From: Winogradskyella sp. KYW1333
GTDB taxonomy: Bacteria; Bacteroidota; Bacteroidia; Flavobacteriales; Flavobacteriaceae
Direction: 5' to 3'
NCBI RefSeq assembly: GCF_003335675.1
Contig: NZ_QPHL01000016.1
Span: forward strand, 124,001 to 188,000
DNA: 64,000 nucleotides
The stretch's first letter is position 1. Every line of letters starts with the position of its first letter. Both the position numbers and the translations under genes were made by a program. The notes beneath the pieces are model-generated. The model did no database searches. It was not told the origin of the DNA and saw only the letters and a program-made list of their open reading frames with translations. Below are positions 1 to 64,000 of this stretch, piece by piece.

Positions 1-301
1 AAGAAATACTTACCAGTTTTTGTAAACTAGGAACTTCTAAATATGTGTTTTCAATTTTTAATAACTGAATCTCCTTTGTTATCGGCTCAAAACCATGGTT
101 AGGTATTCTATTGTCATTATCAAACGAAGATAAATACTCATTGACATAGTCTAACTCACGCTTAAGTTTAGTTTCAACTTCAAAGGGAAAAATAGATGAA
201 ACAGCCTCTTTTCCTAAAGAGGTGATAGCGTATTCATTTATTTGTTCTAAAACCGTAAAAAACTCAAGGTCTTTTAAGGTTTTTTCATGAATTTTTATCA
301 T
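1..301 (-). CDS. mutS2: Endonuclease MutS2, N-terminal part (cut by window edge)
   Basis: The minus-strand frame opens at an ATG at 301 and runs off the left edge without a stop. The translation begins MIKIHEKTLKDLEF and matches the N-terminal part of MutS2, the MutS-like ATPase with a C-terminal Smr nuclease domain that acts against recombination intermediates or rescues collided ribosomes. Only about 100 residues are visible, so the ATPase and Smr domains cannot be checked. It is divergent from ung, with 100 bp between them. The family call is from recall of the flavobacterial N-terminus. Confidence 0.8.
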   Translation of the reverse strand, partial: MIKIHEKTLKDLEFFTVLEQINEYAITSLGKEAVSSIFPFEVETKLKRELDYVNEYLSSFDNDNRIPNHGFEPITKEIQLLKIENTYLEVPSLQKLVSIS

Positions 302-323
302 GTCTGTTTCAGAATTAAAAACG

Positions 324-331
324 CAAATTTA
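324..331 (-). promoter_or_regulatory. Putative -7 promoter element of mutS2
   Basis: On the minus strand this reads TAAATTTG, a perfect match to the Bacteroidota -7 consensus TAnnTTTG, about 23 nt upstream of the mutS2 ATG. No clear -33 element was identified. Confidence 0.5.
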
Positions 332-379
332 CGGTAATTACTCTAATAAGAATAATATGCAAGGTTGCTATGATATGCT

Positions 380-387
380 TATTTTTG
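380..387 (+). promoter_or_regulatory. Putative -7 promoter element of ung
   Basis: TATTTTTG matches TAnnTTTG and ends 15 nt before the ung ATG, which would give a very short 5' leader. Confidence 0.5.
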
Positions 388-401
388 AAAAAACTACTTA
401 A

Positions 402-1076
402 ATGAATGTTTCAATAGGTCCTAGTTGGAAACAATATTTGCAAGCAGAGTTTGATAAATCTTATTTTAAGAGTTTAGCAGAATTTGTTAAAGCTGAGTAT
501 AAAAATTATACTTGCTTCCCTAAGGGATCACAAATATTCAATGCTTTTAATCATTGTTCATTCGAGGCTGTAAAAGTTGTAATTATTGGGCAAGACCCAT
601 ATCATGGAATAGGTCAAGCAAATGGCTTGTGCTTTTCAGTAAATGACGGTATACAACATCCACCTTCATTAAAAAATATACTTAAAGAATTAGAAGACGA
701 TTTAAACATTAATTATCCTGTAAGTGGAAACCTTGAAAAATGGGCTGATCAGGGTGTTCTTTTATTAAATGCAACATTAACTGTTAGAGCAAATCAAGCT
801 GGGAGCCATCAAAAGAAGGGTTGGGAGACTTTTACAGATAAGGTAATTGAAATCATTAGCGATAATAAAGAAAATGTAGTCTTTATGCTTTGGGGCGGAT
901 ATGCTAACAAGAAAAAGAAATTAATCAATACCAATAACCACTTTGTTTTGGAAACTGGTCATCCGTCTCCACTAAGCGCAAATAGGGGGTATTGGTTTGG
1001 TAATAAGCAATTTAGTACAACTAACTCCCTGTTGCTGCAAGCTGGGCTGTCTGCAATTGAGTGGTCACTAAAGTAG
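402..1076 (+). CDS. ung: Uracil-DNA glycosylase (family 1)
   Basis: Removes uracil from DNA as the first step of base-excision repair in the cytoplasm. The 224-residue length is normal for the family. The water-activating motif GQDPYHG is at residues 63-69 (catalytic Asp65), and the DNA-intercalation motif HPSPLS starts at about residue 187. The central segment GVLLLNATLTVR is also family-typical. The start follows a -7 element and there is no earlier in-frame ATG. It is divergent from mutS2, so two DNA-maintenance genes share this intergenic region. The 3' end may overlap a small antisense gene. Confidence 0.97.
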   Translation: MNVSIGPSWKQYLQAEFDKSYFKSLAEFVKAEYKNYTCFPKGSQIFNAFNHCSFEAVKVVIIGQDPYHGIGQANGLCFSVNDGIQHPPSLKNILKELEDDLNINYPVSGNLEKWADQGVLLLNATLTVRANQAGSHQKKGWETFTDKVIEIISDNKENVVFMLWGGYANKKKKLINTNNHFVLETGHPSPLSANRGYWFGNKQFSTTNSLLLQAGLSAIEWSLK

Positions 1077-1206
1077 GTTTCTCGTTTCTTATTATTTGTG
1101 GCTTTTTGTTATTTACTTTTTTTGTTGATTTATTACAACTAAATATTAAAAGCAAAAAATTCACCGCCACCAGAAAACTTAAAATCAGAGTAATTGTTAA
1201 TAGCAT
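1021..1206 (-). CDS. Possible small single-pass membrane protein, convergent with ung
   Basis: A 61-residue frame with an ATG start, an N-terminal hydrophobic segment (residues 1-23), a Lys-rich middle and a Gln/Thr-rich tail ending QLAATGS. It looks like the short membrane-anchored hypothetical proteins found in Flavobacteriaceae. A near-consensus -7 element (TATATTTA on the minus strand, 1249-1256) lies about 43 nt upstream. The last 56 bp overlap the 3' end of ung tail to tail. A competing plus-strand frame (1061-1261, GTG start) covers the same DNA, so reality and strand are uncertain. No function is proposed. Confidence 0.45.
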   Translation of the reverse strand: MLLTITLILSFLVAVNFLLLIFSCNKSTKKVNNKKPQIIRNEKPTLVTTQLQTAQLAATGS

Positions 1207-1411
1207 ATTAGTCTGTTTTTTTTTGTTAATAGCACATAGTTGGCTTGGTAAATATAATTAAAAAATGGATAATCTGTACTTTAGCCTGTTATATTGTAAG
1301 AAAAATCTAAATATATTATTAAAAAATAATGTATTTAGTCGTAAAAAACAAACGTTTTATCGACAAATATTAAACTTATCGTAAAATTAAAGGGTCTTTT
1401 ATAGAAGATTG

Positions 1412-2266
1412 CTAAATATTAGTAGTTAATTCTGAATATTTCACTTTTTTTGGAATTATGTTCAAATTTAGGAGTTCATCTTGAACATTTTCTATGGTTT
1501 TTTCATCAATAACCTCTTGAGACCATTCTGTAAGAGATAACCATTCTTGTACATCTTCCAGTTTTTGATCGTACCTATTTGCAATGGTTTTATCGATACT
1601 TGGTATAGATTTAAAATCAGTAGTTGAAATATTAATGATGTTCAAAATTCTTCTCAGGGCTTCTTCTTGATTTTCGATAAATTCATTGCGCACTGCAATA
1701 ACAAAACATGGCCAAGGGGAAGGGCAATTGCCTATGCGTCTAAATGTTCCATTATCAACTAAAGGTTTTGTGGTAAATTTTTCCCACATAAAATAATCTG
1801 CTTCTTCATCGGTTAAACCCTTAACCGCACCATCAAGATTTTTAATGACTTCAAACTTTAAATCTTTGTTCAAGTCCCATTTATTATTCTTGGCATTTAT
1901 ATAGGCCATAAGATGTGAACCCGAACCATATCGGCTTATTGCAGCTCGAGAGCCCTTAATATCCTCCAAGGATTCAAACTTTGATTTATTCGCCACATGA
2001 ATTCCCCAGATCAATGGAGTTTTTACGAAAGTTTGAACAATTTTAGAAGGGTTGCCTGCAATTATATCTTTTATGATACCCTCAGTAAGGATAACAGCTA
2101 TGTCAATTTCGCCAGAACGTAAAGCTTTGCACATTGCGCCAGTACCACTATAATAATCATGCCATCTTAAATTAATTCCCGCATTCTTGTATTCACCATT
2201 CTTTAAAGTTAAGTACCATGCAAGATTGAAATGTTCAGGAACACCTCCTATATTGACTTTTTTCAT
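1412..2266 (-). CDS. Cytoplasmic type 2 periplasmic-binding-protein-like protein
   Basis: The 284-residue protein has the layout of NMT1/THI5-like ABC substrate-binding proteins: MKKVNIGGVPEHFNLAWYLT at the start, the GTGAMCKALRSGEIDIAV segment near residue 42, and SRYGSGSHLMAY near residue 111. It has no signal peptide or lipobox, so it is unlikely to serve a transporter from the periplasm. A cytoplasmic ligand-binding or enzymatic role is inferred. It is the last gene of a five-gene minus-strand unit, one base after the phosphorylase stop. No permease or ATPase gene is adjacent. The ligand is unknown. Confidence 0.65.
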   Translation of the reverse strand: MKKVNIGGVPEHFNLAWYLTLKNGEYKNAGINLRWHDYYSGTGAMCKALRSGEIDIAVILTEGIIKDIIAGNPSKIVQTFVKTPLIWGIHVANKSKFESLEDIKGSRAAISRYGSGSHLMAYINAKNNKWDLNKDLKFEVIKNLDGAVKGLTDEEADYFMWEKFTTKPLVDNGTFRRIGNCPSPWPCFVIAVRNEFIENQEEALRRILNIINISTTDFKSIPSIDKTIANRYDQKLEDVQEWLSLTEWSQEVIDEKTIENVQDELLNLNIIPKKVKYSELTTNI

Positions 2267-2267
2267 A

Positions 2268-3140
2268 TTAGATATTAACGATGCGTTCTAAGGCATATAA
2301 GATTAATTTCTCAACTGTTTTTTTAGGATTTTTACTAAAATCACCATTAGATCTATTTGCTATAATAGCATTAAGCGATAAGGCTTCATGTCCTAAAAGT
2401 TTGGAAAGTCCATAAATAACTGAGGTTTCCATTTCAAAATTGGTGATTCTAAATTCTTTATAACTGAAGTTATCTAGTTTTGAATTGAGTTGGTCGTCAT
2501 ATAAGGGTAGTCTAAGCACTCTTCCTTGAGGGCCATAAAAACCGCCAGCAGTTCCGGTCATACCCATAAAAACTTTTTCACTTTTGAAGTGTTTTTCTAA
2601 GTACTTGCTATTATTAATAATAATTGGTCTTGCTTTATTCTTATCCCATTTTGTATGTTTTATAAAGGCATCCTCAATTTCCGGATTGCTAATACCATTA
2701 ATTTGGTAAAAATGAAGCATACCGTTTATATCTAAACCATGGGTGCTCATTATAAAGGAATCAACAGGAATATCTGCCTGCAATGATCCTGAGGTGCCAA
2801 TTCTTACAATATTTAGACTGGTTAATTCTGTTTTTGGTTTGCGTGTTTTTAAATCTATATTAACTAATGCATCAAGCTCATTAAGTACTATATCAATATT
2901 ATCTGGACCAATACCTGTAGAAATTACAGAAATCCTTCTGTCTTTATAATACCCAGTCTGTGTTTTAAATTCACGTTTTTGAGTACTAAACTCAATGCTG
3001 TCAAAATGTTTTGTGATTTTCTCAACTCTATCTTGATCACCAACAAAAATGATAGTGTCTGAAATATCATCTGGTTTCAAATTTAGATGGTAAACACTGC
3101 CATCTGGGTTTAATATTAATTCGGAATTTTTAATTGACAT
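2268..3140 (-). CDS. Nucleoside phosphorylase (PNP/UDP superfamily)
   Basis: The 290-residue cytoplasmic protein has the nucleoside phosphorylase fold: IIFVGDQDRVEKI near residue 30 (phosphate-binding loop region), STGIGPDNIDIVLNEL near residue 74, IVRIGTSGSL near residue 110 and FEMETSVIYGLSKLLGH near residue 234, the family's ribose-binding Met-Glu motif. It probably cleaves a purine or pyrimidine nucleoside with phosphate during salvage. Uridine-phosphorylase-like is the best guess, but the base is not determined by what can be seen. Its start overlaps the end of the upstream DUF1835 gene by 11 bp, which suggests translational coupling. Confidence 0.85.
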   Translation of the reverse strand: MSIKNSELILNPDGSVYHLNLKPDDISDTIIFVGDQDRVEKITKHFDSIEFSTQKREFKTQTGYYKDRRISVISTGIGPDNIDIVLNELDALVNIDLKTRKPKTELTSLNIVRIGTSGSLQADIPVDSFIMSTHGLDINGMLHFYQINGISNPEIEDAFIKHTKWDKNKARPIIINNSKYLEKHFKSEKVFMGMTGTAGGFYGPQGRVLRLPLYDDQLNSKLDNFSYKEFRITNFEMETSVIYGLSKLLGHEALSLNAIIANRSNGDFSKNPKKTVEKLILYALERIVNI

Positions 3141-4071
3141 GCAATACCGTTTTTACAAGTTTATTTTGATCTACACTAAATTGGTATTCTAACCTTTTAA
3201 CACCTCCATAACTCATATCGTTATTGACTTCCACTGCATAATTATACCTTCTCAATAACGCCTCATGTCCTTTTCTGTTTAGATTTATACCTTCCTCAGA
3301 AACCTCAAAAAATATGGATAGTTTATCGATTAATCTCTTCATCTGTAAATCACCATATCCATAAAAACCTTGATAATTTAAACAATAACCCATTAAATGA
3401 TGTTCTGAGTTAATCTGGTTGTCTCTAATTAACCTAAGGATATTATCTTCTAAAACACTTAAACCACTCTTTTGGTGAGGATATCGCTTCAAATGAGCTT
3501 TTAGGCAATTACTCATGTATCTGAAGTTAGAATTTGTTACTATATACGGTTTTAAAATATTGTGATCTTTACCACAGTATGTTCGCCATAAGGCAATTGC
3601 TAAATCTTTGTCATCTTGACTTAATAATACCTTGTCTTTATAGTGCCGTTCTATTTGATCAGGATTAAGTTCTCCTAATCCTTTTAGGCTTTTTTCTCCT
3701 TCGACTCGTCCGCTACAAATTAAATATAGTGGTTTTTCTATTTCTTTTTGATGCAAAAGATTAAGGACGCCAATTAAATTAATGTGACAAAACAAATCAT
3801 ATTCAAACCAGAGATTTATCTCATCGTACTTTTCAACATCATCTAGTTTTGATAACTCTTCCTTAAGTTCATTTGTGTCAACTTCAATATCATAATAAGA
3901 CTTTAAAAAATCAGCTCTAATTTCGAAAAACTCTTCTGAGTCAATTTTTGGTATAGTTGGCCCTTCGCAAAGCATTTCTTGCCAGGTTAGTATATCATTT
4001 TTAAAGCCTAGTTCTCTCAAATAATCAGTTAGAATATTACCATTAGTAATATGCAAACAAGTTTTACCCAT
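3130..4071 (-). CDS. DUF1835 domain-containing protein
   Basis: A 313-residue soluble protein. The N-terminal third (LHITNGNILTDYLRELGF, then WQEMLCEGPT) is typical of DUF1835. The C-terminal part, with an RLI and MKRLIDKL-type helical segment, fits the short helical domain often fused to it. There is no signal peptide or transmembrane segment. Function is unknown in the literature I can recall. It lies between an eIF1-like factor (5 bp upstream) and a nucleoside phosphorylase (11 bp overlap downstream), so it is almost certainly cotranscribed with them. Confidence 0.8.
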   Translation of the reverse strand: MGKTCLHITNGNILTDYLRELGFKNDILTWQEMLCEGPTIPKIDSEEFFEIRADFLKSYYDIEVDTNELKEELSKLDDVEKYDEINLWFEYDLFCHINLIGVLNLLHQKEIEKPLYLICSGRVEGEKSLKGLGELNPDQIERHYKDKVLLSQDDKDLAIALWRTYCGKDHNILKPYIVTNSNFRYMSNCLKAHLKRYPHQKSGLSVLEDNILRLIRDNQINSEHHLMGYCLNYQGFYGYGDLQMKRLIDKLSIFFEVSEEGINLNRKGHEALLRRYNYAVEVNNDMSYGGVKRLEYQFSVDQNKLVKTVLHVN

Positions 4072-4076
4072 AATAA

Positions 4077-4406
4077 TTAACCTCCAACTCGTTTAACGTT
4101 AAATCCTTTTTCTTTTAACATGGACATAATTTTATCTCTATAATCACCTTGAATAATGATTTTGTTATCCTTAAAACTACCTCCAACACTTAATTTAGAT
4201 TTAAGCTCTTTTGCTAGTTTCTTGAAATCATTAGTTGTACCAGTATAACCTTCAAGAATTGTTATTGGTTTACCTTTTCTTTTTTCGTATTTGCAAATTA
4301 TAGGATCATCTTGCATCCAAACACCACTTTCTTTTTCGTTCAGGTTTTCATTAGGAACTTCAACGTGATCAGGAAATAAATTTTTTAATTGATCTTTTAA
4401 ATCCAT
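4077..4406 (-). CDS. eIF1/SUI1-like translation initiation factor (YciH type)
   Basis: The 109-residue length and the C-terminal core match bacterial YciH, the SUI1/eIF1 homologue thought to discriminate start codons or act on the 30S subunit. Visible features are ITILEGYTG near residue 48, a KKLAKELKSKLSVGGSFKD helix-loop near residues 62-80 and the IIIQGDYRDKI strand-helix near residue 83. The N-terminal 45 residues are variable linker. It sits one base after the oxygenase gene stop and 5 bp before DUF1835, inside the five-gene unit. The exact role in Bacteroidota is not established. Confidence 0.85.
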   Translation of the reverse strand: MDLKDQLKNLFPDHVEVPNENLNEKESGVWMQDDPIICKYEKRKGKPITILEGYTGTTNDFKKLAKELKSKLSVGGSFKDNKIIIQGDYRDKIMSMLKEKGFNVKRVGG

Positions 4407-4407
4407 T

Positions 4408-5358
4408 CTATTTCTTTATCAAGCCAAGTTCAACAAGTCTTTCATTTAAAAACTCACCTGCAGTAATATCATCGAATTTTTTATGATTCTTTTCGTCAAC
4501 ACAACTATCCAATACATCTAATTTCATTTCACTAATTGGGTGCATAAAAAAAGGTATTGAATATCTAGAAGTTCCCCAAAGTTCACGTGGTGGATTTACA
4601 ACTCTATGAATAGTAGATTTTAACCTATTGTTTGTATGTCGTGAGAGCATGTCGCCAACATTAATCATTAATTCATCTGGTTCTGCAATAGCATCAATCC
4701 ACTCACCATCATGTCTTTGTACTTGAAGGCCTCGACCTTGTGCTCCCATTAATAAAGTAATTAGATTTATATCACCATGAGCGGCTGCTCGCACGGCATT
4801 CTCAGGTTCTTCAATAATTGGTGGATAATGAATAGGTCTTAATATAGAATTACCGTTATGTATGTACTCGTCAAAATAGGTTTCTTCCAAATTTAAATGC
4901 AATGCTAAAGCGCGCAATACATACTTTGCAGTTTTCTCAAGCATTTCATAAGCTTCTTTCCCCACTTTATTAAATTCTGGAACTTCTTTAACTTCTACAT
5001 TATCCGGATATTCCTTTTTCCTTTCTTCATCATCCTCAACATATTGTCCAAAATGCCAGAATTCTTTTAAGTCACCTTCTTTCTTTCCCTTGGCACTTTC
5101 TTTACCAAAAGAGACATAGCCTCTTTGGCCACCAATTCCAGGAATTTCATATCTTTTTTTTGTTTCAACCGGTAAACTAAAGAACGTTTTTACTTCATTG
5201 TAAAGTCTATCTACCAAATTGTCGTCCAAAAAATGGCCTTTTAGAGCAACAAAACCAATTTCTTCGTACGCCTTTCCTATTTCATTTATAAACTTTTGCT
5301 TTCGCTCAGGATCATTAGAAATGAAGTCCATTAAATCTACGCTAGGTATTCTATCCAT
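4408..5358 (-). CDS. Isopenicillin N synthase-like Fe(II)/2-oxoglutarate oxygenase
   Basis: The 316-residue cytoplasmic protein has an N-terminal DIOX_N-type half and a double-stranded beta-helix core. The iron triad is visible as H194-x-D196 (AAAHGDINLITLL) and H251 (STIHRVVNPP), with the 2-oxoglutarate-binding R265-x-S267 (SRYSIPFF). Family members hydroxylate or desaturate small molecules; isopenicillin N synthase is only the namesake and nothing here suggests beta-lactam synthesis. It is the first gene of a minus-strand unit and has its own TAGATTTG -7 element. The substrate is unknown. Confidence 0.85.
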   Translation of the reverse strand: MDRIPSVDLMDFISNDPERKQKFINEIGKAYEEIGFVALKGHFLDDNLVDRLYNEVKTFFSLPVETKKRYEIPGIGGQRGYVSFGKESAKGKKEGDLKEFWHFGQYVEDDEERKKEYPDNVEVKEVPEFNKVGKEAYEMLEKTAKYVLRALALHLNLEETYFDEYIHNGNSILRPIHYPPIIEEPENAVRAAAHGDINLITLLMGAQGRGLQVQRHDGEWIDAIAEPDELMINVGDMLSRHTNNRLKSTIHRVVNPPRELWGTSRYSIPFFMHPISEMKLDVLDSCVDEKNHKKFDDITAGEFLNERLVELGLIKK

Positions 5359-5387
5359 TAGATTGTGTTTTATTTTTATTCAATATA

Positions 5388-5395
5388 CAAATCTA
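5388..5395 (-). promoter_or_regulatory. Putative -7 element of the oxygenase-led operon
   Basis: Minus-strand TAGATTTG matches TAnnTTTG, 30 nt upstream of the oxygenase start at 5358. It would drive the five genes down to 1412. Confidence 0.5.
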
Positions 5396-5474
5396 ACGAA
5401 AATACTACTAAATTATTAGGTCCGATTTATTTACAATTTAAAGGTGTTTATATAAATGTTGCATCAAATTTATT

Positions 5475-5482
5475 TACATTTG
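5475..5482 (+). promoter_or_regulatory. Putative -7 element of the E1 fusion gene
   Basis: TACATTTG matches TAnnTTTG and lies 21 nt upstream of the ATG at 5504. Confidence 0.45.
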
Positions 5483-5503
5483 AGATAATCTTTAAAATGC
5501 ATT

Positions 5504-7504
5504 ATGCCCACCATAACTAAGAGCAATATTAATTACGATAAAAGGGATTTAAATGATAAAGTTTTACTGAGACTTTATTACAATATGCTGAGGCCACGGT
5601 TAATTGAAGAAAAGATGTTAATTCTTCTTAGGCAAGGCAAAATTTCTAAATGGTTCTCTGGCATTGGACAAGAAGCTATTTCTGTTGGAGTAACAATGGC
5701 CCTAAAACCGAGTGAGTATATACTTCCGATGCACAGGAATTTAGGGGTTTTTACAACACGTGAAATCCCATTACATCGTTTGTTTTGTCAGTGGCAAGGT
5801 AAAGCGAGTGGTTTTACCAAAGGCCGCGATAGATCTTTTCATTTTGGAACACAAGATTACAATATTGTGGGAATGATTTCTCATTTAGGTCCACAATTAG
5901 GAGTTGCTGATGGTATAGCATTAGCTAACCTTCTTAAAAAAAACGGACAAGTTACAGCGGTTTTTACAGGTGAAGGCGGTACAAGTGAGGGAGATTTTCA
6001 TGAGGCTTTAAATGTTGCTGCTGTTTGGCAATTACCTGTAATTTTTTGTATTGAAAACAATGGTTATGGATTATCAACACCAATAAATGAGCAATACCGT
6101 TGCAAACATATAGCAGATAGAGGTAAAGGTTATGGCATGGAGTCTTTTATATTAGATGGTAATAATATAATTGAGACTTATACTAAGGTTAAGAAATTAG
6201 CTGAAAGTATAAGAAAGCGTCCAAGACCTCTCCTTATTGAATTTAAAACATTTAGAAGAAGAGGTCATGAAGAGGCGAGTGGTACAAAGTATGTGCCGAA
6301 TGAATTAATGAAAGAATGGGAAGCTAAAGATCCTATTGAAAATTTCCGAAGTTACTTGTTTAGTAAGAAGATTTTAAATCAAGAAATCGAAGAGCAGTAT
6401 AGCTCTGAAATAAAAGCTGATATAGATAGATCATTGGAGTCAGCTTATGCTGAAGAAGCTATCACTCCAAATAGAAGTGATGAATTAATTGATGTTTATA
6501 AATCATTTGAATATCAAGATATTACACCTAACAAAAAAGTAAATGAGTTAAGATTGATTGATGCTATTTCAGAAGGATTAAAACAATCAATGGAAAAGCA
6601 CAAAGATCTTGTTATTATGGGACAGGATATTGCTGAATATGGTGGTGTTTTTAAAATTACAGAAGGCTTTGTTGAACAATTTGGAAAAGAACGAGTTAGA
6701 AATACACCTATTTGTGAATCTGCTATAGTTGAAGCTGGTATGGGATTGTCTATTGCAGGCATGAAAGCAGTTGTAGAAATGCAGTTTTCAGACTTTGTAA
6801 CTTCAGGGTTTAATCCAATTGTAAATTATTTGGCAAAATCACATTATAGATGGGAACAAAGTGCTGATGTTGTTGTACGTATGCCATGCGGTGCTGGTGT
6901 AGGAGCAGGTCCTTTTCATTCTCAGACAAATGAAGCCTGGTTTACAAAAACACCTGGACTCAAAGTAGTATACCCAGCATTTCCTTATGATGCTAAAGGA
7001 TTGATGGCAACTGCAATTAATGATCCAAATCCGGTAATGTTCTTTGAGCATAAGGCATTATATAGAAGCATACGTCAAAACGTGCCAACTGATTACTATA
7101 CATTACCATTTGGTAAGGTCTCTAAGGTTAGAGATGGTGATGATATAAGTATAATTACATATGGAGCTGGTGTGCATTGGGCTATTGAATCACTTGACGC
7201 TAATTCTGATATATCTGCTGATCTCATTGATTTAAGAACTCTCCAGCCGCTAGACATAGAATCAATAATACATTCAGTTAAAAAGACAGGTAAAGTACTC
7301 ATTCTTCAAGAAGATTCTTTATTTGGTGGTATTGCGAGCGATATTTCGGCATTAATTATGGAGGAATGCTTTGAGTTTTTAGATGCTCCAATTAAACGCT
7401 TGGCAAGTATGGAAACACCTATTCCGTTTGCTCAACAATTAGAAGATCAATATTTAGCTAAATCTAAGCTTAATGATGTTTTAATGGAGTTGGTCGCTTA
7501 TTAG
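5504..7504 (+). CDS. 2-oxoacid dehydrogenase E1, fused alpha and beta subunits
   Basis: Thiamine-diphosphate-dependent decarboxylase component of a 2-oxoacid dehydrogenase complex, probably branched-chain or pyruvate type. Residues 1 to about 340 are the alpha subunit, with the ThDP/Mg motif from GEGGT (156-160) to the ENN at 184-186. Residues from about 345 to 666 are the beta subunit, starting NELRLIDAISEGLKQSM, followed by the transketolase C-terminal domain. Fusion of alpha and beta in one chain is common in Bacteroidota, and 666 residues is the usual size. E2 and E3 genes are not in the window. It is transcribed divergently from the oxygenase operon. Confidence 0.9.
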   Translation: MPTITKSNINYDKRDLNDKVLLRLYYNMLRPRLIEEKMLILLRQGKISKWFSGIGQEAISVGVTMALKPSEYILPMHRNLGVFTTREIPLHRLFCQWQGKASGFTKGRDRSFHFGTQDYNIVGMISHLGPQLGVADGIALANLLKKNGQVTAVFTGEGGTSEGDFHEALNVAAVWQLPVIFCIENNGYGLSTPINEQYRCKHIADRGKGYGMESFILDGNNIIETYTKVKKLAESIRKRPRPLLIEFKTFRRRGHEEASGTKYVPNELMKEWEAKDPIENFRSYLFSKKILNQEIEEQYSSEIKADIDRSLESAYAEEAITPNRSDELIDVYKSFEYQDITPNKKVNELRLIDAISEGLKQSMEKHKDLVIMGQDIAEYGGVFKITEGFVEQFGKERVRNTPICESAIVEAGMGLSIAGMKAVVEMQFSDFVTSGFNPIVNYLAKSHYRWEQSADVVVRMPCGAGVGAGPFHSQTNEAWFTKTPGLKVVYPAFPYDAKGLMATAINDPNPVMFFEHKALYRSIRQNVPTDYYTLPFGKVSKVRDGDDISIITYGAGVHWAIESLDANSDISADLIDLRTLQPLDIESIIHSVKKTGKVLILQEDSLFGGIASDISALIMEECFEFLDAPIKRLASMETPIPFAQQLEDQYLAKSKLNDVLMELVAY

Positions 7505-7614
7505 TTTATCGGAATTTTTAGTGCTTTGTATAGTCACAATCTACAAAAGCTAAAAATATCTTAATGCTTTCCAATTAAATTGGTAAATTGGGGACACTAA
7601 AAAAATTATCTAAA

Positions 7615-9930
7615 ATGAAAAACAAACTACTATTGTTGGTGCTTTGCGTTTCAGCATTTTCATTCGGTCAAATCATTCCGGAAGATGTTAAGCCACCAAG
7701 CTGGAAACAGCCCAATGAATTTACTTCAAGTTCAAAACCATTTAAACTTCAATCATTTGACTTGAAGAGTATTCAAGATGAAGATTTAATTAATGATAAG
7801 GACAAGTCAAAACCATGGCGCTTTGGTCATGAACTCTATGTGGATCATAATTTCAATGAAGTAGGTAAATGGACAACTTTACCTAATGGAGATAAGGTAT
7901 GGAGAATGTCTTATACATCTGAAGGAGCATTATCATTAAACTTTTTCTTTGATGTCTTTCGGATTCCTGAAGGTGCCAAATTGTATGTCTACAACAATGA
8001 AAAAACTGATATTATCAGACCTTTTACATATCACAATAACAACCCTGAAGAAGTGTTAGGTACTTGGTTGGTAGAAGGAGATAGAGCTTGGATTGAGTAT
8101 CATCAACCTGCAAACATTAAAGGTCAAGCAAAATTAACAGTAGGCTCTGTAATCCATGGATACAGAACGGCAGAAACGTACCAAAAGGCACTTAACGATT
8201 CTGGTGCATGTAACCATGATGTTGATTGTGATATTACACCTCCAGGCACTGACTCTTATAATATCGATACTGTAAAAGAGAGCGTTAAAAAGGCGTCAGG
8301 TATGCTTGTAACCGGAAACACAGGCTTTTGTTCCGGTACATTGGTGAATAACACGAGTAATGACGGTACACCATATTTTATGACTGCAAATCACTGTGGT
8401 TTTTCAACTAGTTGGGCCTTTCGTTTTAACTGGAGAAGTCCGAACCCTTCTTGTGGCACGTTTACCAATAGCACAAATGGCCCATTTAATCAAACCGTAA
8501 GTGGTGCAGTTTTAAGAGCAAATAGTTCACAATCAGATATGGCATTAGTTGAAATAACTGACCCAACATTTTTTAATAATAACCCTGACGTAGTTTGGGC
8601 TGGTTGGAATAACTCAACGACACAAACTCCTAATTTGAATTTTGGAATACATCACCCAAGTGGAGATATTCAAAAGGTTTGTAGAGACGATCAAGGAGGT
8701 ACTAGAACTCAGACCAATTTTAATGGAAATCCTACAACTCAGGTTTGGCGTATTGCTGATTGGGATTTAGGTGTTACAGAACCTGGATCTTCAGGATCAG
8801 GATTGTTTAATGAGAATGGAGAGTTGATAGGTGTATTATCCGGAGGTAGCGCTGCTTGTTCTGGCACTAACGACAATGGAGGGTTTGATATCTATGGTCG
8901 TTTTGGTGTGGCCTGGGACTTTGGTAGTTCGGCCTCATCAAGATTACGAGATTGGTTAGATCCAGGGAATACAGGAGCAACAGAGGTTGGAATATATCCT
9001 CCATTGGAAACCTATGATATTGACGCAAGAGTTTCTGCCGGTAGTGGTAATGAAGCGATTTTGTGTTCTGAAGATTTTTCTCCAGATGTAACACTTATAA
9101 ATCCAGGAAATTTAAACTTAATATCCGCAGATGTAACATATCATTTAGATTCAGAGCCAGAAACAACAATTAATTGGACTGGTAATTTGGCTACAGATGC
9201 AAGTCAAGTAATAGCTAATCCAACCTACCCTGGCTTAGCTCCTGGTGGTCATTCGTTTACTGTTCAAGTAACAAATCCAAATAGTACTGTAGATGAAAAT
9301 ACCTCAAATAACACTTTTGTTTTTGCCTTCGAAGTTTCACCAGAGTACTCAACCAATGACATCATTCTTGATATCACTACGGATAATTATGCAAGTGAGA
9401 CTACATGGGAGGTGAGAAATAGTTTAGGGGTATTAATTAGTAATGGAGGAGCAGCATATGCCAATGCCACTACTTATCAAGAGACAATTTCAATTCCTGC
9501 ATTTGATGAATGTTATACATTTACTATTTTAGATTCCTATGGAGATGGTATTTGTTGTGGATTTGGAAGTGGTTCTTATAGTTTAGAGGATGGAGATGGA
9601 AATGTAATAATAGCAGGAGGTGATTTTGGAGCTAGCGAATCAGTTTTATTTAAAGCATTGGATCCACTTAGTATTGATGATAACTCACTAGCAGATTATG
9701 TTTCAATTTATCCAAACCCAGTTGAGGACGAATTAAATATTCGTACACAAAACATTAGTGAAGTATTGGATTACGAAGTTGTAAATGCTCTAGGTCAAAA
9801 TGTTCAAGTAGGTAAATTACCTATTAATACGCTAAATAGAATTTCATTATCAGAATTAAGTACCGGTATTTACTTTATTAAACTAAGTACTGCGACCAGT
9901 AGTTTTGTTCAAAAAATTATTAAGGAATAA
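7615..9930 (+). CDS. Secreted trypsin-like serine protease with T9SS type A sorting domain
   Basis: Extracellular endopeptidase resembling lysyl endopeptidases. I chose the ATG at 7615 because it directly opens a signal peptide (MKNKLLLLVLCVSAFSFGQ); the frame extends upstream only to a TTG at 7588. The catalytic residues are His260 (FMTANHCG), Asp308 (SQSDMALVEI) and Ser395 (PGSSGSGLFN). A CARDB-like beta domain and a calcium-like loop (DSYGDGICCGFGSG) follow. The last 75 or so residues (VSIYPNPVEDELNIR to FVQKIIKE) are a type A T9SS sorting signal, removed on export. A terminator follows immediately, so it is probably monocistronic. Confidence 0.93.
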   Translation: MKNKLLLLVLCVSAFSFGQIIPEDVKPPSWKQPNEFTSSSKPFKLQSFDLKSIQDEDLINDKDKSKPWRFGHELYVDHNFNEVGKWTTLPNGDKVWRMSYTSEGALSLNFFFDVFRIPEGAKLYVYNNEKTDIIRPFTYHNNNPEEVLGTWLVEGDRAWIEYHQPANIKGQAKLTVGSVIHGYRTAETYQKALNDSGACNHDVDCDITPPGTDSYNIDTVKESVKKASGMLVTGNTGFCSGTLVNNTSNDGTPYFMTANHCGFSTSWAFRFNWRSPNPSCGTFTNSTNGPFNQTVSGAVLRANSSQSDMALVEITDPTFFNNNPDVVWAGWNNSTTQTPNLNFGIHHPSGDIQKVCRDDQGGTRTQTNFNGNPTTQVWRIADWDLGVTEPGSSGSGLFNENGELIGVLSGGSAACSGTNDNGGFDIYGRFGVAWDFGSSASSRLRDWLDPGNTGATEVGIYPPLETYDIDARVSAGSGNEAILCSEDFSPDVTLINPGNLNLISADVTYHLDSEPETTINWTGNLATDASQVIANPTYPGLAPGGHSFTVQVTNPNSTVDENTSNNTFVFAFEVSPEYSTNDIILDITTDNYASETTWEVRNSLGVLISNGGAAYANATTYQETISIPAFDECYTFTILDSYGDGICCGFGSGSYSLEDGDGNVIIAGGDFGASESVLFKALDPLSIDDNSLADYVSIYPNPVEDELNIRTQNISEVLDYEVVNALGQNVQVGKLPINTLNRISLSELSTGIYFIKLSTATSSFVQKIIKE

Positions 9931-9953
9931 TTTAAAGATTTTATAATAAAATA

Positions 9954-9983
9954 AAAGCCCGTTTATTAAATAAACTGGCTTTT
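9954..9983 (+). terminator. Rho-independent terminator of the protease gene
   Basis: Inverted repeat AAAGCCcGTTTAT / ATAAACtGGCTTT with one mismatch and a T-rich 3' end, starting 24 nt after the protease stop. Confidence 0.75.
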
Positions 9984-10014
9984 TACTTTGATTGACTTTG
10001 ATTAGTTTCAATTC

Positions 10015-10207
10015 TCATAACTTGATAGTTTCTAGGTCATCATCTAAACTGTTAGATGTATTGACGATTTTTGATAAAGCTCTCATAACTATTTGATTTA
10101 GTGATTGATGAATTACGTTATTATCTGTAACGTCTTTTGTTGTTCCAAGTATGACTTTTTGTGCCTCTTATTGTACAAGTTAATTGATTATTGTCTAATG
10201 TTCTCAT
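10015..10207 (-). pseudogene. Frameshifted 63-codon mini-gene
   Basis: On the minus strand an ATG at 10207 opens MRTLDNNQLTCTIRGTK. The frame then shifts by one base at a run of five A, and continues as VILGTTKDVTDNNVIHQSLN to a TGA at 10015-10017. The span is 193 nt. Removing one A from the homopolymer restores 63 codons plus a stop, and each half reads like coding sequence. I do not recognise the family. It could be a true pseudogene, a sequencing error at a homopolymer, or chance. It lies directly beside the exbD pseudogene. Confidence 0.4.
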
Positions 10208-10303
10208 GATTTTCGTTTTTAATTGATTACATAATATAGACGACACAAAAATTAATTTGTTACAGTACTTTGCATTACATAGTAGTAATTTAACATACTT
10301 TAA

Positions 10304-10870
10304 CTATTTACGCATTATTTTAACTTCTGAAACAATGAAAGGGTAGGCCTTTTAAACTGTAAACAGTTCATTTTTAGACAACTCGTTTGGAGCTTTATAA
10401 AAAAACCGTTTAGCATATTTTTCTCTTCAAAGGAAGTATGCTTTGGTTAATTAATCTTGTACAGCTACAAATGCTTCATTAGATGTTGATGCATCATGGC
10501 TCAGAGATATGACCGCCTCTTTGGGATGATCTGAAGATTGTTCACTCTTATTTACGTTACAATAACCACATGAATCTGATCCGTTACTATCAACAAACTC
10601 AATTATGGATTATTTTAATTTCTCAATAAGGATAATTTCATTCTTTACTATTATTTCATTTTCAGCATTTATATAAATTCTCAATAAATTCCTTTCCGCG
10701 ATATCTGCTTTGCAAATTGTTCCTGAAGGACATTCTGCTGGTAATTGTTGTAAAATTCCTTTTTCATCAGATATTGTAGTGGTTACTAAAAAGAAAATAA
10801 GTAATAAAAAAGCAATGTCTGCCATTGAACCTGCGTTGACCGTGGCAGATTGTCCTCGTGAAGTATTCAT
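10304..10870 (-). pseudogene. exbD: ExbD-type biopolymer transporter, nonsense-riddled pseudogene
   Basis: Minus strand, ATG at 10870. The first 86 codons carry the ExbD hallmark VNAGSMADIAFLLLIFFLVT (single transmembrane segment) and a periplasmic ERNLLRIYINAENEI segment. An in-frame TAA at 10610-10612 interrupts it, but the same frame continues with recognisable ExbD sequence (IIEFVDSNGSDSCGYCN, SNEAFVAVQD, LREKYAK-like REKYAKRFF, KAYPFIVSE) to a TAG at 10304-10306. Further in-frame stops are at 10451-10453 (TAA), 10427-10429 (TGA) and 10352-10354 (TAA). There are no frameshifts over 188 codons. ExbD normally partners ExbB/TonB or TolQ; no such partner is in the window. Confidence 0.85.
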
Positions 10871-10969
10871 AATTTGAATATTTTAAATGTTAATACTATA
10901 AAGGCCAAGAACAATACCAATCTTGTTAAAGGTTATTAACAATAGCTACGAGAAACACTTACAATGTGC

Positions 10970-10977
10970 TATTTTTG
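10970..10977 (+). promoter_or_regulatory. Putative -7 element of helicase copy 1
   Basis: TATTTTTG, a perfect TAnnTTTG match, 26 nt upstream of the ATG at 11004. The second helicase copy has the identical octamer at nearly the same distance. Confidence 0.6.
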
Positions 10978-11003
10978 CAAAATTAATGACTTAGCAATTT
11001 TCA

Positions 11004-12512
11004 ATGTCTACAGGAACGTTAAACGAAAATATTACAGAAAAGCGCCTTTATGATTATCAGATTAAGGACCTCAACCGCATTTTTGATGTAATGGACGAGG
11101 AAGATGATAAGTTTAATTTGCTGTATCAATTACCAACCGGAGGAGGGAAGACTGTAATTTTTTCTGAGATAGTAAGACGTTACATTGAAAAGCACAATAA
11201 AAAGGTGGTAATCTTAACGCATCGTATTGAGTTGTGTAGACAAACTTCGAATGTTCTTACAGGATTTAAGGTTAAGAATAAAGTCATAAACAGTAAGGTT
11301 AAAACCTTACCAGATCAAGACGATTACAAGTGTTTTGTGGCAATGGTTGAAACACTTAATAATAGATTATCTGATAAAGATTTTGAGTTAAATAATGTGG
11401 GACTTGTAATCATTGACGAGGCTCATTATAACTCATTTAGAAAGTTATTCAAATTTTTTGAGAACTGCTTTATATTGGGAGTTACTGCAACACCTTTAAG
11501 TAGTAATATTAAGTTACCAATGAAAGATAACTATGATAAACTTATAGTTGGTGATGATATTGCTACACTTATTAAGAATGGATTTTTAGCTACAGCAGAT
11601 TTGTATCATTATGATGTTGGTTTAACCACATTAAAAATAGGTATTAATGGAGATTATACCGTAAAGTCTTCTGAAGCACTTTACACCAATACATTAATGC
11701 AATCTAAGTTGCTAATGGCCTATGAAGAATTAGCAAAAGGTAAAAAAACACTGATTTTTAATAATGGTATATATACGTCAAAGGAAGTATATTATACATT
11801 TAAGAAGGCTGGTTATAACGTAAAGCATTTAGACAATACCGCGAGTAAACAAGAGCGTAAGGATATTTTAAAGTGGTTCAAAAATACTCCAGATGCTGTG
11901 TTGACTTCGGTCAGTATTCTCACAACCGGATTTGATGAACCAACTGTAGAATCAATCATACTTAATAGAGCTACTCGGTCATTAACTTTATATTTTCAGA
12001 TGATTGGTCGTGGTAGCAGAATTTTTAAAGACAGAAACACTTTTCAAGTTATAGATCTTGGTAACAATATTGCAAGGTTTGGTCCTTGGAGCCAACCTGT
12101 TGACTGGCAACACATTTTTAAATATCCAGATTTATATCTCGAGAATATTATTGATGATGAGTTATTAGAACGCGATTTTGTTTACGTTATGCCAGAATCT
12201 GTAAAGGAACAATTTAAAAAATCTTCCAGCTTGGAGTTTGATGTTAAAGCCACTTATAAAGATGTGATTAACTCAGGTAAAAAATCTTTTACAGTCATTG
12301 AACTATCAATTGCCCAACATTCTCAAATGTGTATTGAAAACAGTGAGGATGTATACGATGCAAGGGCATTAACTAAGTTGTTGCAAGATGATATTGCATA
12401 CCGTATTAAACAATATAGTTACTGTATTATGAATAGTACAGATAATTATAAAGATTGGCTTTTTGAGGAATATAACAGGAAATTGAGAATAAGTTTTAAC
12501 GGTAAGTTTTAA
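11004..12512 (+). CDS. SF2 DEAH-box helicase, RadD-like (copy 1)
   Basis: A 502-residue ATP-dependent nucleic-acid helicase or translocase. Motif I is PTGGGKT (residues 44-50), motif II is DEAH (138-141), motif III is TATP (GVTATPLSS) and motif VI is QMIGRGSR. The order ResIII/DEAD domain then Helicase_C fits RadD/YejH-like proteins, which act in DNA repair; that subfamily assignment is an inference. The C-terminal 110 or so residues are not a domain I recognise but are shared with the second copy at 25862. Both start after the same promoter octamer. No partner gene is linked. Confidence 0.85.
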   Translation: MSTGTLNENITEKRLYDYQIKDLNRIFDVMDEEDDKFNLLYQLPTGGGKTVIFSEIVRRYIEKHNKKVVILTHRIELCRQTSNVLTGFKVKNKVINSKVKTLPDQDDYKCFVAMVETLNNRLSDKDFELNNVGLVIIDEAHYNSFRKLFKFFENCFILGVTATPLSSNIKLPMKDNYDKLIVGDDIATLIKNGFLATADLYHYDVGLTTLKIGINGDYTVKSSEALYTNTLMQSKLLMAYEELAKGKKTLIFNNGIYTSKEVYYTFKKAGYNVKHLDNTASKQERKDILKWFKNTPDAVLTSVSILTTGFDEPTVESIILNRATRSLTLYFQMIGRGSRIFKDRNTFQVIDLGNNIARFGPWSQPVDWQHIFKYPDLYLENIIDDELLERDFVYVMPESVKEQFKKSSSLEFDVKATYKDVINSGKKSFTVIELSIAQHSQMCIENSEDVYDARALTKLLQDDIAYRIKQYSYCIMNSTDNYKDWLFEEYNRKLRISFNGKF

Positions 12513-12608
12513 CGTTTTTTTGTAAGGAATTATATTTTTTAGCGTTTATTTTGAAATAGGTACAGTTTTTGAACCCAAGTTTAAAATAGAATTCTAGTCT
12601 AAATAAAA

Positions 12609-13340
12609 GTGAAAACACTCAAATCTACATTAATTGTTTTTAGCATGTTATGTGCCACAATGGTGTATTCTCAAGTTAAGGACAAGAAAACTAAATCCAT
12701 AAGAATTCCTGCTGAGAAGTCAGATAAGGAAAAAGACTCCATTCCATTAAGAATTAAGGTAGCACCAAAATTAGAAAAGGAAGACAATAAAAATTCAGGT
12801 TCTAAAAACGATACTAAGAACTTTAAAATGAAAGAATCTGAGACGCCATTCTCCATGGTTTATGATGATGGTTTAAAAAGTCCAGGTGAGATTTACGAAA
12901 AACGTTGGAAGAAAGAACTTGTAAAAGGTGGTGTGATCAAAACAATGTCAGATCAGTTTCTAGGTGAACACAATGTGGATACAAAGTTTGTTAATATAGT
13001 ATGCAGAGATCATGAGTTTCCTGATGGTGATAGGGTGCAAATTGTATTAAATGGTTTTATAGTAAAACATAACCTATTACTTACTAACAGTTACAGAAGA
13101 GTTGAAGTTAACCTGGCAGAAGGTAAAAATATAGTAGATATCATCGCGCTTAATCAAGGTGATTCTGGCCCAAATACAGCTGAATTTGTAGTTTATGATG
13201 ATGCAGGAAAAGTAATTTCTTCAAAAGAGTGGAATCTCTTAACTGGTGTGAAAGCTAGGATAATCTTCAATAATCAAAAAACTGTAATAAAACCTAAAGC
13301 AGGAGATAAGGAAGACAATGACGAAGCTTCTAATAATTAA
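12609..13340 (+). CDS. Secreted hypothetical protein
   Basis: A 243-residue protein with a signal peptide (MKTLKSTLIVFSMLCATMVYSQ). The start is a GTG, chosen because it gives the complete signal peptide; the next ATG would cut it. Residues 23-75 are a Lys/Glu/Asp-rich low-complexity stretch. The rest looks beta-rich (VQIVLNGFIVKHNLLLTNSY, EVNLAEGKNIVDIIALNQGD), like a small beta-sandwich. Probably periplasmic. I do not recognise a named family. The 3' end overlaps the convergent pseudouridine synthase gene by 11 bp. Confidence 0.75.
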   Translation: MKTLKSTLIVFSMLCATMVYSQVKDKKTKSIRIPAEKSDKEKDSIPLRIKVAPKLEKEDNKNSGSKNDTKNFKMKESETPFSMVYDDGLKSPGEIYEKRWKKELVKGGVIKTMSDQFLGEHNVDTKFVNIVCRDHEFPDGDRVQIVLNGFIVKHNLLLTNSYRRVEVNLAEGKNIVDIIALNQGDSGPNTAEFVVYDDAGKVISSKEWNLLTGVKARIIFNNQKTVIKPKAGDKEDNDEASNN

Positions 13341-13887
13341 ATTTAGAAATATCTCCAGGTTTCATGCCTTCTAGTTTATAGTTTCCAATACGTACTCTTA
13401 CCAAGCGTAGAGTTGGAAATCCAACCTTGGCAGTCATTTTCCTTACCTGTCTATATTTACCTTCTTTTAATATAATTGAAATCCATGAGGTCGGACCATG
13501 ACGTTCTTCTCTCACAAACCTATCAATAATATGGCTTGTATTAGATAATAATGAAACATCGCAAGCCTGTGTTTTATAGAATTTGCCTTTTACAGTAATA
13601 TCTACACCATTTCTTAATTCATTAATTGCTATTTCATCAATGATACCATCTACCATTACGTGGTATTCTTTTTCAATTTTAGAACTTGTTATTAATTGGC
13701 TAAACTTTCCATCTGTTGTCAGTAACAATAAACCTTCAGATTTTTCGTCTAATCTACCAACAGCCATAGTATCTTTAGAAAATTCATCTAGCTCACCTAA
13801 AAGATGCTTACTTTTCCTTTTCTTCTGGTTGTTCACAAATTGACTTAAATACCCATAGGGTTTATATATTTTATAATAATGATGCAC
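13330..13887 (-). CDS. Ribosomal large-subunit pseudouridine synthase, RluE-like
   Basis: A 185-residue RsuA/RluB/RluE/RluF family enzyme that isomerises a uridine in rRNA. The catalytic Asp lies in GRLDEKSEGLLLLT (near residue 44). GKYRQVRKM and the FPTLRLVRVRIG strand near the C terminus are typical. It lacks an N-terminal S4 domain and begins MHHYYKIYKPYGYLSQF, which fits the RluE branch (23S position 2457 in E. coli); the exact target is inferred. It lies 19 bp downstream of the DUF1853 gene and is probably cotranscribed with it. Confidence 0.88.
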   Translation of the reverse strand: MHHYYKIYKPYGYLSQFVNNQKKRKSKHLLGELDEFSKDTMAVGRLDEKSEGLLLLTTDGKFSQLITSSKIEKEYHVMVDGIIDEIAINELRNGVDITVKGKFYKTQACDVSLLSNTSHIIDRFVREERHGPTSWISIILKEGKYRQVRKMTAKVGFPTLRLVRVRIGNYKLEGMKPGDISKFNY

Positions 13888-13906
13888 CCTTTTTCTTATT
13901 TAAAAT

Positions 13907-14728
13907 TCACCACCATGTAACAAAATATTTTTGTAAGCTATTATTTTCCTGTTTTACCCAAATAAGAGGTGATCTATTTTCATTGATAAACTTCTTGATT
14001 TTAGCATGTGCTGTATTAAAATCTAACCATTTTATATTACTTCTGATTTTGCACAGCCATTCTAATTTAGTAGGTATATAAAATTGACAATTCTTCAAGG
14101 ACTCTATTAAATTATAATTGAAATACTCACCCGTAAGGCACTGTTCATTTAAAGGTTTAAGCTTTTCTGCATTACTTTTATAAGGTACAAAAAGCTGTGC
14201 TTTAAAGCATGTGAGTTGCTTAATTTTAGCCACATCAATACCTAGGCTTTTGATTGCTGAAATAGCTTCAGGCTTAAAGAGAAGTGGTAATTGCCTATTT
14301 TTTAACTTGTTGAGCTTGTAAATCAAACTATCCTTTCTGTTGGGTCCAATCCAATGCCCAAGTGAATCATTAGGATCAGCATTAGAATCGAACAGATAGA
14401 ATTTATAAATAATTTCTAAATGAATTGGTTGTTGTTCTAGAAGAAACAATAGATCTAGCTCACCAGTGGTCTCCTTTTCTTTATTTATCTGTAAGTTCTC
14501 TGCAATTATTTCTGCATTAGATAGATTTTGTATCTGAAATGACACAAACTTTTCTACTAGATTCCCAAGACGAATTGAATTAAATTCCTTATCTCTAATA
14601 AAGAGCTTGGATGTCGAATCCGGAACATATTGCTCCATATTAAATACCTTTTTGTCTTTCCAAAGTAGAGGAGTGCCCTGATAGCCATTAAACATTTCTT
14701 GTAATATTTCTTTGTCGTGAGAATTCAC
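13907..14728 (-). CDS. DUF1853 family protein, possible PD-(D/E)XK nuclease fold
   Basis: A 273-residue soluble protein. The segment GELDLLFLLEQQPIHLEIIY followed by KFYLF near residues 88-110 has the Asp and the Glu-x-Lys-like spacing (D...E-x-x-x-K) seen in DUF1853, and HWIGPNRKDSLIYKLNKL is a second family-typical block. Restriction-endonuclease-like fold membership is an inference from that motif. Substrate and role are unknown. It is first in a probable two-gene unit with the RluE-like gene, which would fit an RNA-related role but does not show it. Confidence 0.7.
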   Translation of the reverse strand: MNSHDKEILQEMFNGYQGTPLLWKDKKVFNMEQYVPDSTSKLFIRDKEFNSIRLGNLVEKFVSFQIQNLSNAEIIAENLQINKEKETTGELDLLFLLEQQPIHLEIIYKFYLFDSNADPNDSLGHWIGPNRKDSLIYKLNKLKNRQLPLLFKPEAISAIKSLGIDVAKIKQLTCFKAQLFVPYKSNAEKLKPLNEQCLTGEYFNYNLIESLKNCQFYIPTKLEWLCKIRSNIKWLDFNTAHAKIKKFINENRSPLIWVKQENNSLQKYFVTWW

Positions 14729-14849
14729 TTTTCAATTCTTTTGAAAATAATTAAAACCTAGCTTATGACATGTTTTTAAGCATAAAGTAAAAGTACCTTT
14801 ATTGATGCAATTTTCAAGGAATTTTAATATTTAAAAAACACATAATTAT

Positions 14850-14857
14850 TATCTTTA
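14850..14857 (+). promoter_or_regulatory. Putative -7 element of the DUF4251 lipoprotein gene
   Basis: TATCTTTA, one base from TAnnTTTG. Transcription would begin near 14863, downstream of the ATG at 14859, which favours the GTG at 14883 as the real start. Confidence 0.4.
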
Positions 14858-14882
14858 AATGTGTGATTTAATATTCTATATT

Positions 14883-15446
14883 GTGAAATTAAGGTTTGTT
14901 TTGTTGTATTTAATCTTTACCATATTATTTGCTTGTGGTAGTTCAAAAAAAGAATTCTCTCCTGAGGAAATTAAGAAGGAAGAAGAATTAAGAGAAATGG
15001 TTCGGGCCAAATTATTTAAATTTGATGCTAAGTTTGCTTATCCTATGCAATCTAATGATGTAATACGGGCTACTAATGCATTAATGAAAGGTACTCAAAA
15101 CTTGGGAGGTCAAATAAATTTGTCAAGCAATGGTGATTTTTTAATTTTAGATGGTGACACTGCAAAAGGTAGTTTGTCATTTTTTGGAGAAATGCGTAAT
15201 GTGGGATTCAGTGATATTTCAGATAATGGTATTAATTTTTCTGGTCTATATACCGATTTTTCAATCGAAGAAAAGAAAGATGGCGATAAAATTATTATTC
15301 AATTTGACGCTAATAGTACCGTGGAACAATTTAGGATTAGAATGGTTGTATTTACTAACTACAAGAGCAATATGATCGTTTACGGTTCTAATAGGACTGC
15401 GATAAGATATACAGAAGAAATACTACCATTAGACAAAGACAACTAG
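14883..15446 (+). CDS. DUF4251 domain lipoprotein
   Basis: A lipoprotein of 187 residues if started at the GTG at 14883: a short signal (KLRFVLLYLIFTILFACGSS) ends in a lipobox Cys near residue 18. An in-frame ATG at 14859 adds eight residues but lies upstream of the predicted transcription start. The mature part shows the DUF4251 pattern: FAYPMQSNDVIRATNALM, GSLSFFGEM, and a final strand with IVYGSNRTAIRY. Function is unknown; probably anchored in the inner or outer membrane facing the periplasm. A distant relative is encoded at 21937. Confidence 0.75.
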   Translation: MKLRFVLLYLIFTILFACGSSKKEFSPEEIKKEEELREMVRAKLFKFDAKFAYPMQSNDVIRATNALMKGTQNLGGQINLSSNGDFLILDGDTAKGSLSFFGEMRNVGFSDISDNGINFSGLYTDFSIEEKKDGDKIIIQFDANSTVEQFRIRMVVFTNYKSNMIVYGSNRTAIRYTEEILPLDKDN

Positions 15447-15486
15447 TTTATTTGTGTAGTTACTTCAAAATGGCGTTCTTGTATTT

Positions 15487-16272
15487 ATGTTTAATAAACG
15501 CTATTACTACCTCATTAAAATTCAGTATTTAGGTTATCGTTTTCATGGTTGGCAAAAACAACCTGATGTAAAAACATTGCATTTAATGATCGATAGGACG
15601 TTTAAGTTCATTTTAGGCGATCAAAAATTTAAAACTTTAGGTGCAGGAAGAACGGATGCAATGGTTTCTGCCAATGAAGCCGCATTAGAGCTGTTTCTTT
15701 ATGACAAGCCGATAGAGGATTTTGATGCCTTTCTTCAATTATTCAACCATAATTTACCCCAAGACATTAGAGCATTAAAGATTAAAGAGGTAGACCAAAA
15801 ATTTAATATAATTCAAGATTCTAAAATTAAGGAATATCATTATGTTTTCTCTGAAGGCACTAAAAATCACCCGTTTTGTGCGCCAATTTTATCTACCATT
15901 TTAGATCGGTTAGATGTAGAATTAATGAAAGAAGGTGCGAGGTTATTTGAGGGTACTCATAATTTTAAATCTTATTGCTATCGCGCAACTAACAAAGGTG
16001 AATATATTAGAACAATTGAAAAATCTGTAATTACCAATAATAACATATATTCCGCTAATTTCTTTCCCGAATCAACATATGTATTTAAAATTAGAGGAAA
16101 AGGATTTATGCGTAATCAAATTAGATTAATGTTTGGTTGTTTGATAAAATTAGGAAGGGGAGAAGTAACCCTAGATTATATTGCTTCAACATTAAAAGAT
16201 GATAGCCAGGAAGTTATGGATTATATTGCTCCTGCATCAGGTTTAATACTCCATTCCTTAGATTTTGATTAA
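15487..16272 (+). CDS. TruA-like tRNA pseudouridine synthase, divergent paralogue
   Basis: A 261-residue TruA-fold enzyme. The catalytic Asp is in AGRTDAMVSANEAAL (near residue 58), where the usual sequence is GRTDAGVHA, so the Gly and His after the catalytic Asp are replaced. Other TruA blocks are present: YLGYRFHGWQKQ near residue 13, LFEGTHNFKSYC near residue 156 and GKGFMRNQIRLMFG near residue 208. It may modify a uridine other than tRNA positions 38-40, or be the only TruA of this genome; the window does not decide. The stop overlaps the convergent symporter gene by 4 bp. Confidence 0.8.
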   Translation: MFNKRYYYLIKIQYLGYRFHGWQKQPDVKTLHLMIDRTFKFILGDQKFKTLGAGRTDAMVSANEAALELFLYDKPIEDFDAFLQLFNHNLPQDIRALKIKEVDQKFNIIQDSKIKEYHYVFSEGTKNHPFCAPILSTILDRLDVELMKEGARLFEGTHNFKSYCYRATNKGEYIRTIEKSVITNNNIYSANFFPESTYVFKIRGKGFMRNQIRLMFGCLIKLGRGEVTLDYIASTLKDDSQEVMDYIAPASGLILHSLDFD

Positions 16273-17996
16273 TCAGTTTTCTGGATAATTTTTACTATAA
16301 TTATACAGGCTATTGTACTTAAGCTTAAAAGAATAATTCCCTTAATAGTATTACCATAAATAAAACTACCTATACCGAATAATGTTGAATACACTCCTAA
16401 GGTACCAATAATGAATGCTACGATTTTTAATCCAAAACCATTAAATTTAGATTTACCAGCAAAAACCAAGCTATCAAACTCATCTATTGTCTTTTGATTT
16501 GTAGGTTTGGTAAATACAGTCACCAAGACCCAACCCAATGTGGTAATTACAACTCCAGTGACTAATTGCCAATGTGACGGTAAATCTATGATATGAACAT
16601 CTAACTTTCCATTAATGAAAAAGAATAATGCAATAGAAAATGAAATCACCATTGCAGCTATTTCACTAAATGGATTCACGCGATGCCAAAACCATCTAAG
16701 TATAAAAAGCAAACCAGTACCAGCACCTATCTGTAATAACAGGTTAAATACATCCTTTGCAGATTGCAAATAAAAAGAAAACCAAGCTGCTAAAATCATC
16801 AATAAAACAGTAGAAATTCTACCAAAGCGTACTTTTTGTTTTTCTGATGCTTCTTTATTAATGAATCTACTATAAAAATCATTAACTACATAAGAACTTC
16901 CCCAATTCAATTGAGTTGATATAGTACTCATAAATGCAGCGATTAAGGATGTCATAACAATTCCTATTAGTCCTGCAGGTAAATATGTCATCATAGCGGC
17001 ATAAGCAACATCATCTCCTTGCATCTCAGCAGTTAGACCTGGAAATGCACTTGAAATAGAATTAAGGTCTGGGAATATAACTAATGAAGCAAGACCTACA
17101 ATAATCCACGGCCAAGGCCTCATTGCATAATGTGCAAAATTAAAGAACAAGGTTGCCCAAGTTGCGTGTTTTTCGTTCTTAGCAGCTAACATTCTCTGAG
17201 CAATATATCCACCACCACCTGGTTCGGCACCAGGATACCATGTACTCCACCATTGAACAGCAAGAGGAATAATTAATAGGGTAATTAAAGCCTCGGTATT
17301 ATTAAAATCAGGAAAAAAATCTAATTTAGAACTTACACTATCATGAGTTAAGAGCGCTGACAAACCATTTATTTCAGGTAGACCAACAATATAGATCGTG
17401 GCCCAAATACTACCAATCATTGCAATAATAAATTGAATGAAATCGGTTATAAGTACACCTTTCAATCCTCCTAAAGATGCATAAAAAACAACAATTATTG
17501 AAGAATATATTAAGGTTTGCTCTTGTGAAAAACCAAGCAAAATATTAGCAATTTTTACTCCGGCTAAACATACACCAGCCATTGTAATAATGTTAAATAT
17601 TACACCTAAATAAATGGCTCTAAATCCCCTTAAAAATGCAGCACTTTTACCAGTATATCTAAGTTCATAAAATTCAAGATCAGTTGTAATACCACTTCTT
17701 CTCCATAGTTTTGCATAAAAAAATACAGTTAGCATACCTGTAAGCAATAATGCCCACCAAACCCAATTGCCAGATACACCATCATTTCTAACCAATTCAG
17801 TCACAAGTCCTGGTGTATCAGCCGCAAATGTGGTTGCTACCATACTTACACCTAATAACCACCAAGGCATATTTCTACCAGAGAGAAAAAACTCATTAGT
17901 GTTTTTACCAGCGCGTTTGGAAACATATACACCAATAAATGCAAATAAGCTTAAAAAGAAAATGATTATTACCCAATCAATTGTACCTAACTTCAT
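16269..17996 (-). CDS. Sodium:solute symporter family protein
   Basis: A 575-residue polytopic inner-membrane protein of the SSS family (Na+-coupled uptake of sugars, amino acids or similar). About thirteen to fourteen hydrophobic segments are visible. It has an N-terminal FFLSGRNMPWWLLGVSMVAT motif and the TPGLVTELVR, WYPGAEPGGGGYIAQRM and STQLNWGSSYVVNDFY blocks of the family. The substrate cannot be read from sequence. A hairpin terminator lies between it and the upstream gene at 18087, so it probably has its own promoter. Confidence 0.88.
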   Translation of the reverse strand: MKLGTIDWVIIIFFLSLFAFIGVYVSKRAGKNTNEFFLSGRNMPWWLLGVSMVATTFAADTPGLVTELVRNDGVSGNWVWWALLLTGMLTVFFYAKLWRRSGITTDLEFYELRYTGKSAAFLRGFRAIYLGVIFNIITMAGVCLAGVKIANILLGFSQEQTLIYSSIIVVFYASLGGLKGVLITDFIQFIIAMIGSIWATIYIVGLPEINGLSALLTHDSVSSKLDFFPDFNNTEALITLLIIPLAVQWWSTWYPGAEPGGGGYIAQRMLAAKNEKHATWATLFFNFAHYAMRPWPWIIVGLASLVIFPDLNSISSAFPGLTAEMQGDDVAYAAMMTYLPAGLIGIVMTSLIAAFMSTISTQLNWGSSYVVNDFYSRFINKEASEKQKVRFGRISTVLLMILAAWFSFYLQSAKDVFNLLLQIGAGTGLLFILRWFWHRVNPFSEIAAMVISFSIALFFFINGKLDVHIIDLPSHWQLVTGVVITTLGWVLVTVFTKPTNQKTIDEFDSLVFAGKSKFNGFGLKIVAFIIGTLGVYSTLFGIGSFIYGNTIKGIILLSLSTIACIIIVKIIQKTD

Positions 17997-18033
17997 AATT
18001 TTTATTTGTTACCAAATCTAATATTTTAAAACC

Positions 18034-18065
18034 AAAAAAGGCATTAGTAAATACTAATACCTCTT
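18034..18065 (-). terminator. Terminator of the 18087-18506 gene
   Basis: Hairpin with stem GGtATTAGTA / TACTAATgCC (minus strand), followed on the minus strand by a T run. It separates the small membrane protein gene from the symporter gene. Confidence 0.65.
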
Positions 18066-18086
18066 TATTGATTGGTTGGTTAATTT

Positions 18087-18506
18087 TTAAGATATCCAGT
18101 TCTTAGATGATGAATGTCTAGCAAACCAAACTAGTACAACACAAATTACCATTACCATTATTGGCATTGTTAAACTCATACCCTCAACGTTTATAAATAA
18201 ATAAACATGCTGAACTATGGCAGACAGAGCTGATAAAACAAACATTGAGATTGCCCATTTTTTTCTGATCAATAAGAAAAGAGCTCCTAAGGCACCACCG
18301 AATACTGCTAAGGCAAATGCTGCAGTATACCATGCAGGATATTCCACTAGAAATTCTGCTTGCTGTTCTTCTGGAAGTGCCGCAATCATTTCGTCTGTAG
18401 CAAATGCTCTGCCCAAATAGGCCATTATACCCATTGCATTCCAGACTAAAGCTAATACACTAATAATCCAAAACCATACTGGTGGTTTTTGTGTTGTTGA
18501 TGTCAT
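18087..18506 (-). CDS. Small four-helix membrane protein, unknown function
   Basis: A 139-residue inner-membrane protein with four hydrophobic segments, near residues 10-31, 58-80, 85-108 and 111-130. The loop after helix 1 contains ATDEMIAALPEEQQAEFL. I recognise the type as a conserved flavobacterial membrane protein without assigned function. It is upstream of the symporter gene on the same strand but separated from it by a terminator. Confidence 0.75.
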   Translation of the reverse strand: MTSTTQKPPVWFWIISVLALVWNAMGIMAYLGRAFATDEMIAALPEEQQAEFLVEYPAWYTAAFALAVFGGALGALFLLIRKKWAISMFVLSALSAIVQHVYLFINVEGMSLTMPIMVMVICVVLVWFARHSSSKNWIS

Positions 18507-18593
18507 AATATTGATGATTTAGTTAGTTATACCTATTACAATTTATAAAAAAACAATTAAAAATGTTTGATAAATTGATTTTACACAAAGAAA

Positions 18594-18623
18594 AAAGGGC
18601 GTTAGTTTTTGCTAACACCCTTT
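18594..18623 (-). terminator. Terminator of the 73-residue protein gene
   Basis: Twelve-base stem AAAGGGtGTTAG / CTAACgCCCTTT with one mismatch, with a T run on the minus strand. It lies 20 nt after the stop of the gene at 18644-18865. Confidence 0.8.
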
Positions 18624-18643
18624 AATTTAAAATATTAAATTTC

Positions 18644-18865
18644 TTATTCTACAACATGTAATTTTGGCTCTTTATCTACAAATTTACCGTTAACAGATTC
18701 ACCAAGAATGATGACCTCTTTAGAACGCTCGTACATTTTAATTGCACGATGCATTTGTAATTTTGTACCACTGTAAAGTTTAACACCTGATTTTGAGCCT
18801 TTGTTTCTAATTTCAATGTAAAAACCATCCTTTAATTTGGTTGGTCTAGTTGCTGGTCTACCCAT
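18644..18865 (-). CDS. Small conserved hypothetical protein, basic
   Basis: A 73-residue soluble basic protein beginning MGRPATRPTKLKDGFYIEIR. Residues 25-50 contain GVKLYSGTKLQMHRAIKMY and the tail is KFVDKEPKLHVVE. The length and composition suggest a small regulatory or nucleic-acid-associated protein, but I know of no assigned function. Its own terminator and isolated position suggest a single-gene transcript. It is too well ordered in codon use to be noise. Confidence 0.7.
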   Translation of the reverse strand: MGRPATRPTKLKDGFYIEIRNKGSKSGVKLYSGTKLQMHRAIKMYERSKEVIILGESVNGKFVDKEPKLHVVE

Positions 18866-19054
18866 AAATTTATTGTGAATTTTAAATAGGAGTGCATGAT
18901 AGTGAAAATTATATCACTACGCAAGTTTATTTTTTAACATTTGAGTTTTGGGGCTATTAAGAAACTTCAATCATTAGAAGAATCGTTAATTCATAGTTAA
19001 GTAAATACCATATTTAAAAGGCTTTTTCTATTTTTATATAAATAGTTAAATACA

Positions 19055-19732
19055 ATGGTCAATACAATTCCAAAAGAGACTCTTCCTTTTCTAAAAAAAT
19101 TATCCAAAAACAACAATAGAGATTGGTTTAACGATAATAAAGCAGAATTTAAAGCAATAGAAACCAAAGTAAAGGAAGCCTACAACTCTCTTGGTGAATT
19201 ATTGAATAACCATGATCAAATAGATAAGGTAAAAGTTTTTAGAATTTATAGAGATGTAAGATTTTCTAAAAATAAACTTCCATATAAAACCCATTTCGGT
19301 GGTTCGTTTCATAGAAAAAAACCTGAATTGAGAGGTGGCTACTATTTGCATCTACAACCAAAAAATGAGTCATTTATTGCTACTGGATTTTGGGAGCCAA
19401 ACAAGGAAGATTTGTTCAGGATAAGAAAAGAGTTTGAAATGGATGATAGTGAAATACGTGAAATATTAAATCAGACAAAATTCAATAATACTTGGGGAGG
19501 TTTTGTTGGTGACGAATTAAAAACAGCTCCAAAGGGATTTGATAAAGAACACCAAGCAATTGATTTGATTAGGAAAAAGCAATTTATATTTATTAAAAAA
19601 TATACTGATAAAGAGGTTAATTCAAAGGGTTTCCTAGATGATGTAAACACCTCATTTGTCAATGTGAGACCATTCTTTGATTATATGAGTGATGTTCTCA
19701 CAACAAATTTAAATGGAGAATCTTTGCTTTAG
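19055..19732 (+). CDS. DUF2461 (TIGR02453) family protein
   Basis: A 225-residue soluble protein. The family blocks are visible: LPFLKKLSKNNNRDWFNDNK at residues 8-27, VFRIYRDVRFSKNKLPYKTH near residue 68 with its conserved Arg/Asp/Arg, and GGYYLHLQPKNESFIATGFW near residue 98. DUF2461 proteins are widespread but have no established biochemical role. The stop overlaps the convergent gene at 19729 by 4 bp. Confidence 0.88.
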   Translation: MVNTIPKETLPFLKKLSKNNNRDWFNDNKAEFKAIETKVKEAYNSLGELLNNHDQIDKVKVFRIYRDVRFSKNKLPYKTHFGGSFHRKKPELRGGYYLHLQPKNESFIATGFWEPNKEDLFRIRKEFEMDDSEIREILNQTKFNNTWGGFVGDELKTAPKGFDKEHQAIDLIRKKQFIFIKKYTDKEVNSKGFLDDVNTSFVNVRPFFDYMSDVLTTNLNGESLL

Positions 19733-20145
19733 ACAGCCTTTAGAACATCTGGCTTTATAAACAATTGAATGCTATTTATTAGGCGATTCTTTACAATATT
19801 CATCATACGCTTATTTAATGCAGACGAATTTTGAATATAAGTATCGTACTCTTCAATTGTAAATTGGCCAATAATCATACCCTTAATAGAATTTCTAAAC
19901 TTCATGTCCTTGTGAATAGCATTTTCCATATAATCTAACTGCTTTTGTAATGACAGTTCATAAAATACATTCTTGCGCTTAGAAATATAATTTTTAAAGA
20001 CGGCAACAAATAAATCATGTTGCATTTTTATTATAGGTCTTAGGGTTTCATTTTGAAACTTTTCGTCAGCACTCATTGCTTCATAAATTTTAGCAGAGGC
20101 TATAATAGGTCTAATAGTGTGTAGGTTTTCGGATCGTTTGTTCAT
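19729..20145 (-). CDS. Conserved hypothetical helical protein
   Basis: A 138-residue soluble, mostly helical protein. It contains AKIYEAMSADEKFQNETLRP and SIKGMIIGQFTIEEYDTYIQ, which I recall from flavobacterial proteins sometimes labelled glyoxalase in databases. No glyoxalase metal ligands or fold features are visible, so that label looks wrong. No signal peptide or membrane segment. Function unknown. Confidence 0.7.
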   Translation of the reverse strand: MNKRSENLHTIRPIIASAKIYEAMSADEKFQNETLRPIIKMQHDLFVAVFKNYISKRKNVFYELSLQKQLDYMENAIHKDMKFRNSIKGMIIGQFTIEEYDTYIQNSSALNKRMMNIVKNRLINSIQLFIKPDVLKAV

Positions 20146-20260
20146 GATTAGGTAGGATTAATTTGGAATTAAATTTAATTATTAACCCTAAGAATATTTT
20201 TATAGCATCGATATCTTGTTAACGTTGTTATTAACAATGCCGTTTTAAGTTATCTAAAAG

Positions 20261-21505
20261 TTAATCAGAATTTGCAACACTTAGTTCGTAAATTTCTAAA
20301 TCAAAATAAGATACAGAAGCTAAAACATGATCAAAAATATCACCCATAATAAACTCATAATTTTGCCAGCGTATGTCTGCACTAAATGCATAAATCTCCA
20401 TTGGTATACCTTGAGGTGTTGGTTCTAGTTGACGGACCATTAAAGTCATATTATGGTTTATAGCTGAGTGATTCTCAACATAGGTTAAAAGGTATTTTCT
20501 AAACACTCCAAAATTGGTCAAATTGCGCCCATTGATAAGCACAGATTTATCAATAGCATTATCTGTATTAAACGTTTTAATCTCTTTTGATTTTTGTTCT
20601 ATGAAACTAGATATTAATTGAATTTTTTTAAAGCGCTGAATATCTTCATCCGTTAAAAATTTTATAGTCGAAGTTTTTATAATAACTGATCGTTTTATCC
20701 TCCTACCACCAGAAGACATCATACCTCTCCAGTTCTTAAAAGAATCAGATATCAAAGCATATGTCGGAATGGTTGTTATTGTTTTATCCCAATTTTGCAC
20801 TTTAACAGTTGCCAGGTTTATTTCTATGACATCACCATCAGCACCATATTTCTCAAAAGTAATCCAGTCTCCAATACGCACCATGTCATTAATAGACACT
20901 TGAATACTTGCTACAAACCCTAAAATAGTGTCTTTAAAAATTAACAGGATAACTGCAGATGCAGTACCAAGGGTAAATGCAAATTTCAAAAAAGTAATAC
21001 CTGTAAGGATAGAAAAGATTCCAAAGACGCCTAAAATCCATGCAAATATCATAAATACTTGTATGTAACTATCAACAGGTTTGTCTTTATATTTAGCTAA
21101 TGTTTTTAGATAGTCTTTAATAGAATTTAAAAAACTTCTAATTATCCTAAGCGTTAATATTACAGTAATAACTTTTAAAGTTTTTTCAATAATATCTTCG
21201 GCATATTCAAAATCTGTAAAAACCTCAGGAACAAATTCTATAAGAATTATAAGCGGAATTATGTGCGCTATGTTTCTTGGTAGTTTATTACTAATTAGGA
21301 TATCATCAAAATTGGTTTTAGTCCGTTTTGCAAGACCAGCAGAAAAACGCCAAAGAAGTCTTTTTGTAATAAAATCAACTACAAACGCAATAACTAATAC
21401 AGCTAACAATAAACAAATCATGTTTATGTACTGAGCTGAAGTTTCTGAAAACCCCTTTTCCATCAAGAGGTCATATATATAATGTCTTATACTAAGCGTT
21501 TTCAT
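20261..21505 (-). CDS. MscS-family mechanosensitive channel (YbdG-like)
   Basis: A 414-residue inner-membrane protein with four to five N-terminal membrane segments, then the pore helix and MscS beta domain near residues 165-235. The key segment is TASAVILLIFKDTILGFVAS, then SINDMVRIGDWITFEKYGADG. The long soluble C-terminal part (MRQLEPTPQGIPMEIYAF) resembles the YbdG/YnaI-like large MscS group. It probably opens on hypo-osmotic shock. The start lies inside the end of the upstream DUF3817 gene (14 bp overlap), so the two are likely coupled. Confidence 0.88.
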   Translation of the reverse strand: MKTLSIRHYIYDLLMEKGFSETSAQYINMICLLLAVLVIAFVVDFITKRLLWRFSAGLAKRTKTNFDDILISNKLPRNIAHIIPLIILIEFVPEVFTDFEYAEDIIEKTLKVITVILTLRIIRSFLNSIKDYLKTLAKYKDKPVDSYIQVFMIFAWILGVFGIFSILTGITFLKFAFTLGTASAVILLIFKDTILGFVASIQVSINDMVRIGDWITFEKYGADGDVIEINLATVKVQNWDKTITTIPTYALISDSFKNWRGMMSSGGRRIKRSVIIKTSTIKFLTDEDIQRFKKIQLISSFIEQKSKEIKTFNTDNAIDKSVLINGRNLTNFGVFRKYLLTYVENHSAINHNMTLMVRQLEPTPQGIPMEIYAFSADIRWQNYEFIMGDIFDHVLASVSYFDLEIYELSVANSD

Positions 21506-21785
21506 TTCTTAAATATTTTTTGTCAATATAGAAAGTTCCAAAAGGAATTATTGCGGCAACAAGGACAATAAATAATGTTTTGTTAGGCCATTTTAATTCA
21601 GCACCAAGCATTACTGCAAGGACTATATAGGCCATAAAAAATAAACCATGTGGCATACCTAGCATTTTTACAAATTGTGGGTCATCTTGTAAATATTTGA
21701 TAGGCACTGCAATGAATAGTAATAAAATGTATGAAAGCCCTTCGAGAATAGCAGTAATTCTGAATAGTGGCAACAGTTTTGTCAT
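21492..21785 (-). CDS. DUF3817 family membrane protein
   Basis: A small integral membrane protein of three hydrophobic segments. It has the family motif FRITAILEGLSYILLLFIAVP and the HGLFFMAYIVLAVMLG segment. I place the start at the ATG at 21785 (97 residues, MTKLLPLFRI) rather than the earlier ATG at 21803. A perfect TATTTTTG promoter element spans 21801-21808, so the earlier codon would be upstream of the transcription start. It overlaps the MscS gene by 14 bp. Function unknown. Confidence 0.85.
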   Translation of the reverse strand: MTKLLPLFRITAILEGLSYILLLFIAVPIKYLQDDPQFVKMLGMPHGLFFMAYIVLAVMLGAELKWPNKTLFIVLVAAIIPFGTFYIDKKYLRNENA

Positions 21786-21800
21786 TAGAAAATATTTGTA

Positions 21801-21808
21801 CAAAAATA
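21801..21808 (-). promoter_or_regulatory. Putative -7 element of the DUF3817-mscS unit
   Basis: Minus-strand TATTTTTG, a perfect TAnnTTTG match. It overlaps the first in-frame ATG (21803) and so decides the start at 21785. Confidence 0.6.
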
Positions 21809-21881
21809 CATGAGAATTGTATTTTAAATGGTGTTTTTAACAGCTTTTAATAAAAAATATTAATACTCAATTTCGATTAAT

Positions 21882-21889
21882 TATCTTTA
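21882..21889 (+). promoter_or_regulatory. Putative -7 element of the 21937-23706 unit
   Basis: TATCTTTA, one base from TAnnTTTG, giving a leader of about 42 nt before the ATG at 21937. Confidence 0.4.
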
Positions 21890-21936
21890 GCATGTTATAT
21901 ACATGAAACCAATCTTTAAATACACTGAGCATACAA

Positions 21937-22425
21937 ATGAAAAACCTATTTTATGAATTCTTAAAATCAATCTCATTAGTTTTTATCATTTTTATTTTTT
22001 CAATTTCAGGTATAACAGCTCAATCCCATAAAACAGATAATATTACACTTGAAAAAACATATGAGAGAAATAAGACAATTATAGAAAGTAACTCATATGA
22101 GTTTAGATCTCTCATGGTTTATGATGGTTCACAACGCGAAAAAAACTATAGTAAGGTATCCTTTATTGAAAACAAGTTATCTGGGTCATTAATACCTATT
22201 ACAAGTTCTAAATCTAGTGTTGTTTCATTTGAAAAGGACAGAATTAAGAATTACAAAGTGCAAACCAATGATGAAAACCAATCAGTAGAACTGTCATTTG
22301 ACCTTGCTTCTGGAGAAATGTCATTTCAATTCAATATTAGAATAATGCCAAATGGTAAGGCTTTTTTGAAGGTTTATTCATTGAATGAAGAAATAGAATA
22401 CATAGGTACAATCTTTAGACAATAA
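21937..22425 (+). CDS. Secreted DUF4251-like hypothetical protein
   Basis: A 162-residue protein with a signal peptide (hydrophobic residues 12-29, cleavage near GITAQS). The mature part is beta-rich, ending MPNGKAFLKVYSLNEEIEYI, which resembles the last strands of DUF4251; that relation is distant and inferred. Probably periplasmic. Its stop codon TAA is followed directly by the ATG of the FAD oxidoreductase with no spacer, so the two genes form an operon. Confidence 0.65.
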   Translation: MKNLFYEFLKSISLVFIIFIFSISGITAQSHKTDNITLEKTYERNKTIIESNSYEFRSLMVYDGSQREKNYSKVSFIENKLSGSLIPITSSKSSVVSFEKDRIKNYKVQTNDENQSVELSFDLASGEMSFQFNIRIMPNGKAFLKVYSLNEEIEYIGTIFRQ

Positions 22426-23706
22426 ATGGAAAGAGAGGAATATATAATTCATATTATTGGTGCTGGAATTAGCGGGTTAATAGCAGCTAAAACTTTAGAA
22501 GCTAATGGTTATAGGCCAATCATTCTAGAATCTTCTGATAATGTTGGTGGTAGAGTTAAAACGGACATTGTTGATGGATATCAATTAGATCATGGTTTTC
22601 AAGTATTACTTGATGCTTATCCAAAAGCTCAAGAGCATTTGGATTATAATGACTTAGACCTTCAAAAATTTTTACCAGGTGCAACCATTTTTACTAATGC
22701 TAAGTCACAAACCATAGGAGATCCAAGTCGTAATTTAGGTTTGTTGTTACCAACCATAATGGCATCAGTCGGTACACTAAGTGACAAATTGAAAATATTG
22801 AAGTTAAACAGACAGTTAAAAAAGAAATCCATAAATCAAATTTTTCAGGAAAAATCACAATCTACTCTAGAATATTTAAAGGATTATGGATTTTCAGATA
22901 AGATAATTGATAATTTCTTTAAACCATTTTTCTCTGGAATATTCTTAGAACCTGAACTCAGAACTCTCAGTATTATGTTTGAGTTTGTCTATAAGATGTT
23001 TGGAGAGGGATCTGCTACACTTCCAAAAGCTGGAATCGGAGCAATACCTAATCAAATTAAAGACCAACTTAAACATACCCAATTTAGATTTAACACTAAG
23101 GTTAAATCTGTAGAAGACAATAGAATACTATTAGATAATGGTGAAGTATTAGATACACATTTCACAATTATCGCCACTTCACCAAGTCAATTTATTTCAA
23201 ATTTAAAGGATCAGGAACAACAGTGGAAATCTTGTTATTGTTTATATTTTGAAGTCGATAAACGTAACATTGATAAGCCTCTAATCGGTTTAGTGGCTGA
23301 TAATGATGCCTTAATTAATAATATCTTTTTTCATAATAGTATCAAGACCTCTTCTAGAGGTGATAATGAATTGCTTTCTGTCACTGTAGTAAAAGAGCAT
23401 CAATTAAATGAACAACAACTAACTGAGAGGGTAGAACAAGACCTGAAAAAGTATTGCAATATTGAAGTTTTAAAATTTATCAAAACCTACCATATAAAGC
23501 AGGCTTTACCAGACTTAGAATATTTGCAATACGAGATTTCACCAACTGAAACACAATTGAAGCCAAACATATATTTAGCCGGAGACCATTTATTAAATGG
23601 ATCATTAAATGGAGCGATGTTGTCAGGTGAACGGGCTGCTCAAGGTTTAATCATGAGTTTAGAGGATGGCCTTGTTGTTGAAAACTTATCTTCAGAGTAC
23701 ATATAA
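22426..23706 (+). CDS. FAD-dependent amine-oxidase-like oxidoreductase
   Basis: A 426-residue flavoprotein. The dinucleotide-binding motif is IIGAGISGLIAAKTLEANGY (residues 10-29), followed by LESSDNVGGRVKT, the second FAD block of the phytoene desaturase/protoporphyrinogen oxidase/amine oxidase group. The C-terminal FAD motif is NIYLAGDHLLNGSLNGAMLS. The substrate is unknown; carotenoid-type desaturation is possible but no other carotenoid gene is nearby. The gene begins immediately after the stop of the secreted protein gene at 21937. Confidence 0.85.
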   Translation: MEREEYIIHIIGAGISGLIAAKTLEANGYRPIILESSDNVGGRVKTDIVDGYQLDHGFQVLLDAYPKAQEHLDYNDLDLQKFLPGATIFTNAKSQTIGDPSRNLGLLLPTIMASVGTLSDKLKILKLNRQLKKKSINQIFQEKSQSTLEYLKDYGFSDKIIDNFFKPFFSGIFLEPELRTLSIMFEFVYKMFGEGSATLPKAGIGAIPNQIKDQLKHTQFRFNTKVKSVEDNRILLDNGEVLDTHFTIIATSPSQFISNLKDQEQQWKSCYCLYFEVDKRNIDKPLIGLVADNDALINNIFFHNSIKTSSRGDNELLSVTVVKEHQLNEQQLTERVEQDLKKYCNIEVLKFIKTYHIKQALPDLEYLQYEISPTETQLKPNIYLAGDHLLNGSLNGAMLSGERAAQGLIMSLEDGLVVENLSSEYI

Positions 23707-23876
23707 TTTTAAAAAGAAACAGTACCTTTACACTAAGTTTATTGAAGGTACACCTCACAAGTAACAAGTATTCCAAGTTATTTTTTCGGTATTTTAAGAT
23801 TCTCTGTTTCGTAAGTTATTTAGTAATCATTATTAGTATTTTCTTAAGCAAGTGAATATTAATTTTAAATCATTAC

Positions 23877-24335
23877 ATGGGTAGATCACAACAGACATTT
23901 AGTAAAAGTGAAAAAGAAAAAAAGAGATTAAAAAAGCGTGAAGACAAACGCAAAAAAATGGAGGCGCGTAAACTTGCCAAAGAAGAAGGTGGGTCTCAGG
24001 GAATACCAATAGCTTACGTTGATTATAATGGTAATTTAACTGATACACCTCCAGATCCTTCTATGAAAGTAAAAGTAAAGGCCGAAAATATTGAAATCGG
24101 TATTCCAAAAAAGGAAGAAGGTGATGAGGAAGAGTTTGATCCGATTAGAAAAGGTAAGGTTTCATTTTACGACAGCTCAAAGGGATTTGGTTTTATAATA
24201 GACACAGAAACAAACGAGAAATACTTCACCCACGTTAGTGGTATAATCGATGATATAATTGAAAATGATAAGGTTACTTTTGAACTCGAGAAAGGACAAA
24301 GGGGAATGAATGCTGTGAGAGTTAAAAAATCGTAG
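23877..24335 (+). CDS. Cold-shock-domain protein with basic N-terminal extension
   Basis: A 152-residue protein. Residues 1-40 are very Lys/Arg/Glu-rich and likely helical. Residues 92-150 are a cold-shock domain, with the RNP1-like KGFGFI (GKVSFYDSSKGFGFIID) and the RNP2-like KYFTHVSG. It probably binds single-stranded RNA or DNA in the cytoplasm. A near-consensus -7 element (TACCTTTA near 23724) would give an mRNA leader of about 140 nt, a length seen with some cold-shock genes; this is speculative. The next gene begins 7 bp after its stop. Confidence 0.85.
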   Translation: MGRSQQTFSKSEKEKKRLKKREDKRKKMEARKLAKEEGGSQGIPIAYVDYNGNLTDTPPDPSMKVKVKAENIEIGIPKKEEGDEEEFDPIRKGKVSFYDSSKGFGFIIDTETNEKYFTHVSGIIDDIIENDKVTFELEKGQRGMNAVRVKKS

Positions 24336-24342
24336 TCAACTA

Positions 24343-24810
24343 TTGAATCCAACTATTAAGACAATTGGTGAAAAACACCTTATAGGAATGCGAGGTAGTA
24401 TGCATCATGGTGAAATGCATAAAATTATTGCTTTGTGGAAACAGTTTATGCCAAATAAATTTAAGGTGACCAATACTCTAAATGAAGAACTTATTGCTCT
24501 GCAGAACTATAAAGACTTTTCTAACACCAAATTGGCTTTTGATATTTGGGCATGTGCAGAAGTGTCTGACTTAAATAATATTCCAGAAGGGTTGAGTGGC
24601 CTAACTATTCCTGCAGGCGAGTATGCAGTTTTTGTTCTAAAGGGAATGGATGCTGGTGCATTATACCGTGAAATATTGTCTGAGTGGTTACCAAATTCTG
24701 GCTATAAAGTAGATAGTAGGCCTCATTTTCAAGTTATGGGAAAGAAATATATCAATAATAGTGATAAGTCTGAAGAGGACGTTTATTTACCAATAAAATC
24801 AAAGCTCTAA
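24343..24810 (+). CDS. GyrI-like/AraC effector-binding domain protein
   Basis: A 155-residue soluble protein. It begins NPTIKTIGEKHLIGMRGSMH after a TTG start; no ATG is available before this conserved block, and family members start at the same place. FDIWACAEVSDL and LTIPAGEYAVFVLKG in the middle, then a PHFQVMG-type end, fit the SOUL/GyrI-like small-molecule-binding fold. It may bind a ligand alone, as it has no DNA-binding domain. It lies 7 bp after the cold-shock gene and overlaps the convergent peptidase gene by 12 bp. Confidence 0.78.
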   Translation: MNPTIKTIGEKHLIGMRGSMHHGEMHKIIALWKQFMPNKFKVTNTLNEELIALQNYKDFSNTKLAFDIWACAEVSDLNNIPEGLSGLTIPAGEYAVFVLKGMDAGALYREILSEWLPNSGYKVDSRPHFQVMGKKYINNSDKSEEDVYLPIKSKL

Positions 24811-25737
24811 TATTAGCTTCTGGCCAATTCTGAGAGTTGAGTTTTTCCTGATTGAATTAGACTTACAAATTGAAGCAATAGTTATATTATTTCTGTTAGA
24901 AATTCTTGACAAAGTATCACCTTTTCTAACTATATAAACCTTTGTTTGTTTAATTAAACTCTTACGAGCTTCCTCTTCAGTTTCATACAACGCTAGTTTA
25001 GTCAGTCGTCTAGAGTTATGATATCTTGTTCTCGTCCATTTACGTGTTACCCAAAGCTCTTTAGAACGTACTTTATTGTCTTCGGTAATTTCAAATAAAT
25101 ATTCAGGGTGAATATATTCCCCTTTAAAACTGGTTACGAGATGTAAATGACTCCCTCTGGAGTTGCCCGTATTACCACCTTTACCAAGGTACTGACCTTT
25201 TGAAACACTATCATTTGCTTTAACTCCAATACGAGAAAGATGAGCATATGTTGTTTCTAAACCGTTGTAATGTCTAACAACAACTGTTTTACCGTGACCT
25301 CCGCTATATCTTGCAAAACGTACTATACCATCTAACATTGAGACTACACTATCTCCTGTAACCAAATCTATATCAATACCTTTATGAGGTCTGCCTCGAC
25401 GCCAGCCATATCTAGATGTAATAACTTTTTCCTTTAAAATTGGTGATGCATAAACCGAGTCTTCAAAAAATATTTTAAACGGATAATCAGGTGCATAGTC
25501 TTTGTAGGGATTATATACTATCGTATTCCAGTGATCCTCCTTTATGTTTAATATAGATTTTATATTTAGAACTGAGTCTTTTTCAATCAGTGGTATTTCT
25601 ATTTCATTTGGATTTGCCAGTTTATTAAGCGATGCAACAGGAAGTTGAATCTTTAAGCTTCTATGTGAAGGGTTTTCCTGTGATTGTACATAAAGTGTAA
25701 TAACTAGACATATGAAACATAAAAGGGATTTTTTCAT
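24799..25737 (-). CDS. M23 peptidase with C-terminal LysM domain
   Basis: A 312-residue exported peptidoglycan hydrolase or divisome/elongasome factor. The signal peptide is MKKSLLCFICLVITLYVQSQ. The M23 zinc motifs are H-x-x-x-D in RPHKGIDIDL (near residue 118) and HLH in GSHLHLV (near residue 197), with TTYAHLSRIG between them. The LysM domain (VYIVRKGDTLSRISNRNNIT) ends the protein. The order peptidase then LysM is common in Bacteroidota. All metal ligands seem present, so it is probably an active endopeptidase. Confidence 0.9.
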   Translation of the reverse strand: MKKSLLCFICLVITLYVQSQENPSHRSLKIQLPVASLNKLANPNEIEIPLIEKDSVLNIKSILNIKEDHWNTIVYNPYKDYAPDYPFKIFFEDSVYASPILKEKVITSRYGWRRGRPHKGIDIDLVTGDSVVSMLDGIVRFARYSGGHGKTVVVRHYNGLETTYAHLSRIGVKANDSVSKGQYLGKGGNTGNSRGSHLHLVTSFKGEYIHPEYLFEITEDNKVRSKELWVTRKWTRTRYHNSRRLTKLALYETEEEARKSLIKQTKVYIVRKGDTLSRISNRNNITIASICKSNSIRKNSTLRIGQKLILEL

Positions 25738-25767
25738 TTTTGTTATATACTATATACTGAAAGAATG

Positions 25768-25775
25768 CAAAATTA
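25768..25775 (-). promoter_or_regulatory. Putative -7 element of the M23 peptidase gene
   Basis: Minus-strand TAATTTTG, a perfect TAnnTTTG match, 31 nt upstream of the start at 25737. Confidence 0.55.
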
Positions 25776-25824
25776 ACACAATTATTGTTGAACTCAAATC
25801 GCTTTAACATCTGTTAAAATAGAC

Positions 25825-25832
25825 TATTTTTG
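25825..25832 (+). promoter_or_regulatory. Putative -7 element of helicase copy 2
   Basis: TATTTTTG, identical to the element of helicase copy 1, 30 nt upstream of the ATG at 25862. Confidence 0.6.
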
Positions 25833-25861
25833 TACCTCAATAATTAACAAACATAGTAAGT

Positions 25862-27415
25862 ATGTCTCAAGATAATCAAACAGTCCAAGAAAAGAAGACT
25901 GATAAAGAATTATACGACTACCAACAAGGTGCCATTAGTAAAATTTTCGAAAAATTTGATACAGCTCCTTATGATTATCATTTATTGTATCAATTACCAA
26001 CCGGAGGAGGGAAGACGGTAATTTTTTCTGAAATGGTTCGTCAATACCTAAAAAACCATAATAAAAAGGTTCTTGTAATGACACACCGTATTGAGCTTTG
26101 TAATCAGACTTCTAAAATGCTCACTAGTTTTGGTGTTACCAATAAGATTGTAAGTAGCAATGCAAATCTAGATAATCAAGCTGAGTACACTTGTTTTGTT
26201 GCAATGGTTGAGACTTTAAATAACAGGTTAAACGATAATATGCTAGACATTTCTGATGTTGGGCTGGTTATTATTGATGAGGCACACTATAATTCATTTA
26301 CTAAATTATTCAAGTTCTTTGAAAAATCGTTCATATTAGGTGTTACGGCAACCCCTTTAAGTTCTAACAAGGACTTACCAATGAAGGACAATTATAATGA
26401 GTTAATTGCGGGTGAAACTATTGAAAACCTTATCGAAAACGAATTTTTGGCTAGAGCAGAAACCTATGCTTACGACATGGGACTTACGTCCTTAGAAATA
26501 GGTTCAAATGGTGATTATACTGTGAAATCTTCAGAAGATTTATATACTAGCCCTGCAATGTTGCAAAAAACAATTGATGCCTATAAAAAACATTCACTAG
26601 GGAAGAAGACTTTGATTTTTAATAATGGTATTAATACTTCAATTAGTGTTTATTATGCCTTTAGACAAGCAGGCCTGCCCATAATGCATTTAGATAATAC
26701 GGCAAATAAAAAACAAAGAAGGCAAATTCTAGATTGGTTTCATGAAACACCGGATGCCATTTTAACTTCAGTAAGTATCCTTACCACTGGCTTTGATGAA
26801 CCTACAATTGACACTATTCTTTTAAATAGAGCAACAAAATCTCTTACGCTCTACTATCAGATGGTAGGACGAGGATCTAGAATTTTGAACAATAAATCTA
26901 AATTTACTATCATAGATTTAGGGAATAACTTGTATCGTTTTGGACCTTGGGGAGCTGACCTAGACTGGCAATTAATATTTAAGTCACCTAATTGGTATGC
27001 AGATCGTATTAAAAGTGACGAAGCCATTGAGGCCAACTTTAAACATGAATTGGCAGATGAAATTAAGGATGAATTTTCTAAATCAGAAGTTACTTATTTT
27101 GATATTCGTCAGTGCTACAAAGATGCTGTGGATAACGGAGAATCGTCAAAGGTGGTGCTTGAACGGTCTATAGAGCATCACGCTAAAATATGTATCGAAA
27201 ACAGTGAGGATGTATATGATGCCATAGCTTTAGCAAAACTGCTTAAAGATGATATAAATCAAAGAATTGAAACTTACGCCAAGTGTATAAGTAAAAGCAC
27301 CCATAATTTCTTGAAGTGGTTAAAAGATGACTACAAAATGAAATTAAACTCTTATCTACGGGCTAATTTTGATGAGAAATTTGAGGAAATACATGGTTAT
27401 CCTCCTAAGGATTAA
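25862..27415 (+). CDS. SF2 DEAH-box helicase, RadD-like (copy 2)
   Basis: A 517-residue paralogue of the gene at 11004, collinear over its whole length with all SF2 motifs (PTGGGKT, DEAH, GVTATPLSS, QMVGRGSR). The two genes share a 31-nt identical stretch over motif I (25986-26016 and 11122-11152). This copy has a 15-residue longer C terminus (EEIHGYPPKD end). RadD-like DNA repair is the nearest recalled family; a role in RNA metabolism cannot be excluded. Single gene, own promoter, divergent from the M23 peptidase gene. Confidence 0.85.
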   Translation: MSQDNQTVQEKKTDKELYDYQQGAISKIFEKFDTAPYDYHLLYQLPTGGGKTVIFSEMVRQYLKNHNKKVLVMTHRIELCNQTSKMLTSFGVTNKIVSSNANLDNQAEYTCFVAMVETLNNRLNDNMLDISDVGLVIIDEAHYNSFTKLFKFFEKSFILGVTATPLSSNKDLPMKDNYNELIAGETIENLIENEFLARAETYAYDMGLTSLEIGSNGDYTVKSSEDLYTSPAMLQKTIDAYKKHSLGKKTLIFNNGINTSISVYYAFRQAGLPIMHLDNTANKKQRRQILDWFHETPDAILTSVSILTTGFDEPTIDTILLNRATKSLTLYYQMVGRGSRILNNKSKFTIIDLGNNLYRFGPWGADLDWQLIFKSPNWYADRIKSDEAIEANFKHELADEIKDEFSKSEVTYFDIRQCYKDAVDNGESSKVVLERSIEHHAKICIENSEDVYDAIALAKLLKDDINQRIETYAKCISKSTHNFLKWLKDDYKMKLNSYLRANFDEKFEEIHGYPPKD

Positions 27416-27485
27416 ATAATGTATATAATAGATTATTCTGAGATTTGAGTGGGTAAATTAACCATTCTTCTATTTAAATATTGAA

Positions 27486-27493
27486 TAATTTTG
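27486..27493 (+). promoter_or_regulatory. Putative -7 element of the S9 peptidase gene
   Basis: TAATTTTG, a perfect TAnnTTTG match. Transcription would begin near 27499, leaving the ATG at 27509 almost leaderless and favouring the ATG at 27572. Confidence 0.5.
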
Positions 27494-27571
27494 AACAAAA
27501 GCTAGTATATGGCAGTGCACTGTATACACAAGGACGTGGTTACGAAAACAATAATTAAACTGAAAAATTAT

Positions 27572-30379
27572 ATGAGAATTTTAATGATTTTAGGGCTGTT
27601 ATTCTTTACAATAAATACAACAGCACAGAAGAAAGTAATGCAGCACGAAGATAAGGCATTATGGAACCGTATTAGAAATGTTGAAGTTTCAAATTCAGGT
27701 GATTATATGCTTTATAATCTTGGACCAGAGGAAAAAGACCAAAAACTTCATTTACACGATATGGATGGCAGAAAAATAATGACCTATGAACGCAGTAAAG
27801 GTGGTGCATTTTCATATGATTCTAAACATGTAGTGTTTGCAGTCAATGCTTTAAAGGATAGTATTAGAGAAATGAAGCGTAAAAAGTTGAAAAAGAAAGA
27901 TTTACCAAAGGATTCTTTACTGATTTATAATTTAGATAGTAAATCACTGCAAAAGATTCCGAATGTAAAATCCTATAAAATGCCAGAAAAATGGTCTGGA
28001 ATAGTTGCTTATACGTTAGAAGCACCAAAATCTACCAATAAAGACACTTCAAAATCAAAAGAGAATGATACCACTAAAGTTAAAAAGAAATTAAAAAAGG
28101 TCTCTAAAGACAATGGTTTTCATCTGGTAATAAGAAACCTAGAAACAGGTGTTGAAGACACTCTTAAATACGTACATCGCTATGCCATGGCTAAGGAAGG
28201 ACGTCATCTGGTTTATGCAACTTCAGGCACAATAGATAGCCTTGGAGGTGGTGTTTATAGTTATGATATAGACAAAGCTTCCAAGACTTTGTTAATGTCT
28301 AGTCACCATAAAACTAAATATCCTCAGTTGGGTATATCAGAATCAGGTAGACGCATAGGTTTTGTGGTAGATGCGGACTCAACTAAAAGCTTAATAAAAA
28401 TGCCTAAACTCTATGCTTGGAATCAAGGAGATACTACTGCTAAATTAATAGCAGATTCTAAAGAAAATGGCGCAAATATGTTGGTTTCTAGTGATGAACA
28501 ATTAAGATTTTCAAAAAATGAAAACCGATTATTCTTTGGGTTACAAACAACACCAATTGTTCAAGACACAACTTTACTTGATGAGGAAATCGTTAACGTA
28601 GAAGTTTGGACTTATGATGAACCTAGATTATATACTGTTCAAGAATTAGATCTAAAAAACGATAAGAAAAAAGCGTATATGAGTTTATACGATTTTACCA
28701 GCAATAAGGTTATCCCAGTTGCCGATACAGAATATGACTTAGCAAGATACAGTGATGAAGGGAATAGTAGATATGCAGTTTTAGGTAACCAAACACCGTA
28801 TTTATTACAGAGTCAATGGACGGCCCAGCGTCCAATGGATATGCAACGCTTAGATTTAAATACTGGCGAACGCACTGATATAGCTAAGAAAGTATATGGA
28901 GGAAGTTCAATAAGTCCAAAAGGAAACTATCTATATGGCTATAGCCGAAAGGATAGCACTTGGTACACTTATAACCTTAACACTTTAAAGTATACTGCAT
29001 TAACTAAGGGACGTCAATTTTATAACGAATTACACGATTATCCGGATGACCCATACAGTTACGGTTATGCAGGGTGGACCGAGAATGATGCTAAATTCCT
29101 GATTTATGATCGTTTTGATATTTGGTCATTTGATCCTGATACTGGAAAACCAGAAAATTTAACCAATGGTAGAGCATCTAAGGTTCGTTACCGTTATGTA
29201 AAGTTAGATAATGAAGAAAGATCAATTTCTGAAAGTAAAAATTGGATGTTAAGCACATTCAATGAAGGCAATAAATATGGCGGAACGGCGAGTTACAATC
29301 CAAAACGAAAGTCACTAAAACAATTAGAAGAAGGACCATATTCATATGGTCAAATTGCAATGGCACAAAACGATAAAAAGAATCGACTTGTATTCACCAG
29401 ACAGTCCTTCACAGATTTCCCTAATTTTTGGAGTACTAATCTTTCATTTAAATCACCAAAGCAAATAACAGATGCTAATCCACAACAAGGTGATTATAAC
29501 TGGGGAACTTCAGAAATGGTAGAATGGACTTCTTTAGATGGCAAACTTTTAAGAGGAATGTTGATTAAACCAGAAAATTTTGATTCTAAAAAGAAATATC
29601 CATTAATCGTTAATTTCTATGAGAAAAGCTCTGACGGATTGTATCGTCATCGAGCACCAAGCTATGGTCGTAGTACAATAAACTATCCGTTCTATGCAAG
29701 TAGAGGTTATGTAATTTTTAATCCTGATGTATACTATCGAGATGGTTATCCTGGTGAAAGTGCTTTTAACTGTGTTATTCCTGGAATAACCATGTTAATT
29801 GAAAAAGGCTTTATAGACAAGGATAATATTGGAGTTCAAGGTCATAGTTGGGGAGGATATCAAATCGCATACCTGGTTACCAAAACAGATATTTTTAAAG
29901 CTGCCGAATCTGGTGCCCCGGTTCCAAACATGATTAGCGCTTATGGTGGAATTCGTTGGTGGACAGGTCTAAGCCGTCAATTCCAATACGAACATACACA
30001 AAGTAGAATAGGAGGTACGCCTTGGGAATACCCCCAACGCTATATTGAAAATTCTCCGATTTTCAATATCGATAAAATTAATACACCACTATTGATAATG
30101 CATAATGATGCTGATGGTCATGTGCCATGGTATCAAGGTATTGAGTTTTTTGTGAGTTTAAGACGTCTTGGAAAACCTTCTTGGTTCTTGAATTATAACG
30201 ACGAACCACATTGGCCACTAAAAATGCAAAACCGTGTGGATTTTAATATAAGAATGGCGCAATTTTTTGATTATTATTTAAAAGGAGAACCAAAGCCTAT
30301 TTGGATGGATCGTGGCGTTCCTGCTATTGAAAAAGGTATTAATCAAGGTTATGAATACATTGACAGCGATAAGGATTAA
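27572..30379 (+). CDS. S9 family (prolyl oligopeptidase-like) serine peptidase, exported
   Basis: A protein of 935 residues from the ATG at 27572, chosen because it opens a clean signal peptide (MRILMILGLLFFTINTTAQ); the frame begins earlier at 27509 with 21 non-signal residues. The N-terminal two thirds form a beta-propeller-like region with WD-type repeats. The C-terminal alpha/beta-hydrolase domain has the nucleophile elbow QGHSWGGYQ, an Asp in MHNDADGHVPW and a His in NDEPHWPLK. It probably degrades peptides in the periplasm, in the manner of DPP-type enzymes. Single gene. Confidence 0.92.
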   Translation: MRILMILGLLFFTINTTAQKKVMQHEDKALWNRIRNVEVSNSGDYMLYNLGPEEKDQKLHLHDMDGRKIMTYERSKGGAFSYDSKHVVFAVNALKDSIREMKRKKLKKKDLPKDSLLIYNLDSKSLQKIPNVKSYKMPEKWSGIVAYTLEAPKSTNKDTSKSKENDTTKVKKKLKKVSKDNGFHLVIRNLETGVEDTLKYVHRYAMAKEGRHLVYATSGTIDSLGGGVYSYDIDKASKTLLMSSHHKTKYPQLGISESGRRIGFVVDADSTKSLIKMPKLYAWNQGDTTAKLIADSKENGANMLVSSDEQLRFSKNENRLFFGLQTTPIVQDTTLLDEEIVNVEVWTYDEPRLYTVQELDLKNDKKKAYMSLYDFTSNKVIPVADTEYDLARYSDEGNSRYAVLGNQTPYLLQSQWTAQRPMDMQRLDLNTGERTDIAKKVYGGSSISPKGNYLYGYSRKDSTWYTYNLNTLKYTALTKGRQFYNELHDYPDDPYSYGYAGWTENDAKFLIYDRFDIWSFDPDTGKPENLTNGRASKVRYRYVKLDNEERSISESKNWMLSTFNEGNKYGGTASYNPKRKSLKQLEEGPYSYGQIAMAQNDKKNRLVFTRQSFTDFPNFWSTNLSFKSPKQITDANPQQGDYNWGTSEMVEWTSLDGKLLRGMLIKPENFDSKKKYPLIVNFYEKSSDGLYRHRAPSYGRSTINYPFYASRGYVIFNPDVYYRDGYPGESAFNCVIPGITMLIEKGFIDKDNIGVQGHSWGGYQIAYLVTKTDIFKAAESGAPVPNMISAYGGIRWWTGLSRQFQYEHTQSRIGGTPWEYPQRYIENSPIFNIDKINTPLLIMHNDADGHVPWYQGIEFFVSLRRLGKPSWFLNYNDEPHWPLKMQNRVDFNIRMAQFFDYYLKGEPKPIWMDRGVPAIEKGINQGYEYIDSDKD

Positions 30380-30414
30380 AAAATTATATACCAACTATAA
30401 AAAAATACATATCT

Positions 30415-31035
30415 CTATAACATACTGAAAATAACAAAGCCATATGCGAAAATGCGAATGATGCGCAATGAACCATAATACATAACACTTTTAAAAGGGT
30501 AATTAATAATACCTGCTGTCATGCACGATACTGCAAATGGCAATGGTAATATGGCTCCGATTACGATGAGTATACCGCCCCATTTTTTCGAGTTTCTAAG
30601 TTGTTTTGCCATTTTCACCTCTAAATAGTTATGAACAGTTGGCATAGTTGTAATGCATTTTCCGAACCAATAGGCCATTAAACCTCCAGAGTAAGACAAT
30701 AATGCCAAAATACTTAAATACTGCCATGGTCTTGGCATATTACCAGACCAGGCGATAAATATCTCAGGAGGCACAAGACCAAGTATAGTTTCTGAAACAA
30801 AGAAGAAACCTAAAACACCATAAACTGGTAATAGTTGTGTAACGCGTTCTAAAGTCAAATTAATATCAACAAACTGATTTAACGTAACAATTGCTGCAAT
30901 AAAACCAACTATATATGGAAAGGCATTTTTCAATGCAAGCAAAACAAATTCATAAAAACCGGTATATGAATAATATTGATGTAGTAATTGAATTCTAGAT
31001 TTGGTCGAATTAGATCGTAATCGAGATAGTTTCAT
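30415..31035 (-). CDS. VTT-domain (DedA/YqaA-like) membrane protein
   Basis: A 206-residue inner-membrane protein with about five hydrophobic segments. The conserved SNARE-associated/VTT features are an E and G-rich re-entrant loop (FFVSETILGLVPPEIFIAWS) and GGILIVIGAILPLPFAVSCM with the Pro and the following Gly. Family members are linked to lipid transport and membrane homeostasis. The first 25 residues are basic and cytoplasmic. It is convergent with the S9 peptidase gene. Confidence 0.75.
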   Translation of the reverse strand: MKLSRLRSNSTKSRIQLLHQYYSYTGFYEFVLLALKNAFPYIVGFIAAIVTLNQFVDINLTLERVTQLLPVYGVLGFFFVSETILGLVPPEIFIAWSGNMPRPWQYLSILALLSYSGGLMAYWFGKCITTMPTVHNYLEVKMAKQLRNSKKWGGILIVIGAILPLPFAVSCMTAGIINYPFKSVMYYGSLRIIRIFAYGFVIFSML

Positions 31036-31282
31036 TTAGATTAAGTTTTTTTAATTTGGAGTGGAACGAATTTATAAAATAAATGTGTATAAAATAGATT
31101 AATGAATTAATAATTCGTTAAAACGTTTATATATGTAGTAAAAATATTACTATTTAAATACTGAATTTTATTATGAAGTAAAAAAATAATTAATATTTAT
31201 TATAGGAAAGCGGTAAGCTCAAAATACTATTTTACATAATATAAATTATAAGACAATTGTTATTATTTGGTTTTCTATGTGA

Positions 31283-31456
31283 GTGTACAATAACCAATGG
31301 TCTATTTCTAATAACCTACAAAAAGTATACTATAACTCTAATAGTAGTACATATAGAATATATGAAGTAGAAATCAAAAAGGACAATGAAATTAAAAATT
31401 TGAAATTCAAAATTGACAGTGAAGTTAATAACAAGGCATATGTTGCGCTGAATTAA
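31283..31456 (+). pseudogene. Possible C-terminal gene remnant
   Basis: A plus-strand open frame of 57 codons from a GTG preceded directly by an in-frame TGA. It reads NNQWSISNNLQKVYYN then TYRIYEVEIKKDNEIKNLKF and ends VNNKAYVALN. The residue mix looks like real beta-rich protein, and a terminator follows 42 bp later as it would after a gene end. It has no convincing start or signal. I do not recognise the family. Confidence 0.3.
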
Positions 31457-31498
31457 ATATCTTTTAGAGAATTGGAAATTTAAAATCTAACGCAATTT

Positions 31499-31530
31499 TA
31501 AAGGCCAACTTTCTTCAAAGTTGGCCTTCT
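31499..31530. terminator. Strong bidirectional terminator
   Basis: A perfect inverted repeat AAGGCCAACTTT / AAAGTTGGCCTT with a four-base loop and T/A-rich flanks. It serves the minus-strand lipoprotein gene (stop at 31546) and anything transcribed rightward from the remnant. Confidence 0.85.
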
Positions 31531-31545
31531 TTAATTTCTGTGATA

Positions 31546-32202
31546 TTATATTTTTCTGACCAATATAATTGCATTAGAATTAAAACAGGAGCCTAGAAAT
31601 GTCTCTCCTCCAAAATTAGAATTAAAACTAATGACATACGGTTGATATCCTGCTTTTGTTGATGTCCAATAAAACAATGTTTCATCAAAATCTCCAATAT
31701 TTTGTAGATGAAGGTTATTAAAGATAGTTTCTGCAGAACTACGACTTGGTATAAACCAATCGTCATAGGAATTATGATTTAGGTCATAAGCAATTTTAAA
31801 TGCATAATCGTCGCTACCAAATTCTAAACCATTTGGAACACTACTATTATCAGCTAAATTCCCATTAACAATTTGTTCGGTGTTTAACTCCCCATCACCA
31901 ATTGCTTCACCATTAGTTAAATCAAAATGATCGCCCCAAGATTTAGTTCCAATTTGAGAATAATTTGTTGCAACCATTAATGAACCATCCATCTCATTAA
32001 CATAATAAATGTATCCACCACCATATTCTAATCCATAGAATACCTCAGCGCCTAAAGCGTTTGTAATATCTAAGACTGCAACACCATTTTCTAGATTTTC
32101 TATAATCGAGAGGTTGTTATTAAAGACAGTTGGATCTACTGTATCATCATCTGAACAATTGGAAATTAGAAATGCTAAAAGAATAAATACTGATTTTTTC
32201 AT
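31546..32202 (-). CDS. Lipoprotein with DUF1566-like domain
   Basis: A 218-residue lipoprotein; the lipobox Cys is at residue 16 (FLISNCSDDD). The mature part carries the DUF1566-like pattern: YGGGYIYYVNEMDGSLMVAT, TKSWGDHFDLTNGEAIGDGE, DDWFIPSRSSAETIFNNLH and LFYWTSTKAGYQ. Such domains occur in bacterial surface proteins, often with no known ligand. The acidic SDDDTVDP after the lipidated Cys is consistent with export to the outer membrane surface in Bacteroidota, which is an inference. Confidence 0.75.
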   Translation of the reverse strand: MKKSVFILLAFLISNCSDDDTVDPTVFNNNLSIIENLENGVAVLDITNALGAEVFYGLEYGGGYIYYVNEMDGSLMVATNYSQIGTKSWGDHFDLTNGEAIGDGELNTEQIVNGNLADNSSVPNGLEFGSDDYAFKIAYDLNHNSYDDWFIPSRSSAETIFNNLHLQNIGDFDETLFYWTSTKAGYQPYVISFNSNFGGETFLGSCFNSNAIILVRKI

Positions 32203-32445
32203 AATAATTTAGTTTGTTTTAATATATAACATGTTACGTCCATAAATCCCTACCCTTTATTACTAATTTCTAAAAAAAGCCCCTGAATAACAAGAGCTTT
32301 TATTTTGATGAGTCTTGAATGTTTCTTTTTAATGATATTAAGTATCAATTACTTTATGTTTCATTCAACTATTTCAAAACTAATAATTAAATGAGTATCT
32401 GAGAACATCGCTTTTAACACAATATTATACTATTTTATCCTTTTT

Positions 32446-33927
32446 CTAATATATAATCGATTGCATAGCATGAGCTGGTATATCTAAAGCTATTTCACTC
32501 TCACCGACTAATAGTTTATAGGCTATTGGTTCATCTGTTTTATTCATCACTACAGTAACTATTTGCCCATCTGGATTTTGAAAAGATGAGCTCTCTATAG
32601 TACTTCTACTTGCTGTAGTACTTATAAGTTTTGCACCTGGTTTAACAAATTTTGAAAAATGACCTATATAATAATATGTTGGTGTGTAAATAAGTTCATT
32701 ATTTTGAGTATCCGCGTGTATTGGTGCAAAGCAAAAATTTTGAACGTGATTTGGCCCACCGTTTTCATTTAACAGAATATTCCAATCGGTCCAACCTACT
32801 GTTCCGCTATTAAAATCGTTTATCATAGAATTGCCGTATCGCTCTGCATTTGACCAACGTTGGTATTGGGTAGGATCGAACTTTTCCTGACAACCTTCGG
32901 TAAATAGTAAATTCTTAGTTGGGAAGGATTCTTTAACGTTTTTTAGATTATCATATTTTGGATCACCACCTGTCCATGTTTCATACCAATGAAACCCTAT
33001 TCCCCAAGCATACTTAAATGCCTCAGGATCCTCAAAAATAGTATTCGCTCTATGCGAAATTAAGTCTCTGTTATGATCCCAAACTACAATATTCTTATCG
33101 CTATAGCCGTTAGATTCGAAGGTTGGGCCTAAATAGTTTTTTAGAAAATCTCGTTCTTCTTCTGCTGTATAGATACAAGACTCCCATCGTTGTACTGCCA
33201 TAGGTTCATTTTGAATGGTAACTCCCCAAACAGGTATTCCTTCCGCTTCGTACGCTTGAATAAACTTCACAAAATAATCCGCCCAAGTCTGATTATATTC
33301 TGGTAACAATTTACCACCTTGAAGCATGTGTTTATTTGTTTTCATAAAAGCAGGTGGACTCCATGGACTAGCATAAAACACTAAATCATCCTTAATAAGT
33401 GCTTGCGCACGTTTAATCATAGGAATTCGTTTTACCTTATCCTTCTTTATTGAAAATGTTTTAAGTTCCTTATCCCCTTCTTCAATATAGGTGTGGCTTC
33501 CTATACCAAAATCGCTGCTATGAATACTAGTTCTTATGATATTATAATTTATACCATCATCTGAAAAATAGGCGTTTAGTAATTCCTCTTGTTTATCTTC
33601 AGTTAATTTTGAAAAAACCTCGGCAGACGCATCTGTAATAGCACCTCCAATTCCTAAAAACTCTTGGAATTTTTTCTCTGGATTTACAAAAACAGCTATT
33701 TCCGTTTCTAAGGGTTGATTTGCGTTTGTAAATTGATTTTCTGAGTCTAAAGCCAACCTTTTATCTGTATTTTGAGCTGTTAGGTAAACGGTCGCATTAT
33801 TACCTGTAAAATTCTTACCTACAGTGGCTTGGGTGTCCTCAAAAGTTGCCTTTTCATTCTTGTTATTATTATCATTACAAGAAACGTAAAGTAGTATTAT
33901 TACTGAGAAGTAGAATAATTTTTTCAT
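32446..33927 (-). CDS. Glycoside hydrolase family 30 lipoprotein
   Basis: A 493-residue lipoprotein (Cys17 in LLYVSCND). GH30 enzymes are retaining beta-glycosidases such as glucosylceramidase, beta-1,6-glucanase or beta-xylosidase. The acid/base Glu is E241 in TIQNEPMAVQRWES and the nucleophile is E344 in LLFTEGCQ. FLGIGGAITDASAEVF near residue 90 and SPWSPPAFMKTN near residue 188 are family signatures. The C-terminal beta domain is present. No SusC/SusD pair is adjacent, so this is not an obvious polysaccharide utilisation locus. Specificity cannot be read from sequence. Confidence 0.92.
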   Translation of the reverse strand: MKKLFYFSVIILLYVSCNDNNNKNEKATFEDTQATVGKNFTGNNATVYLTAQNTDKRLALDSENQFTNANQPLETEIAVFVNPEKKFQEFLGIGGAITDASAEVFSKLTEDKQEELLNAYFSDDGINYNIIRTSIHSSDFGIGSHTYIEEGDKELKTFSIKKDKVKRIPMIKRAQALIKDDLVFYASPWSPPAFMKTNKHMLQGGKLLPEYNQTWADYFVKFIQAYEAEGIPVWGVTIQNEPMAVQRWESCIYTAEEERDFLKNYLGPTFESNGYSDKNIVVWDHNRDLISHRANTIFEDPEAFKYAWGIGFHWYETWTGGDPKYDNLKNVKESFPTKNLLFTEGCQEKFDPTQYQRWSNAERYGNSMINDFNSGTVGWTDWNILLNENGGPNHVQNFCFAPIHADTQNNELIYTPTYYYIGHFSKFVKPGAKLISTTASRSTIESSSFQNPDGQIVTVVMNKTDEPIAYKLLVGESEIALDIPAHAMQSIIY

Positions 33928-34099
33928 TAATGAATTTAGTTTTTATTGAGCAAAATTGATTTGATTGGTTTTAGCCTTAAATATACTGATTATTAGAATT
34001 ATATACGAATAAAAAAAGCACCATTACTGGCACCTTAGTGTGTTATTAATAATGGGATAACCTCACTATTAGATTAGCTATTTGTATCTAATATAATTC

Positions 34100-36622
34100 T
34101 TATACTTCTCGTCTAAGTACTTCTAATGGAGAACTATTTAATACTGCTCTAATATTACTTAGACCAATTATCAAAACAATTAATGTAATTCCAGGTAAGA
34201 ATACTACGAATGGAATTGCCGATGGTGTAAAGGGTTCTTTAAAAATAAATAGTGCTAAACATAGCCCACTGATAAGGGCGAGCAAAATACCAACTAAACT
34301 ACCCAATGCTCCCAAAAAGAGATACTCCAGTGCAGAAATTTTTAGTATTTGAGGATTTTTGGCACCTATTGTACGTAAAAGAACACTTTCCTTAATACGC
34401 TGGTATTTACTTGTTCTAACTGATCCTATTAGAACTATCAGTCCAGTTATGATGCTAAAGAATGCCATAAAATTTATGACCCATGCAACTTTGTCTAAAA
34501 TATCTTCAACAATATTAAATACTTGTCTTAAGTCTATGATAGTTACATTCGGAAACTTCTCTACTAAATTACGCTGTAGATTAGCAGAAACTTGTTCATT
34601 CTCAGCAGCTGTGGTGAATACACTAAATTGAGGAGCGTCTTCTAAAACTCCTTTTGGGAAAACAATTGAAAAATTAAGTTGCATGCGTCCCCAATCTACC
34701 TGTCTAATGCTTCCAATAGTTGTTTCCATTAAAACACCTTGGACATTAAAAACTATTTTATCCCCGACTTCAACGTTTGCATCAGCTGCCAAATTATCTG
34801 ATATAGATATTACTATAGGCTCATTACGCCCTAATTCCTCCGTCCATTCGCCATTAATAAGTATTTCTGACGCTATTAGTTTATCACGATAAGTAGTTCT
34901 AAACTCATGATTTAAAATCCAACCTCTTACTTGTCTTGTTGTGTCTTGCCTTAGTTCATTAAGAAGTTTATCCTTTATTTGATGCATGCGCATGGTTACT
35001 AATGGAATATTATCCAAAATAGGTACTTCACTTTCGTTCAGTTGAGATACCATTGCTTCTCTCTGATGACTTTGTACATCTAATATGATAATATTGGCAT
35101 TTTCAGCAGTAGGTCCCACTTCTGTTTTTGACAGTAAAATATCTTTCGTAAAATACAATGTACTTATAAGAAAGGTGCCTAATCCAATAGCTAATACAAG
35201 AACAACTGTTTGATTATTCGGCCTGTACAAATTAAGTAAGCCTTGTCTGGACGTAAAACTCCAAGTTTTAGGAAAAAAGCGTCTTACCAATTTCATGAAG
35301 AGATTAGCGACTATTGCTATAATAATAAAAGTTATAACTGCTCCTAAAACAAAAATTAATGCGTAAGAGGCATCTTTCAATAACCAAAATGAAAATAAAA
35401 ACAGGAAAAGTAAAATTGAGCAATATACTAAGGTGATCACTTTCCTTGGTTGTTGTGGCTCCTCACTCACTCGCAGTACCTTTAAGGGCGATACATACCA
35501 GGTATGTAATAAAGGTATTAATGCAAACAACACTGACATAAATAATCCGAGTAGAATACCAATGATGATTGGTTGTACTGTAACTGACATTTCTACTTCA
35601 AATGGTAAAAATGATTTGAGTATATAAGGAAATAGACCTTGTAAGACCACGCCAATAAATGATCCAATTAATCCGCCTAATACACCAATACCAGAAATTT
35701 GGATTAAGAAAATTAAAAAGCTTTGCTTTCGGCTTGCTCCCAAACACTTTAAAATGGCAATTGCTTTAAGCTTTTCTCTTATGTAAATATGTACTGAGCT
35801 AGCTATTCCAATACACCCAAGAAGTAATGCTATAAAGGCTGCTAAATTCAAAAACTTGCCAACATTATCATATCGTCTACCTAAACGACGACTTGTACTT
35901 GTATGTGTATCTAAATCTGCATTTGCCAAATCTAACATAGGATCAATTTTATCTTCAAAGGCATTTAAATCTAGCGTGTCTGATGCTTTATAAAAAAATT
36001 GAAATTCTTTGCGACTACCAAATTGTAATAATTCTGTATCATCAATTGAACTATATGGTATTATCACCGGAGGTGCAACCGAAGTTGAAACAGCATTGCT
36101 TCCAGGTACAGATTTTAATGAACCTAGTATCGGAAATATCACTTCACCAACTTTGATAGAATCACCAGTTAAAATATTATACTGTAACATCAATGTAGCA
36201 TCAACTAGAGCTCCTTTTTTGTCTTGATAATTTTTGGAAGCGACAATTGGCTCTGTTTTCATGGTGCCGTAAAATGGAAAATCTCCTTGCATACCTCTAA
36301 CATTCACTAATTTTGTACCTCCATTTTTCGGGAATGCTATCATCGAAACAAAATTGACTTCCATTGCATCAGGTTGTAGAGAGTCAATAATTTCTTGAGC
36401 ACGCTCCGTTGGTTCTTGGCGAGTATCTATAATATAATCGGCTCCCATGAGATTTTTAGATTGCCTTTTAATATTATCTCTTAGATTTTCAGAAAATAAC
36501 TGAATAGCAACGACCGCAGATATACCCAAAATTATGGAAGACATAAACAGAAGCAATCTTACACGACTGGCTTTTGCATCTAGCAATGCCATTTTAAATA
36601 ACCATGAAAATGTTGGTTTCAA
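34100..36622 (-). CDS. FtsX/YbbP-type ABC transporter permease
   Basis: An 840-residue inner-membrane protein with a first helix near residues 22-42, a large periplasmic MacB-PCD-like domain, three helices near residues 255-385 (FtsX domain 1), further helices near 395-440 and 470-490, a second periplasmic part, and a C-terminal FtsX domain (730-830). This matches YbbP of the YbbA-YbbP system. It is encoded 5 bp after its ATPase. The transported or extracted substrate is unknown; a lipid- or lipoprotein-linked role is inferred from the family. Confidence 0.88.
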   Translation of the reverse strand: MKPTFSWLFKMALLDAKASRVRLLLFMSSIILGISAVVAIQLFSENLRDNIKRQSKNLMGADYIIDTRQEPTERAQEIIDSLQPDAMEVNFVSMIAFPKNGGTKLVNVRGMQGDFPFYGTMKTEPIVASKNYQDKKGALVDATLMLQYNILTGDSIKVGEVIFPILGSLKSVPGSNAVSTSVAPPVIIPYSSIDDTELLQFGSRKEFQFFYKASDTLDLNAFEDKIDPMLDLANADLDTHTSTSRRLGRRYDNVGKFLNLAAFIALLLGCIGIASSVHIYIREKLKAIAILKCLGASRKQSFLIFLIQISGIGVLGGLIGSFIGVVLQGLFPYILKSFLPFEVEMSVTVQPIIIGILLGLFMSVLFALIPLLHTWYVSPLKVLRVSEEPQQPRKVITLVYCSILLFLFLFSFWLLKDASYALIFVLGAVITFIIIAIVANLFMKLVRRFFPKTWSFTSRQGLLNLYRPNNQTVVLVLAIGLGTFLISTLYFTKDILLSKTEVGPTAENANIIILDVQSHQREAMVSQLNESEVPILDNIPLVTMRMHQIKDKLLNELRQDTTRQVRGWILNHEFRTTYRDKLIASEILINGEWTEELGRNEPIVISISDNLAADANVEVGDKIVFNVQGVLMETTIGSIRQVDWGRMQLNFSIVFPKGVLEDAPQFSVFTTAAENEQVSANLQRNLVEKFPNVTIIDLRQVFNIVEDILDKVAWVINFMAFFSIITGLIVLIGSVRTSKYQRIKESVLLRTIGAKNPQILKISALEYLFLGALGSLVGILLALISGLCLALFIFKEPFTPSAIPFVVFLPGITLIVLIIGLSNIRAVLNSSPLEVLRREV

Positions 36623-36627
36623 TTTAC

Positions 36628-37308
36628 TTAAGTTCTTTGATTGGTTAGTATTTGACCTCCTTTAAGTCTTAATATTTGTTGTGTTCTATTAGCTAAATCT
36701 AGGTCATGAGAAATAATTATAAGTGTTGTACCAGCTTCTTTATTTAAATCAAAAAGCAATTGTATAACCTTTTCTCCTGTTTCTTCATCTAAATTACCTG
36801 TAGGCTCATCAGCAAACAAGATACTTGGTGTATTGGAAAAGGCTCTAGCCAAAGCAACTCGCTGTTGTTCACCACCAGAAAGTTGTGATGGGTAATGATG
36901 CATCCTGTCTGCAAGCCCTACTTTTTCCAATAATTCTTTACTCTTATGGATGGCATCCTTTGCCCCTTGCAGTTCTAATGGAACACTCACATTTTCAAGC
37001 GCTGTAAGCGTTGGTAATAATTGAAAATTCTGAAAAATAAAACCAACCTCTTTATTCCGAAGTTCAGCGCGTTCGTCCTCGTTAAGATTTTTTAAATCAA
37101 GCCCACAAAGTTCAACATTACCAGAATTTGGTTCGTCCAAACCTGCACACAATCCTAATAATGTAGTTTTGCCACTTCCCGAAGGTCCTACTATTGAGAA
37201 AGTTTGGCCTTTTTCAACATCAAATGAAATATCTTTTAATACTGTTAACTGTTTTTGCCCACTTTTATAGGTCTTCTCCAAACCGTTAATCTTTAATATC
37301 TTTGTCAT
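36628..37308 (-). CDS. ABC transporter ATPase, YbbA/LolD-like
   Basis: A 226-residue ATPase. Walker A is GPSGSGKT (41-48), the Q-loop is in FIFQNFQLLPTLTALENV, the signature is LSGGEQQRVALARAF (near residue 143), Walker B is ILFADEPTGNLDEETG and the H-loop is in LIIISHD. It powers the FtsX-type permease encoded just downstream. It is divergent from the esterase gene at 37383 with 74 bp between, the same arrangement as tesA and ybbA in enteric bacteria. Confidence 0.92.
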   Translation of the reverse strand: MTKILKINGLEKTYKSGQKQLTVLKDISFDVEKGQTFSIVGPSGSGKTTLLGLCAGLDEPNSGNVELCGLDLKNLNEDERAELRNKEVGFIFQNFQLLPTLTALENVSVPLELQGAKDAIHKSKELLEKVGLADRMHHYPSQLSGGEQQRVALARAFSNTPSILFADEPTGNLDEETGEKVIQLLFDLNKEAGTTLIIISHDLDLANRTQQILRLKGGQILTNQRT

Positions 37309-37382
37309 AGGCTTAACAACTTTTACAACGTCTTATGTTCGAATTTCAAAATACACAATTGCAATTGATTTCACTAGAAAGT

Positions 37383-38078
37383 ATGAAGCTTAATATCTTA
37401 AAGTTTTGTTATTTTATAGTGGTTATGGTTTTATTAGGTTGTGGTGGTGATAAGGGTAATGATAAATCAACTGAAAGTCAGATGAAAACTGAAAAAGATT
37501 CAAACGAAAATATGGTGGGAACGACTAAAACTATACTGTGTTTTGGTGATAGCATTACTGCTGGTTACGGCTTAGATGATAGTTCTGACGCTTATCCTGC
37601 TATTTTACAACAAAAAATTGATTCTTTAAATCTTAATTATACAGTAATAAATTCTGGTTTAAGCGGTGAAACTTCTTCTGGTGGAAGAAGTAGAATTGAT
37701 TGGGTTTTACGACAAAATGTAGATATCTTTTTATTAGAACTTGGCGCAAATGATGGCCTTAGAGGTATTCCTCTTACAGAAACAAGATCTAATCTTCAAT
37801 CCATTATTGAAACTGTAAAGGAGAAATATAGTGATGCTGAAATTATCCTAGCTGGTATGGAACTCCCACCAAATATGGGACAGGATTACACATCGGAATT
37901 TAAATTTGTATTTGCCGATTTAGCAATAGAAAATGATGTTACCTTCATTCCTTTTATTTTAAATGAAGTTGGTGGTATTAAAGAATTAAATCAGCAAGAT
38001 GGCATACATCCAACTATTGAAGGTCATAAAATTGTTGCCAAAACGGTTTGGGAAAAATTAAGACCAATGCTTAACTAA
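37383..38078 (+). CDS. tesA: TesA-like SGNH esterase/lysophospholipase, lipoprotein
   Basis: A 231-residue protein from the ATG at 37383, which opens a lipoprotein signal (MKLNILKFCYFIVVMVLLGC); the frame extends to an ATG at 37335 that would bury it. SGNH blocks: GDSITAGYGLDD (nucleophile Ser), SGLSGETSSGGRSR (Gly), LELGANDGLRG (Asn) and DGIHPTIEGH (Asp and His). It probably hydrolyses acyl thioesters or lysophospholipids at the cell envelope. The E. coli enzyme is periplasmic and not a lipoprotein, so the lipobox here is a difference. It is divergent from the YbbA/YbbP-like pair. Confidence 0.9.
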   Translation: MKLNILKFCYFIVVMVLLGCGGDKGNDKSTESQMKTEKDSNENMVGTTKTILCFGDSITAGYGLDDSSDAYPAILQQKIDSLNLNYTVINSGLSGETSSGGRSRIDWVLRQNVDIFLLELGANDGLRGIPLTETRSNLQSIIETVKEKYSDAEIILAGMELPPNMGQDYTSEFKFVFADLAIENDVTFIPFILNEVGGIKELNQQDGIHPTIEGHKIVAKTVWEKLRPMLN

Positions 38079-38088
38079 ATTTACAAAA

Positions 38089-38220
38089 TCAACTTAGGGA
38101 TTTCATATCAATAACAAAGCGATATTTAACATCACTCTTAAGCATTCTTTCATAAGTCGCATTAATGTCTTGTATGTTTATGACTTCAACATAAGAAGTG
38201 AATCTTATAATTGAATAACA
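38089..38220 (-). pseudogene. C-terminal remnant of a zinc-type alcohol dehydrogenase
   Basis: The minus-strand frame ending TGA at 38089-38091 reads YVEVINIQDINATYERML then KSDVKYRFVIDMKSLS. It matches the end of NAD(P)-dependent zinc alcohol dehydrogenases of the YahK/CAD type (family end like ...INEAYERMLKSDVKYRFVIDM...). Only about 43 codons remain. No upstream part of the gene is found, so the other 300 or so residues are deleted. Confidence 0.75.
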
Positions 38221-38440
38221 ATTAAAATAATTCTGAAGGTGATAATTTATATTAAACAAGAATTTATTACAGTGATATTGTAACTATAGGACCATCAGCA
38301 GGCCTTGATATCTTTGGTATGGAGCCAAATTTAAAATTTGTGCTCATTAAAGAAATGACTACTAGAACAAGCAGTTTGTGCTTATTCGTCAAGGATTCTG
38401 GTCATGAAAGTATCTTAGCTTAATGTAGAATAGATAAAGA

Positions 38441-38472
38441 AAAAAGACGCAATACATAATTACGACTTTTTT
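38441..38472 (-). terminator. Hairpin terminator after the 38511-39107 gene
   Basis: Imperfect stem AAAAAAGtCGtAAT / ATTgCGtCTTTTTT (minus strand) with two mismatches and T tracts on both strands, 38 nt past the stop of the minus-strand gene. Confidence 0.6.
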
Positions 38473-38510
38473 ACAACATGGTTATGGTACTAATTTATAC
38501 AGACTTAGAA

Positions 38511-39107
38511 TTAAGGGTTCAAAATTATATTTCTTTCTGCTATAAGAATACCATCTTTCTTCTTAGGACTTAGTATTCTAGATAAATGTGATTTTTTTGT
38601 TATTTTATTTCTACATCTTTTAGACAATAATGGATCATCTTCAAACAAAAACGTATCTATTTCATATTCAGTTTTAAATGGCTCTTTTATAACAGGGAAA
38701 ATCTGTTGTAACTGATTGTAGCGTCTATCATTACCTGGTACAAAGGTGTAGAATGTATATTTACCGTCAACATCTGTCTTTACCCAAGCTCTATGATGTA
38801 CATATCGCTTTTCATTATCCTCACGTAAATCAAAATTACCATTTTCATCAGGTTGTTCAATAAATAGAATCACATCCTTTGCAGGTGTAACTCCATCACT
38901 TAAGTATATGGTACCAGTAAGTTTAAGTTTTTCATCTTTTAAATTAAAGTCTGGTATTGTATCCGTATTTTTTAATTGAAGATCATTATAGTCGTATAAT
39001 GAATGACGTTCTTGATAATCTAATAGGTCTGAAATGTCTTGAGTGTAGCCAAGATGTATTGCTGAAAGACAAAAGAAAATACATATTAGGCTAGTTAATC
39101 TTCTCAT
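38511..39107 (-). CDS. Exported intradiol-dioxygenase-like protein lacking usual iron ligands
   Basis: A 198-residue protein with a signal peptide (RLTSLICIFFCLSAIHLGYTQ). The centre has the beta-sandwich core of intradiol ring-cleavage dioxygenases: GTIYLSDGVTPAKDVILFIE, a R-Y-V-H-H-R segment and DVDGKYTFYTFVPG. Where related proteins have an HIH-type metal motif before VIKEP, this one reads QQIFPVIKEP, so the His pair is missing. EYEIDTFLFEDDPLL is retained. It is probably a non-catalytic or altered family member in the periplasm. Its role is unknown. Confidence 0.7.
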   Translation of the reverse strand: MRRLTSLICIFFCLSAIHLGYTQDISDLLDYQERHSLYDYNDLQLKNTDTIPDFNLKDEKLKLTGTIYLSDGVTPAKDVILFIEQPDENGNFDLREDNEKRYVHHRAWVKTDVDGKYTFYTFVPGNDRRYNQLQQIFPVIKEPFKTEYEIDTFLFEDDPLLSKRCRNKITKKSHLSRILSPKKKDGILIAERNIILNP

Positions 39108-39503
39108 TTACTTTGAATTTGGGTTCAGGTCAAAATTCATAGATTAAATTCATAACTCCCTAAATATAATATGAATGCCGAATTTTTACGATGAAATGTA
39201 TAAAGCAGCATTTTCTACCGTTAAAAAACACAAAATCTAGTATTTAAAATTTCCAAAATAAAATGTCTTAATTAAATCCTATATTCTATTTTTTTATGTA
39301 ATTTTTTTATCAAAATATTAAAAATCGACAATAAAATTCACTGCAAAAACAAAAGTATTTCATCGATTAAATATGCTTTTAATCCACTTATAATGCCGTT
39401 TATCTAAGATATACGCATTTAAAATGTTAAAAAATATAGTTAAATTTTCTTGGTTTTATGGAATATTTATATAGATTTGCTTTAGAAAGTCCAAATCAAA
39501 CCC
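39108..39503. other. 396-bp AT-rich intergenic region upstream of the surface-protein cluster
   Basis: No gene-like frame. It contains the GTATTTCAT-type direct repeat pair at 39355-39383. The rest is AT-rich with A and T tracts and no other structure I could support. Confidence 0.6.
39355..39383 (+). promoter_or_regulatory. Putative operator: direct repeat pair with 20-bp spacing
   Basis: GTATTTCAT (39355-39363, part of a 13-base GTATTTCATCGAT) is followed exactly 20 bp later by GCTTTTAAT (39375-39383, 6 of 9 identical). It lies 121 bp upstream of the ATG at 39504. The same 13-mer and spacing recur at 40132. Direct repeats two helical turns apart fit a dimeric response regulator, for example of the LytTR type; the regulator is not identified. 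Confidence 0.4.
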
Positions 39504-39965
39504 ATGAATATGAAAACTAAAATTACACTTTTTAGTGCTATTTTTTTGCTTATGATAAGTATGAGTTTTGCTCAAAAAAAAGATAAGAAATCTCAAAGTA
39601 TCATCGCAGGCAAAACAAGTATCTCAAAATACCATAGCCGAACAGATTTAGATAATATGCCAAAAGGTGAATTATTGGTATTATATATTGAAAGAATTGA
39701 AGTAATAGTAAATATTTTACCAAATATTGCCTTCGCAACGAAGCCTGGAGTAACAATGGAATCATTAGGTATCCCAGAAACCAAAGAGAATAAGAAGGCA
39801 TTAGAAGAAAACATTGAAGCTTCTGGTGAGTATTTTGAAAGTACCATAGAATTTCAAAAAAAGATTCTACCCTATTCAGACACATCAGATCTCATTGCTG
39901 CGATATTATTCTATGAAGAGACCCTAAAATCACTTCATACATATGACGATTTTAAAACAAATTAG
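39504..39965 (+). CDS. Small secreted helical protein, unknown
   Basis: A 153-residue protein with a signal peptide (KTKITLFSAIFLLMISMSFAQ) and then a Lys/Ser-rich stretch. The mature part is mostly helical (LVLYIERIEVIVNILPNIAF, NKKALEENIEASGEYFESTI). The start could be either of two Met codons at residues 1 and 3. No family recognised. A terminator follows 35 bp after the stop, so it is a separate transcript from the cluster at 40230, but both have the same upstream repeat motif, which suggests common control. Confidence 0.7.
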   Translation: MNMKTKITLFSAIFLLMISMSFAQKKDKKSQSIIAGKTSISKYHSRTDLDNMPKGELLVLYIERIEVIVNILPNIAFATKPGVTMESLGIPETKENKKALEENIEASGEYFESTIEFQKKILPYSDTSDLIAAILFYEETLKSLHTYDDFKTN

Positions 39966-40000
39966 TTTTTTTATTTTGATTTAAATTTAGTTAGTTATTA

Positions 40001-40031
40001 AACCTCGGCATTAAATGTCGAGGTTTTTTTA
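40001..40031 (+). terminator. Rho-independent terminator
   Basis: Stem AACCTCGgCATT / AATGtCGAGGTT followed by seven T. It terminates the 39504 gene. Confidence 0.85.
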
Positions 40032-40131
40032 TTCTTGTGGTTTGGTCACGTCTCTAAAAATGCTTCAAATTTTAGCCATTTTGATATTTTTAATATATGT
40101 AAGAAAATAAAACATTTTACTTTAATTAAGT

Positions 40132-40160
40132 GTATTTCATCGATATTATTTGTATTTCAT
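40132..40160 (+). promoter_or_regulatory. Putative operator: perfect GTATTTCAT direct repeat, 20-bp spacing
   Basis: GTATTTCAT occurs at 40132-40140 and again at 40152-40160, exactly 20 bp apart. The first copy is part of the 13-mer GTATTTCATCGAT also found at 39355. It ends 69 bp before the ATG at 40230, a good place for an activator site. Confidence 0.5.
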
Positions 40161-40229
40161 AGGCTTTATTCATAAGTTTGGTTTATTATCATAAAAGCGA
40201 CCAAATTTTATTAACTGAACTGAACTACT

Positions 40230-41546
40230 ATGAGAAAAATTACATTTACTACGCTTATTGCTTTTTTATTAATTAGCAATTGTTTTGCTCAACAAGAAAA
40301 AGGAATTATTGGCTACGATAATTGGCTAGATACATGGACAGAGTTTAAACCAAGTAAAATTGAATATGAGGAACCTACACAAATTTTGAGTGGTAGGATT
40401 ACTATTGACACTAAATTAACAAAACGTAATACCTATCTTTTAGTAGGTGATGTATTTGTCACTGATAATTCAACACTAAGCATAGAACCAGGTACAGTGA
40501 TCTTAGGTGATTTTAAAACTAAAGGTACTCTTATAATTAGTAAAGGTTCAAAAATACTAGCAGAAGGAAAGCAAACAGATCCTATTATTTTTACTTCAAA
40601 CAGAAGTGTTAAGAAACCAGGTGATTGGGGCGGAATTTTTGTTTTAGGTGATGCTCCATTAAATGTACATGGCAATGAGTCTTCAGTAAACTGCGGACTT
40701 AGACCTTCTTCTTACATGGATATTGTTTATGGTGGCGAGAATTCCGTGAGTAATTCTGGAATATTAAAATATGTAAGAATTGAATTTGCCGGTAAAAGAA
40801 CAAAACAACACGGAAATCTAAGTGGATTGACACTTGCAGGTGTTGGTAGCGATACTATATTGTATAATGTAATGGTAAGTTATTGTGAAGGAAATTCCTT
40901 TAATCTATTAGGTGGTAATTTAATATTGGTTAAAATGGTTTCGTTCCGTTCGAACCAAAATGACTATAAATTTAATTATGGTGCTCAATGCAACTTAGTT
41001 AATTCTTTGGCTGTAAGATCTCCTTACGTATCAAGTCCTGATGGTTCCAGAGCACTATATATTTCTTCATACGACTTTAAGGAAGATGTAGATCCAACAA
41101 AAGAATACACAAATATAAACGCAGAGAATTTAACATTACTAAATATAACTAACGATTTAGAATCAGATATTGAAATTGGCTTAGTACAAGAAGCAATTTA
41201 TATTGGAAATGATACTTCGTTTGTGAGTGACAGAAGCGTTATATCTGGATTTAATCCAGCTGTAGTAATAGATGATAAAATTAAAATGAATAATACCAAC
41301 CTAAGCAAAATTGAGTTCGTTAGAACTTATTTTAACAACTGTAACGGTAATATCTTTAGAAAAGGATACACCAACAACGATGACTTAGAGAGTTGGTACG
41401 GTAGTAGAGCATTTAACAACGTATATTCAAAAGGACCAGATTCAGAAACTTTTATCGGTGCAAGCCATAAAAAATATCCGGATTTTAGATTAAGAATCAA
41501 CAGAATTATTGCATCTAACGATTACTTTGACGATGACGATGATTAA
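40230..41546 (+). CDS. Secreted right-handed beta-helix surface protein
   Basis: A 438-residue protein with a signal peptide (RKITFTTLIAFLLISNCFAQ). Residues 60-300 show the repeats of a Bacteroidota beta-helix family: STLSIEPGTVILGDF, KGSKILAEGKQTDPIIFTSN, GDWGGIFVLGDAPLN, SGILKYVRIEFAGK and LSGLTLAGVGSDTILYNVMV. It ends in an acidic DDDDD tail instead of a T9SS sorting domain, so the export route past the outer membrane is unclear. It opens a plus-strand run with the sorting-domain protein at 41601 and the PorP/SprF genes. The function is inferred to be surface-related. Confidence 0.7.
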   Translation: MRKITFTTLIAFLLISNCFAQQEKGIIGYDNWLDTWTEFKPSKIEYEEPTQILSGRITIDTKLTKRNTYLLVGDVFVTDNSTLSIEPGTVILGDFKTKGTLIISKGSKILAEGKQTDPIIFTSNRSVKKPGDWGGIFVLGDAPLNVHGNESSVNCGLRPSSYMDIVYGGENSVSNSGILKYVRIEFAGKRTKQHGNLSGLTLAGVGSDTILYNVMVSYCEGNSFNLLGGNLILVKMVSFRSNQNDYKFNYGAQCNLVNSLAVRSPYVSSPDGSRALYISSYDFKEDVDPTKEYTNINAENLTLLNITNDLESDIEIGLVQEAIYIGNDTSFVSDRSVISGFNPAVVIDDKIKMNNTNLSKIEFVRTYFNNCNGNIFRKGYTNNDDLESWYGSRAFNNVYSKGPDSETFIGASHKKYPDFRLRINRIIASNDYFDDDDD

Positions 41547-41600
41547 AAAGTAATTACCCCAAACAAACCTATTGCTTGTAAAAAAATTACAGTACTACTT

Positions 41601-43064
41601 ATGTTAACCACAACAAACCTGAATAAATTTATTCTTAGTCTTTGTTTGCTTATTTCAACCTTTCAAGAGCAAGCAAAGGCTCAAGTTGTTTTAGGTACAC
41701 CAAACTTAGGGTTTACGCAAGCTTGTGCAAATGATACATTTAATACTTATAGTTTGTCTTTTGTGTTTTCACCAGAAAGTGCATTAGAATCATCAAACCA
41801 GTTCAGTATTGAGATGTCAGATCCAGACGGTGATTTTTCAGATTCAACCATTATATATATTTCACAACCAGGTGAGTTTACGACATCACCTGTTACACTA
41901 GAATTTTCAATGCCAGAAACTACGGCTGGTGAAAATTATAGATTAAGAGTAAAAAGTAGTGCTCCAGCCTCAAATAGTTCTGGTTCAACAAATTTCGCGG
42001 CATATTTTAAATTACAAGATTCTCCATTTACTATAAATAATCTAGTTTCTACTGGTGCTTATTGTACTGGTGGAAGTTATTTATTAACAATAGATAACCC
42101 AGGTAACGGTAATAATGATTCTCCATTAAACTATCCATCATTGACATTTAACTGGTTTAGAGAAACAAGCCCTACTACATCTGAATTTATAGCTGAAGGT
42201 CCCACTCTATCTGTTAGTACAGAAGGTACTTATTTCGTTGAAACCAATTATGGAACATGTACTTCAAACTCATTTTCCAACAGAGTAACAATTACAGAAG
42301 CTTCTTCTGGAGAAGCTGATGCTACGATTGCCTCAAGTTTAGGAAATCCATATTGTCCTGAGCAAGGAAATACAACACTAAGTACAATTGGTGGTATTAG
42401 CTATCAATGGTATAAAAACGGAGAAATAATTCCTGATGCAACTGAACAGCAATTGCAAACTAATGAATCTGGCACATTCTCAGTACAAGTAGATCTTGGA
42501 GATTGTTCTGCTTCTGGAACTATTGAATTAGTCAGTGAACTATTTAATAGTGAAATTAATGTAGACGAAGTTAACAGTATAGAAGATGGCGAGTCTATTA
42601 CTGTAATAGTAACCACAGATGCGCAGGCACCAGAATTTCAGTGGTACTTTCAGAATCAACTTATGTCAAGTGAAACATCAGATACTATAGAGGCTTCAAG
42701 TTTTGGTGATTATAAAGTTGTTATTACGGAAACTTCGGGATGTAACAGTTCAAAAGCTTATGAATTTACAATTGAAGAAGCTCAAGACCCATTTCCAGAT
42801 GTAGAAAAATTACCTAATGTAATTAGCCCGAATGGTGATGGTATTAATGATACTTGGGTAATACCTCAAAAGTATGTAAGTGGTACAAATACAGAAGTAA
42901 TGATAATGGATAATCGTGGTGTTGTGGTATTTCAAACAACTGATTATCAAAACAATTGGCCGCAAACAAACTTGAATTTAATTAGTATTAATAAAGTTTT
43001 CTTTTACATCATTACAACAGAAAATGATGAAACAAAAAAAGGCTCAATAACAGTAGTAAAGTAA
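41601..43064 (+). CDS. T9SS type B sorting domain (gliding-motility-associated C-terminal) protein
   Basis: A 487-residue protein with a signal peptide (hydrophobic residues 8-28, ending QAKAQ). Three or four Ig-like beta domains follow, with paired Cys in several (ACANDTF, YCTGGSY, TCTSNSF, YCPEQGN). The C-terminal 85 residues are a type B sorting domain: LPNVISPNGDGINDTWVIP to the end ETKKGSITVVK. It is exported by T9SS and probably stays on the surface. The PorP/SprF-fusion gene begins one base after its stop codon, the usual pairing of a type B substrate with its PorP/SprF helper. Confidence 0.9.
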   Translation: MLTTTNLNKFILSLCLLISTFQEQAKAQVVLGTPNLGFTQACANDTFNTYSLSFVFSPESALESSNQFSIEMSDPDGDFSDSTIIYISQPGEFTTSPVTLEFSMPETTAGENYRLRVKSSAPASNSSGSTNFAAYFKLQDSPFTINNLVSTGAYCTGGSYLLTIDNPGNGNNDSPLNYPSLTFNWFRETSPTTSEFIAEGPTLSVSTEGTYFVETNYGTCTSNSFSNRVTITEASSGEADATIASSLGNPYCPEQGNTTLSTIGGISYQWYKNGEIIPDATEQQLQTNESGTFSVQVDLGDCSASGTIELVSELFNSEINVDEVNSIEDGESITVIVTTDAQAPEFQWYFQNQLMSSETSDTIEASSFGDYKVVITETSGCNSSKAYEFTIEEAQDPFPDVEKLPNVISPNGDGINDTWVIPQKYVSGTNTEVMIMDNRGVVVFQTTDYQNNWPQTNLNLISINKVFFYIITTENDETKKGSITVVK

Positions 43065-43065
43065 A

Positions 43066-45393
43066 ATGAAAATGACACCTATCATACTGATTATTATTCT
43101 TTTTTCTGTGCAATTTACAATTGCACAAGAAGAAGATGGTGTTGTTGCTTTAACTTTACCAGTTAGAAACTCGTTAACTTTTAACAGATTTGCCTTAAAC
43201 CCAACATTCAGTTTTGTTAGAGAACAATCAAAGTTCATTAGTCTTTATAACAAGAGAGAATGGGTACAGTTTGAAGATGCACCTTTAACCTATATGGCAG
43301 GTTATACTGGAAGATTTGGAGAAAATATTGGAGCTGGTGTGAGCGTATTTCAGCAAAACTTTGGTGTATTAACAACTTTTGGAGGAATTTTAAACTTTGC
43401 TTATAATGCTAGAGTTAGCCGAATGAACAACCTAACATTTGGTTTGAACATTGGTGCCTATAGTAGTGGTATTAATACATCTAGTGTTGTTACAAACTTT
43501 AGTGATCCATCATTAAACAATGTGCCATCTAATTTTATTCTTACAACAAGTCCTGGTATTAATTATGGTACAGAGTTTTTTGATTTTGGAGTTTCTATGA
43601 ACAATTTGGTTTCATACAATTTGCAGACTTCGGAAATGATTGAGGACAATCCTGAGCAAGGTATACAAGCTCACGCGATGTATACTGGGTATATGCAAAG
43701 TCGTGGATTTTTTGATAATGCAAAGTTTTCTGCCTTGGTACGTTCAGAATTTAGAAGTGAAGAAACAATAGTTTCGGGAATTGCTATGGTAACGGTACCA
43801 AAAGGTATATGGGCACAAGTTGGTTACAATTCAGTATTTGGCCCTTCTGCAGGATTAGGTTTAAATATCACTACACAGATTGCAATTGAATATAATTTTG
43901 AAACTACAGTTGGAGATCTTAATAATTTTGGACCTTCACATGATATTACATTGGCTTACAGGTTTAAAGAAAACAAAAACTACTACAATAGTGGTGATGA
44001 CGAAATAAGTGGCCTAATTTCAACTGAGCCTAGAACAGGTCGTTCAAGAACAGTATCTGCCTCAAGAAGACGTAAAACAAATACAACATCAAAGAAAGCC
44101 ACTACTGCAAAACCAGTAGCTATTGTAAAATCTTCTGAAGAAATAATCAATCAGGAAAATACTTCTGTACAAGGAGAGAAAGATGCCAAACTATTAGAAG
44201 AGCAAAGAGCTAAAGAAGAGGCTGAAACTCAGGCTAAACTTTTAGCAGAGCAAAAAGCTAAAGAAGAGGCTGAAGCTCAGGCTAAGCTTTTAGCAGAACA
44301 AAAAGCAAAGGGAGAAACTGAGGCACAATCTATACTGATAGCAGAGCAAAAAGCTAGAGAAGAGGCTGAAAATCAGGCTAAGCTTTTAGCAGAACAAAAA
44401 GCAAAGGAAGAAGCTGAGGCACAAGCTAAACTATTAGCAGAGCAAAAAGCTAAAGAAGAAGCTGAAGCCAAGTTACTCAAAGAACAAAAAGCCGAAAAAG
44501 AATTAATTACAAATCCTAAAAATGAGTTTGGTAAGACCATGTTAGGAATGGATTCAATTGTTGAATCAACTAAAAAAGAGCAAGACAAACTATTAAGTGA
44601 TTATAACACTATAATAGAAATTAAAGATGAAGATTTAAAAGCACTTAAAGAAGAAAATGACCTAAGCGAACAAGGAATAACAGTTGCACCACGCCCATTT
44701 AAAAGTGTTACGGCAGAAAATAATAAACTAAATGCTATTAAAACTGATTTAGAAAGGATAATTGAAGATCAAAACAAGAAAATTGAGGACTTGAAATCAC
44801 TTTATGAAGAACAAACTAAAATTGGAGATACGTTAACTAACGAGACTGTTTTATTGTTTTACAGAAAGAAAATAAAGCGTTTAGAGGCAGAGCAATTGAA
44901 GGCCCTAGAAACTAAACAACGATTGGAAGTGCGATTAGAAACTATTAGAGTAGCAACAGAATTTGAAAAAAGAAGACGTATTGTAAGAGCTGCCTATGAT
45001 AATGTAGAGGAGCGTTATGCACAAGATAGAGAAACATTAAAGACAATTAAATCAACCACGTCCTTATCAGATACACCATACTCTGAAAATGATTTTGATT
45101 TTGGTGAAAATCAAGGCAATAGTATTAAGATACTTAAGAATATCAATAACGTAGAAAGTGGATTCTATTTGGTGCTTGCAGTACATAGCAATATTGCCAA
45201 AAGAAATGACTTTGTTACTAAGGTTATTGCTTCAGGTAGACAAGATGTGGATTTCTTTTACGACGTGAGTACAAGCAAATATTACATCTATACTGATAAA
45301 TTTTATAGTCTTCAAGAAGCAAATGAAGCACTGAACAAAAAAGGAACAAGACCATATAATATAAATATGTCCCTCATGAAAATAGAAAACTAA
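43066..45393 (+). CDS. PorP/SprF family T9SS protein fused to a coiled coil and SPOR-like end
   Basis: A 775-residue protein. The signal peptide ends at FTIAQ. Residues 25-310 form an outer-membrane beta-barrel of PorP/SprF type (RFALNPTFSFVREQSKFISL near the start, ending DITLAYRFKEN). Residues 376-475 are six or so 16-residue repeats of the type LLAEQKAKEEAEAQAK, then more coiled coil to about 660. The last 85 residues (NNVESGFYLVLAVHSN to the end) resemble a SPOR-like domain. Typical PorP/SprF proteins stop after the barrel (300-350 residues), so the extension suggests a periplasmic spacer reaching toward peptidoglycan. Confidence 0.82.
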   Translation: MKMTPIILIIILFSVQFTIAQEEDGVVALTLPVRNSLTFNRFALNPTFSFVREQSKFISLYNKREWVQFEDAPLTYMAGYTGRFGENIGAGVSVFQQNFGVLTTFGGILNFAYNARVSRMNNLTFGLNIGAYSSGINTSSVVTNFSDPSLNNVPSNFILTTSPGINYGTEFFDFGVSMNNLVSYNLQTSEMIEDNPEQGIQAHAMYTGYMQSRGFFDNAKFSALVRSEFRSEETIVSGIAMVTVPKGIWAQVGYNSVFGPSAGLGLNITTQIAIEYNFETTVGDLNNFGPSHDITLAYRFKENKNYYNSGDDEISGLISTEPRTGRSRTVSASRRRKTNTTSKKATTAKPVAIVKSSEEIINQENTSVQGEKDAKLLEEQRAKEEAETQAKLLAEQKAKEEAEAQAKLLAEQKAKGETEAQSILIAEQKAREEAENQAKLLAEQKAKEEAEAQAKLLAEQKAKEEAEAKLLKEQKAEKELITNPKNEFGKTMLGMDSIVESTKKEQDKLLSDYNTIIEIKDEDLKALKEENDLSEQGITVAPRPFKSVTAENNKLNAIKTDLERIIEDQNKKIEDLKSLYEEQTKIGDTLTNETVLLFYRKKIKRLEAEQLKALETKQRLEVRLETIRVATEFEKRRRIVRAAYDNVEERYAQDRETLKTIKSTTSLSDTPYSENDFDFGENQGNSIKILKNINNVESGFYLVLAVHSNIAKRNDFVTKVIASGRQDVDFFYDVSTSKYYIYTDKFYSLQEANEALNKKGTRPYNINMSLMKIEN
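44191..44490 (+). repeat. 48-bp tandem coding repeats (16-residue coiled-coil units)
   Basis: About six imperfect 48-bp units inside the PorP/SprF fusion gene, encoding LL(A/E)EQ(K/R)AKEEAE-type blocks. Units differ at silent and coding positions, so they are not a recent expansion. Confidence 0.8.
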
Positions 45394-45460
45394 ATAGTTA
45401 AGCAATGCTATGATTTAGTCTGAGCCCTAAAGACTATTTCAAAGTGAAAATTTAAAAGCC

Positions 45461-48400
45461 ATGAAAAGACCTACATTTTCAAGAATTATAATTCTAATTA
45501 CCATTCTGGTAATGGGGCTTCAATCATATGCCCAGAATTATGAGCCATTTACACCAAGGTTTAATCAAGATTTAAAAGGGGATATTATATTAATTGGTAA
45601 TAATATTCTTGGACCAGATAATAATCCATTTAATAATTTAAATATATACAACCATAATGTAGATATGCAATATATCGATATTGATGGTGATCCTTCTACT
45701 TTCAGCTCGTCTAGTGCAGACTTAGAAATTCCTAACCCAAACTGTTTTAGAATTATTTATGCAGGTTTGTATTGGGGTGCTGTAAACCCAGGCAGTGAAC
45801 CAATAACGGAAGTGAAATTCATGGGTCCTGAAGGAGGATATAACGATATTACAGGAACAATAATATATGACTCAAATGGTACGACTGTTGATGGTGGAGA
45901 TAGTTTTTCTTATGCGTGTTTTGCTGACGTTACAGACATTGTTACTGGATTTGGAAACGATTTAGGAACATATACTGTTGCCAATGTCTCTTCTGCAACT
46001 GGAGAAACTGCAACATTTAATCCATTTAACGGTACGGGTCAATCAGCTGGTTGGTCACTATTTATTGTATATGAAGATCCAACATTACCTGGTAAATCTA
46101 TTACGAGTTTTGATGGTTTCAGTGCCATTAGTGTTACTGGTGGAAACCAAACATTAGATATCCCAGTGGATGGTTTTAGAACGGTCCCTGCTCCTGCTCC
46201 AGTTAGAGCAAATTTTGCTTTTGCAACACTTGAAGGCGATAATCCAATTCTGGGAGATCAATTATTACTAAATGGAGTTAACCTTTCCACAGTTGATAGA
46301 CCAGCAACTAATTTCTTTAATAGCTCAGTTACACGTTTGGATGCAACTCCTGTTACAAATAGAGTTCCAAACAGTGCTAATACTTTAGGTTTTGATACTG
46401 GTACAATTACGGTCCCTAATCCAGGTAATTCTGTAATTGCCAATGATGCCACATCTGGAGTTATTACTTTAGAGACAAGCGGTGATACTTATTTTCCTTA
46501 TTTCTTTGCCTTTGCTGTAGAAATCATCGAACCTAACATAGTTCTTACAAAAATAGTAGAAGATGATATGGGTAACGATATTGGTGGAGAACTTGTAGAT
46601 TTAGGAGCTCCTCTCAATTATATCATAGGATTCCAGAATACAGGTAATGATAATGCCACAAATTTTCTAATTAGGGATATACTACCAGTTAATATCATCT
46701 TTAATTATCCAACAGACTTAATTTTACCACCTGGAGTTACTGTTGCCAGTTATAACTCAACAACTCGAGAAATAATATTCAATATTGATAATTCTTTAGT
46801 AGAAGAGAATGATCCTGTTTATGAGATAAGAATTGAAGTACAAGTAGTAGATTCATGCGGCGAACTTGCTGATGCCTGTTCTAATATTATAAATAATCAA
46901 GCCTTTGCAACCTATAATGGCTTTTTTAATCCAACGTTTCAAATCACAGATGATCCAAGTTTAAACAGCAATACAGGTTGTTTATTCACTCCACAAGCAA
47001 CTAATTTCTTGGCAGATTTAGACTGTCAGTTTATAGAGGAAGTTATATTATGTGGTGATTCTGTAGAACTAACGGCAGCTAATGGATATGATTCATACAC
47101 ATGGTCCACGAGCCCAACTGGTGCACCTGTAATTGGAAATACGCAAACAATTACTGTCAATGCTTCTGGAACTTATTATTCCTTTAATAATGCAATTGCA
47201 CCTTGTCAATCTATTGAGCAACAATATGAAGTTCAATTATTTGGAGGAGATGTTGAAAACCCTGTTATTCCATATGCAGATGAAGTTGTGACTTGTCCTA
47301 ATGATGGTAAATTATTACCGAATATTTTCTTATGTGGTGCTGATGATTCGAGATTTATTGAAACAAATATTGCCAATACCACGTCAATCATATGGGAACA
47401 ACTAGACGAATCTAGTTGTACTGCTATTTCAGATCCAGATTGTGCTAACGAAGAAAATTCTTGTGTTTGGAATCAAGTGGCTACAGGACCAGATTTTCTG
47501 GCTGATTCATCAGGTCAATTCAGACTTACTTTAAATTATCCTGGAGGATGTTTTAATCAGTTTTACTTTAATGTTTATGAAAATATACTCAATCCAACGG
47601 TAGAATCTAATGACATTATTTGTACTACGCCTGGTAATATAATTGTAAACGACGTACCTAATGGATATGAATACAGCTTAGATGGTGTAAACTACCAATC
47701 AAGTAATTTATTTTCTGTAAGTACACCTGGTACTTATACTGTTTATATAAGACAAGTGGGTGTTCCTACAAACCCATGTATTTTCTCAGTACCTGAAGTA
47801 CTAATCAGAGATAGGGATTTCTCTGGTGAGGCTACAGTTATTCAGCCTTTATGTAATGGCGGACAGGGTAGTATACTTTTAGCTGCAAATGATATTGACC
47901 CTCAATACTCCTACTCTATTTTTAATGGTGGAACATTGGTTAATAGTGTTGGGCCAATAACAGAAAACACATATAATTTTGAGAACTTAAATACTGGAAC
48001 TTATACGGTAACAGTTGAATCTGAAAATGGTTGTATCTATTCTGAGGATGTTACCATCACTGATCCACCATTATTAACAGTTACGGCTACAATTACAATA
48101 CCTTTATCTTGTACTGATGGTGAGATTACCATTTACCCAGTTGGAGGAACACCGCCTTACTTTTATTATATAAATAGTACTACCGATTTTCAAACAGTAC
48201 CTGAATTTACTGTTAGTTCTGCAGGTACATATGATATAACGGTCGTTGATTCTAACAACTGTAGTGCAGACACAACAATCACTGTTGATCCCATCCCAGA
48301 GCCAGTGTTCAATATTTCAACCACAGATATTTTATGTGGTGGCACAGATGATACAGGTATAATAACAATAAATGTTACAAACCCAAATGGAAATAGCATT

Positions 48401-51400
48401 CAATATAGTATTGATGGAGGAACTACATTTGTAAATTCGAATGTATTTTCTGGTTTGACTGCAGATGACTATGATGTCATTATACAATACACATCTGGAA
48501 CAGCAATTTGTAACACAAATACTCAGAGCGTTTCAATAATTGAAAACACAGCCATTTCAGGGACTGCAGAGTTAACGAGTTCGTTTTCTTGTATAGGCGA
48601 TGGAACCATAACCGTTACAGGTGTTACTGGAGGAAATCCTCCATATACCTATAGTATTGATGGCACAAATTTTCAATCTAGTAACGTATTCAATAATTTA
48701 ACTCCAGGAACATACACTATTACTATCAGTGATGCTAATATTTGTACATATATTGTAAATACAATTGTAATAGATCCTATTGACCCACCAACTGATATGG
48801 AGTTTGATAATACTCCTATTACTTGTCCAACGAATACGAGCACAGTTTCTATAACAAATACTATTGGAGGGACGGGAACTCTTGAATACCAAATTATAGC
48901 ACCTGCTGCTTCAACAACGGCATATCAAATATCAAATAGCTTTAGTGGATTAATTCCAGGAACCTATACATTTCAAGTAAGAGATGAAAATGGATGTACA
49001 TATGTTGAGTCATATACATTAGACCCAATACCATCTCCTTCTGTTAATGTAATATTAACACAAGATCTTAACTGTACTATTAGTCCAGATGCCATATTAT
49101 CAGGTACAATTACTGGTCCTGCACCTTATACATATGCTGTTTCAATTAATGGTAGTGCTTATGCTCCATTAGGAAGCACAGGGACTACATTCAATTATTT
49201 AACTTCAACAGACGGAACCTACCAATTTGAAATTACGGATGCAAATGGATGTATAGCTGAATCTTCTATCATTACAATAAATCCTCTGTCAACACCAGAT
49301 ATTAGTTTTATAACCCAAAGTCAAGATATTCTTTGTAATGGTGAATCAACTGGTTCCTTAGATATTACAATTGATACCTCAGCTGGTACACCTCCTTTTA
49401 CAATAAATATTTATAATGATACAACTTCCACCGATTACGGAAACCAGACATCAAGTTTACCAGCTGGTTCATATACAATTACTTTAACAGACGCTAATTC
49501 TTGTACAGATACAGAAACTGTTGTAATAAGCGAACCAGACGCAATAAATGTTAACTATAGTACAGTTGATATTACTTGTGGTCCAGGTGGAGTCTCTCAA
49601 GGTTCAGTAATTATAGATTCTGTAACAGGTGGTACAGCACCATACAATTATTTTGTTACTGGAACTAACGGTTACGCCAACTCAGAATTAAATACTACAG
49701 GATCAACTTCTGTAAGTTTTGATGTAGTTGATTTTGGTTTATATGAAATTAATGTTGTTGATGCTAATGGGTGCTCTATTCTTGTACAAGATGTACTTGT
49801 AGCATCTCCTCCTACAGATTTAGATATTAATATTAATACAACAGTTAACTGCGCAACTGGTGGAGAAGCTGTAGTAAGTATAGGAACTTCCTTAGTTAGT
49901 AGCGGTCCATTCTTTTTCAGTATTTACCAAGGACCTATTTCGGTTTACCCTAACCCACCAGGTTCTTGGATACCTGAGGATACGGCAGGCAGTCAATCAG
50001 CAACTTTTGCAGGTCTTACACCTGGTGTAAGTTATACCTTCATTGTTTATGACCAGTCAACAAATTGTAGTTATTATGAGCCGGCAACTGCTCCTATCCC
50101 AACCAGTTCAACTCTTACGCTAAGTGCTGTAGGATCAAACAATATTACTTGTACAGGGAGTGCGGATGGTAATGTATCATTTACTATAAATAGTATTTAC
50201 GGAACTTCCGTAGATGTAAACTATGAAATATTTGATTCATTAACATTAGCTAGTACAGGTATATCAGGCAGTGGAACAGTAAATGCAAACGGATCCTTAA
50301 CTGTTACAGATTTAGGACCATTGGATTTTGGAAACTATTATATTTGGATAAGCGAAACATCCGGACCCAATGCAGGTTGTGGTATCGTAACAGCGCCTTT
50401 TAATATCACAGAATCTGCCTTTCCATTAGAACTGATAGTTAACATAGATCAAAATGCAAATTGTAATGCAAACTCAGGTATAATCAGTGCATTTGGTGAA
50501 AATGGAACTGCACCATATGAATATCAATTGACCACAAATGCAACTGCTCCTTTAGCATCAGATAGTGGATGGTCTTCAACGAGCACTTTTAACAGAGATG
50601 CAGGTAATTATTATGTTCATGTAATAGACGCGTATGGATGTATTGTTTCTAGTCCTGTTGTAATTTTACCTCAGGATGACACACCAGTTATTTCTGCCAC
50701 AGTAATTGACAATTGTTTGCTTTCTGATGGAAATTTTGAAATAGATGTAAACTTAGACACAGCAGGAATAGCGCCATATAGCATCAGTATAGATGGTGGT
50801 GCCTTCCAAACACAATCGTTCCCGTTTACCATTTCGAATTTATTTTCTGGTACGCACACTATTCAAATTCAAGATGTAAATGGATGTGGTAATTTAGTTA
50901 GTATTGATGTCTATGCTCCTATTGAGATTAACGGTTCACTTTTAGCTACACCGTCATGTAATGACGATGATGGTGAAATTACTATTAGTGCATCCCAAGG
51001 TTCAGGGAGTTATGCCTATAGTATTAGTCCTAATCCTGCAACAGTAGTATTGACAGGTAATACATATTCAGGATTACCAGCTGGTATCTATACAATAACT
51101 GTTACAGACACAGTGACTTTATGTACTGAAGACCTAACAATTGCAGTTCCAGAAGCAACACCTCCTACTATAATTACTACACCATACTTAGTAACTTGTT
51201 TTGGAGATAATTCAGGTAGCTTTGATTTACTAGTTAATGGTTATAACGGTACCTATACATATGAAGTTTTTGATACAACAAATACTTCAATATTTGGAAC
51301 TGTAAACGCAAATACGTCTACTAATCCAATAAATGTTAGTGGATTAACCGGAGGTACATATACAGTTCTTATAACGGAGACCAATGTTCCATTTTGTAAT

Positions 51401-53674
51401 GCTTCGACAGATGTTATAATTCCTTCACCAATAGATAATTTAACGCTTACAGCGTTGGAAACATCAAATGTTACTTGCGATAATAACCAAGGAACAATTG
51501 TTGCAATTGCAGAAGGCGGTTGGGGAGATTATGAATATGAGTTAACAGGTGACACGTCTATTCCGTTTTCAAGTAATGGTACATTTACAGGGTTATCAGC
51601 TGGTAACTATACGATTAATGTAAGAGATGCTGAAAATTGTATTGCTTCAACCAATATTGTTTTAGATATACCAAATCCAATTTCTGCAGATTTTACTCCT
51701 AGCACAAATAGTTTGTCATGTTTTGGAGATCAAAATGGAACCATTACAATTGACAATGTATCTGGTGGACAAGGTAGTAATTATACATATACATTAAATA
51801 CAATTTCACCAACAGTAAGTTCTTCAGGTCCTCAAACATCAAATGTGTTTACTGACTTAGGTTCGGGTACATATTCGGTTACCATTGAAGATGGATTCAA
51901 TTGTACTTTAACTTCGGTTGATATTGTTATATCAGAACCAACACCTGTAAATGCCAATTTAGTAGTTAACACTACCCAGTCTTGTAATACTGAAACCACT
52001 CTTACGCTAAGTGCTACAGGTGGAACAGGTTCTTACACATATAGTGATAATCCTAACTTTAGTACTATTCTAGGTAGTTTTACAGCGTCTACAACTTTCA
52101 CTGTAACTCCTGGAACTTATGCCTACTATGTCAGAGATGCAAATAATTGTATTGCATCAATTTCAAATGAAATCACCATAGATCCTTTACCTGAGCTTTC
52201 TATTGTTTTAGATTCTACAAATCCTACAATTAATTGTGCTGGAGATAATAATGGATCAATTACTGCAATAGCTCAAGGTGGTTTAGGAGATTACGTATAT
52301 ACCCTTCAAGATGGAAATGGGAATGTAATAACTGCCACACAGAATTTACCAGGATACTTTATTGGTTTAGTGGCAGGTGATTATATTGTATCTGTAGAAA
52401 GTCAAGATTGTTCGGTTACATCGGCTCCAATTTCAATTACTGAACCTACAACCGCTCTTGACGCTACAATTGCCATAACAGATGTAACATGTACAGGTAC
52501 TGAAAATGGTGCCGTGGAAATCACTTCATCTGGAGGGACAGGAATCGTTAAATATGCAATTTCACCACAATTGAATCAATTTTTCGAAACGAATGCTTTT
52601 GAAAATCTTTCTCCTGGTGATTATGATTTGATAGTTCAAGATGAATTAGGATGTTACTTAACATTTAATTTCACTATTTCAGAACCTGAACAAGTAATTC
52701 TAAGTATCGTACCAGATTCTTTATTTCCAGAGCTGTGTGATGGTGATATGGATGGCGAGTTTAGCATAGATATATTAGGTGGCAACTTACCATATAGTGT
52801 GAGTTTAGATAATTATGATGGTCCATATACTACAGGTCTTTCAACACAAACACAATTTGACTTTTCTGGTTTAGGAGGTGGTGATCACATAGTATATGTA
52901 CGTGATGCCGAAGGTTGTGAATCTGAATGGAATATTACATTCCCAGAACCAATAATAATAAATCCTGATGTAGCTGTAGAATATGTTTGTCAGGATAATT
53001 CCCAAGGTAACACTGTTGCGGTTTCAATAGATGATTCAAATACAGATTTAACCGAGTTTGATTATTCACTTGACGGTGGTCCTTACCAGGCAAGTAATAC
53101 TTTTACAGATGTTCCGGTTGGTCCTGGTCATTATATTGAAGTAAGGCATACAAATGGATGTATTCAGTCTACACCATTATTTGATATTGAAGGTTATGAA
53201 CCAGTAGAACTAGAATTATCTGAAGGCGAGATCAATGAAATTCTTGCCAGTGCAACAGGTGGTTCTGGAGAATATACCTATTACATGAATGATGAAGATT
53301 ATGGAAATCAAACATCTTTCATCATTACGGAGTCTGGAATTTATACTATCACTGTAGTTGACAGTAGTGGTTGTATTACCCAAGCGCAAATTGAATTAGA
53401 ATTTATAGATATATGTATACCAAATTGGTTTACACCAAATGGAGATGGTGAATATGATACATGGTCACCAGGTTGTACTGAAAACTATCCAAATCTAACC
53501 TTTGACATTTTTGATAGATACGGTAGAAAGGTTGCGACATATCAGGTTGGTGAAGTTTGGGATGGTAGATATAACGGACATGAATTACCAACAGGCGATT
53601 ATTGGTTTGTTGTAAAAACAAATGATCCTAATATCGATAAAGAGTTTGTTGGAAATTTTACACTATACAGGTAA
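45461..53674 (+). CDS. Giant SprB-like T9SS adhesin (2737 residues, type B sorting domain)
   Basis: A cell-surface protein. Signal peptide: RIIILITILVMGLQSYAQ. Residues 25-360 form an N-terminal beta domain, residues 360-470 a DUF11-like domain (IVEDDMGNDIGGELVDLGAP). From about 710 to 2650 there are around 23 SprB-type repeats of 75-95 residues, most with one Cys near the start (for example LCNGG, SCIGD, TCFGD) and one near the end in a D-x-NGC motif, with PGTYTITV-like cores. The end (IPNWFTPNGDGEYDTWSPG to NFTLYR) is the type B sorting domain. SprB is the gliding adhesin of Flavobacterium johnsoniae; gliding is an inference here. The PorP/SprF partner follows 15 bp later. Confidence 0.92.
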   Translation: MKRPTFSRIIILITILVMGLQSYAQNYEPFTPRFNQDLKGDIILIGNNILGPDNNPFNNLNIYNHNVDMQYIDIDGDPSTFSSSSADLEIPNPNCFRIIYAGLYWGAVNPGSEPITEVKFMGPEGGYNDITGTIIYDSNGTTVDGGDSFSYACFADVTDIVTGFGNDLGTYTVANVSSATGETATFNPFNGTGQSAGWSLFIVYEDPTLPGKSITSFDGFSAISVTGGNQTLDIPVDGFRTVPAPAPVRANFAFATLEGDNPILGDQLLLNGVNLSTVDRPATNFFNSSVTRLDATPVTNRVPNSANTLGFDTGTITVPNPGNSVIANDATSGVITLETSGDTYFPYFFAFAVEIIEPNIVLTKIVEDDMGNDIGGELVDLGAPLNYIIGFQNTGNDNATNFLIRDILPVNIIFNYPTDLILPPGVTVASYNSTTREIIFNIDNSLVEENDPVYEIRIEVQVVDSCGELADACSNIINNQAFATYNGFFNPTFQITDDPSLNSNTGCLFTPQATNFLADLDCQFIEEVILCGDSVELTAANGYDSYTWSTSPTGAPVIGNTQTITVNASGTYYSFNNAIAPCQSIEQQYEVQLFGGDVENPVIPYADEVVTCPNDGKLLPNIFLCGADDSRFIETNIANTTSIIWEQLDESSCTAISDPDCANEENSCVWNQVATGPDFLADSSGQFRLTLNYPGGCFNQFYFNVYENILNPTVESNDIICTTPGNIIVNDVPNGYEYSLDGVNYQSSNLFSVSTPGTYTVYIRQVGVPTNPCIFSVPEVLIRDRDFSGEATVIQPLCNGGQGSILLAANDIDPQYSYSIFNGGTLVNSVGPITENTYNFENLNTGTYTVTVESENGCIYSEDVTITDPPLLTVTATITIPLSCTDGEITIYPVGGTPPYFYYINSTTDFQTVPEFTVSSAGTYDITVVDSNNCSADTTITVDPIPEPVFNISTTDILCGGTDDTGIITINVTNPNGNSIQYSIDGGTTFVNSNVFSGLTADDYDVIIQYTSGTAICNTNTQSVSIIENTAISGTAELTSSFSCIGDGTITVTGVTGGNPPYTYSIDGTNFQSSNVFNNLTPGTYTITISDANICTYIVNTIVIDPIDPPTDMEFDNTPITCPTNTSTVSITNTIGGTGTLEYQIIAPAASTTAYQISNSFSGLIPGTYTFQVRDENGCTYVESYTLDPIPSPSVNVILTQDLNCTISPDAILSGTITGPAPYTYAVSINGSAYAPLGSTGTTFNYLTSTDGTYQFEITDANGCIAESSIITINPLSTPDISFITQSQDILCNGESTGSLDITIDTSAGTPPFTINIYNDTTSTDYGNQTSSLPAGSYTITLTDANSCTDTETVVISEPDAINVNYSTVDITCGPGGVSQGSVIIDSVTGGTAPYNYFVTGTNGYANSELNTTGSTSVSFDVVDFGLYEINVVDANGCSILVQDVLVASPPTDLDININTTVNCATGGEAVVSIGTSLVSSGPFFFSIYQGPISVYPNPPGSWIPEDTAGSQSATFAGLTPGVSYTFIVYDQSTNCSYYEPATAPIPTSSTLTLSAVGSNNITCTGSADGNVSFTINSIYGTSVDVNYEIFDSLTLASTGISGSGTVNANGSLTVTDLGPLDFGNYYIWISETSGPNAGCGIVTAPFNITESAFPLELIVNIDQNANCNANSGIISAFGENGTAPYEYQLTTNATAPLASDSGWSSTSTFNRDAGNYYVHVIDAYGCIVSSPVVILPQDDTPVISATVIDNCLLSDGNFEIDVNLDTAGIAPYSISIDGGAFQTQSFPFTISNLFSGTHTIQIQDVNGCGNLVSIDVYAPIEINGSLLATPSCNDDDGEITISASQGSGSYAYSISPNPATVVLTGNTYSGLPAGIYTITVTDTVTLCTEDLTIAVPEATPPTIITTPYLVTCFGDNSGSFDLLVNGYNGTYTYEVFDTTNTSIFGTVNANTSTNPINVSGLTGGTYTVLITETNVPFCNASTDVIIPSPIDNLTLTALETSNVTCDNNQGTIVAIAEGGWGDYEYELTGDTSIPFSSNGTFTGLSAGNYTINVRDAENCIASTNIVLDIPNPISADFTPSTNSLSCFGDQNGTITIDNVSGGQGSNYTYTLNTISPTVSSSGPQTSNVFTDLGSGTYSVTIEDGFNCTLTSVDIVISEPTPVNANLVVNTTQSCNTETTLTLSATGGTGSYTYSDNPNFSTILGSFTASTTFTVTPGTYAYYVRDANNCIASISNEITIDPLPELSIVLDSTNPTINCAGDNNGSITAIAQGGLGDYVYTLQDGNGNVITATQNLPGYFIGLVAGDYIVSVESQDCSVTSAPISITEPTTALDATIAITDVTCTGTENGAVEITSSGGTGIVKYAISPQLNQFFETNAFENLSPGDYDLIVQDELGCYLTFNFTISEPEQVILSIVPDSLFPELCDGDMDGEFSIDILGGNLPYSVSLDNYDGPYTTGLSTQTQFDFSGLGGGDHIVYVRDAEGCESEWNITFPEPIIINPDVAVEYVCQDNSQGNTVAVSIDDSNTDLTEFDYSLDGGPYQASNTFTDVPVGPGHYIEVRHTNGCIQSTPLFDIEGYEPVELELSEGEINEILASATGGSGEYTYYMNDEDYGNQTSFIITESGIYTITVVDSSGCITQAQIELEFIDICIPNWFTPNGDGEYDTWSPGCTENYPNLTFDIFDRYGRKVATYQVGEVWDGRYNGHELPTGDYWFVVKTNDPNIDKEFVGNFTLYR

Positions 53675-53689
53675 GCCCTCTAAAATTAT

Positions 53690-54688
53690 ATGATGAATAA
53701 GATGAAAAAAATAGCACTTTATATATGTTTCTTGATACTATCTTATGGATATGGACAAGAATTAAATTTACCTGTTTGGACACAATATTTAGCAGACAAT
53801 GATTTTGTTATATCTCCGACTTATGCTGGCATAGGTGATAATTTGAAAATTAGAGCTAATGGATTGACACAATGGGTTGGCATTAAAAATGCACCAGACA
53901 ACCAATCTATTTATGCAGATTTTAGATTTGCTAATCGTTCTGGTGTTGGAGTTTCAGCATATAATGATAAGAATGGTAACACAAGGCAAAAGGGTTTAAA
54001 AATATCATATGCACACCATCTTACCCTTGATTATAAGTCAAAACAGTATTTATCTTTTGGTATTTCTTACAACATAAATAGTTTTAGAATTGAGATTGAG
54101 AATTTTAATACCACGTATGAAATACCAATAATAGATCCAAGTATAACCGATGATAGATCAATAAATAACAACAATTTTGATGCTGGTATTTTATACCGTT
54201 GGAAAAATTTCTTCGTTAGTTTAAATGCTAACAATTTAATTGAAAAAGATATTGATGACTTTACAGGTGTAGAGCCAAATCAATTATTGAATTTTCAATT
54301 ATATTCTGGTTTAGTACTAACAAGCAAAACAAACAAGGATATCGAATTTGAGCCGTCTGTATTCTTTCAATTATTTGATAGTGATAATAGGTCTGCTACA
54401 GATATTAATTTTAAATACAGAAAATTTAATAGAGACCGTAATTACTATTGGGTTGGAGCGTCTTACAGGTTCTTGAATGATCAATTTTTAGATCCATTAA
54501 ATATTGGTCCAATGGGTGGTGTTATGCACAATGGATTATATTTTGCATATAGTTACCAGATTACAATGAATGATTTATCAGGCTTTAATTCTGGTACTCA
54601 TATGGTTACTATTGGATTGGATTTATTCCAAGGTGCTAGTAACTGTGCTTGTACTCGTGGAACAAGCCAGAGTTATTACAGACTTTAA
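53690..54688 (+). CDS. PorP/SprF family T9SS outer-membrane protein
   Basis: A 332-residue protein with a signal peptide (MKKIALYICFLILSYGYGQ after a short MMNK lead; the start could be the third Met). It is a beta-barrel of normal PorP/SprF size: LPVWTQYLADNDFVISPTYA near the N terminus, YADFRFANRSGVGVSAYNDK near residue 80, and barrel strands to the end. It is 15 bp after the giant adhesin gene and presumably helps its export or anchoring, as SprF does for SprB. It is convergent with the his operon, with 10 bp between stops and no terminator visible. Confidence 0.9.
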   Translation: MMNKMKKIALYICFLILSYGYGQELNLPVWTQYLADNDFVISPTYAGIGDNLKIRANGLTQWVGIKNAPDNQSIYADFRFANRSGVGVSAYNDKNGNTRQKGLKISYAHHLTLDYKSKQYLSFGISYNINSFRIEIENFNTTYEIPIIDPSITDDRSINNNNFDAGILYRWKNFFVSLNANNLIEKDIDDFTGVEPNQLLNFQLYSGLVLTSKTNKDIEFEPSVFFQLFDSDNRSATDINFKYRKFNRDRNYYWVGASYRFLNDQFLDPLNIGPMGGVMHNGLYFAYSYQITMNDLSGFNSGTHMVTIGLDLFQGASNCACTRGTSQSYYRL

Positions 54689-54698
54689 ATGAAGTTAA

Positions 54699-55298
54699 CT
54701 ATTTGTGTCTTTTCTTAAGGATTTCAACCACATCATTAAGTTTGAAACCTTTTGCCTGCAATAACATTAAATAGTGGAACAGGAGATCTGCACTTTCCTC
54801 AAGAAATAACTCGTCATTATTGTCTTTAGCCTCTATGACAACTTCCACAGCTTCCTCTCCTACTTTCTGAGCAACTTTATTAATGCCTTTTGCAAACAAG
54901 GAAGCTACATAAGATTTTTGAGAATCGGCATTTTCAATTCTAGATGATATCACATCTTCTAATTTTGAAATAAATCCAAAGTTTTGATTATTGTCCTCAT
55001 TCCAGCAAGTATCAGAACCTTTATGACAGGTCGGGCCTTCTGGTTTAGCAGAAACTAAAAGAGTATCGTTATCACAATCAAGTTTCATATCAACCAATTT
55101 TAACGCATTACCACTTTCTTCACCTTTTGTCCAAAGTCTATTCTTAGTACGACTGAAAAATGTTACTAGTCCAGATGATTTAGTTTTTTCTAATGCCTCA
55201 TTATTCATATAACCAAGCATCAAGACATTTTTAGTATTAGCATCTTGAATAATTGCTGGTACTAGACCATCTCCATTTTTTTTAAAATCTATGTTCAT
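54699..55298 (-). CDS. hisIE: Bifunctional PR-AMP cyclohydrolase / PR-ATP pyrophosphatase
   Basis: Catalyses steps 2 and 3 of histidine synthesis. Residues 1-105 are HisI, with the metal-binding DCDNDT and the Cys residues in [13 protein letters not shown]. Residues 110-199 are HisE ([19 protein letters not shown], then [14 protein letters not shown] and [14 protein letters not shown]). 199 residues is the usual length for the fusion. It is the last gene of the his operon, overlapping hisF by 4 bp. Confidence 0.96.
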
Positions 55299-56050
55299 AA
55301 CCGTACTTCTATATTTTGTTTCCTTAGTTCTTTTTTCAATTCTATAATTGGTATTTCACCAAAATGAAAAACACTCGCGGCCAATGCCGCATCAGCCTTG
55401 CCCTTTATAAAAGTATCTGCAAAGTGCTGAATGGTACCAGCGCCTCCAGATGCTATTATTGGTATGTTTACTAGCTCAGATAATTTAGCTAAGGCTCCAT
55501 TTGCAAATCCTGCTTTAGTCCCATCATGATTCATGGAAGTAAATAATATTTCACCTGCACCACGCTCTTCTACTTCCATAGCCCACTCGAACAGCCTAAT
55601 TTCTGTCGGAATCGTACCTCCTGCTAAATGTACAATCCACTCCTCACCTATTTTCTTGGCATCAATGGCTACAACCACGCATTGACTTCCAAACTTCTGA
55701 GAAATCTCATTAATAAGTTCTGGACGTTTAACTGCTGACGAATTAATAGATACTTTATCAGCACCACAATGTAATAAGTCATCCACATCTTCAACAGAGG
55801 ATATACCTCCACCAACTGTAAATGGGATATTAATTTGTTCTGCAACTTTTAATACCATATCGTGCATTGTTCTACGTCTCTCCTGTGTAGCAGATATATC
55901 TAAAAATACCAATTCATCAGCACCTAATTCAGCATATTGCTTTGCTAATTCCACCGGATTACCAGCGTCGCGCAAATCTACAAAGTTGACACCTTTTACA
56001 GTACGTCCATCTTTAATATCCAAACAAGGAACAATTCGTTTTGTAAGCAT
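55295..56050 (-). CDS. hisF: Imidazole glycerol phosphate synthase, cyclase subunit
   Basis: A 251-residue TIM barrel that makes imidazole glycerol phosphate and AICAR with ammonia supplied by HisH. It has [19 protein letters not shown] at residues 5-23 (catalytic Asp11) and the phosphate loops FTVGGGISS and IIASGGAG, with VVAIDAKK carrying the second catalytic Asp. It lies 2 bp after hisA and overlaps hisIE by 4 bp. Confidence 0.97.
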
Positions 56051-56052
56051 GT

Positions 56053-56778
56053 TTAATTATTTAAAATAAATTGCTCTAATTCTTTCAATGAAATTCTGTT
56101 CTCATATATGGCTTTACCAACAATAACTCCTTCACAACCCATCTCTGCTAATTGCGGTAATTCACTAAATTTTGAAATACCTCCAGAAGCAATCAGTTTA
56201 ATACCTTTTACATCATTTAAAATTCTTTTGTACAAGTCAAAGGAAGGTCCTTCAAGCATTCCATCTTTAGAAATATCTGTACAAATAACGTAAGACACAC
56301 CTTTAGTTTGGTAATCCCTTATAAATTGAATAACCTCTAAATCACTTTCTTCTTGCCAACCTGAAATGGCTATTTTTTCATTATTACAATCAGCACCAAG
56401 AATAATTTTATCTGAACCATATTTGGCAATCCAAGTCTCAAATACTTTTGGGTTTTTAACTGCAATACTTCCACCTGTTATTTGATTTGCACCAGATTCA
56501 AAAGCAATTCTTAAGTCGTTATCAGACTTTAATCCTCCACCAAAATCTATTTTTAGATTTGTTTTGCCAGCTATTGATTCTAGAACCTTGTAGTTTACAA
56601 TATGACTCGCTTTAGCGCCATCTAAATCAACAACATGTAAAAATTCAATTCCTGCGTCCTCAAATGATTTAGCCACTTCCAATGGATCTTCATTATATAC
56701 TTTTTTAGTATCGTAATCGCCCTTAGTTAAACGAACACACTGACCGTTAATAATATCTATTGCTGGTATTATCCTCAT
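56053..56778 (-). CDS. hisA: ProFAR isomerase
   Basis: A 241-residue TIM-barrel enzyme for the Amadori rearrangement in histidine synthesis. It has [20 protein letters not shown] with the catalytic Asp8, [11 protein letters not shown] and [17 protein letters not shown] with the second Asp, and [13 protein letters not shown]. It lies between hisH and hisF with 1- to 2-bp gaps. Confidence 0.97.
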
Positions 56779-56779
56779 T

Positions 56780-57361
56780 TTATAATTCTAAAAAGTTTTG
56801 TAGTAAGCGTGCACCTGCCTTTCCCGATTTCTCTGGGTGAAATTGTACTCCAAAGAAATTATCATTTTCTAATGCCGATGCATACTCGATTTCGTAATCA
56901 GATGTGGCGATACTTTCTTTACAATTTTCAGCATAATAGCTATGTACTAAATACATGTAGTCACCTTCATCTATATTTTTAAACAAGTCAGATTTTAGAT
57001 TTTTTACAGTATTCCAGCCCATTTGAGGAACCTTCACTTTATTTGAAAAACGTTTTACATCCGTGTGAAAAATACCAAGACCATTAGTGTCACCTTCTTC
57101 TGTATAATTACACATTAATTGCATTCCTAAGCATATGCCCAAGACCGGTTGCTTTAATTTAGGAATTAATCCATCTAAACCAGATTTTTTGAGCATTTTC
57201 ATAGCAGAACTAGCTTCACCTACTCCAGGAAATATAACTTTATCAGCTTTCAGAATTTCGTCTGCATCAAATGTTAAAACGGCATTAAAACCCAACCGCT
57301 GAAATGCAAATTGAATACTTTTTATGTTACCTGCACCGTAATTTACTATTCTAAGATCCAT
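56780..57361 (-). CDS. hisH: Imidazole glycerol phosphate synthase, glutaminase subunit
   Basis: A 193-residue class I glutamine amidotransferase. The catalytic Cys is in [10 protein letters not shown] (near residue 77), and the His and Glu are in [11 protein letters not shown] near the C terminus. It hands ammonia to HisF. The start [17 protein letters not shown] is typical. The ATG overlaps the stop of hisB by one base. Confidence 0.97.
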
Positions 57362-58494
57362 TACAACATTCCTTTAGTTGATGGCAAAATCATTTTATTT
57401 GCATCTTGTTTAACTGCCATTTTAATGGCTTTAGCAAAAGCTTTGAAAATCGCCTCAATCTTGTGATGCTCATTGTTGCCTTCAACTTTAACGTTTAAGT
57501 TACATTTAGCCCCATCTGTAAAGGATTTAAAAAAGTGATAGAACATTTCTGTTGGCATTTTACCAATCATTTCTCGTTTAAAATCTGCATCCCAAACGAG
57601 CCAGTTTCTACCTCCAAAATCAATAGCTACCTGAGCTAAACAATCATCCATTGGTAAGCAAAATCCATAGCGCTCTATACCAAGTTTATTCCCTAAAGTT
57701 GAAGCAAATACTTCTCCTAAGGCAATCGCCGTATCTTCTATAGTGTGGTGTTCGTCAACTTCTAAATCGCCAGCTACTTTAATATTTAAATCAATTTGAC
57801 CATGACGAGCAATCTGATCTAGCATATGGTCGAAAAATGCAATACCTGTGTCGACGCTACTTTTTCCTGTTCCATCTAAATTTAGATTAATCTTAATTTT
57901 AGTCTCATTAGTATTACGCTCAATAGAACCAACACGTTCAGTGGTCTTCAAAAATTCATAAATAGCTTCCCAGTCATTAGTTTCTAAAGCTATGTATTGT
58001 TGCAATTCGTTATTACTAACCGTCACTTCATCTGTCCCAAGATTCGTATTATCGTTAATAAATATTCCTCTTGCTCCCAAGTTTTTTGCTAATTCTATGT
58101 CAGTTAATCGATCACCTATAATATATGAATTAGTCAAATCATAATCTTCTGAAAAGTATTTGGTCAACAAACCTGTATTTGGTTTGCGCGTCGGTGCATT
58201 ATCCTTAGCAAATGTTCTATCAATAAACTGTTCTTTGAATACTACTCCTTCTTGTTCAAACGTTTTGATAACAAAATTATGAACTGGCCAAAACGTATCT
58301 TCCGGATACACTTCTGTACCAAGACCATCTTGATTTGTAATCATTACAATTTCAAAATTCAATTCCTCCGCAATCTTACTTAAGTATTGAAATACCTTCG
58401 GATAAAACTCTAGTTTTTCAAATGAATCTATTTGTTCGTCTGCTGGTTCTCTTATTAAGGTGCCGTCTCTATCTATAAATAATACAGGCTTCAT
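57361..58494 (-). CDS. hisB: Bifunctional histidinol-phosphatase / imidazoleglycerol-phosphate dehydratase
   Basis: Performs steps 6 and 8 of histidine synthesis. Residues 1-165 are the HAD-type phosphatase, with the nucleophile motif FIDRDGTLI and [15 protein letters not shown]. Residues 185-377 are the dehydratase, with the metal-binding [10 protein letters not shown] and [13 protein letters not shown] motifs and [13 protein letters not shown]. The fusion is shared with enteric bacteria and most Bacteroidota. It overlaps hisC by 4 bp. Confidence 0.97.
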
Positions 58495-59528
58495 GATAGT
58501 TGGTTTAATGTCCTAATTAATTTCTTGTTTTCTTCTTGTGTGCCAATGGTAAATCGCAAACAATTTTTACACAAAGGTTGTTTAGTTCTATTTCTAACTA
58601 CAATGCCGTTATCAATCAATTGTTTATAGCGAAGGTCTGCGTCATCTACTTTAGCTAACACAAAATTGGCATCTGATGGATAAATCGTCTTTATGAATGA
58701 AATACTGTTTAATTCAGTGATGAGTAAATCACGTTCTTTTAAAATTAAAGCTATCTGGTCCTCTACTTCATTAATTTCACTTAAACGTTCAAGTGCTTTA
58801 TATTGCGTTAGCTGATTCACATTATAAGGTGGTTTTATCTTATTAAGAACAGAAATAATAAATTCTGAAGCATAGCAAATTCCTAGCCTGATTCCGGCTA
58901 AGCCATAGGCTTTTGACAAGGTCTGGGTTACTACTAGATTTGAAAATTCATTTAGTCTACCAAGCCAACTCTCTTGCGATGAAAAATCGATATAGGCTTC
59001 ATCAACAACTACAATGCCATTGAATTTTCTGATTAACTGTTCTATCTTTTTAGAATTAAAGCTATTTGCTGTTGGATTGTTTGGTGAACACAAGAACAAC
59101 AACTTAGAATTACCATTCTGAACAGCAAGAATTTCATCAACTTTTGGTTCAAAATCATTATCTAATTCTACCGAAATGATGTCAACAGCATTTAAAACAG
59201 CCAACACTTTATACATTCCATAAGTTGGTGGCAAAGTGATAACATTATCGTTATTAGGTTCGCAAAACGCTCTAACAATAAGATCCAGAACTTCGTCACT
59301 ACCATTACCTAAAAGGATTTGAGTTGTAGAAACACCTTTGACTTCCGCCAATCGTTGCTTCACATCCGTTTGTTGAGGGTCTGGATAACGATTTACGTTG
59401 GTCTTAAACGGATTCTCGTTGGCATCAATAAAGACCATATCAGAGGAAGCATCTTTATATTCATCCCTTGCAGAAGAATAGGCTTTAATAGTCTTAATAT
59501 TTTCTCGTAAAAGATTTTCTATTTTCAT
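58491..59528 (-). CDS. hisC: Histidinol-phosphate aminotransferase
   Basis: A 345-residue PLP enzyme of class I/II aminotransferases. The Schiff-base lysine is in [16 protein letters not shown] (near residue 208). [23 protein letters not shown] and VVDEAYIDF are the other cofactor contacts. The C-terminal [13 protein letters not shown] with its Arg binds the substrate carboxylate or phosphate. It overlaps both hisD and hisB by 4 bp. Confidence 0.96.
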
Positions 59529-60811
59529 GATTCTAAATCTTTTAAACGCAATGTCACTGCATTTTTGTGTGCTTGTAATCCTTCTGCTTCCGCCATTAAC
59601 TCTATAGCTGGCCCGATATTTTTTATACCTCTTTGGGAAATTTTCTGAAAGGTCATACTCTTTTGGAAACTGTCTAGATTTACTCCTGAATATGCCTTAG
59701 AAAACCCATTTGTTGGTAAGGTATGATTTGTACCAGAAGCATAATCTCCAGCACTTTCTGGTGTATAATTACCAATAAAAACTGAACCTGCATTTCCGAT
59801 GTTCTCAACAAAAAAGTCATCATTATTTGTAGCAACAATGAAATGCTCTGGCCCATATTCATTAATTAATTCTAATGCTGTCTTGAGGTCCTCTACAACA
59901 ATTGATTTAGAATTATTTATAGCATCAGTAGCCATTTGTTTTCTTGGCAAAACTTCAAGTTGAGACTCAACTTCAGAATTAACCTGTTCGGCAAACTTTT
60001 TTGACGTAGTAACTAAAATCACCTGACTGTCTGAACCATGTTCAGCCTGACTTAGCAAGTCTGAAGCCACATAAGCAGGATTAGCCGATTCATCTGCCAC
60101 TACTAGTAACTCACTAGGTCCTGCAGGCATATCTATAGCTACACCATATTTGGTAGCAATTTGTTTTGCAACTGTTACATATTGGTTTCCTGGGCCAAAA
60201 ATTTTATAAACCTGAGGAATAGATTCTGTACCAAATGTAAGACCTGCAATAGCCTGAATACCACCAACCTTTATAATTTTAGTGACACCACATAGTTTAG
60301 CTGTGTATAATATTTCATCGGCTATCTTACCTTCACTATTAGGTGGTGAGCACAAAACGATTTCGCCACAACCAGCAATATTTGCAGGAATAGCCAGCAT
60401 TAAAACTGTTGAAAATAATGGTGCAGTGCCACCTGGAATGTAAAGACCAACTTTCTGAATAGGTCTTTTCTCTTGCCAGCATTTAACTCCTCTCATTGTT
60501 TTCAGAAAGACCTTATCCGTTTGCTGTGCTTTATGAAATTGTTTTATATTTTTCTTAGCAAGCTTAATTGCTTTCTTCAAGTCTTTGGAAACACGCTCTG
60601 ACGCTTCTTCTATTTCAGTTTTAGTAACTTCTATATTGTCTAGCCCAACGTTGTCAAAATCAGCAGTAAAAGACTTAATTGCATAATCACCATTAGCTTT
60701 AACAGCTTTAAAAACGTCATTAACTAAATTCTCAATATCACCGACAGATATTGTAGGCCGACTCAATATTTCCGACCATTCACTTCGCTTTGGATTTTCG
60801 ATCAGCTTCAT
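59525..60811 (-). CDS. hisD: Histidinol dehydrogenase
   Basis: A zinc and NAD-dependent enzyme for the last two oxidations. I start it at the ATG at 60811 (428 residues, MKLIENPKRSEW), one base after the hisG stop. The open frame extends to an ATG at 60880, but those extra 23 residues lie inside hisG and are unlike the family. Signatures: IGKIFGPGNQ-type YKIFGPGNQYVTVAKQIA, AEHGSDSQVILVT, YGPEHFIVAT and SVFIGNYTPESAGDYASGTN. Confidence 0.96.
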   Translation of the reverse strand: MKLIENPKRSEWSEILSRPTISVGDIENLVNDVFKAVKANGDYAIKSFTADFDNVGLDNIEVTKTEIEEASERVSKDLKKAIKLAKKNIKQFHKAQQTDKVFLKTMRGVKCWQEKRPIQKVGLYIPGGTAPLFSTVLMLAIPANIAGCGEIVLCSPPNSEGKIADEILYTAKLCGVTKIIKVGGIQAIAGLTFGTESIPQVYKIFGPGNQYVTVAKQIATKYGVAIDMPAGPSELLVVADESANPAYVASDLLSQAEHGSDSQVILVTTSKKFAEQVNSEVESQLEVLPRKQMATDAINNSKSIVVEDLKTALELINEYGPEHFIVATNNDDFFVENIGNAGSVFIGNYTPESAGDYASGTNHTLPTNGFSKAYSGVNLDSFQKSMTFQKISQRGIKNIGPAIELMAEAEGLQAHKNAVTLRLKDLES

Positions 60812-60812
60812 A

Positions 60813-61670
60813 CTACAATACCATATTTTCAATTGGACATACAAGAATACCTTCAGCACCATTGGCTTTAAGTTCATCAATCACATTCCAGAAATCATTC
60901 TTATTGATTACAGAGTGCAAAGAACTCCATCCTTTTTTTGCCAATGGTAAAATCGTTGGACTATTCATACCAGGAAGTATATCTACTATGTTTTCTAGTT
61001 TGTCATTTGGCGCATTAAGCAGAACATATTTATTTTCTCTACCTCTTAACACTGATTTTAATCTAAATTGTATCTTATCAATTATCGCTTGATTCTCTTC
61101 AGAAATTTTTGGAGAAGTTGCTAATACAGCTTCAGATTTTAAAAGGACCTCAATCTCCTTTAATCCGTTTTTAAATAAGGTACTTCCACTAGAAACGATA
61201 TCACAAATTCCATCCGCCAACCCAATATTTGGTGCGATTTCAACAGAACCATTGATGATATGCAAGTTTGCTTTTATACCCTCTTTTTCTAAGATCTGAT
61301 TAACCGTATTTGGATAAGATGTTGCAATCCTTTTTCCTTCTAAATCTTTTAAGTTTTTAGCACCAGAAGATTTGGGAACAGCAATGGATACTCGACACTT
61401 TGAAAATCCAAGTTTTTCAATAATTACTATATTCTTTCCTTTTTCTATTAATACATTCTCACCGATTATAGCTGCATCTACGACGCCATCCTTTAGATAT
61501 TGAGGAATATCTCCATTTCTAAGGTAAAAGACCTCTAAAGGGAAGTTTCGAGCAGAGGCTTTTAATTGATCCTTACCATTATCAATGGAAATCCCAATTT
61601 GTTTTAATATTCTTAAAGAATCTTCGTTTAGTCTTCCAGACTTTTGTACCGCAATTTTTAATTTATTCAT
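60813..61670 (-). CDS. hisG: ATP phosphoribosyltransferase, long form
   Basis: First, committed step of histidine synthesis; normally feedback-inhibited by histidine. 285 residues is the long form, with two catalytic domains and a C-terminal ACT-like regulatory domain (residues 210-285), so HisZ is not needed. It has IAVQKSGRLNEDSLRILKQ at the start, VDAAIIGENVL, ISTSYPN-like IATSYPNTVNQIL and DGICDIVSSGSTLFKNGLKE (phosphoribosyl loop). It is preceded by a leader peptide and attenuator. Confidence 0.97.
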   Translation of the reverse strand: MNKLKIAVQKSGRLNEDSLRILKQIGISIDNGKDQLKASARNFPLEVFYLRNGDIPQYLKDGVVDAAIIGENVLIEKGKNIVIIEKLGFSKCRVSIAVPKSSGAKNLKDLEGKRIATSYPNTVNQILEKEGIKANLHIINGSVEIAPNIGLADGICDIVSSGSTLFKNGLKEIEVLLKSEAVLATSPKISEENQAIIDKIQFRLKSVLRGRENKYVLLNAPNDKLENIVDILPGMNSPTILPLAKKGWSSLHSVINKNDFWNVIDELKANGAEGILVCPIENMVL

Positions 61671-61709
61671 TTCTATTTTAGTTGGTCTGAGAACATCGCA
61701 TTAGTTCAT

Positions 61710-61746
61710 AAAAAAACCCGCTTGATATTCTCAAACGGGTTTTTTA
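61710..61746 (-). terminator. Attenuator terminator of the his operon
   Basis: Minus-strand hairpin AACCCGTTTGA / TCAAGCGGGTT with a T run of seven. It lies between the leader-peptide stop (61773) and the hisG ATG (61670). The 5' arm can instead pair with upstream sequence (61751-61757 and 61761-61765), forming an antiterminator. Confidence 0.85.
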
Positions 61747-61773
61747 ATATTTTGAAACTAATCAACACATCAT
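61722..61773 (-). promoter_or_regulatory. Antiterminator and leader stem of the his attenuator
   Basis: On the minus strand TTGAT (61761-61765) and TTTCAAA (61751-61757) can pair with TTTGAGA (61729-61735) and ATCAA (61722-61726), a 12-bp structure that excludes the terminator. Competing with it, ATGATGT (61767-61773) can pair with ACATCAT over His codons 6 and 7 of the leader (61803-61809). A ribosome stalled on those codons would open the latter and favour the antiterminator. Pairings are read by eye. Confidence 0.65.
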
Positions 61774-61823
61774 TACCTCGCCTGAGCGACTAAATGAAAA
61801 CGATGATGTAAATGCTTCTTCAT
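61773..61823 (-). CDS. hisL: Histidine operon leader peptide
   Basis: A 16-codon frame, ATG at 61823, stop TAA at 61773-61775, translating to MKKHLHHRFHLVAQAR. Four of 16 codons are His (positions 4, 6, 7 and 10, all CAT). It is followed by mutually exclusive antiterminator and terminator hairpins and then hisG, exactly the layout of transcription attenuation by histidyl-tRNA supply. Confidence 0.85.
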   Translation of the reverse strand: MKKHLHHRFHLVAQAR

Positions 61824-61827
61824 TTGA

Positions 61828-61835
61828 CAAAAGTA
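61828..61835 (-). promoter_or_regulatory. Putative -7 element of the his operon
   Basis: Minus-strand TACTTTTG matches TAnnTTTG. Its 3' end is only 4 nt from the leader-peptide ATG, so transcription would begin at or next to that ATG. Either the leader peptide is translated from a leaderless mRNA or the true promoter is elsewhere. Confidence 0.45.
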
Positions 61836-61875
61836 ATTAATATTTAATTATGACTATTAATTAAAATTATAAAAT

Positions 61876-62676
61876 TTACATAAATTGATTATTTACTCTG
61901 GACGATCTCATATTTTTGAGAATAACTTTAAATTCGCCATTCAGCAGGAGTTTCTTGAAGGTTTTATACTTTAATTTTGCTTTATGCCAAAGCGCTAGAA
62001 GTCTATAATAGTAGTAATATCTGTAATATTTATTTTTTATGACATCCGCATCATTTTTAAAATAAGTTATATTTTTATTTAAGATAATTAAATTTCTTTC
62101 TAATTCCGTTTTATTGCAGACATGTAAAAATAATGCCTCATCCATATTATGAAGACCATAAATACAATTGAGTTGGTTGGGATCATGTATTTTAATTTGT
62201 TCTCTATATTTTGGTAATATATAATCGGCCATTATTTTTTGCTCAAAAGGAAAGGGACAATTAAATCTTTTAGAATATACCTCTTTTTCTAAAGGAATGG
62301 CTTTGCGATTAACAATTTTCACCCCTGTATTAACCGGATAATCCCAAGGTTTTTCGTGAAAAAGATGATAAAGTATACGGAAATCACTTAAGTCTATACA
62401 GGATTCAATTGGTTGGCTTAACATTTTTGGATATATATCGGTATCTAACCAAATATACCACTCCACATTAGGGAATTTTTCTTGTGCTTTACAGAGAATT
62501 AAACAGCGCCTAAAATGTAGTTCAGAAACTTCCAAAGGTACTTCTGTTTCATCGTCATAATACAATTCGTAATTATGATTTTTGCAGTATTCAATTAAGA
62601 GCTTTTTAGTTAATTCTGTGAAGAAAACACCCTTCGGATAATGGCCGGAAACAATACAAATTTTGCCAGAAGTCAT
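61876..62676 (-). CDS. Glycosyltransferase-like protein (GT34/GMA12-type)
   Basis: A 266-residue soluble protein. The nucleotide-sugar-binding DxD is D78-x-D80 in WYIWLDTDIYPKM. PVNTGVKIVNRK near residue 114 and EQKIMADYILPKY near residue 144 fit the GT34-like fold seen in galactosyltransferases of the GMA12/MNN10 type. The last 60 residues are basic and Tyr-rich (KNKYYRYYYYYRLLALWHKA), perhaps for membrane association. Donor and acceptor are unknown, and no capsule or O-antigen cluster surrounds it. It is upstream of the his leader on the same strand. Confidence 0.65.
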   Translation of the reverse strand: MTSGKICIVSGHYPKGVFFTELTKKLLIEYCKNHNYELYYDDETEVPLEVSELHFRRCLILCKAQEKFPNVEWYIWLDTDIYPKMLSQPIESCIDLSDFRILYHLFHEKPWDYPVNTGVKIVNRKAIPLEKEVYSKRFNCPFPFEQKIMADYILPKYREQIKIHDPNQLNCIYGLHNMDEALFLHVCNKTELERNLIILNKNITYFKNDADVIKNKYYRYYYYYRLLALWHKAKLKYKTFKKLLLNGEFKVILKNMRSSRVNNQFM

Positions 62677-62695
62677 ATGGGTTTATTTTAAAAAA

Positions 62696-62722
62696 AAGCC
62701 GGTTATTTTCGTAAACCGACTT
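62696..62722 (-). terminator. Terminator of the prohibitin-family gene
   Basis: Minus-strand stem AAGtCGGTT / AACCGgCTT with one mismatch and a run of eight T. It lies between the prohibitin-family stop and the glycosyltransferase start. Confidence 0.75.
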
Positions 62723-62764
62723 CTAAAATATAAAACTTTCAATTAAATCATTAATTTGAACAGG

Positions 62765-63580
62765 CTATTGGTTACCTAAAATAATTGGCATGCCACTATC
62801 GCCTGAGCCAATAACAATAACTTTACTATTATTTGATTCTGATAGTTTAATTGTAGCTTCTATACCTTTATCTTGAAGTATCTTATCTGTTAAAGATGCA
62901 CTTAGAATTTTATTCGCCTCTGCTTTACCTTCTGCTTCAATAATCCTTTCTTCAGCTTGCTTGGCTGCGGAAACTAATCTAAATTCATATTCTAAAGATT
63001 CTTGCTCCTGTTTTAACTTACGCTCAATAGCTTCTTTGATTGTCGGTGGTAAAGTGACATCTCGAACTAAAACCTCATTTAATTGAACGTATTGTTTATC
63101 AAGTATTTTCTTTGTTTCCTCATAGATTTCAACCTGAATAGCATCACGCTTGGTTGAATATAAATCATCTGGTGTATAGCGTCCAATAACACTTCTAGCT
63201 GCACTACGAATCGCTGGTTGTATTACACGTTGTAAATAATTCTCTCCAATAGTTTGATGCAAATTACCTAACTGACTTTGAACTGGTTGATACCACGCAG
63301 AAGCATCAATCTGTATTTCAAGACCATTTGAAGATAACACTTTCATTTTTTCAAATAATTCTTGTTGACGTACTTCGTAAACATATACTTTATTCCAAGG
63401 TGCCACAATATGAAAGCCTTCACCTAATGGTGGTTCATCAGTAACTACACCACCACCAAATGTTTTATATAAAACACCTGATTCACCCGAACCAATTGTA
63501 ACTGCAGATTTTGCAACCACTATTATTAAAAATATTAATCCGATTAAAATCGGTAATCCAATCTTAGGTAACTTCTCCAT
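62765..63580 (-). CDS. Prohibitin-family SPFH domain membrane protein
   Basis: A 271-residue protein. One N-terminal membrane anchor (residues 8-27) is followed by a prohibitin/SPFH domain (GESGVLYKTFGGGVV to about residue 200) and a coiled-coil region (EERIIEAEGKAEANKILSA). Prohibitin-like proteins form large membrane rings or cages and often associate with FtsH. The anchor is flanked by few charges, so the main domain probably lies outside the cytoplasm. It is 13 bp downstream of the partial gene at the window edge and probably in the same operon. Confidence 0.88.
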   Translation of the reverse strand: MEKLPKIGLPILIGLIFLIIVVAKSAVTIGSGESGVLYKTFGGGVVTDEPPLGEGFHIVAPWNKVYVYEVRQQELFEKMKVLSSNGLEIQIDASAWYQPVQSQLGNLHQTIGENYLQRVIQPAIRSAARSVIGRYTPDDLYSTKRDAIQVEIYEETKKILDKQYVQLNEVLVRDVTLPPTIKEAIERKLKQEQESLEYEFRLVSAAKQAEERIIEAEGKAEANKILSASLTDKILQDKGIEATIKLSESNNSKVIVIGSGDSGMPIILGNQ

Positions 63581-63593
63581 TTCTAACTTTTAT

Positions 63594-64000
63594 TTAAATT
63601 AAACCGTTATATTTTCTTATAAACCACTCAGCAAATAGGCATAACGCTATAAAACCAAGCAGACATTTCAAGTCTATCAAAGGTACAATATTTTTAGTGC
63701 TTTTTTGAATAGTTGAATATCTATTATCTTTTAATAATTCATCTATAAATAAGGCTGATTCTGAAGGGTAATAAACCTTACCATTTGTATTCTCAGCAAG
63801 TAAATTTAATTTACTGATATCTGCATTTAGAAACTGCTGTTCAACATTATAGTCTAATATTCTAATCTGACCTGAAAACGATATTGCTTCAGCACTATGA
63901 AAAATTCTAAAATCATACTCTCCTGCATCAATACCACTCAAGTCTACAGTATATTTTGAACCATCTAATAAAAGTGGTATTTCCCTAGATTCAGAAGTAT
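63594..64000 (-). CDS. C-terminal part of a membrane-anchored extracytoplasmic protein (cut by window edge)
   Basis: The frame ends at 63594 and stays open to 64000, giving about 134 residues. They begin TSESREIPLLLDGSKYTVDL and continue with IDAGEYDFRIFHSAEAISF, a beta-sandwich-like stretch. A helix (FIDELLKDNRYSTIQK) and a final membrane segment follow (LIDLKCLLGFIALCLFAEWF), and then a short basic tail RKYNGLI. This fits the end of the large flavobacterial membrane proteins with von Willebrand-like or CARDB-like domains, from recall. The N terminus lies outside the window, so function is left open. Confidence 0.65.
   Translation of the reverse strand, partial: TSESREIPLLLDGSKYTVDLSGIDAGEYDFRIFHSAEAISFSGQIRILDYNVEQQFLNADISKLNLLAENTNGKVYYPSESALFIDELLKDNRYSTIQKSTKNIVPLIDLKCLLGFIALCLFAEWFIRKYNGLI

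Follow-up and report, generated by a model that had tools for sequence, protein, structure and literature searches.

A predicted ribosome-mediated his attenuator in Flavobacteriales and a possible second contact with the hisG start region

The enteric his attenuator (RF00514, His_leader) operates by the logic of the stalled ribosome, and the locus discussed here shares with it a His-codon leader, an intrinsic terminator before hisG and, by prediction, that logic. A comparative study of proteobacterial attenuation from 2004 reportedly may mention Bacteroidetes as well. For F. psychrophilum, a structured 5' element upstream of hisG was described in 2021, which occurs in other Flavobacteriaceae genera too and has no Rfam hit, and the same paper reports strong clues to attenuation by leader peptides ahead of amino-acid operons (PMC9723704). 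The leader of the window, i.e., the whole 64,000-nucleotide stretch of Winogradskyella sp. KYW1333 DNA that was analysed, resembles that element in being structured and situated 5' of hisG; the pairings termed A:C and C:D below belong to the window and are absent from the section of that paper on the hisG element. As far as these sections of PMC9723704 go, the core of the attenuator is therefore already known. The C:D pairing, a helix running from the terminator to the start of hisG, appears from the sequence to be the new part, and no description of such a helix was found in open-licence PMC papers.

We consider it quite probable that transcription of the his operon is attenuated here in a ribosome-mediated manner and that the leader makes a second contact, with the start region of hisG. 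As a prediction, the ribosome-mediated attenuator is well supported; comparison and folding speak for the leader, for the terminator, for A:C as the alternative pairing and for the C:D helix as such.

Leader, terminator and his operon

The operon 3' of the leader is a complete hisGDCBHAFIE, as judged from NCBIfam matches and the ORFs of the window. hisG is situated at 60813..61670 on the minus strand (TIGR00070, start at 61670), and hisD, hisC, hisB, hisH, hisA, hisF and hisIE occupy 54699..60880 on the same strand. Among the best 80 of 515 relatives, the named HisG nearest to that of the window is from W. tangerina, with 92% identity. The operon is preceded by a short ORF rich in codons for its own product, histidine, namely MKKHLHHRFHLVAQAR with its stop codon (61773..61823, minus strand; ATG 61823-61821, TAA 61775-61773), in which four of the 16 codons are His codons (61814-61812, 61808-61803 and 61796-61794). 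This ORF and a T-tailed terminator 5' of hisG had been described in the initial annotation, all letters and coordinates of which proved correct when re-read from the minus strand of the window, including those of TTGAT (61765-61761), TTTCAAA (61757-61751), TTTGAGA (61735-61729) and ATCAA (61726-61722). The parts that it named are present, while two segments, A and D, had been missed.

The octamer TACTTTTG (61828..61835, minus strand) ends 4 nt 5' of the leader ATG, and we take it to be a fit to the Bacteroidota -7 promoter motif TAnnTTTG. The gap of 4 nt between TTTG and the leader ATG is the shortest in 126 loci, with 14-22 nt found in 99 of them and 6-9 nt in 10. Judged from this motif gap only, the leader mRNA in the window may be leaderless or nearly so. 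Further 5' of the leader, a same-strand ORF (61876-62676) has no NCBIfam match at 1e-10.

The His-rich frame, whose conservation had been suggested as a check of the initial annotation, is kept in relatives. All 80 named loci of the near set (L031-L110) have, 5' of hisG, a short ORF containing three or more His codons; this set consists of the best 80 of 515 relatives and is thus biased to close ones. Such a leader is also present at all 44 loci chosen in addition from the same family (L111-L154). Loci L155-L190, two of which are labelled as the same genus and the others of which come from different families and classes, contain it in 24 of 36 cases under a stricter rule than that applied to L111-L154. 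The typical leader peptide in relatives is MTFIQLHHHHFHTCTQAS. No His leader was found by rule at the two loci from 600-kb genomes, presumably those of endosymbionts. Loci L001-L030, which by their coordinates apparently come mostly from the same genomes as L031-L110, were left out. The set of 126 loci comprises the window, L031-L110 and those 45 of L111-L170 that have CGTTTGA; the other 15 of L111-L170 were tested separately. The distant set of 36 loci includes 12 that have no leader by rule and three that have no terminator, so that 21 were analysed, one of which (L158) belongs to the 126-locus set too. A later sample of 40 loci includes four with no leader by rule (L272, L273, L276 and L293) and one with no terminator (L260); the 35 analysed are 17 from outside the family and 18 from inside. 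We also note that the HisG of L155 and L156, labelled as the same genus, and of L170, labelled as the same phylum only, is just 61-66% identical to that of the window, and that their terminator arms are CGTCTGA-like. The his operon and leader of these three loci may have moved horizontally.

The intrinsic terminator between the leader and the first gene, which is predicted and comparative in its basis, consists of a hairpin and a run of seven T (61710..61745, minus strand; -17.5 kcal/mol in the window). Its 5' arm holds segment C, CGTTTGAG (61730..61737, minus strand), for which three partners come into question, namely A, the terminator 3' arm and D. The motif C[CT]GTTTGA is present in this arm in 81/81 near sequences. 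In an alignment of 119 sequences, 99.9% of the pair cells of the terminator are paired, and its covariation is clear, with a score of 0.182 vs 0.118 in shuffled alignments and 31 vs 3.4 cells changed on both sides. A generic terminator scan gave no terminator in the window, which we read as a consequence of its rule, as it needs a T run after the stem and the stem here can extend into the T run.

The A:C antiterminator and the position of the ribosome

Segment A, CTCAGGCG (61779..61786, minus strand), comprises the Gln and Ala codons at the end of the leader and was recognised by pairing, folding and comparison as the 5' arm of an antiterminator, in which it pairs with C in the 5' arm of the terminator. 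Between the two lies an inner hairpin, TGATGT.TTGA / TCAA.ATATTA (61745..61772, minus strand), supported by folding and alignment and closed by TTGA/TCAA, so that it contains the 5' part of the antiterminator proposed in the initial annotation. At 93% of 122 loci, the hairpin between A and C folds better than the mean of its own shuffles (mean z -1.89). A is mostly CTCAAGCG, and 7-8 of the 8 A:C positions are paired in 81/81 near sequences. All 81 have the Ala codon GCG inside A, a codon that makes up 68 of 844 Ala codons in the long ORFs of the window. At L119 and L130, the leader stops at the position of the conserved Gln codon and A lies outside the peptide; the A:C pairing is kept beyond the stop, which points to selection on the RNA.

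Within the family, the antiterminator is 92.0% paired in 119 aligned loci, an alignment from which L100, L105, L141 and L146 were dropped for want of a scorable A and in which three identical rows were merged. Its covariation score is 0.081 vs 0.069 shuffled, and 19 cells vs 8.6 are changed on both sides. Two of five measures, pairs with both-side change and further pair types, lie within the shuffles (reached by 129 and 188 of 500), and sliding the register by -1 and -2 gives 28 and 25 both-side cells, more than the 19 in the true register; within-family covariation of the antiterminator is therefore weak support. Among the distant loci, 16 of 21 show a pairing between the end of the leader and the 5' arm of the terminator that exceeds shuffles (p<=0.05), often with different letters; at L163, for example, GGTAGGCT pairs with GGCTTACC in the same scheme. 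The later sample behaves likewise at 13/17 loci outside the family and at 9/18 inside.

Folding was carried out for the RNA present before the CGG arm of the terminator emerges, and again for an RNA extended through TCAA, which belongs to the ATCAA of the pairing in the initial annotation. With the ribosome on the second His codon, A:C dominates in 81/81 near sequences in both RNAs; with the ribosome on the last His codon of the run, this is so in 80/81 (74/81 extended). Without a ribosome, C is held by A in 32/81 (27/81 extended), and with the ribosome at the leader stop, A:C is found in 0/81. The antiterminator is thus, by computation, exclusive and dependent on the position of the ribosome, with the weak covariation described above. 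The window is one of those in which the ribosome-free RNA forms A:C, so that termination there needs a translating ribosome. Once the terminator 3' arm is present, the terminator beats A:C at equilibrium in every ribosome state (A:C 0/81), which means that the decision of the switch must be kinetic.

With enough histidine, the ribosome would reach the leader stop and cover segment A, C would pair with the terminator 3' arm, and transcription would end at the T run. With little histidine, the ribosome would stall on the His codons and leave A free, A:C would form around the inner hairpin, the terminator would be blocked, and the his operon would be transcribed. The proposal that the His-codon leader and the terminator form a ribosome-mediated attenuator, made when the locus was annotated, is therefore supported by comparison and predicted folds. 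The antiterminator proposed at the same time, in which TTGAT and TTTCAAA downstream of the leader stop pair with the terminator, is a different matter, and we regard it as highly improbable. The complementarity is present in the window, TTGA/TCAA is largely conserved, and with the ribosome at the stop the pairing can form in the window (0.64, extended 0.44). This is the wrong state, in which the pairing is dominant in 12/81 sequences, the window included (3/81 extended). With a stalled ribosome, it is dominant in 0/81, with or without the ATCAA part; the folds choose A:C instead. The 6-nt pairing is not above cross-species shuffles either (5.05 vs 5.18), and on these grounds the proposal was rejected. 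In four Tenacibaculum loci (L064, L071, L093 and L094) the letters of its B strand are changed, with A and C retained. A further suggestion, that ATGATGT after the stop pairs with the His codons, receives modest comparative support (7.14 vs 6.82 in cross-species shuffles), although the ribosome-free fold of the window is still A:C.

The C:D helix and the start of hisG

Segment D, GATGTTCTCAGAC (61685..61697, minus strand), forms 13 of 13 pairs, two of them G-U, with GTTTGAGAATATC of the terminator. Its place is ~14-15 nt 5' of the hisG ATG (about -28 to -15), and its partner extends from the G of the terminator 5' arm through the loop, so that the pairing starts from 61736 of C and takes in the terminator loop; the common form is GTTTGAGTAAATC with GATTTACTCAAAC. 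D was seen by eye in upstream sequences and tested afterwards. It was taken as the best match at each locus, a choice that favours register 0 in the tree test and the subset of strong-D loci in the loop test; in the comparisons with other species and with reversed or complemented C, the controls were given the same choice.

D matches its own terminator with a score of 10.62, vs 8.62 for those of other species (maximum 9.03 of 200), and this preference is repeated in 45 other loci (8.94 vs 7.22). A strong D is present in 80/126 loci, compared with 3 for reversed C and 0 for complemented C; D is intermediate in 22/126 and weak or absent in 24/126. In the 80 strong-D loci, the four variable loop positions are 94-95% paired vs 46-66% shuffled, and pairing ends sharply on both sides. 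On a hisG tree of 81 loci, compensatory changes on both sides of C:D occur on 25 branches, compared with 0-6 in slid registers, while a single side changes on 72 branches, and a pair is lost on 71 and regained on 22. Under a laxer rule than that used within the family, with five window offsets tried, D reaches p<=0.05 in 7 of the 21 distant loci (one of them L158) and is not significant or not testable in 14. Under the same rule, the later sample passes in 15/17 loci outside the family, which come from 3 families and 6 genera, one genus supplying 7 of them, and are not 15 independent events; inside the family 13/18 pass and 5/18 remain below the threshold. The reversed control reaches the threshold in 1/17 and 0/18, respectively.

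The length of the UTR was rejected as a simple cause of D loss, as the medians are alike (109 and 110.5 nt) and D-less loci are shorter or longer than usual. The terminator loop is mostly 5 nt long, and its length gives no clean division between loci that have D and loci that lack it. Short hairpin repeats of the type AAAGATTCCTGCTTTCTCAGGAA are situated between D and hisG at L047, L050, L063, L065, L076, L079, L098 and L104, which are 8 of the 10 loci with a D-to-AUG distance of >30 nt.

From these sequences we infer that C:D may add control of translation to that of transcription. In a read-through mRNA whose C is free of A, the loop and the upper part of the terminator 5' arm would pair with D and hinder initiation at hisG. 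Leaked or stale his mRNA would thereby be silenced, and translation would obey the same ribosome signal as transcription. It is quite possible, though we propose it only tentatively, that the whole is a two-layer, leak-proof attenuator, in which the terminator loop and upper 5' arm reach the hisG translation start and the leader ribosome, stalled or finished, governs the transcription of his mRNA as well as its translation in Flavobacteriales, which have no Shine-Dalgarno sequences. Equilibrium folding is against C:D, as nested folding of the read-through RNA gives it 0.03 vs 0.97 for the terminator, and a kinetic or pseudoknot state is therefore assumed; the lower stem combined with loop:D comes to -16.2, compared with -15.6 for the full hairpin, before any pseudoknot penalty.

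The position of D bears on whether the helix acts on initiation or, as an unlikely alternative, on the stability or cleavage of read-through his mRNA, which it would protect or process. Being 13 bp long and placed in the 5' UTR, the helix could serve as an RNase substrate or be protective, and inside the family the D-to-AUG distance is no tighter than the C-to-D distance (10-90% ranges 15-35 vs 25-44), as this alternative would allow. At the 15 positive loci outside the family, however, D is fixed to the start codon (13-21 nt, sd 2.9 nt) and not to the terminator (16-48 nt in two clusters, 16-20 and 39-48; sd 13.4 nt), so that there D goes with the hisG start. The same covariation and a D near hisG would also be expected if the terminated leader RNA paired in trans with D on his mRNA and repressed it, in the manner of rnTrpL, a trans-acting attenuator RNA, and the loop of mostly 5 nt could seed such pairing. 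C is nevertheless locked in a hairpin of about -16 kcal/mol in the terminated RNA, and a copy in cis is always present, which make this version decidedly unlikely. That C and D form an inverted repeat serving as a protein site on the DNA, with no RNA helix, is barely credible. The inverted repeat itself exists, and 110 departures of D from the perfect complement are transversions; the transitions, on the other hand, favour G-U pairs with C, as a paired sense RNA predicts (A>G 69 and C>T 56 vs G>A 17 and T>C 7, counts not normalised for base composition). Control of hisG initiation by C:D in cis remains our preferred, tentative reading.

Relation to known leaders

The present analysis carries the his attenuator into a phylum in which little of it has been described, corrects the switching strands, and points to a conserved helix that links the terminator and the hisG start codon. 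If this helix does control initiation, it would deal with attenuator leakage in a compact way and offer a handle on translational control in bacteria that lack Shine-Dalgarno sequences.

In contrast to the enteric his attenuator, the switching segment here is inside the last leader codons and there is an extra helix with D. The window scores 31.5 bits with RF00514, below the cut-off of 49, and no match over the cut-off was obtained in 148 Bacteroidota genomes searched with stricter filters. The description of the locus as having all parts of the classical enteric attenuator was accordingly too strong.

Bacteroid-trp RNA (RF01692), a known motif listed in PMC2864571, is also a leader of an amino-acid operon in Bacteroidota, but regulates trp. 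It scores over the cut-off in 29 of 31 genomes of the genus, including that of the window (on another contig, C5), and the 25 matches at E<=10 in 61200-62400, around the his locus, do not include it. In Bacteroid-trp loci, the leader-end segment matches the terminator by eye, as in the his leader; in contrast, no D-like segment is seen by eye in four of them, and the next start follows within ~40 nt of the T run. Loci of the genus (L226, L236, L244 and L201), upstream of PDT/pheA, ilvD and trp genes, have Phe/Tyr-rich, Ile-rich and Trp-rich leaders with terminators, the 5' arm or loop of which seems, by eye, to match the leader end in a his-like scheme.

The trp leader of Bacillus is bound by TRAP and contains a hairpin that blocks the trpE Shine-Dalgarno sequence. 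As proposed for the his leader, a single leader there controls termination as well as the translation of the first gene; the Bacillus leader is sensed by a protein and has a different fold, whereas the his leader would be sensed by the ribosome.
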